A stretch of DNA of 19,105 bases from Acidimicrobiia bacterium (GTDB lineage Bacteria > Actinomycetota > Acidimicrobiia > UBA5794 > JAOTWH01). Under the pieces are notes generated by a model. The model saw only the letters and a program-made list of their open reading frames with translations. It was not told the origin of the DNA and made no database searches. The translations under genes were made by a program, and so were the position numbers. Positions 1-19,105 of this stretch are shown in pieces. Numbering within the stretch: position 1 is the stretch's first letter; each line of letters starts with the position of its first letter. The stretch covers positions 1 to 19,105 of the forward strand of contig JAOTWH010000019.1 in assembly GCA_029863035.1 (NCBI GenBank), read 5' to 3'.

Positions 1-3
1 TCC

Positions 4-47
4 TCGTTCCTCGTTCTGACGAAAGACGAAGAACGAAAGACGAACGA
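4..47 (-). terminator. Nested inverted repeat beside selC 3' copy 1
   Basis: Two nested inverted repeats lie here: TCGTTC at 4-9 pairs with GAACGA at 42-47, and TCGTTC at 11-16 pairs with GAACGA at 31-36. The stretch is built from short ACGAA/GACGAA units. On the minus strand it starts 3 bases after the tRNA-Sec 3' fragment and contains short T runs. If copy 1 is the outermost attachment site, this would be the original chromosomal sequence downstream of selC, perhaps its terminator. The dyads are seen; the terminator role is inferred. Confidence 0.3.
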
Positions 48-50
48 CTA

Positions 51-110
51 GCGGAGGCGGATGGGAATCGAACCCACCAGGGACTTTTCAGCCCCTCAAC
101 GGTTTTGAAG
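51..110 (-). mobile_element. attachment site, tRNA-Sec 3' fragment copy 1
   Basis: On the minus strand this reads as the 3' half of tRNA-Sec: the 3' part of the anticodon arm with the UCA anticodon, the variable arm, the T arm and the 3' acceptor strand. There is no D arm or 5' acceptor strand, so it cannot make a tRNA. Identity to the intact gene (5402-5494) stops just 5' of CTTCAAA, in the anticodon loop, a usual crossover site of tyrosine recombinases. The variable arm differs from the intact gene, but the changes preserve pairing, so this fragment may come from another functional selC allele. Confidence 0.8.
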
Positions 111-120
111 TTCGGTGGCG

Positions 121-135
121 GCCGTCCGTCGGGTG
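121..135 (+). repeat. arm-type repeat 1a
   Basis: The 15-mer GCCGTCCGTCGGGTG, preceded by TTCGGTGGCG, recurs with one mismatch at 182-196. Start-to-start spacing is 61 bp, and the same pair with the same spacing is found at 2925-2939 and 2986-3000. Direct repeats beside a tRNA core site could be arm-type binding sites for an integrase or excisionase. The repeat is seen; the role is inferred. Confidence 0.5.
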
Positions 136-181
136 CCAAGGGGTGCCGGGGCGTGGTGCCGTGTGGGGAGCTCGGTGGATT

Positions 182-196
182 GCCGTCCGTCTGGTG
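182..196 (+). repeat. arm-type repeat 1b
   Basis: This is GCCGTCCGTCTGGTG, preceded by CTCGGTGGAT. It is the second member of the pair in copy 1 and is identical over 15 bases to both members of the copy 2 pair (2925-2939 and 2986-3000). It stands 2 bases before the perfectly conserved 37-bp block at 199-235. Confidence 0.5.
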
Positions 197-326
197 GTGG
201 CGAGTGTGGTCTGTTCTCGGGAGGTTCGTTAGCAAGCGGTTTGCAGCGCCGGAGCAAGGATTGACGCGCGCAACGACCTAGCGACGGCGTGTCAGTGTTG
301 AGGGATGTTCCTACGGTGGGCACGCG

Positions 327-586
327 TAACCGAACGCCGAAGTGCCGATCTCGCGCACCGCCCCCTTGCGGGCGTTATCGCCCGTATTGGGTGATCTGAT
401 GCGCGAAGCGGCTCACCCGCCCTCGAAGCCCGTGGAGGTTCGAGTCCTCTCAGGCACGACGACGGAGCGCGGGTTTCCGTCCGCGACAACGTCGCCGGGG
501 CCGTGAAGAAGACATTGGACGGAGCGGGCATCGACATCCCGTTCCCTCAGAGGGTCGGCGAGCTGCACAACGACGCGGTCGGCTGA
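327..586 (+). pseudogene. degraded 3' end of an MscS-type mechanosensitive channel gene
   Basis: Two reading frames together resemble the cytoplasmic end of MscS-family channels. The first, from about 330 to 452, reads PNAEV, then GDLMREA and SKPVEVRVLS. The second, from 455 to the stop at 584-586, reads HDDGARVSVRDNV, AGAVKKTLDG and AGIDIPFPQRVGEL. The AGIDIPFPQR ending is typical of the family. About 15-20 residues that normally join the two parts are missing and the frame changes near 452-455. No membrane part or start is present. The fragment abuts the stop codon of the minus-strand lipoprotein at 587. The C-terminal motif is the firm part; the upstream frame is less certain. Confidence 0.5.
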
Positions 587-1141
587 TTACGACGGGTTCA
601 CGGTGATGGTGGCGGTGAACTCACCAGCGTTGTTCCCGACGCCGCTGTCATTGATCCCAAGGAAGAGGCGCCCCTCCGTGTCGGCTTTGGACAGAAGCTG
701 GCTGCCGACATGGAATGGTGCCCCGGCTTCGCCGATCCGCCCGATCAAGCCGGCGTGGTTCGCCTCCTTGAGCCCTTCTACGTTGAACTGCCGAGCTGTC
801 GGGCTCGGGTTGCCGTTCGGGTCATTGAGGGCAACGTCAGGCGTCGACGGGGTGATGGCGCCGTCGGCCTCGATCAACACCCTGTCGTCGATGCTGAGGT
901 CGATGCCGGTGTCGGTCCACTGTTCGGTGCCGGGCACCACGACAGACACCGGTTCCGAGGACTCTCCAGAGCCACAAGCCGCCGCGACCAACGCCAGAGC
1001 GATGATGGCTGCGGCGGACCGGAATCCTGGCCGAACCTGTCGGCTCATCTCCTTCCTGGCTCCGCTCAACGCCGAGATCAGCCGTATGCTCTTCGCCCGT
1101 GGTTTCGGTGGTGGCTGCATGGGTCGGTCTTTGGTTCGCAT
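587..1141 (-). CDS. secreted lipoprotein with PA-IL (LecA)-like galactose-binding fold
   Basis: This encodes a lipoprotein of 184 residues from the ATG at 1141, which has GAGGAG six bases upstream. A second ATG at 1048 follows AGGAAGGAG directly and would give 153 residues with the lipobox LVAAAC at a normal position (Cys25 rather than Cys56), so it is a serious alternative start. After the lipid anchor and a short linker, the domain reads WTDTGIDL, then a stretch ending GLIGRIGE, then GRLFLGINDSGVGNNAGEF. This order (W-x-DTG, LIGRIG, L-x-IND...NN-G-F) matches the PA-IL/LecA lectin-like fold, in which the ND and NN residues bind calcium and galactose. The loop between D and NN is shorter here than in LecA, so sugar binding is unproven. 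It is transcribed divergently from a sugar-sensor-type GntR/LacI regulator. Other galactose-binding-like folds remain possible. Confidence 0.75.
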   Translation of the reverse strand: MRTKDRPMQPPPKPRAKSIRLISALSGARKEMSRQVRPGFRSAAAIIALALVAAACGSGESSEPVSVVVPGTEQWTDTGIDLSIDDRVLIEADGAITPSTPDVALNDPNGNPSPTARQFNVEGLKEANHAGLIGRIGEAGAPFHVGSQLLSKADTEGRLFLGINDSGVGNNAGEFTATITVNPS

Positions 1142-1147
1142 GTCGTG

Positions 1148-1153
1148 CTCCTC
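1148..1153 (-). promoter_or_regulatory. ribosome binding site supporting the upstream lipoprotein start
   Basis: GAGGAG on the minus strand stands six bases before the ATG at 1141. It favours the longer start over the ATG at 1048, although the longer form has an unusually long stretch before the signal peptide. Confidence 0.5.
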
Positions 1154-1211
1154 GCCTTGAATTCCGTACGCTCTCACCAATCAATCACAAGTGACCGTGG
1201 ATCGGTCGATA

Positions 1212-1233
1212 AGTACTATAGTACTAATACTAT
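1212..1233. promoter_or_regulatory. palindromic operator and overlapping divergent promoters
   Basis: Two overlapping dyads fill the divergent intergenic region. AGTACTATAGTACT at 1212-1225 is a perfect 14-bp palindrome. ATAGTA at 1218-1223 and TACTAT at 1228-1233 form a second inverted repeat. Both contain the GT...AC core common in GntR-family operators. TACTAT could also serve as a -10 box toward the regulator, and the same bases read ATAGTA toward the lipoprotein. The likely picture is autoregulation plus control of the lipoprotein by the GntR/LacI protein. The palindromes are seen; the binding protein is inferred from position. Confidence 0.6.
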
Positions 1234-1254
1234 GAATCAATCCTGTCAAGCGGC

Positions 1255-2361
1255 ATGATCACCCAACATCTGAGTGTTGATTCGCAGTCGTCCATACCGC
1301 TCGTAGTTCAGCTGAGCTCGCAGGTGGCGTGGCTGATCGCGCGGGGTGAAGTGAGCGAGGGCGAGCGTCTGCCGCCCATCCGCGGTCTTGCCGAGGTGCT
1401 CGGCATCAATTTCAACACCGTGCGCGCCGCCTACAAACAGCTCGAAGCGGACGGCCTCGTTGTCACCCAACGCGGGCGAGGAACTTCGGTGCTCAGCTAC
1501 CAGCGAGAACGCGACCTGGCGAGCAAAGCGAGCACGCGTAGCTTCACGATCGGGGTGATCATCCCCACCCATCTCGAGTTCTACGCCCCGTTTCTGAATG
1601 CGCTCGACTCGGCCTCAACCGATCCCTCTCTCTTGTTCATCTGTGTCGCGCATCAGGATCCGGCGAGGGGCCTTAGTTACCTCGACCAGTTGGTCGCCAA
1701 GAACGTCGACGGCATCATCGTCGCCGGGGCCATGGTTCCCTCCGAGATCGAAGCAGGCATCGACGGACAGCCGCCCATCGTGTTCGCTGATTTTCCTGGC
1801 GCTCCAGGGCCGTCGGTTCTTTTTGACCACGAGCAAGGCAGTGCGCTCGCCACTGCGCACATGTTGGAACATGGCCACCGGCGGATCGGCTTCATCGCCC
1901 CACCCCGTGAGCTGCCGTCAGCGGCACCGAAGTACGCCGGCTACGAACGTGCACTGGCACAGGCCGGAGTCGCTCTCCGGGCCGAGCTGATCGAGACCGC
2001 TCCCAACTTCGCCGTCGAGTCGGGCCACCGCGGCGCTCTTCGGCTGCTCGACCGGGACGACCCGCCGACGGCCATCGTCGCGGCAAGCGACTCGCTCGCG
2101 ATCGGCACGATCCGCGCCGCACGAGAACTGGGCGTTTCGATCCCAAAGGAGCTCGCTCTCGTCGGCAACGACAACATCGCATCGGCCGGCGACACCGCGC
2201 CGCCGTTGACGACAATCATGGCTCCCGCCGCAGAGCTGGGAAGTCGCTCCATCGGCATGCTGGAACAGCTCATCGCAGGGCAGCCTCTCGAACACGCAGC
2301 CATCACTCTCGGCACTCGCCTGGTAGTGAGGCAATCGTGCGGGTGCCAACCCGCACACTGA
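1255..2361 (+). CDS. GntR/LacI-type transcriptional regulator (AraR-like architecture)
   Basis: This is a 368-residue regulator. Residues about 5-80 are a GntR winged helix (IPLVVQLSSQ, GERLPPIRGLAEVLG, NTVRAAYKQLEADGLV, RGRGTSV). Residues about 95-365 are a LacI-type sugar-binding sensor: FTIGVIIP, VDGIIVAGA, HMLEHGHRRIGFI, YAGYERAL, AIVAASDSLAIG, LALVGNDN, with the LacI-like tail VRQSCGC. A GntR DNA-binding part on a LacI sensor is the layout of Bacillus AraR, where an arabinose-type sugar releases DNA. The ligand here is unknown. It diverges from the PA-IL-like lipoprotein across a palindromic operator, its likely target. The ATG at 1255 has no clear ribosome binding site. It lies inside the selC-associated insertion. 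Confidence 0.85.
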   Translation: MITQHLSVDSQSSIPLVVQLSSQVAWLIARGEVSEGERLPPIRGLAEVLGINFNTVRAAYKQLEADGLVVTQRGRGTSVLSYQRERDLASKASTRSFTIGVIIPTHLEFYAPFLNALDSASTDPSLLFICVAHQDPARGLSYLDQLVAKNVDGIIVAGAMVPSEIEAGIDGQPPIVFADFPGAPGPSVLFDHEQGSALATAHMLEHGHRRIGFIAPPRELPSAAPKYAGYERALAQAGVALRAELIETAPNFAVESGHRGALRLLDRDDPPTAIVAASDSLAIGTIRAARELGVSIPKELALVGNDNIASAGDTAPPLTTIMAPAAELGSRSIGMLEQLIAGQPLEHAAITLGTRLVVRQSCGCQPAH

Positions 2362-2386
2362 ACTTGTGACGCCATGAAGCTGAACC

Positions 2387-2424
2387 GGGTCGTCACGACC
2401 GGCGCTCAGATCCCCAGCTCTGGG
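2387..2424 (+). terminator. possible hairpins after the GntR/LacI gene
   Basis: CCGGGTCGT at 2387-2395 can fold back on ACGACCGG with one bulge, and CCCAG/CTGGG at 2413-2424 makes a second short stem. They stand 26-60 bases after the stop codon. There is no T run, so a terminator role is weakly supported. Confidence 0.25.
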
Positions 2425-2852
2425 CGAAAGCGAGGGCACCACCACAACGAGCCGATCAGAATGAAATCAGCCGGTGATGTGCGGTTGGCCTATCGCTCGG
2501 CGGAAGCGCAGGGCAGGGTTATGTGTGGTGCGGACGATGTACCGTCGCTGGAAGCCGTGGCATCGACAACCGCGTCATGGCAACCGATACGCCGGCTCCC
2601 ACGGCCCGCCCGCAGCCGTCGTTTGCCAGGTGACCGAGCCGCCGCCACGCCACCGTGAACACCTCAGCTACCGCATCCTCAACCCGATCCCGGCAGACCC
2701 GACGCGGGCAATACCCATACACACTCCGATAGTGACTGCGGTACAGAATGACACCCGGCAGGGCAACTCCGCGGCCGATGAAGCATCCGAGATCCGGCAC
2801 TATGCGCTCCTGCCTGTCGGTCCCCTCGCTGCAGGCGAGCAACAACGCTCGA
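2425..2852. other. non-coding or decayed stretch
   Basis: I find no intact gene between the GntR/LacI regulator and direct repeat copy 2. The only recognisable content is the minus-strand ECF sigma fragment at 2627-2752. A plus-strand open frame runs across much of this stretch and on through the tRNA-like repeat, but it has no family signature and is judged chance. Confidence 0.5.
2627..2752 (-). pseudogene. fragment of an ECF sigma factor (region 2)
   Basis: The minus-strand frame reads LYRSHYRSVYGYCPRR, then RDRVEDAVAEVFTVAWRRL. This matches the region 2 core of ECF sigma factors, including the D-A-x-x-E-x-F-x-x-AWRR segment that the intact sigma factor at 3789-4364 shows as DAAAETFSIAWRR. 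After AWRRLGHL the similarity stops. No region 4 or credible start is found, so this is a remnant. It lies just left of attachment copy 2 and in the opposite orientation to the intact sigma gene, so it is not a simple tandem copy of that module. Confidence 0.55.
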
Positions 2853-2854
2853 TA

Positions 2855-2914
2855 GCGGAGGCGGATGGGGATCGAACCCACCAGGGATCTTTCGACCCCT
2901 CAACGGTTTTGAAG
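2855..2914 (-). mobile_element. attachment site, tRNA-Sec 3' fragment copy 2
   Basis: Over 60 bases this differs from the intact selC 3' half at one position, in the T arm (2870). Like copy 1, it lacks the 5' half of the tRNA, and identity ends at the same base in the anticodon loop. An element inserted into the 3' end of a tRNA gene leaves the intact gene at one end and such a fragment at the other, so 2855-5401 would be one inserted segment and 51-2854 a second. Confidence 0.8.
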
Positions 2915-2924
2915 TTCGGTGGCA

Positions 2925-2939
2925 GCCGTCCGTCTGGTG
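2925..2939 (+). repeat. arm-type repeat 2a
   Basis: GCCGTCCGTCTGGTG stands 10 bases after the anticodon-loop breakpoint, at the same offset as the repeat at 121-135. It is identical to 2986-3000, 61 bp further on. Confidence 0.5.
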
Positions 2940-2985
2940 TTATCGAGTGCCTTCGTGTGCTGCCCTGTATGAAGCTCGGTGTATG

Positions 2986-3000
2986 GCCGTCCGTCTGGTG
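2986..3000 (+). repeat. arm-type repeat 2b
   Basis: This is the second member of the copy 2 pair. Both the sequence and the 61-bp spacing match copy 1, although the bases between the pair have diverged. That suggests selection on the repeats themselves, as for protein binding sites. Confidence 0.5.
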
Positions 3001-3216
3001 CTGGCGAGTGTGGTCTGTTCTCGGGAGGTTCGTTAGCAAACGGTTAGCAGCTCAAGGATGCCTCGTCCGGACCACCAATCCCGAATCCGAGTCTTCGCCC
3101 GGCGGGATCCCGTCCAGGAGTATCCGAGACGATCGCGGCAGTAGCGAAGGTCGAGCCGCCCCGACGCAGTCTGCGATGTGTCACCGGCTCAACAAGCCAA
3201 TGGAAGAGACATGGAC

Positions 3217-3243
3217 TGTCCACTATCCGTGTGTTCCGGACAC
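3217..3243 (+). promoter_or_regulatory. gapped motif TGTCCAC-N13-CGGACA, upstream of the lipoprotein
   Basis: TGTCCAC at 3217-3223 and CGGACA at 3237-3242 flank exactly 13 bases. The same arrangement with the same gap recurs at 3740-3766, upstream of the ECF sigma gene. TGTCC and GGACA are also reverse complements, with centres 21 bp apart, about two helical turns. It could be an ECF -35/-10 pair or an operator for a dimeric protein. The lipoprotein start lies 69 bases downstream. Confidence 0.5.
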
Positions 3244-3312
3244 TGCCTCCGTAGGGGCAGCAGATGGTGCCGAATCGAGGCATGACGCGGCCCATCTCAG
3301 AAGGAGGCAATC

Positions 3313-3720
3313 ATGCGCAAACGGCTTTTACAGACCGGTCTTGCGGTGGCTCTGATCGCTACCGCCTGTGGGGACTCCGGAAACGGTGGACTTACCGTTG
3401 GGGAGTTGACAGGGCGCTGGAAGGCGGGAGGGCTCACCTTCCTCGAATTCAGTGAAGACGGCACCTACCGCATTGCACTCACCGACAACTTCACCAACTC
3501 CACGGTCGACCAAGGGCAATTCACGCTTGACGGGACACTGTTCACCTTCATTTCAAACGAGAACAGCACGGCTTGTGACGCAGGTCAACGCGGGAACTAC
3601 GAGGTGGAGGTGCTCGAGAAGGGAACGTCCGGAGTTGACCGACTGATACAGGTTCAGTCGGAAGATGAATGCAGCACTCGAGGATCCACTGGAGATCTCA
3701 CCCTGGTGCGCTTGTCGTGA
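3313..3720 (+). CDS. small secreted lipoprotein of unknown function
   Basis: This encodes a 135-residue protein. The ATG follows AAGGAGG with a five-base spacer, an excellent ribosome binding site. Residues 1-19 are a lipoprotein signal (RKR, a hydrophobic core, then the lipobox IATAC with Cys19). The mature part has GELTGRWKAGG and LEFSEDGTYRIAL, which resemble the first strands of small beta-barrel or lipocalin-like lipoproteins. Two further cysteines, in NSTACDAG and EDECST, could form a disulfide. It stands just upstream of an ECF sigma/membrane protein pair and shares a 5' motif with the sigma gene, so it is likely part of that regulon. No family can be named with confidence. Confidence 0.8.
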   Translation: MRKRLLQTGLAVALIATACGDSGNGGLTVGELTGRWKAGGLTFLEFSEDGTYRIALTDNFTNSTVDQGQFTLDGTLFTFISNENSTACDAGQRGNYEVEVLEKGTSGVDRLIQVQSEDECSTRGSTGDLTLVRLS

Positions 3721-3739
3721 GAGGTGATGTCACATGGGG

Positions 3740-3766
3740 TGTCCACGACCTAAGTCTCCCGGACAG
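3740..3766 (+). promoter_or_regulatory. gapped motif TGTCCAC-N13-CGGACA, upstream of the ECF sigma gene
   Basis: This is the second occurrence: TGTCCAC at 3740-3746, 13 bases, then CGGACA at 3760-3765. It lies 22 bases before the GTG start and 9 bases before the ribosome binding site, a fitting place for a promoter. Autoregulation by the ECF factor is the simplest reading. ECF promoters often have a TGTC-type or GGAAC-type -35 box, but this exact pair is not one I recognise. Confidence 0.5.
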
Positions 3767-3775
3767 TCCCTCCGT

Positions 3776-3781
3776 GAGGAG
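3776..3781 (+). promoter_or_regulatory. ribosome binding site that sets the sigma factor start
   Basis: GAGGAG ends seven bases before the GTG at 3789. The in-frame ATG at 3804 has no comparable site. Frames extending further upstream would overlap the lipoprotein gene and include the shared motif. Confidence 0.6.
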
Positions 3782-3788
3782 TGAAAAG

Positions 3789-4364
3789 GTGTTGAATCGG
3801 CCCATGACGTGGCAGACCGATCTAGGCGCGACCTTCGATGGCTTCGTGCGCGCTCACGCCAAGCCGGTCCTGGCCTACTGCTTGCGACGATCAGCCCACG
3901 CCGACGCCCACGATGCCGCGGCCGAGACGTTCTCGATCGCGTGGCGCAGATTCGACCAGGTTCCCGAGGGTGAGGCAGCGCTCTACTGGCTGTTTGGCGT
4001 TGCCCGCAAAGTCCTGGCGAACCAATACCGCTCCCAACAGCGGCGGCGTCGTCTCGCCTCGCGGTTCGGTGGGATGGCGACATCTGCCGAACCCTCGGCG
4101 GAGACGATCACGCTGCGAAACCAACGCGATCAGGAAGTCGTCGACGCCCTGGCTCGCCTCAACGAAGCCGACCGCGAAGTCCTGGCACTGATCGTGTGGG
4201 ACGAGGTTCCTAGAGAGACCGCGGCGGACATGCTGAATATCTCCGTCGAGGCAGTGCACAAGCGGTTCCAGCGGGCTCTTCGCCGCATGGAGCGAGAACT
4301 GAAACGCCTGAACGGACACGGCAGCACGACCCCACCGATCATCGAGGAAGGAGGAGCGACATGA
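3789..4364 (+). CDS. ECF-type RNA polymerase sigma factor
   Basis: This encodes a 191-residue sigma-70 family factor of the ECF type. Residues 15-85 are region 2 (FDGFVRAHAKPVLAYCLRR, DAAAETFSIAWRRFDQVPEG, LYWLFGVARKVLANQYR). Residues 115-172 are region 4 (VVDALARLNEADREVLAL, WDEVPRETAADMLNISVEAV, HKRFQRALRRMEREL), with the usual helix-turn-helix. No regions 1 or 3 are present, as expected for ECF factors. GTG is chosen as start because of its ribosome binding site. The stop overlaps the next ATG by four bases, so sigma factor and membrane partner are translationally coupled. The signal that activates it is unknown. Confidence 0.9.
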   Translation: MLNRPMTWQTDLGATFDGFVRAHAKPVLAYCLRRSAHADAHDAAAETFSIAWRRFDQVPEGEAALYWLFGVARKVLANQYRSQQRRRRLASRFGGMATSAEPSAETITLRNQRDQEVVDALARLNEADREVLALIVWDEVPRETAADMLNISVEAVHKRFQRALRRMERELKRLNGHGSTTPPIIEEGGAT

Positions 4365-5245
4365 ACGCACTCGAACGGCTCGAACGGGCCAATCCGGTGC
4401 CCAACCATGACCGCCTATTGGACGAACCTGGAGCCATGGATGCCTTCGTCTTCACCGTCGAGGAGAAGAGTGAGATCACGCACAAGAACGTCACCGATAG
4501 CGAGCCATCCGGTGCGGCTGGAGAACAGATATCTAGTGCAGCGCCCGAATCCCGCCTGATTCGAGGGCTGAGGAATCTACGTCGGGGGGAGCACAACTGG
4601 TTGGTAGCCGCCGCCGCCGCCGTAACCGTCCTCGCTGCCGGGGCGGCACTGGTGATGCTCACCAGCCCTAGCGGGGATTCAGACGCGGCAGCACCTGCCG
4701 GGTCAGATCAGGTTGCCGTCGTGCTGTCTGCTTATGACGCGCTGAACGCAGGTGACATCGATGCATGGATCGGGCATTTCACGGACGAAGCCATCGTCTT
4801 TGGGGCGACCACACCCATCGCTCGCAACCTTTATGAGGTTCAGTCCGCGGCCAACTACCAGGCCGTATTGGTGGAACGCTGCCGTCGGGTCGGGCCAACG
4901 TCGCAGGGCGAAGCGCAGGTGGAATGCACCATCACGGAAGCCGACGACTTCCACGGTGCGGGCGGCATCTCGCTGACGAGAAATGAGCTCTTCGTCGTGA
5001 ACGAAGACGGCCAGATCAGCGAGGTCAGTGCGCAGGTGATCGCCTTCACCCAGCCGGGCTATTACGTGTTCAATCAGGCGTTCTTCGACTGGCTGCGCAT
5101 CGCACATCCCAACGTCCACGACGAAATCAGGCCGGAGCTCACCACACACTTGCCGGAGAGGCCGGAGCACATGCGCACCGCGCTCGACTTCGTGGATGAG
5201 TTCCTCGCTCAGTCCGACGTGTACCCGATCACCGACGGGTCGTAG
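4361..5245 (+). CDS. membrane protein in anti-sigma position with NTF2/SnoaL-like outer domain
   Basis: This encodes a 294-residue single-pass membrane protein. Residues 1-79 are cytoplasmic and start with ERLERANPVPNHDRL, a layout I associate with actinobacterial proteins coupled to ECF factors. Residues 80-101 are an Ala/Val-rich membrane helix after RNLRRGEHNW. Residues about 117-235 resemble an NTF2/SnoaL-like fold (VLSAYDALNAGDIDAWIGHF, TDEAIVFGA, NELFVVNEDGQISEV). Residues 236-294 are a further outer segment. It overlaps the sigma gene by ATGA and has AAGGAGG upstream. The likely job is to hold or modulate the sigma factor in response to something sensed outside. No zinc-binding H-x3-C-x2-C anti-sigma motif is seen, so the anti-sigma role rests on context. 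Confidence 0.7.
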   Translation: MNALERLERANPVPNHDRLLDEPGAMDAFVFTVEEKSEITHKNVTDSEPSGAAGEQISSAAPESRLIRGLRNLRRGEHNWLVAAAAAVTVLAAGAALVMLTSPSGDSDAAAPAGSDQVAVVLSAYDALNAGDIDAWIGHFTDEAIVFGATTPIARNLYEVQSAANYQAVLVERCRRVGPTSQGEAQVECTITEADDFHGAGGISLTRNELFVVNEDGQISEVSAQVIAFTQPGYYVFNQAFFDWLRIAHPNVHDEIRPELTTHLPERPEHMRTALDFVDEFLAQSDVYPITDGS

Positions 5246-5277
5246 GCCAGGGGTTGACCGACCTGATGACGCCTCGG

Positions 5278-5299
5278 CCCACCTCTCTTGTGTGGTGGG
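5278..5299 (+). terminator. hairpin after the sigma/membrane protein pair
   Basis: CCCACC at 5278-5283 pairs with GGTGGG at 5294-5299 around a 10-base loop, followed by a T-rich stretch. It lies 33 bases after the stop codon. The stem is short for a terminator, but the position fits. Confidence 0.4.
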
Positions 5300-5401
5300 A
5301 GGATTCCTCTTGTCACCGGGGCGCACTGAGCCCGGCTAGTAGCAACACAACGGCCAGAACCCGACTATGGAGCCCGAGCTTGATGAAGATGCAGTCTTTT
5401 C

Positions 5402-5494
5402 GCGGAGGCGGATGGGAATCGAACCCACCAGGGATCTTTCGACCCCTCAACGGTTTTGAAGACCGCGGAGCCCACCAGGCACTCTGACGCCTCC
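5402..5494 (-). tRNA. selC: tRNA-Sec (anticodon UCA)
   Basis: On the minus strand the gene begins GGAGGCGTCAGAG at 5494. The anticodon stem GCGGT/ACCGT encloses CTTCAAA, giving anticodon UCA, which reads UGA. A long variable arm follows, AGGGGTC/GATCCCT around GAAA. The T arm is GTGGGTTCGATTCCCAT, and the acceptor closes with CCGCCTCCG. The UCA anticodon, the long variable arm and the extended acceptor/T-arm region identify selenocysteine tRNA; tRNA-Ser would not read UGA. CCA is not encoded. This implies a selenoprotein-making genome, although no selA, selB, selD or selenoprotein gene is in the window. Its 3' half is repeated twice downstream as attachment sites. Confidence 0.92.
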
Positions 5495-5522
5495 AGGTTC
5501 GAGACTATCGGAGCCGACGGAG

Positions 5523-6761
5523 CTAGAGGGCCGGTCGTCCCGAGCTGAAGACAGCCACCGAAATGGCGCTAAGCGCCGTCACCTGGCCTACAAGGAACCC
5601 GACTCCCACTCGGATATCGGGATCACCTGAAGCCACGACGATGGCCAATGCGGCCGCCGCCAGCGCCACAACCCAGGCGACGGCCAGGAACCCGGTGTGG
5701 CCCCGCGCCACAAGGATCTGCGTTGCTGCCAGCGACGCCATCGATGCAGCCACTCCGGCAACTATCAATCCGGCCAGAGCAGAGCTAGGCCGGAACTCGG
5801 CACCGAAGAGCAGTTCGACCGCCACCGGCCCCAATACCCGCCCGACGCCATAGCCAGCAGCCGCCATGATCAGACCGAAAACAACGATGCGACGACCCCA
5901 GACGTGAAGCGCACGCCCATGACCCTCAGCCACAGCTCGGGACATCGGATGCAGGATCCGTGCCACCAGGCTGTATCCAAGGGTCAGGGGCGCTCGCATC
6001 AAGATGAGGGTGAAGAAGAAGACACTGCTCACCCCGGGAGCGGCATCCATCGCCTTGACCACGATGGGCCCGGCGGCCAGGACGATGTTGGATGCGCCGT
6101 TGGCGACCACGTAGCTGCCAAGGAATTTCGCGGCGCTGGGAGCGGTGTGCGGCTCATCGTCGCGCACGATCCGAAACGGCCGCCAGGCGAAGATGACTAA
6201 GAACCCGGTCACCATCGCCCACCCAACCGGAACGCTGCGAGGCGCCGCCGCCAGCACCGCCAACAGGACAATGAATCGGAGCGTGGACTCGCCTGCGGTG
6301 GCGAAGCCGTAATTGCGGTACTGCATGGAGCCGGCCAGCCGGCCTCGCCCAAACGCGAAGACCCCATACCCCAGAACTATTAGGCCAGCCTGGAGTGCAT
6401 GAACGCCTTCGCCGCTCAGCAGCTGATCGCGACCGGCGTACAGGACGACGCTCACCGCCACGGCGGCAACTCCCACGGTGCCAGCCAGCAGAGGCAGATC
6501 TTGGCGAAGCGGGTGCGAAGGAGAAATCGCCAGCCTACGAATGGTCAACTGTTCGATCGGCAGCAAGACGATGGCGAACGCCAGGAAATGAATGGTCCAC
6601 AGCTGAGCGATGGGCTCGAACTCGATCTTTCCGAGCGCCCGACCTCCAACCAATTGGAACAGGTAGGCCATGAGGGCTGCGACGACCACGCCGACCACCA
6701 TCCCCACCGTTCCGTCTCCGCGAGAACGCAGGCGCGGAGAATCGGGCAAGGGTTCGGCCAT
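5523..6761 (-). CDS. polysaccharide flippase-like integral membrane protein
   Basis: This encodes about 412 residues from the ATG at 6761; a TTG start at 6791 would add ten residues. GGAGG lies 12 bases before the ATG, which is rather far. The protein has about 12 hydrophobic segments from MVVGVVVAALMAYLFQLVGG to the C-terminus. The layout is that of the MOP superfamily (Wzx-like O-antigen/polysaccharide exporters): a loop after helix 2, GSMQYRNYGFATAGESTLR in the middle, and ELLFGAEFRPSS before the last helices. The last resembles the conserved LLFG..Y motif of these flippases. No glycosyltransferase genes are adjacent, so the substrate is unknown. Its stop lies 28 bases upstream of the 5' end of selC on the same strand. 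Confidence 0.7.
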   Translation of the reverse strand: MAEPLPDSPRLRSRGDGTVGMVVGVVVAALMAYLFQLVGGRALGKIEFEPIAQLWTIHFLAFAIVLLPIEQLTIRRLAISPSHPLRQDLPLLAGTVGVAAVAVSVVLYAGRDQLLSGEGVHALQAGLIVLGYGVFAFGRGRLAGSMQYRNYGFATAGESTLRFIVLLAVLAAAPRSVPVGWAMVTGFLVIFAWRPFRIVRDDEPHTAPSAAKFLGSYVVANGASNIVLAAGPIVVKAMDAAPGVSSVFFFTLILMRAPLTLGYSLVARILHPMSRAVAEGHGRALHVWGRRIVVFGLIMAAAGYGVGRVLGPVAVELLFGAEFRPSSALAGLIVAGVAASMASLAATQILVARGHTGFLAVAWVVALAAAALAIVVASGDPDIRVGVGFLVGQVTALSAISVAVFSSGRPAL

Positions 6762-6830
6762 CGAGCCAGAGTACCTCCGACGCCGCACCAACTCGCTTAG
6801 CGATCTCCAACCGACGATTGACTCTTGGCG

Positions 6831-6836
6831 TAACCT
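6831..6836 (+). promoter_or_regulatory. -10 box for a leaderless rhodanese mRNA
   Basis: TAACCT is followed by six bases and then the ATG at 6843. There is no ribosome binding site. A TANNNT box about seven bases before the start codon is typical of leaderless actinobacterial genes. No good -35 box is seen. Confidence 0.5.
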
Positions 6837-6842
6837 TGGTTG

Positions 6843-7220
6843 ATGGGCCGCACCATCGAGCAGCGATTAGATGAGGCACGGAGCCAGATCGAGAGGTTGA
6901 GCCCGCAGGCCGCGTCGCAGGCCCTGGAGGAGGGTGCCACGCTGATCGACACGCGTTGTGGCGACGACCGCACCGCCGAAGGAATCGTGCCCGGGTCGGT
7001 TCACTTTCCACTGTCGGTCCTTGAGTGGAGAGCCGATCCCTCGTCTGACGCCTCGGACCCGGCCGTCACCGACTTCGACCGTCATCTCATACTCATGTGC
7101 AATGACGGATTCTCTTCATCGCTGGCGGGGGCACGGCTGGTCGACATAGGCCACCGCAAGGTCGCCGACGTCGTCGGTGGTTTCCGAGCCTGGAAGGAAG
7201 CCGGGCTGCCGGTTAGCTGA
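6843..7220 (+). CDS. single-domain rhodanese-like sulfurtransferase
   Basis: This encodes a 125-residue rhodanese domain protein. It shows TLIDTRCGDDR (strand 1 and its loop), EGIVPGSVHFPLSVLEWR (the usual G-x-I-P-G-A/S-x-H-x-P segment), the active-site loop CNDGFSSSLAG with Cys86, and GGFRAWKEAGLPV at the end. The length is normal for a single-domain rhodanese. Such proteins move sulfur as a cysteine persulfide, but the acceptor cannot be told. It converges with the PLP enzyme downstream, and the two stop regions overlap by eight bases (7213-7220). It appears to be transcribed as a leaderless mRNA. Confidence 0.85.
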   Translation: MGRTIEQRLDEARSQIERLSPQAASQALEEGATLIDTRCGDDRTAEGIVPGSVHFPLSVLEWRADPSSDASDPAVTDFDRHLILMCNDGFSSSLAGARLVDIGHRKVADVVGGFRAWKEAGLPVS

Positions 7221-8166
7221 AACGTTCCTCCCATGCTGCGATATCGGCAACGGAGCTGTTGCCGCCGCACAGAATGAGCAGCACATGATCGTCTGGTTGG
7301 AATCGCTCTGCGAGTTGGGAAGCGGCGGCCAAGGTGCATGAAGCGGCCGGTTCGGTGAGCACCTTGACTCTCTCCAAGATGAATCTGAGCTCACGGTAGG
7401 CATCGCGGTCCGACACCACCGTCACCCCCTCCAGATACGCGCTGGCGGCGGCAAGCGTGTCTTCTGAGACAAAGGGAGCACCGAGCGTCTTGGCGATCGA
7501 GGTGGGCTCCATGGTCGATATCTCGCCCTTTTCCAGGGCTCGATGCATGGCGTCGGCCCCTTCGGTCTCAACCCCCCAGATCCGGACCTCGGGCTTGTTC
7601 GCTTTGAGCGCAGTGGCAACGCCTGTCATGAAACCTCCGCCTCCGATCGACACCAGCACATCGGTCACCTGTGGCATATCGTCGAGAATCTCTAGACCCA
7701 CCGTGCCGTTGCCTGCCATCATGTTCGGGTTGTCGAACGGATGGGCTGACGTCATCCCCCGGGCCCCCTCCTTTTCCACCATGTCGAAAGCCTCCGCCAG
7801 AGTGGCCGTCAGGGTCACCTCGGCTCCGTAGGCCTTGGTCGCCTCCACATAGTTCGATGGAGTGAACTGCGGCATCGCGATGTGACATGCCACACCGAGC
7901 TCTCGGCAAGCGAAAGCCAACCCCTGGGCGAAATTGCCGCCACTCACCCCGATCACACCAGCGGCGCGCTGGCGGTCTGTGAAGCCCAGCACCTGGCTGA
8001 AGGCGCCTCTCGGCTTGAAAGATCCGGTCTTTTGGAACATCTCCAACTTGAGATAGGCGTTGGTACCGAGGCGCTCGCTGATGGTGCGACTCTGGACGAG
8101 CGGCGTACGCGCTATCAAAGCCTCGATTCGACTGCGGGCGGCGACAACGTCATCGAGGGTGATCAC
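7213..8166 (-). CDS. PLP-dependent threonine/serine dehydratase-like enzyme
   Basis: This encodes 317 residues from the GTG at 8166. Longer frames would run into the CBS gene upstream and lack family similarity. It is a fold type II PLP enzyme: FQKTGSFKPRGA contains the Schiff-base lysine (Lys51), GVSGGNFAQG is the substrate/Asn loop, SIGGGGFMTG binds the PLP phosphate, and LILCGGN closes the active site. The family deaminates threonine or serine to 2-oxo acids; relatives act as serine racemases or 3-hydroxyaspartate dehydratases. There is no C-terminal ACT domain, so it is of the short, catabolic type. It follows the CBS-pair protein by 20 bases and is probably cotranscribed with it. Exact substrate is unknown. 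Confidence 0.85.
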   Translation of the reverse strand: MITLDDVVAARSRIEALIARTPLVQSRTISERLGTNAYLKLEMFQKTGSFKPRGAFSQVLGFTDRQRAAGVIGVSGGNFAQGLAFACRELGVACHIAMPQFTPSNYVEATKAYGAEVTLTATLAEAFDMVEKEGARGMTSAHPFDNPNMMAGNGTVGLEILDDMPQVTDVLVSIGGGGFMTGVATALKANKPEVRIWGVETEGADAMHRALEKGEISTMEPTSIAKTLGAPFVSEDTLAAASAYLEGVTVVSDRDAYRELRFILERVKVLTEPAASCTLAAASQLAERFQPDDHVLLILCGGNSSVADIAAWEERFS

Positions 8167-8186
8167 GCGCCCGAAGCTAGCCCGCT

Positions 8187-8621
8187 CTATCCAGAACTCT
8201 GGATGTAGCGCTCCAGTTGTTCGATCATGAACTCGCGCTCGGAGATGACAGCCTTGACCACGTCTCCGATGGACACCACCCCAACGACGCTGTCGCCGTC
8301 CATCACAGGGAGATGGCGGATGTGCTTGTCGGTCATCACAGCCATGCAATCCTCGACGGTGTGCTCGACAGGCACCACGACAACGCGTGACGTCATGATC
8401 TCGGACACCGGGGTCCCCTTGGAGGTGAGGTCGTTCAAGATCACCTTGCGGGCGTAATCGCGCTCCGACATGATCCCCATGAGTTCGTCGCCCTCCATGA
8501 CCAGAACTGCACCGAGGCCCTTATCTGCCATGAGTTCGAGCGCCTGGAACACAGAATCGCTTGGCCGAACCGACCAAACTTCTGACCCCTTCGTTTCAAG
8601 AATGTGTGCCACAGTCTTCAC
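8187..8621 (-). CDS. CBS-domain pair protein
   Basis: This encodes 144 residues from the GTG at 8621, with GGGAGG six bases upstream. Two CBS domains fill the protein. The first is about residues 5-62 (VWSVRPSDSVFQALELMADK, GAVLVMEGDELMGIMSERDY). The second is about 72-132 (VSEIMTSRVVVVPVEHTVED, IRHLPVMDGDSVVGVVSIGD). Stand-alone CBS pairs bind adenine nucleotides and regulate partner proteins. The next gene is a PLP dehydratase; whether the two proteins interact is unknown. Both ends are intact. Confidence 0.88.
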   Translation of the reverse strand: MKTVAHILETKGSEVWSVRPSDSVFQALELMADKGLGAVLVMEGDELMGIMSERDYARKVILNDLTSKGTPVSEIMTSRVVVVPVEHTVEDCMAVMTDKHIRHLPVMDGDSVVGVVSIGDVVKAVISEREFMIEQLERYIQSSG

Positions 8622-8673
8622 AAGCCACCTCCCATCGGTGGCGCAACGATAATCGATGGCTCACACGATTGGC

Positions 8674-9078
8674 TTACCGGGGCGAGCCTCGCCTGGTACG
8701 CCTTATGCCTGCCGCCGACAATGTGGCGGCCGGAACGCCCGCTTCGCGCCATGCTGAGTAGCTGATCCCCTTGCGCTCGGAATAGCCGCTGGCATAGCGA
8801 ACGAATTGCTGCTCAAGTGACTTGGCGTCGTCTTGGTGATTGAGCGCCTTGAGGCTGTCCTCCAGGTCCATTCGTTTCTGGGTCAACTCGACGCGACGGA
8901 GAGGATCCTGCTCGTTGGCGATGGCCGTCTCCAGCTTCTTGATTCGTGCCCTTTGGCTGCCGGCCGTCACCGGGCGGCCAGGTCGACGGGAGTTGATCGA
9001 CTCGAGATACCCCTTGATAGCGGCGGCCTCGGTCCTGCCTCTCGACAGAGCATTCTTGTGGTTCTGTGACATCGCCAT
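8674..9078 (-). CDS. small conserved-looking protein of unknown function
   Basis: This encodes 134 residues from the ATG at 9078, with AGGAGGG nine bases upstream; a second ATG at 9072 is possible. It starts MSQNHKNALSRGRTEAAAIK, followed by a basic RRPGRPVT hook-like motif. A charged coiled coil (about residues 41-95) follows, then YSERKGISYSAWREAGVPA and a basic tail AGIRRTRRG. The last part could be a small helix-turn-helix. The GRP motif and basic ends suggest nucleic acid binding. I do not recognise the family. Codon use and the ribosome binding site make it a real gene. It lies between the MFS transporter and the CBS gene on the same strand. Confidence 0.7.
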   Translation of the reverse strand: MAMSQNHKNALSRGRTEAAAIKGYLESINSRRPGRPVTAGSQRARIKKLETAIANEQDPLRRVELTQKRMDLEDSLKALNHQDDAKSLEQQFVRYASGYSERKGISYSAWREAGVPAATLSAAGIRRTRRGSPR

Positions 9079-9133
9079 TCGCTGAATCCCTCCTGATACG
9101 GAACAGACCCATTCAACCACGTTGGGGCAGGTT

Positions 9134-10627
9134 CTAGACCGTTGAGCTGTCGCGGCGAAGCGCCAAGGCCAACACAACTCCCAACGCGGCCACTAGCGCT
9201 GCCGCCAGGAAGGTCTCGGCGATGGCAGTTGATGTGACCTCGACCTGTGCCGCGCTGAGTGCGTCCTGGTATCCGGGGTCGGACAAGGGCGGCAGATCCA
9301 AGCCCTGGCGTAGCACATTGAACCGATGAAGACCCCAAGCGGTTAACCCCGACAAGCCCACAGCCAGCCCGGTCAGGCGAGCGACGATCACCAGAGCGGC
9401 GGCCGAGCCCCGCTGTCCCTCGGATGCCGCGCTGACAGCGGCGGCGTTCGTGGGAGCCGTCATCAACCCAAATCCCACCCCCAGTATCGCGAGTTGCCAG
9501 GCCATGGTGCCGAAGCCCACGTCCGCGTCCCAGCTGAAGCCCATGATGAGAAAGGCCACCGCGACCAATCCCAGCCCCACCACTGTGGGACGCCGGTAGC
9601 CAACCCGGTCCGTCGTTCTTCCGCCGAAGTACGCGAACAGGGCCATGGCGATCGTGAGGGCGCTGAGAACCCGACCGGAAGCCAACGCCGACTCAATTTC
9701 TTCGCTCTCGATCACATTGACGAAGAGAGGTACGTCGACCATGGCGATTATCAAGGCTGCACCGGCCAAGAAGTTGACTCCAAGGGCAACCGACAGGTTG
9801 GGGCGAGAGAACAAACCAAGATCGATGGTCGGCGAGCTGGCTCGGCGCTCCCACCAGACGAACAGGCCGATCGCAGCGATCGCTAACGCCCAGAACGGAA
9901 GGGTTGAATAGCCCACCTCGCCGGTCAGCTCGTCGAGACCGCTAACCGATTGGATCTCGGACGATTCGAGCAGGGCCACATTCAGGGCCACCAGTCCAAC
10001 GGTGAGAGAGCCAGCGCCCACCCAGTCCACCCTGCCCCGTTGGGTTGGGGAATCATGGTGACGCAAGACGATCCATGCGGCCACCAGCCCCACTAGTGCC
10101 AGAGGCACGTTGAGATAGAACTGCCAACGCCAGCTAAGGAACCGAATCAGGAAGGCACCGAACATCGGACCCCAAACCCAACCCATGGTGTCCACCGCCG
10201 CCAACACACCCAATGCCGAGGCGCGCTTGGCCGGCGGATACAGGTCGGCCACTACAGCCAACCCCACCGGCACCAGCGCCCCGCCGCCGATCGCCGACAG
10301 CACCCTCCCCACCAACAGAACCGAGTAGGAATCGGCCACCGCGATGACCATCGAGCCCACTGCGAAGAGACCAAGCGCCGACACGTAGACACGGCGACGA
10401 CCGAATAGGTCGCTGACCCTGCCAGCGAAAGGCATTACCGCCACATAGGCGATGAGGTAGCTGTCGACGATCCAGGCCGCCTCGTCAAACCCGCCGGGAA
10501 GCGCAATGTCGAAGTCCGAGATCATCGAGCGCAACATCGTGGTCACGACGGTCAGGTCGTCGGCGGCCACGAATACACCGAAGGCAACGACGGTCAAGAC
10601 CAGCCACTGCGGCGGCCTGTGCTCCAC
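9134..10627 (-). CDS. MFS transporter, DHA2-type, LprG-operon partner (P55-like)
   Basis: This encodes 497 residues with about 14 membrane helices. Motif A of the major facilitator superfamily is GRVSDLFGRRR at residues 69-79. WIVDSYLIAYVAVMPFAGR and GPMFGAFLIRFLSWRWQFY fit the DHA2 drug:proton antiporter group. The GTG start at 10627 directly follows the TAG of the LprG-like lipoprotein gene, so the two are translationally coupled. This pair is the well-known mycobacterial lprG-Rv1410c (P55) arrangement, in which the transporter and the lipoprotein export lipids such as triacylglycerol or lipoarabinomannan. The same partnership is likely here; a simple drug exporter is the alternative. Confidence 0.85.
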   Translation of the reverse strand: MEHRPPQWLVLTVVAFGVFVAADDLTVVTTMLRSMISDFDIALPGGFDEAAWIVDSYLIAYVAVMPFAGRVSDLFGRRRVYVSALGLFAVGSMVIAVADSYSVLLVGRVLSAIGGGALVPVGLAVVADLYPPAKRASALGVLAAVDTMGWVWGPMFGAFLIRFLSWRWQFYLNVPLALVGLVAAWIVLRHHDSPTQRGRVDWVGAGSLTVGLVALNVALLESSEIQSVSGLDELTGEVGYSTLPFWALAIAAIGLFVWWERRASSPTIDLGLFSRPNLSVALGVNFLAGAALIIAMVDVPLFVNVIESEEIESALASGRVLSALTIAMALFAYFGGRTTDRVGYRRPTVVGLGLVAVAFLIMGFSWDADVGFGTMAWQLAILGVGFGLMTAPTNAAAVSAASEGQRGSAAALVIVARLTGLAVGLSGLTAWGLHRFNVLRQGLDLPPLSDPGYQDALSAAQVEVTSTAIAETFLAAALVAALGVVLALALRRDSSTV

Positions 10628-11326
10628 CTATTCGGTCTCTGGCGGCTCGATCGTCACTGGCTCGTCGAAGTCAGAGAAGCTCACCGTCCACTGGCTGGTT
10701 CCTCCGCCGGTGTCGAATGTCACCTGTTCAACGTGCGATGTTGTGGCGTCGATGGCAACGAGGATCTCAACCTCCGGCTCTGCGACCAGCCCAGCAGTGA
10801 TGACTTCAACCTGAGAGCCTTGCAGTGTTCCCGTGATCGCGTAGCTGTCAACCCCTTCGGAAGGGCCGCTGAACTCGGCGCCTTCAACACCGCCAGCGAG
10901 CATCGCCCCCAGGCCGATGTCGGGGTCGAACAGAGTGAGCGGGTCGAATCCGAAGTCTGGCGGGAGCCGCTCCCACTCGCTGGTGATCGGATTCGTGATC
11001 CACTGGTCTTCGCCGATGTTGATCGCACCGACCTCCGCGGTGATCCCGAAGACCTTTACTTGCACCACTGCCTGGAATGATGCCGGTGCTTGGTACTGAC
11101 CTTCCGCACTAGATGCAGCCAGCAGCTCGGCACCATCGATGAAGACAGGGTCCCCGTCCACTTCGATGCGGAATCGAACACTCTCCAAATCCTGCAGCAC
11201 CGGACCTGCCTTGGCCAGGGCGTCTACCGCGCTGGCCGGGCCAAGCGTGGTTGGTGGTCCCCCAGATGAGCCACCGCAAGCGGCGACGACAACCAGGAAA
11301 GCCGACGAGAAGATGATCCGTGCCAT
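10628..11326 (-). CDS. LprG/LppX-like lipoprotein
   Basis: This encodes 232 residues. The signal peptide ends in the lipobox VVAAC (Cys17). The mature protein has the features of the LppX/LprA/LprF/LprG family: an early LESVRFRIEVDG strand, FQAVVQVKVFGITAEVGAIN, DQWITNPITSEWERLPPDFG (compare the W-x-x-x-P-x-x-F stretch of LprG) and VSFSDFDEPVTIEPP at the end, which closely matches the family's C-terminal strand. These proteins have a hydrophobic pocket that carries lipids. It is the first gene of a two-gene operon with the MFS transporter. The mRNA is probably leaderless. Confidence 0.85.
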   Translation of the reverse strand: MARIIFSSAFLVVVAACGGSSGGPPTTLGPASAVDALAKAGPVLQDLESVRFRIEVDGDPVFIDGAELLAASSAEGQYQAPASFQAVVQVKVFGITAEVGAINIGEDQWITNPITSEWERLPPDFGFDPLTLFDPDIGLGAMLAGGVEGAEFSGPSEGVDSYAITGTLQGSQVEVITAGLVAEPEVEILVAIDATTSHVEQVTFDTGGGTSQWTVSFSDFDEPVTIEPPETE

Positions 11327-11332
11327 GTGGCG

Positions 11333-11338
11333 ATGTTA
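11333..11338 (-). promoter_or_regulatory. -10 box for a leaderless lprG-like mRNA
   Basis: On the minus strand TAACAT is followed by six bases and then the ATG at 11326. No ribosome binding site is present. The spacing equals that of the rhodanese gene (6831-6843). Confidence 0.5.
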
Positions 11339-11355
11339 TGGGCTGGGGCACCGAT

Positions 11356-12057
11356 TCAGATGGTGTCGAAGTAGCGGGCTAGCTCGGCTTTGAGGGCATC
11401 CATCGAATCGAACACGAAGAGGATTTCGTTCTGCTCGTTGACCGCTTTGTCTCTGGTGAGCACGTTGTCGATGGTGAATTCGCGGCGCTCGGTGACACCA
11501 TCTGCGGCCTTTCGCATCTCGTCGCCTCCCGACATGAGCCCGGTGCCAAAGATCTTCACATCTCCGCCTTGGCGCACGAGGCCGAATTCAGTTGAGAACC
11601 ACGCGAGGCGCTTGATGCTCTCCTTCTGCTCGCCGGTTGCAGACCGAAGGTAGGTGGGGGCGAACATCTCCTGGAGACGGGCGTACTCGGGCAGAGCCAT
11701 GAACGGCAGGTGGCCGAAGACATCGTGGAACATGTCGGGCTCGGGGGTCCAATCCAGCTCCTCCCACGATCGCATGTAGTCGGTGATGAGGAAGTGCTTC
11801 ATGTCGAATTGGCGATACCACTCATCGGAGTCCGTGTACCTCACATCGGTGCGGACGATCTCCCATCCGGTGGCCGGAGTGATCTTCGAGTTGAGGTAGT
11901 CCACTGTTGGAACCTCGTCCGGCGGCAGATCGAGGATGGCGAACCCATCTAGATACTCACTACAGGCGTACCGCTCGATAAGGGGAATCTGACGGTGATA
12001 CAGCTCCGCCCAGGTCTCGTGCTGCTGCGGTGTGAACTCCTCCAATTGCGCCTCCAA
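11356..12057 (-). CDS. biopterin-dependent aromatic amino acid hydroxylase (phenylalanine 4-hydroxylase-like)
   Basis: This encodes 233 residues. The family signature TPEPDMFHDVFGHLPFM is present, with iron ligands His111 and His116 and the third ligand Glu157 in WFSTEFGL. FLITDYMRS and GTGLMSGGDEM also fit the catalytic core. The enzyme would hydroxylate phenylalanine (or tyrosine/tryptophan) using a pterin and oxygen. The protein is somewhat shorter than typical bacterial enzymes (about 260-290 residues), mainly at the N-terminus. The only upstream start is TTG at 12057; the frame stays open further upstream without ATG, GTG or TTG before a stop. There is no regulatory ACT domain and no pterin recycling gene nearby. 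It diverges from hflX. Confidence 0.88.
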   Translation of the reverse strand: MEAQLEEFTPQQHETWAELYHRQIPLIERYACSEYLDGFAILDLPPDEVPTVDYLNSKITPATGWEIVRTDVRYTDSDEWYRQFDMKHFLITDYMRSWEELDWTPEPDMFHDVFGHLPFMALPEYARLQEMFAPTYLRSATGEQKESIKRLAWFSTEFGLVRQGGDVKIFGTGLMSGGDEMRKAADGVTERREFTIDNVLTRDKAVNEQNEILFVFDSMDALKAELARYFDTI

Positions 12058-12125
12058 GATATCCGCCCCCTGATCCGACAGTCGCCTTTCGAGCGTAGTA
12101 CCGGTTGGTGTGGTTTCATGGGGGT

Positions 12126-13436
12126 ATGGCCGATCGACACACTGAACGCGGCCGACGGCGCCTTACCGCCTCGGTTACCGACCTCGAGGTGGTGCGCCAG
12201 CGCGCCATGCTGGTTGGCGTTCTCATCAAGGGCCAAGATCTGGCCGCCGCCGAGGCCAGCCTCGAAGAGCTTGCGCTGTTGGTAGACACGGCTGGCTCGG
12301 AAGCCGTGGAAACCGAACTGCAGCGCAGATCGGCATACGACCCGGCGACGCTCATCGGGAAGGGCAAAGCCGAGGAGTTGGCAGGGGTGGTGAAGGCGAT
12401 GGACCTTGACCTGGTGGTCTTCGACCACGACCTCACTCCGAGCCAACAGCGCAACCTGCAGGCCGCGTTCGCAGTGGACGTTGTGGATCGCGAGGCGGTG
12501 ATACTCGACATATTCGCTCAGCACGCCACCAGTCGCGAAGGCATGCTCCAGGTCGAGCTCGCCATGCTTCGCTATCGCCTGCCCCGGTTGCGGGGCAGAG
12601 GCATCGAGCTGAGCCGACTGGGCGGAGGTATCGGAACTCGAGGCCCAGGCGAAACACAGCTTGAGAGCGATCGACGACGCCTGACGAACCGTATCCGCAA
12701 GCTGGAAGAACAGCTGGAACATCTCACCCGGATCAGGGCAACCCAACGAAAGGCTCGGATCGGATCGGCCAAACACGAGGTTGCCTTGGTGGGATACACC
12801 AACTCCGGCAAATCCACGTTGCTCAATCACTTGACCGATGCCGGGGTGCTGGTGGAGGACAGGCTGTTCTCAACGCTCGACTCCACTGTCCGTCGCCTCG
12901 AACTGCCCGATGGCCCAGAGATCCTTGTGGCAGATACGGTCGGATTCGTACGCAACCTGCCTCACCACTTGATCGAGGCGTTCGCCTCGACTCTGGATGA
13001 GGCCACCCATGCAACCGTCCTGTTACATCTGGTCGACTCGGCGGACGCCAACGCCGAGGCTCAGATAGCGGCCGTGCACGAGGTCCTGGCTGACATCGGG
13101 GCCGGCGATGTGCCAGAGCTGTTGGTCCTGAACAAATCGGACATCGCCGAACCACAGGGTCTCAACCGCCTGCGGCTGTTGCACCCCGAAGCCGTCCCGA
13201 TTTCCGCTTTGACCGGCGACGGCATCGAAGAGCTGCTGGCGGCCGTCATCAAGTTGCTCAGTGTCGGCACCACCGAAGTTGAGCTTTTCGTACCATATGC
13301 CCGCGGGGAAGTGATGGCTGAACTCCATCGCCGCGGCGAGGTTCTCTCCCAAGACCACCAGTCCGAGGGCTCGATGGTGCTGGTTCGACTGCCGGAGGAC
13401 GCTGTAACCGATTTCAGTGCCCTAATCCGACCCTAG
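12126..13436 (+). CDS. hflX: GTPase HflX
   Basis: This encodes 436 residues from the ATG at 12126. The N-terminal HflX domain shows RSAYDPATLIGKGKAEEL, VFDHDLTPSQQRNL, VVDREAVILDIFAQHA and LRGRGIELSRLGGGIGTRGPGE. A coiled linker is followed by the GTPase domain: G1 GYTNSGKST (residues 223-231), G3 DTVGF, G4 NKSD and G5 SAL. HflX binds the large ribosomal subunit and splits or rescues stalled ribosomes, often under heat stress. All GTP motifs are intact. The ATG is preceded only by a G-rich run rather than a clear ribosome binding site. It is read divergently from the hydroxylase gene. Confidence 0.95.
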   Translation: MADRHTERGRRRLTASVTDLEVVRQRAMLVGVLIKGQDLAAAEASLEELALLVDTAGSEAVETELQRRSAYDPATLIGKGKAEELAGVVKAMDLDLVVFDHDLTPSQQRNLQAAFAVDVVDREAVILDIFAQHATSREGMLQVELAMLRYRLPRLRGRGIELSRLGGGIGTRGPGETQLESDRRRLTNRIRKLEEQLEHLTRIRATQRKARIGSAKHEVALVGYTNSGKSTLLNHLTDAGVLVEDRLFSTLDSTVRRLELPDGPEILVADTVGFVRNLPHHLIEAFASTLDEATHATVLLHLVDSADANAEAQIAAVHEVLADIGAGDVPELLVLNKSDIAEPQGLNRLRLLHPEAVPISALTGDGIEELLAAVIKLLSVGTTEVELFVPYARGEVMAELHRRGEVLSQDHQSEGSMVLVRLPEDAVTDFSALIRP

Positions 13437-13499
13437 ATCGGACAAATCGCGGCCTAAGGACTCAACGGTCGGTCCATACAGGCCGATGCTTAGTGTCGA

Positions 13500-16448
13500 A
13501 TGAAGATCCTGACAAGGGTTGCCGACGCGCCTCATGCATTCGAGCCCGAACGGGTGTTTGTCAAACTCGTGCTGTGGGCCGGATGCCTCACCGCGCCCTG
13601 GATGGCGATCCTCTACTTCTTCGATCAAAACACCGAATACCTCTCTGTAGCAGGCTCGGCGCTTGTGGTGGGCCTCGCCGCTGTGTACCAGCTGAGAACA
13701 GGGCGGCTAAGACCGGGCCGGTTGACCGTTCTCATCGCCACCTTGATGGCCATCCAGCTGCCCATCTTCCCTGAGTCCGCCGAGGTCACTCGCGCCATTC
13801 CCTTCGGGGTGGCGGCGATCGGTGCTGTGGGGAGCCCGTTCATCAAGAAGCGTTGGTTCATCCCCTATTCCGTCTATATGGGTGCGGTCTACATGTCGCA
13901 GCTCTATTGGGCACCACACGGGGTGCGAAGCAACTCCATTCTCAGCCTCGGATTCGAGGTGGCGCTGTTCGGCGTCATCTCAACTTCGCTGCGATGGGTC
14001 GCCAACACATCGGCCACCACCAGTCTTCGGTACCAGAACCTCTTCGAACGGGTACCCACCTCGATCTGGCAGGAGGACTTCACCGATGTTGGACAATGGC
14101 TAACCGATCTGCGGCGCCGGGGCGTGCGTGATCTGGCTGCGCATCTGGAGAGCGACCCAACGCTGCTGGACCAGGCCATCGCTCTCATCAGAGTGACCGA
14201 TGTCAATCCGGCGACCATCCGAATGCTGAACGCCGAAGGACGAGATCAAGTGCTGGGGCACATAGACGCCAGAACGCTTACAGTCGATACTCGCCAGTCG
14301 TTCGCAGCTCAGCTCGTCGCCGTCTGGGAGGGGCACGACGCAGTCACCACCGAGGTGCTTGGAACCACGATCGATGGAGCACCGCTGGAGGCGGTACTGC
14401 ACTGGACGGCGCCCAAGGACGAGTTCGGAAGACTCGACCTGGAGCAAGTGGTTGTCGCCATCATCGACGTCACCGATCTCAAAGCCGTGCAACGTGACCT
14501 GATGGCGGCGAAAGAGGCAGCAGAGCTAGCCAGCATCACCAAGTCGGAATTCCTGGCCAACATGAGCCACGAGATAAGAACGCCGATGAACGCCATCCTT
14601 GGGATGACCGAGCTGGCGCTGGTCACTGAGTTGTCTGCAGAACAGCGTGAGTATCTGGGAACTACGAAAACGTCGGTCGATGCATTGCTCAACCTCGTCA
14701 ACGACATCCTCGACTTCTCCAAGATCGAGGCAGGCAAGATGGAACTGGACCGCATCCCATTCGGTCTGCCCGACACCGTGGGTGACACTGTCAGAACGTT
14801 GGCGGTCAAAGCAGCAGAAAAAGGGTTAGAGCTATCCCATTCGGTGGCCCCAGACGTTCCCGATGGCGTTCAGGGCGACCCGGGGCGGTTGCGTCAAGTT
14901 CTCATCAACCTGATCGGAAACGCCATTAAGTTCACTCATGTGGGGGGCGTCGAGGTTGCCGTTTCGCTCGAGAGCGAACAAGAAGACGCCGTGCATCTGC
15001 AGTTCTCCGTCTCCGACAGCGGCATAGGAATCCCCGACGACCAGCTACAAGTCATCTTCGACATGTTCTCCCAAGCCGACGGATCTTCCACCAGACGCTA
15101 CGGGGGAACAGGCCTCGGTTTGACCATCACCACCCAACTGGTCGAGATGATGGGGGGGAGAGTTTGGGTCGAAAGCGAGGTGGGAGCAGGAACCACCTTC
15201 CACTTCACCATCGAACTGGCCCCATTGGGTGATGCCACGATGCTGGCAACTCCGGCCGGTGCCAGCTCCGGGCGTATCCCCGTCTTGCTGATCTCTACGG
15301 ACTTAGCGGCTCGCCGCGGTTTGACAGAGATGCTGCGACAAGGGGGAATGCACGCCATCCCGGCCGACAGCGAAGCAGACGCCCTCGATCTCTTGGACGC
15401 CTACGACGATGCGCCTCCGGTGGCCGTGGTTGACATGGCTAGCGCTTTCGAGCTGCCATCCAGGCTCATCGACCTTGACCTGTCAGTGATCGTGCTTGCC
15501 GACCCGGGGCGACGGGGTGAGGCGGTCCAATACCGCGAGGTAGGGGTCGCCGGCTACCTGACCAAACCCGTCTCTCATGCAGAGCTGCTCGAGGCGATCC
15601 GCATCACGGCCGCCGGCTCGAGCGGCGGCAACCTCATCACGCGACATTGGCTGCGTGAGAACCAGAAGCGTTACCGGGTGCTGCTGGCGGACGACAGCCC
15701 GACTAACCGCATGTTGGCGATGCGCTTGCTCCAGAACCGGGGACACGACGTGGTTTCGGTCACGGACGGCAGCGAAGCCGTCGAGGCGCTGGCCACAGGG
15801 GAGTTCGACGTGATCTTGATGGACGTACAGATGCCCATCATGGACGGCTTCGAAGCAACGGCCAAGATCCGCCAGATCGAGCAAGGGGGCGACGCCCACA
15901 TCCCCATCGTCGCCCTCACTGCCCATGCCCTGGATGGCGACCGGGACCGATGCCTCCAGGCCGGGATGGATGCCTATGTTTCCAAGCCGTTCCGAAGCGC
16001 CGAGCTCTTCGCCACCATTGAGCAACTCGTAGAGGCCATCGACACGCCTCGCCATATCGCCCCGGCCGAGCTTGGGACGACTCCTGAAGACACCTCGCCT
16101 ATCGATCGGCGAGAAGCATTGGAGTTGGTGGGAGGGATGCCGGAGATCATCTCGGAAATCGCAGCTCTGGTTCTGGGCGAGGTAGCCACTCTGTCCGAAG
16201 AGATCGGCCGCGCCGTGGAAGCCGACGACATCCCCACAGTGGTCCGCCACGCTCACCGCCTCAAAGGAAGCGTCGGGAGCATCGCCGCCACGCCGAGCTA
16301 CCGGGCAGCACTCGACCTGGAGGAGGCGGCCCGCGCAGAAGACGCCGCCAGCATTCGCTTGGCGTGGGACGAATTGAACCAGCAGTTAAAGCTGCTGCAG
16401 CCCGAACTCGAGGCGCTGGCCCGCGAAGGGGTGCAAGCCTGGAACTAG
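13500..16448 (+). CDS. membrane hybrid histidine kinase with two receivers and Hpt
   Basis: This encodes 982 residues. About six membrane helices span residues 20-166. A PAS-like domain (about 180-335) starts FERVPTSIWQEDFTDVGQWL. HisKA holds His357 in SHEIRTPMNAILGMTELAL. The ATPase domain has the N box INLIGNAIKFTH, G1 DSGIGIP and G2 GGTGLGL. Receiver 1 (about 590-715) keeps Asp645 and the TKP lysine but has ISTDLAA where the acidic pair should be. Receiver 2 (about 724-845) is complete: Asp731, Asp732, phospho-acceptor Asp775, Lys829. The Hpt domain has His919 in HRLKGS. The order supports an internal His-Asp-His relay. Its output regulator is not in the window. No strong ribosome binding site precedes the ATG. 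Its stop shares CTAG with the stop of the convergent acyl-CoA dehydrogenase. Confidence 0.93.
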   Translation: MKILTRVADAPHAFEPERVFVKLVLWAGCLTAPWMAILYFFDQNTEYLSVAGSALVVGLAAVYQLRTGRLRPGRLTVLIATLMAIQLPIFPESAEVTRAIPFGVAAIGAVGSPFIKKRWFIPYSVYMGAVYMSQLYWAPHGVRSNSILSLGFEVALFGVISTSLRWVANTSATTSLRYQNLFERVPTSIWQEDFTDVGQWLTDLRRRGVRDLAAHLESDPTLLDQAIALIRVTDVNPATIRMLNAEGRDQVLGHIDARTLTVDTRQSFAAQLVAVWEGHDAVTTEVLGTTIDGAPLEAVLHWTAPKDEFGRLDLEQVVVAIIDVTDLKAVQRDLMAAKEAAELASITKSEFLANMSHEIRTPMNAILGMTELALVTELSAEQREYLGTTKTSVDALLNLVNDILDFSKIEAGKMELDRIPFGLPDTVGDTVRTLAVKAAEKGLELSHSVAPDVPDGVQGDPGRLRQVLINLIGNAIKFTHVGGVEVAVSLESEQEDAVHLQFSVSDSGIGIPDDQLQVIFDMFSQADGSSTRRYGGTGLGLTITTQLVEMMGGRVWVESEVGAGTTFHFTIELAPLGDATMLATPAGASSGRIPVLLISTDLAARRGLTEMLRQGGMHAIPADSEADALDLLDAYDDAPPVAVVDMASAFELPSRLIDLDLSVIVLADPGRRGEAVQYREVGVAGYLTKPVSHAELLEAIRITAAGSSGGNLITRHWLRENQKRYRVLLADDSPTNRMLAMRLLQNRGHDVVSVTDGSEAVEALATGEFDVILMDVQMPIMDGFEATAKIRQIEQGGDAHIPIVALTAHALDGDRDRCLQAGMDAYVSKPFRSAELFATIEQLVEAIDTPRHIAPAELGTTPEDTSPIDRREALELVGGMPEIISEIAALVLGEVATLSEEIGRAVEADDIPTVVRHAHRLKGSVGSIAATPSYRAALDLEEAARAEDAASIRLAWDELNQQLKLLQPELEALAREGVQAWN

Positions 16449-17659
16449 TTGCTGTCTCGGTAGCGGCGCAGTTCACGCCGCGCCACTGACCTCTTATGAA
16501 CCTCGTCCGGTCCATCCGCCAGATGAAGCGTCCTGGCCGCGGCGTACATCTCGGCCAGGGGGAAGTCGTCCGATACCCCGCCACCTCCGTGAACCTGAAT
16601 CGCCCGATCGAGCACCCAGGTTGCCATCTCCGGAGCCGCCACCTTTATCGCGCTGATCTCGACCCTTGCTCCTCTGTTGCCGACGGTGTCCATCAGCCAC
16701 GCCGTCTTCAGCACCAGAAGGCGAACCTGCTCGATGCGGATCCTCGCCTCGGCGATCCAATCTTGAACCACTCCCTGCTCTGCGATCGCAGACCCAAACG
16801 CCTCCCGACTCAACGCCCGTTGGCACATGAGATCGAAGGCCTTCTCGGCCATGCCCACCAGGCGCATGCAGTGATGGATCCTGCCCGGTCCAAGCCGTGC
16901 CTGGGCGATGGCGAAACCGCCACCCTGGTCACCGAGCAGATTGTCTGCCGGCACCCTCACATCGGTGAAGCTGATCTCGGGGTGGCCGCCCCGATCCTGA
17001 TATCCGAACACCCCGAGGTTGCGCACGACCTCAACTCCCGGCGTTTCTAGCGGCACCAACACCATCGACTGGCGGTGGTAGACGTCGGCTTCGGGATCAG
17101 TCACCCCCATCACGATCGACACTTTGCAGCGCGGCGATGCGGCGCCAGACGACCACCACTTGCGACCGTTGATCACGAACTCATCGCCATCGCGTTCGAT
17201 CCGGGTCCTGATGTTGGTGGCATCCGAAGAGGCCACATCCGGCTCGGTCATCGAGAAACAAGAGCGGATCTCCCCGGCCAGCAATGGCACCAGCCACTGC
17301 TCTTGCTGAAGCTCGGTTCCGAATTCGGCGAGGACCTCCATGTTGCCGGTGTCGGGCGCCGAGCAATTGAGCGCCTCAGGCGCGATCCACGGGCTGCGGC
17401 CGGTGATCTCAGCCAGCGGGGCGTAATCGAGGTTGGAAAGCCCTGCCCCATAGCGGTCATCGGGTAGGAAAAGGTTCCACAGGTCGCGCTTCTTGGCCTC
17501 TGCCTTGAGCTCCTCCACGATCGGAGGATGGAAGTTGGGATCGCCCGACTCCTGCATCTGATCCCGATACACCTTCTCCGCCGGGTAGACGTGCGACTCC
17601 ATGAACCCCGTGAGCTGGTCGCGCAGTTCCTCACACCGTGGCGAAAACTCGAAATCCAT
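16445..17659 (-). CDS. acyl-CoA dehydrogenase (ACAD10/11-like)
   Basis: This encodes 404 residues. The N-terminal helical domain starts FEFSPRCEELRDQLTGFM. The middle has the family signature CFSMTEPDVASSDATNI (residues 134-150) and GRKWWSSGA. The C-terminal part has LGPGRIHHCMRLVGMAEKAF and IQVHGGGGVSDDFPLAEMYA, ending RTLHLADGPDEVHKRSVAR. These fit FAD-dependent acyl-CoA dehydrogenases, closest in style to the ACAD10/ACAD11 group. It oxidises an acyl-CoA to the enoyl-CoA and passes electrons to ETF. Its ATG overlaps the stop of the upstream alcohol dehydrogenase (TGATG), so the two form a coupled operon, perhaps for breakdown of an alcohol-derived acyl chain. The substrate is unknown. Confidence 0.92.
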   Translation of the reverse strand: MDFEFSPRCEELRDQLTGFMESHVYPAEKVYRDQMQESGDPNFHPPIVEELKAEAKKRDLWNLFLPDDRYGAGLSNLDYAPLAEITGRSPWIAPEALNCSAPDTGNMEVLAEFGTELQQEQWLVPLLAGEIRSCFSMTEPDVASSDATNIRTRIERDGDEFVINGRKWWSSGAASPRCKVSIVMGVTDPEADVYHRQSMVLVPLETPGVEVVRNLGVFGYQDRGGHPEISFTDVRVPADNLLGDQGGGFAIAQARLGPGRIHHCMRLVGMAEKAFDLMCQRALSREAFGSAIAEQGVVQDWIAEARIRIEQVRLLVLKTAWLMDTVGNRGARVEISAIKVAAPEMATWVLDRAIQVHGGGGVSDDFPLAEMYAAARTLHLADGPDEVHKRSVARRELRRYRDSN

Positions 17660-18681
17660 CAGGGCACCACCACCGATCTAACCGAGTCACCCTGGCCCTC
17701 GAGGCGATCGAGCACCTCGTTGATGGCCAAGGCATCAAGCGGAACCGTCTCAGAAACCACGAGGGAGAAGTCGAGAGCTCCCTGCGAGGCCCATTCCAGT
17801 AGCTGCGGGATCTCAGATGCCAGATGATCCGATGCCCCTATCAGCTCCCGCTCATCAGTCACCAGGTCTGTGTACGGACCAAACGGGATCGTGTCGGCGG
17901 TCAACCCAACCGCGACCAACCGGCCCATGGGAGCCAGGGCGTCCAGGCCCTGGCGGATCACCTCGGCGCTGCCGACAAGATCGAGCGCCACGTCCACTCC
18001 TGCTCCCCCGGTGGCAGAACGCAAGCCAACCGCGGCCGCCGGCGCCTCGATCGGAATCGCACCAGCCTGGCGCGCCAACTCCAGCTTGGATGGATTGACG
18101 TCGACGGCGAAGACCTGACCTGCCCCATGCAGGCGAGCCAATTGGATAGCAGACATACCCAACCCCCCGATCCCGAAAACCGCAACGGATTCGCCCTTTC
18201 TCAAACGAGCCTTGGCCAGCGCGTGATGCGACGTGGCGGTTGAGCACATCATCACTGCGGCATTGGTCATCGCAACGTCATCGGGCAATATGAACGCGTT
18301 CACGGCTGGAGCCGCGATGAACTGGGCGAATCCCCCGTCGGCTTCCTTGCCCAACATCGCCTGAGTCCTACAGAACTGCTCGTGGCCAGATACGCAATGT
18401 CGACACTCGCCGCAGGTCACCAGGTAATGGAGCGCGACCCGCTCGCCGACCGACACCGATCGCACATCAGCACCCACCGCTTCGACTGTTCCTGCGACTT
18501 CGTGGCCCAGGGTGCGCGGTAGCTGGGTGAGCTTGGGGAACCCTGAGCGGTAATGGGCGTCGGAACGGCAGATTCCGGCCGCCTCCACCGCCACCAAAAT
18601 GGCGTCGGGCAATAACGCAGGCTCGTCCAGCTCTGCCTCTATCAGCGGTAGGCCCGCCTCTGCCAAGCGAATTGCCCGCAT
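17659..18681 (-). CDS. zinc-dependent alcohol dehydrogenase (MDR family)
   Basis: This encodes 340 residues. Catalytic zinc ligands Cys38, His60 and Glu61 appear in AGICRSDAHY and LGHEVAG. The structural zinc site is CGECRHCVSGHEQFC (Cys90, 93, 96, 104). The nucleotide-binding motif is GIGGLG (170-175), with AVDVNPSKLELARQAGA downstream; the Asp after strand 2 favours NAD over NADP. All key residues are present. It is the first gene of a two-gene unit with the acyl-CoA dehydrogenase. A TANNNT box six bases before the ATG and the lack of a ribosome binding site suggest a leaderless mRNA. It diverges from the histidine kinase at 18740. Confidence 0.92.
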   Translation of the reverse strand: MRAIRLAEAGLPLIEAELDEPALLPDAILVAVEAAGICRSDAHYRSGFPKLTQLPRTLGHEVAGTVEAVGADVRSVSVGERVALHYLVTCGECRHCVSGHEQFCRTQAMLGKEADGGFAQFIAAPAVNAFILPDDVAMTNAAVMMCSTATSHHALAKARLRKGESVAVFGIGGLGMSAIQLARLHGAGQVFAVDVNPSKLELARQAGAIPIEAPAAAVGLRSATGGAGVDVALDLVGSAEVIRQGLDALAPMGRLVAVGLTADTIPFGPYTDLVTDERELIGASDHLASEIPQLLEWASQGALDFSLVVSETVPLDALAINEVLDRLEGQGDSVRSVVVP

Positions 18682-18687
18682 CCAACA

Positions 18688-18693
18688 ACGCTA
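18688..18693 (-). promoter_or_regulatory. -10 box for a leaderless alcohol dehydrogenase mRNA
   Basis: On the minus strand TAGCGT is followed by TGTTGG and then the ATG at 18681. It is the third gene in the window with TANNNT-N6-ATG and no ribosome binding site. Confidence 0.4.
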
Positions 18694-18739
18694 ATGAACA
18701 TGCACGGATTCGCTAAGTGCGCCCAATCTGACGCCGATA

Positions 18740-19105
18740 ATGAAACCGAACAGGAGAAACGGTCTGCCAGACTTCGAAGAGCTAAAGCTTGAGCTGAAAA
18801 AGCTCGAAATCGAGCGAGACGCCGCGCTCGCCCTCGCACGCGCTCGATCGGAGCTCGTTTCGCATGTGAGCCACGAGATGCGAACCCCCTTGAACGGGAT
18901 TCTGGGAATGGCGCAACTGCTACTGGAGGTAGCTCCAACCGGGGACCAGCGCGAGTTCGTAGAGCTCATCAACTCCTCCGGTGAATCGCTGCTTACTCTG
19001 GTTAACGATCTGCTCGACCACTCCAAGCTCGAAGCGGGCAAGCTATCGCTCGACTCCGTGGGTTTTGACCTCGCTCACATGGTGCGGGACACGATCAGAC
19101 CCTGG
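18740..19105 (+). CDS. histidine kinase, N-terminal part (cut by window end)
   Basis: The open frame from ATG 18740 runs off the window after 122 codons. Residues 12-40 are a charged coiled coil (DFEELKLELKKLEIERDAAL). A HisKA dimerisation domain follows, with the phospho-acceptor His45 in SHVSHEMRTPLNGILGMAQL, then NSSGESLLTLVNDLLDHSKL and EAGKLSLDSV. No membrane helix or sensor domain precedes it, so the protein is likely soluble and may receive its signal through a partner. The HisKA part resembles that of the hybrid kinase at 13500-16448. No clear ribosome binding site is seen. Whether receiver domains follow cannot be known here. Confidence 0.85.
   Translation, partial: MKPNRRNGLPDFEELKLELKKLEIERDAALALARARSELVSHVSHEMRTPLNGILGMAQLLLEVAPTGDQREFVELINSSGESLLTLVNDLLDHSKLEAGKLSLDSVGFDLAHMVRDTIRPW

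Follow-up and report, generated by a model that had tools for sequence, protein, structure and literature searches.

Introduction

In E. coli, the LEE is a selC island, that is to say one with tRNA-Sec as target. Arrangements that can be compared with the locus described here are known from several bacteria, and what is said of them follows parts of the cited papers. Published CIMEs that carry cargo span 1.2-13 kb (PMC7563491), and among the Dehalococcoides ssrA islands 15 are without an integration module and 16 have one (PMC3146451). A survey of AICEs, in the part used here, reports none in Acidimicrobidae (PMC3218068). Of 3919 Islander islands, 2083 have their crossover in the anticodon loop (PMC4383910).

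The initial annotation of the window (the whole stretch of 19,105 nucleotides analysed) had described tandem attachment sites derived from selC, with two inserted segments and no recombinase, and had called such an array in an actinobacterium-like genome worth following up. The tandem sites, the two insertions and the lack of a recombinase stood up to our analysis; the novelty is less than was suggested. We propose, with a probability of about three in four, that two elements were inserted successively by an integrase that recognises the tRNA-Sec anticodon loop and that they are now integrase-less, most likely through decay (CIMEs).

The tRNA-Sec gene and its two 3' fragments

Three features define the locus:

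5402-5494, minus strand: intact tRNA-Sec gene (selC), anticodon TCA (ARAGORN; Rfam RF01852, 72.8 bits)
2855-2914, minus strand: 3' tRNA-Sec fragment separating the outer segment, E1, from the inner one, E2; differs from selC at 1 of 60 positions (T-loop)
51-110, minus strand: outermost 3' tRNA-Sec fragment; four differences from selC in 60 positions, amounting to two compensatory variable-arm pairs

The intact tRNA-Sec gene and the two fragments broken at the same base of the anticodon loop, as initially annotated, are borne out by ARAGORN, RF01852, sequence comparison and a repeat search in the window, which found a 60-nt repeat (D2) in three copies, at 51-110, 2855-2914 and 5402-5461. At the break point, read in the tRNA orientation, selC has TCCGCGGT followed by CTTCAAA and both fragments have CCACCGAA followed by CTTCAAA. 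In the fold CTTCAAA is the 7-nt anticodon loop, and both fragments begin at loop base 1. They extend to the 3' end of the tRNA, beyond which the three flanks differ except for a TA common to two of them. We take this length and identity to exclude a chance origin of the fragments.

The 3' halves in the fragments still fold as tRNA. Taken alone, they score 39.2 and 35.8 bits with RF01852 (E 2.5e-5 and 1.9e-4), lower than the gathering score of 47. All four differences between 51-110 and selC make up two re-paired stem pairs in the variable arm; among all possible sets of four positions, a fraction of 3e-5 have this property, as calculated once the pattern had been noticed. Because its differences are of this kind, 51-110 was probably selected as part of a tRNA and is, judging by its sequence, the working half of another selC allele.

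As in tDNA islands of the Islander type, an intact tDNA is accompanied downstream by a displaced 3' fragment on the same strand; an integrase gene within the island, which that definition also includes, was found in neither segment in six-frame scans. The crossover lies at the anticodon loop, as in the attP of tyrosine integrases, with what we infer to be a 7-bp overlap.

The arm shared by the two segments

Each fragment is joined to an arm:

111-247, minus strand: P-type arm of the outer segment E1, with arm-type repeats at 121-135 (1 mismatch) and 182-196
2915-3051, minus strand: P-type arm of the inner segment E2, with arm-type repeats at 2925-2939 and 2986-3000

The repeat search in the window gave a second repeat (D1) of 199 nt, in two copies (49-247 and 2853-3051) that are 87% identical. 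When the segments were compared with each other by blastn, 111-247 and 2915-3051 aligned as an arm of 137 bp, 84.7% identical, in agreement with the initial annotation, which had both fragments joined to the same 137-bp arm. This homology ends at 247 and 3051; the longest other E1-E2 matches listed, outside the arms, were at most 35 bp with E 0.02 or worse. The arm is absent at the intact selC. Within it, two 15-mers stand 61 bp apart, adjoining CTTCAAAACCG, and this 15-base word, present twice per arm, looks like a putative integrase arm site. Arm-type repeats occur on one side only; the P' side of E1 and that of E2 showed none. Of the 137 positions of the arm, 21 differ between the segments, and the repeats are nonetheless retained. 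Clustering of the differences was rejected as a proof of selection, being too weak: 780 of 20,000 shuffles were at least as clustered.

These differences bear on the idea that contig pieces were mis-joined at the 60-nt repeat. The contig is probably metagenomic and carries this near-repeat at three places, one of them near its end, which would suit such an artefact; against it, the three tRNA copies differ mutually and so do the arms, so that a single sequence, collapsed or duplicated, does not account for the copies. We regard an assembly artefact as very improbable; in a narrower form, a mis-join may concern 2855-2914.

Gene content of the outer and inner segments

The outer segment comprises:

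111-2854, no strand: outer segment E1, about 2.7 kb, with two apparently intact genes and remnants, no recombinase
587-1123, minus strand: putative lipoprotein, assigned by eye; no Pfam match
1255-2361, plus strand: transcriptional regulator with a GntR helix-turn-helix and a LacI-type sugar-binding domain (Pfam PF00392, PF13377)
2627-2854, minus strand: ECF sigma-factor remnant (region 2), aligned over 2627-2740

The family of the lipoprotein has 293 proteins including the query. PF07828 (PA-IL-like domain) is found in 2 of the 120 listed and was confirmed in the relative P0250; P0151 and three of its relatives gave no Pfam match. At the sigma remnant, tblastn of the E2 sigma factor against E1 alone aligned 38 amino acids with 42% identity (E 9e-8); the remnant has no Pfam match, and its best NCBIfam match (E 0.007) is far below the cut-off. 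A sigma-like string runs on, by eye, to 2852 in a different frame.

A possible second tRNA scar in E1, at about 425-461, is no more than a lead: it matched neither an E. coli sequence nor an Rfam tRNA. The same stretch resembles a tRNA T-arm, that of phage tRNA-Leu, -Arg and -Pro (E 0.02, 1 and 4, among the 20 of 636 records listed). Against plasmids, 360-590 gave 116 records with E up to 10, the 20 listed having E 0.2 to 8.

The inner segment comprises:

2915-5401, no strand: inner segment E2, about 2.5 kb, with apparently intact genes, no recombinase
3313-3720, plus strand: small putative lipoprotein (ORF), signal sequence judged by eye; no Pfam family
3786-4364, plus strand: ECF-type sigma factor (Pfam PF04542, PF08281)
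4361-5245, plus strand: membrane protein with a SnoaL-like region; its gene shares 4 bases with the sigma gene

The membrane protein belongs to a family of 30 including the query and has weak SnoaL_2 and weak anti-sigma matches, none over the cut-off. It is a possible anti-sigma partner of the E2 sigma factor.

As the initial annotation had it, the segments are without a recombinase: Pfam scans of both segments in six frames (111-2854 and 2915-5401; limit E = 10, the HMMER filters dropping most matches above E of about 0.1) detected no integrase, excisionase or recognisable remnant of one, and no conjugation or mobilization family. Both att sites, recognised at the sequence level, are in place at the ends, and integrase, conjugation and mobilization genes are absent in these scans, as in a CIME. 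Among seven proteins compared with PHROGs, only the regulator and the sigma factor matched (DNA-binding, sigma-factor, regulator and unknown families), and PADLOC gave no match for five proteins; a phage satellite or a defence island is therefore not supported, and both were set aside as disfavoured.

The lack of a remnant in the six-frame scans is also what would be expected if the segments were non-autonomous by design, each made of an attachment site and cargo and moved in trans, like a gene cassette, by the selC integrase of another element. The arm is indeed the only long stretch common to E1 and E2, and its repeats are preserved despite the 21 differences. However, loss of the integrase before divergence, or independent complete deletions, would look identical, no helper, third copy or circle was seen, and the arm differences are only weakly clustered (the 780 of 20,000 shuffles mentioned above). 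We consider this origin unlikely, and published cases make decay the likelier one. Quite unlikely, too, is a cassette family of Acidimicrobiia whose members, enzyme-less, would each consist of cargo, a tRNA-Sec 3' half and a two-repeat arm of some 137 bp and would be stacked at selC by an integrase acting in trans, each insertion swapping the 3' half of selC for an equivalent allele.

Host, composition and relatives

The host looks actinobacterium-like, as initially annotated: of the relatives listed for the flanking flippase, 120 in number, seven have a source that names a bacterium, Acidimicrobiia in every case. Codon use is host-like in four of the five segment genes, only the E2 lipoprotein being lower than all of 11 flank genes, and in tetranucleotides 1-2500 is the most divergent of 14 windows, only slightly. 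With codon use mostly host-like and this divergence slight, composition gives no proof of a foreign origin; compositional foreignness, the E2 lipoprotein excepted, was mostly not found.

The mostly host-like codon use of the cargo would suit a segmental duplication of the tRNA fragment and its flank by ordinary recombination, integrase-free. Such an event would have had to break exactly at the anticodon loop and end at the tRNA 3' end, with 3' halves that fold as tRNA and an arm that contains repeats, and we hold it to be extremely improbable.

Two scans of a genome collection were made for a relative whose selC site is empty or otherwise occupied, and neither found one: the flanking flippase gave 163 pattern matches and zero relatives, and the selC variable arm with anticodon stem gave 0 matches, a scan that may be too strict since it demanded a 31-base pattern with four ambiguous positions. 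In viral contigs, exact patterns of selC, the junction, the arm block and the arm pair each gave 0 matches, and the E2 protein family gave 23 pattern matches and zero relatives. BLAST of 1-5600 returned one phage record, matching inside tRNA-Sec, and five plasmid records; tRNA-Sec accounts for four of these, and in the fifth a LacI-family regulator gene aligns with a portion of the E1 regulator. With 49-260 and E up to 10, 68 phage records were obtained (best E 0.001), and in the 20 of them listed the matches are confined to the tRNA part or to short, weak stretches; the arm alone had no match in plasmids with E up to 1.

The window appears to be one complete metagenome contig, judging by the longest contig listed for its own proteins, and its left flank would then stop, within low-complexity sequence, 50 bases past the outer fragment. 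E1 and E2 could be the inner end of a larger island at selC, with the integrase situated beyond the left end of the contig and with accreted parts, marked by the fragments, that would still move together with it; this explanation overlaps the preferred one. Streptococcal CIMEs sit in tandem with integrase-bearing elements (PMC7563491, where the search could detect only such CIMEs), but among the rows listed from Table 2 of that study an ICE, IME or decayed ICE adjoins the target gene, which is not the case here. We find a larger island conceivable, though doubtful.

Proposed accretion at selC

Each segment is closed by a broken-off tRNA end, and thus both appear to be leftovers or passengers of site-specific insertion. 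In the accretion that we favour, the enzyme would be an integrase specific for the tRNA-Sec anticodon loop, most likely a tyrosine recombinase; this class is not certain, since a serine recombinase acts at the ssrA islands of Dehalococcoides. E1 would have entered first, joining selC at the anticodon loop, so that its own 3' half rebuilt the gene and the old 3' half was displaced to 51-110. E2 would then have entered the rebuilt selC and displaced the 3' half of E1 to 2855-2914; by the same logic, the 3' 60 nt of the present selC (5402-5461) would have been brought by E2. Each element would leave, at its outer end, a P arm with putative integrase-binding repeats. The newest insertion is expected next to the gene, and in agreement with this E2, which adjoins selC, is apparently intact and E1 has the sigma remnant; the outer segment seems to be the older. 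The selC-specific integrase would now be absent or off the contig, and the segments, which keep attachment sites and cargo, could move only with an integrase from elsewhere.

The points that we counted against accretion are the lack of an empty-site relative, of an integrase remnant and of P'-side repeats, the mostly host-like composition, and the arm unmatched in the viral contigs, plasmids and listed phage records.

Comparison with known systems

The novelty implied by the initial annotation has to be reduced: stacked integrase-less islands had already been described in Dehalococcoides at ssrA (PMC3146451) and in streptococci (PMC7563491), and tandem actinobacterial elements at tRNA genes were known (PMC3218068), in the parts of these papers used here. 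The arrangement is of a known kind in a new place, the selC of an uncultured actinobacterium. It offers a nucleotide-level record of apparently two successive insertions in a tRNA gene, with a readable order and a displaced selC allele bearing compensatory change. The Islander filter rejects candidates without an integrase gene (PMC4383910), and since finders that demand an integrase discard such loci, arrays that lack one may be more numerous than counts suggest; the authors of the streptococcal study state that their method missed single CIMEs (PMC7563491).

The inovirus Pf8 of Pseudomonas has the same target, its record showing an integrase gene beside an annotated tRNA-Sec, but it has its own integrase gene, unlike E1 and E2. 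Similarly, the AICEs Fean5518 and Fean5534 of Frankia form an actinobacterial tandem at a tRNA gene, tRNA-Lys, but they encode integrases and excise (PMC3218068). The Dehalococcoides ssrA islands are also in tandem and have direct repeats of a single-copy RNA gene at their borders, with a recombinase of the serine family, a 20-bp repeat and insertion in the T-loop of tmRNA in place of the anticodon-loop break and 60-nt fragment seen here (PMC3146451). Streptococcus CIMEs form by deletion from an ICE or IME and by tandem accretion, an origin that our locus may share; it differs in having no visible integrase-bearing neighbour, a tRNA-Sec target and an Acidimicrobiia-like host. What it shares with them is that att sites are kept while integrase and transfer genes are absent, that the elements stand in tandem at the 3' end of the target gene, and that their size is within 1.2-13 kb (PMC7563491, PMC5704250).

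Two displaced 3' halves of a selenocysteine tRNA gene

The sole intact tRNA gene of the window is a tRNA-Sec gene (selC), whose 3' part is present in two further 60-nt copies, in the same orientation as the gene; tRNA and repeat searches placed all three where the initial annotation had put them. The locus is organized as follows:

51-110 (-), outer 3' fragment of tRNA-Sec
111-2854, outer segment (E1), opening with the outer arm
111-247, outer arm
2855-2914 (-), middle 3' fragment of tRNA-Sec
2915-5401, inner segment (E2), adjoining selC
2915-3051, inner arm
5402-5494 (-), intact tRNA-Sec gene

The three 60-nt copies start 2804 and 2547 bases apart. Both fragments are contained in a 199-base repeat of 87% identity. 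Read in the tRNA orientation, CTTCAAA, which by folding is the 7-nt anticodon loop of tRNA-Sec, is preceded by TCCGCGGT in selC and by CCACCGAA in both fragments. The fragments match selC as far as the 3' terminus of the tRNA gene, and identity ceases there except for a TA common to two of the three flanks. Positions 1-50 are of low complexity, with CGTTCGTCTTTCGTTCTTCG-type repeats and 48% GC (61-64% in segments and flank); they sit at what is apparently a contig end, the window seeming to be the whole contig.

By their predicted fold, both fragments are halves of a functional tRNA. Compared with selC, the middle fragment has one change in 60 positions, located in the T-loop. The outer one has four in 60, which amount to two full pair swaps in the variable-arm stem (U-A to C-G and C-G to U-A); because these four changes are two re-paired stem pairs, we infer that this fragment was under selection within a functional selC of another allele. 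With four changes in 60 positions, 3e-5 of placements hit two pairs of the 6-pair stem, a figure calculated once the pattern was known and leaving out the re-pairing requirement. Insertion into a tRNA gene predicts such a fragment, since the element supplies its own 3' half and the old half is displaced.

A repeated arm adjoins both fragments

As had been proposed, a shared arm of 137 bases lies next to both fragments (111-247 and 2915-3051), the copies differing at 21 positions; intact selC has no adjoining arm sequence. The word CACCAGACGGACGGC occurs twice per arm at 61-base spacing, one of the four copies carrying one change. Allowing up to 3 mismatches, it has 7 matches in the window against 1.62 expected (shuffle maximum 6, n=200), four in the arms with at most 1 mismatch and three elsewhere with 3; the excess is partly by construction, given that the word itself comes from the arm. 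The repeated unit exceeds this word: in the inner arm it spans about 41 bases (2970-3010 and 2910-2949; 0 of 5000 shuffles score equally high) and includes CACCGA(A/G)CTTCA, the half-core together with the start of the anticodon loop, and in the outer arm it is 28 bases (3 of 5000 shuffles reach its score), both tests preserving base composition alone.

The repeats look like the arm-type sites of tyrosine integrases, on one side of the core; a window search found nothing resembling them on the far side of E1 or E2. Each arm carries in its inner repeat (169-196; 2970-3010) a half-core that has decayed, CACCGAGCT, with TCA after it in E2; the arm therefore resembles an arm site and half-core duplicated in tandem at a period of 61 bp. 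Positions that differ between the two arms cluster only weakly (780 of 20,000 shuffles), so that selection on the arm is at most suggested.

Gene content of the segments

In E1 we observed the following:

587-1123 (-), putative lipoprotein gene
1255-2361, regulator with GntR and LacI-type domains (Pfam)
2627-2740, ECF sigma factor remnant

The remnant has 42% identity to the E2 sigma factor over 38 residues (E 9e-8, the search space being E1 alone). It has no Pfam match, and its best NCBIfam match, at E 0.007, falls far short of the cut-off; by eye, a sigma-like string in another frame extends as far as the tRNA fragment. The lipoprotein search found 293 proteins, itself included. Among the 120 listed, about two thirds of the protein recurs, often at 60-90% identity, in relatives of 98 to 303 aa, and this part is perhaps a widely shuffled domain. 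A PA-IL-like domain is present in 2 of these 120; PF07828 was confirmed in one relative, P0151 and three others have no Pfam match, and one carries a SnoaL-like domain.

Also within E1, 425-461 (+) resembles a tRNA T-arm and 3' end (phage tRNA-Leu, -Arg and -Pro, E 0.02, 1 and 4; no match in E. coli or to Rfam tRNA) and is possibly a second, unrelated attachment scar. A few bases further, 473-586 (+) encodes 37 codons plus stop resembling an MscS channel C-terminus (NCBIfam E 0.17, profile positions 252-273 of 286; no match in PDB).

E2 contains:

a small putative lipoprotein (ORF)
an ECF sigma factor (Pfam)
a membrane protein overlapping the sigma gene, with weak SnoaL-like and anti-sigma matches

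The membrane protein search found 30 proteins including itself; two relatives are named Acidobacteria, at a query coverage of merely 14-15%.

Six-frame Pfam scans found no recombinase, relaxase or phage families in E1 or E2, in agreement with the first reading of both segments as lacking a recombinase. PHROGs gave regulator, sigma-factor and unknown-function families alone, and PADLOC gave zero matches. Segment GC is 61-64% (flank, 62%), and four of five segment genes score inside the codon range of 11 flank genes, the E2 lipoprotein falling under it. Among 14 tetranucleotide windows, 1-2500 is narrowly the most divergent (0.226, next 0.216).

For host placement, a flippase gene outside the segments has 144 relatives, its own sequence included; among the 120 listed, the source names a bacterium in 7, all Acidimicrobiia at up to 46% identity, and a hydrothermal vent metagenome in one more. 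Genome collection scans found no relative, and viral contig scans found neither selC pattern, arm, junction nor cargo.

Probable order of insertion and loss of the integrase

As read from its sequence, the locus has the layout that tandem accretion at a tRNA gene would leave. The first element would enter selC at the anticodon loop, its own 3' half completing the gene and the old half shifting outward; a second would repeat this entry and displacement, so that the youngest element would adjoin selC. The gene state in the segments fits this order, though E1 retains two apparently intact genes.

We infer that a tyrosine recombinase made the insertions, because the target is a tRNA gene and the break lies at the anticodon loop. 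Indeed, the Islander account describes tDNA targeting for tyrosine integrases alone and the anticodon loop as one standard crossover site (2083 of 3919 islands; PMC4383910), and a 7-bp overlap corresponding to this loop is reported (PMC8371274). However, the recombinase encoded by the ssrA islands of Dehalococcoides is of the serine type (PMC3146451).

That E1 and E2 have one long stretch in common, the arm, would suit segments that were non-autonomous by origin, which we consider improbable. The likeliest reading is that the integrase is missing through loss; a review of integrative elements describes insertion, decay to a cis-mobilizable element (CIME) and further insertion (PMC5704250).

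Comparison with known systems

Tandem islands without integrase are known at Dehalococcoides ssrA, the integration module being absent in 15 and present in 16 (PMC3146451), and tandem integrase-less elements are described in Streptococcus, where classical CIMEs measure 1.2-13 kb (PMC7563491). Actinobacterial elements also occur in tandem at tRNA genes, one pair excising singly and jointly; the same survey detected no element of its type in Acidimicrobidae (PMC3218068). Open-licence titles and abstract openings yielded no description of selC insertions in Acidimicrobiia or actinobacteria. The integrase-less tandem array is of a known kind at a known target, in a lineage for which we found no earlier report. 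In Pseudomonas phage Pf8, an integrase gene (431-1594) adjoins an annotated tRNA-Sec. This phage apparently uses tRNA-Sec as its target, like the elements of the window.
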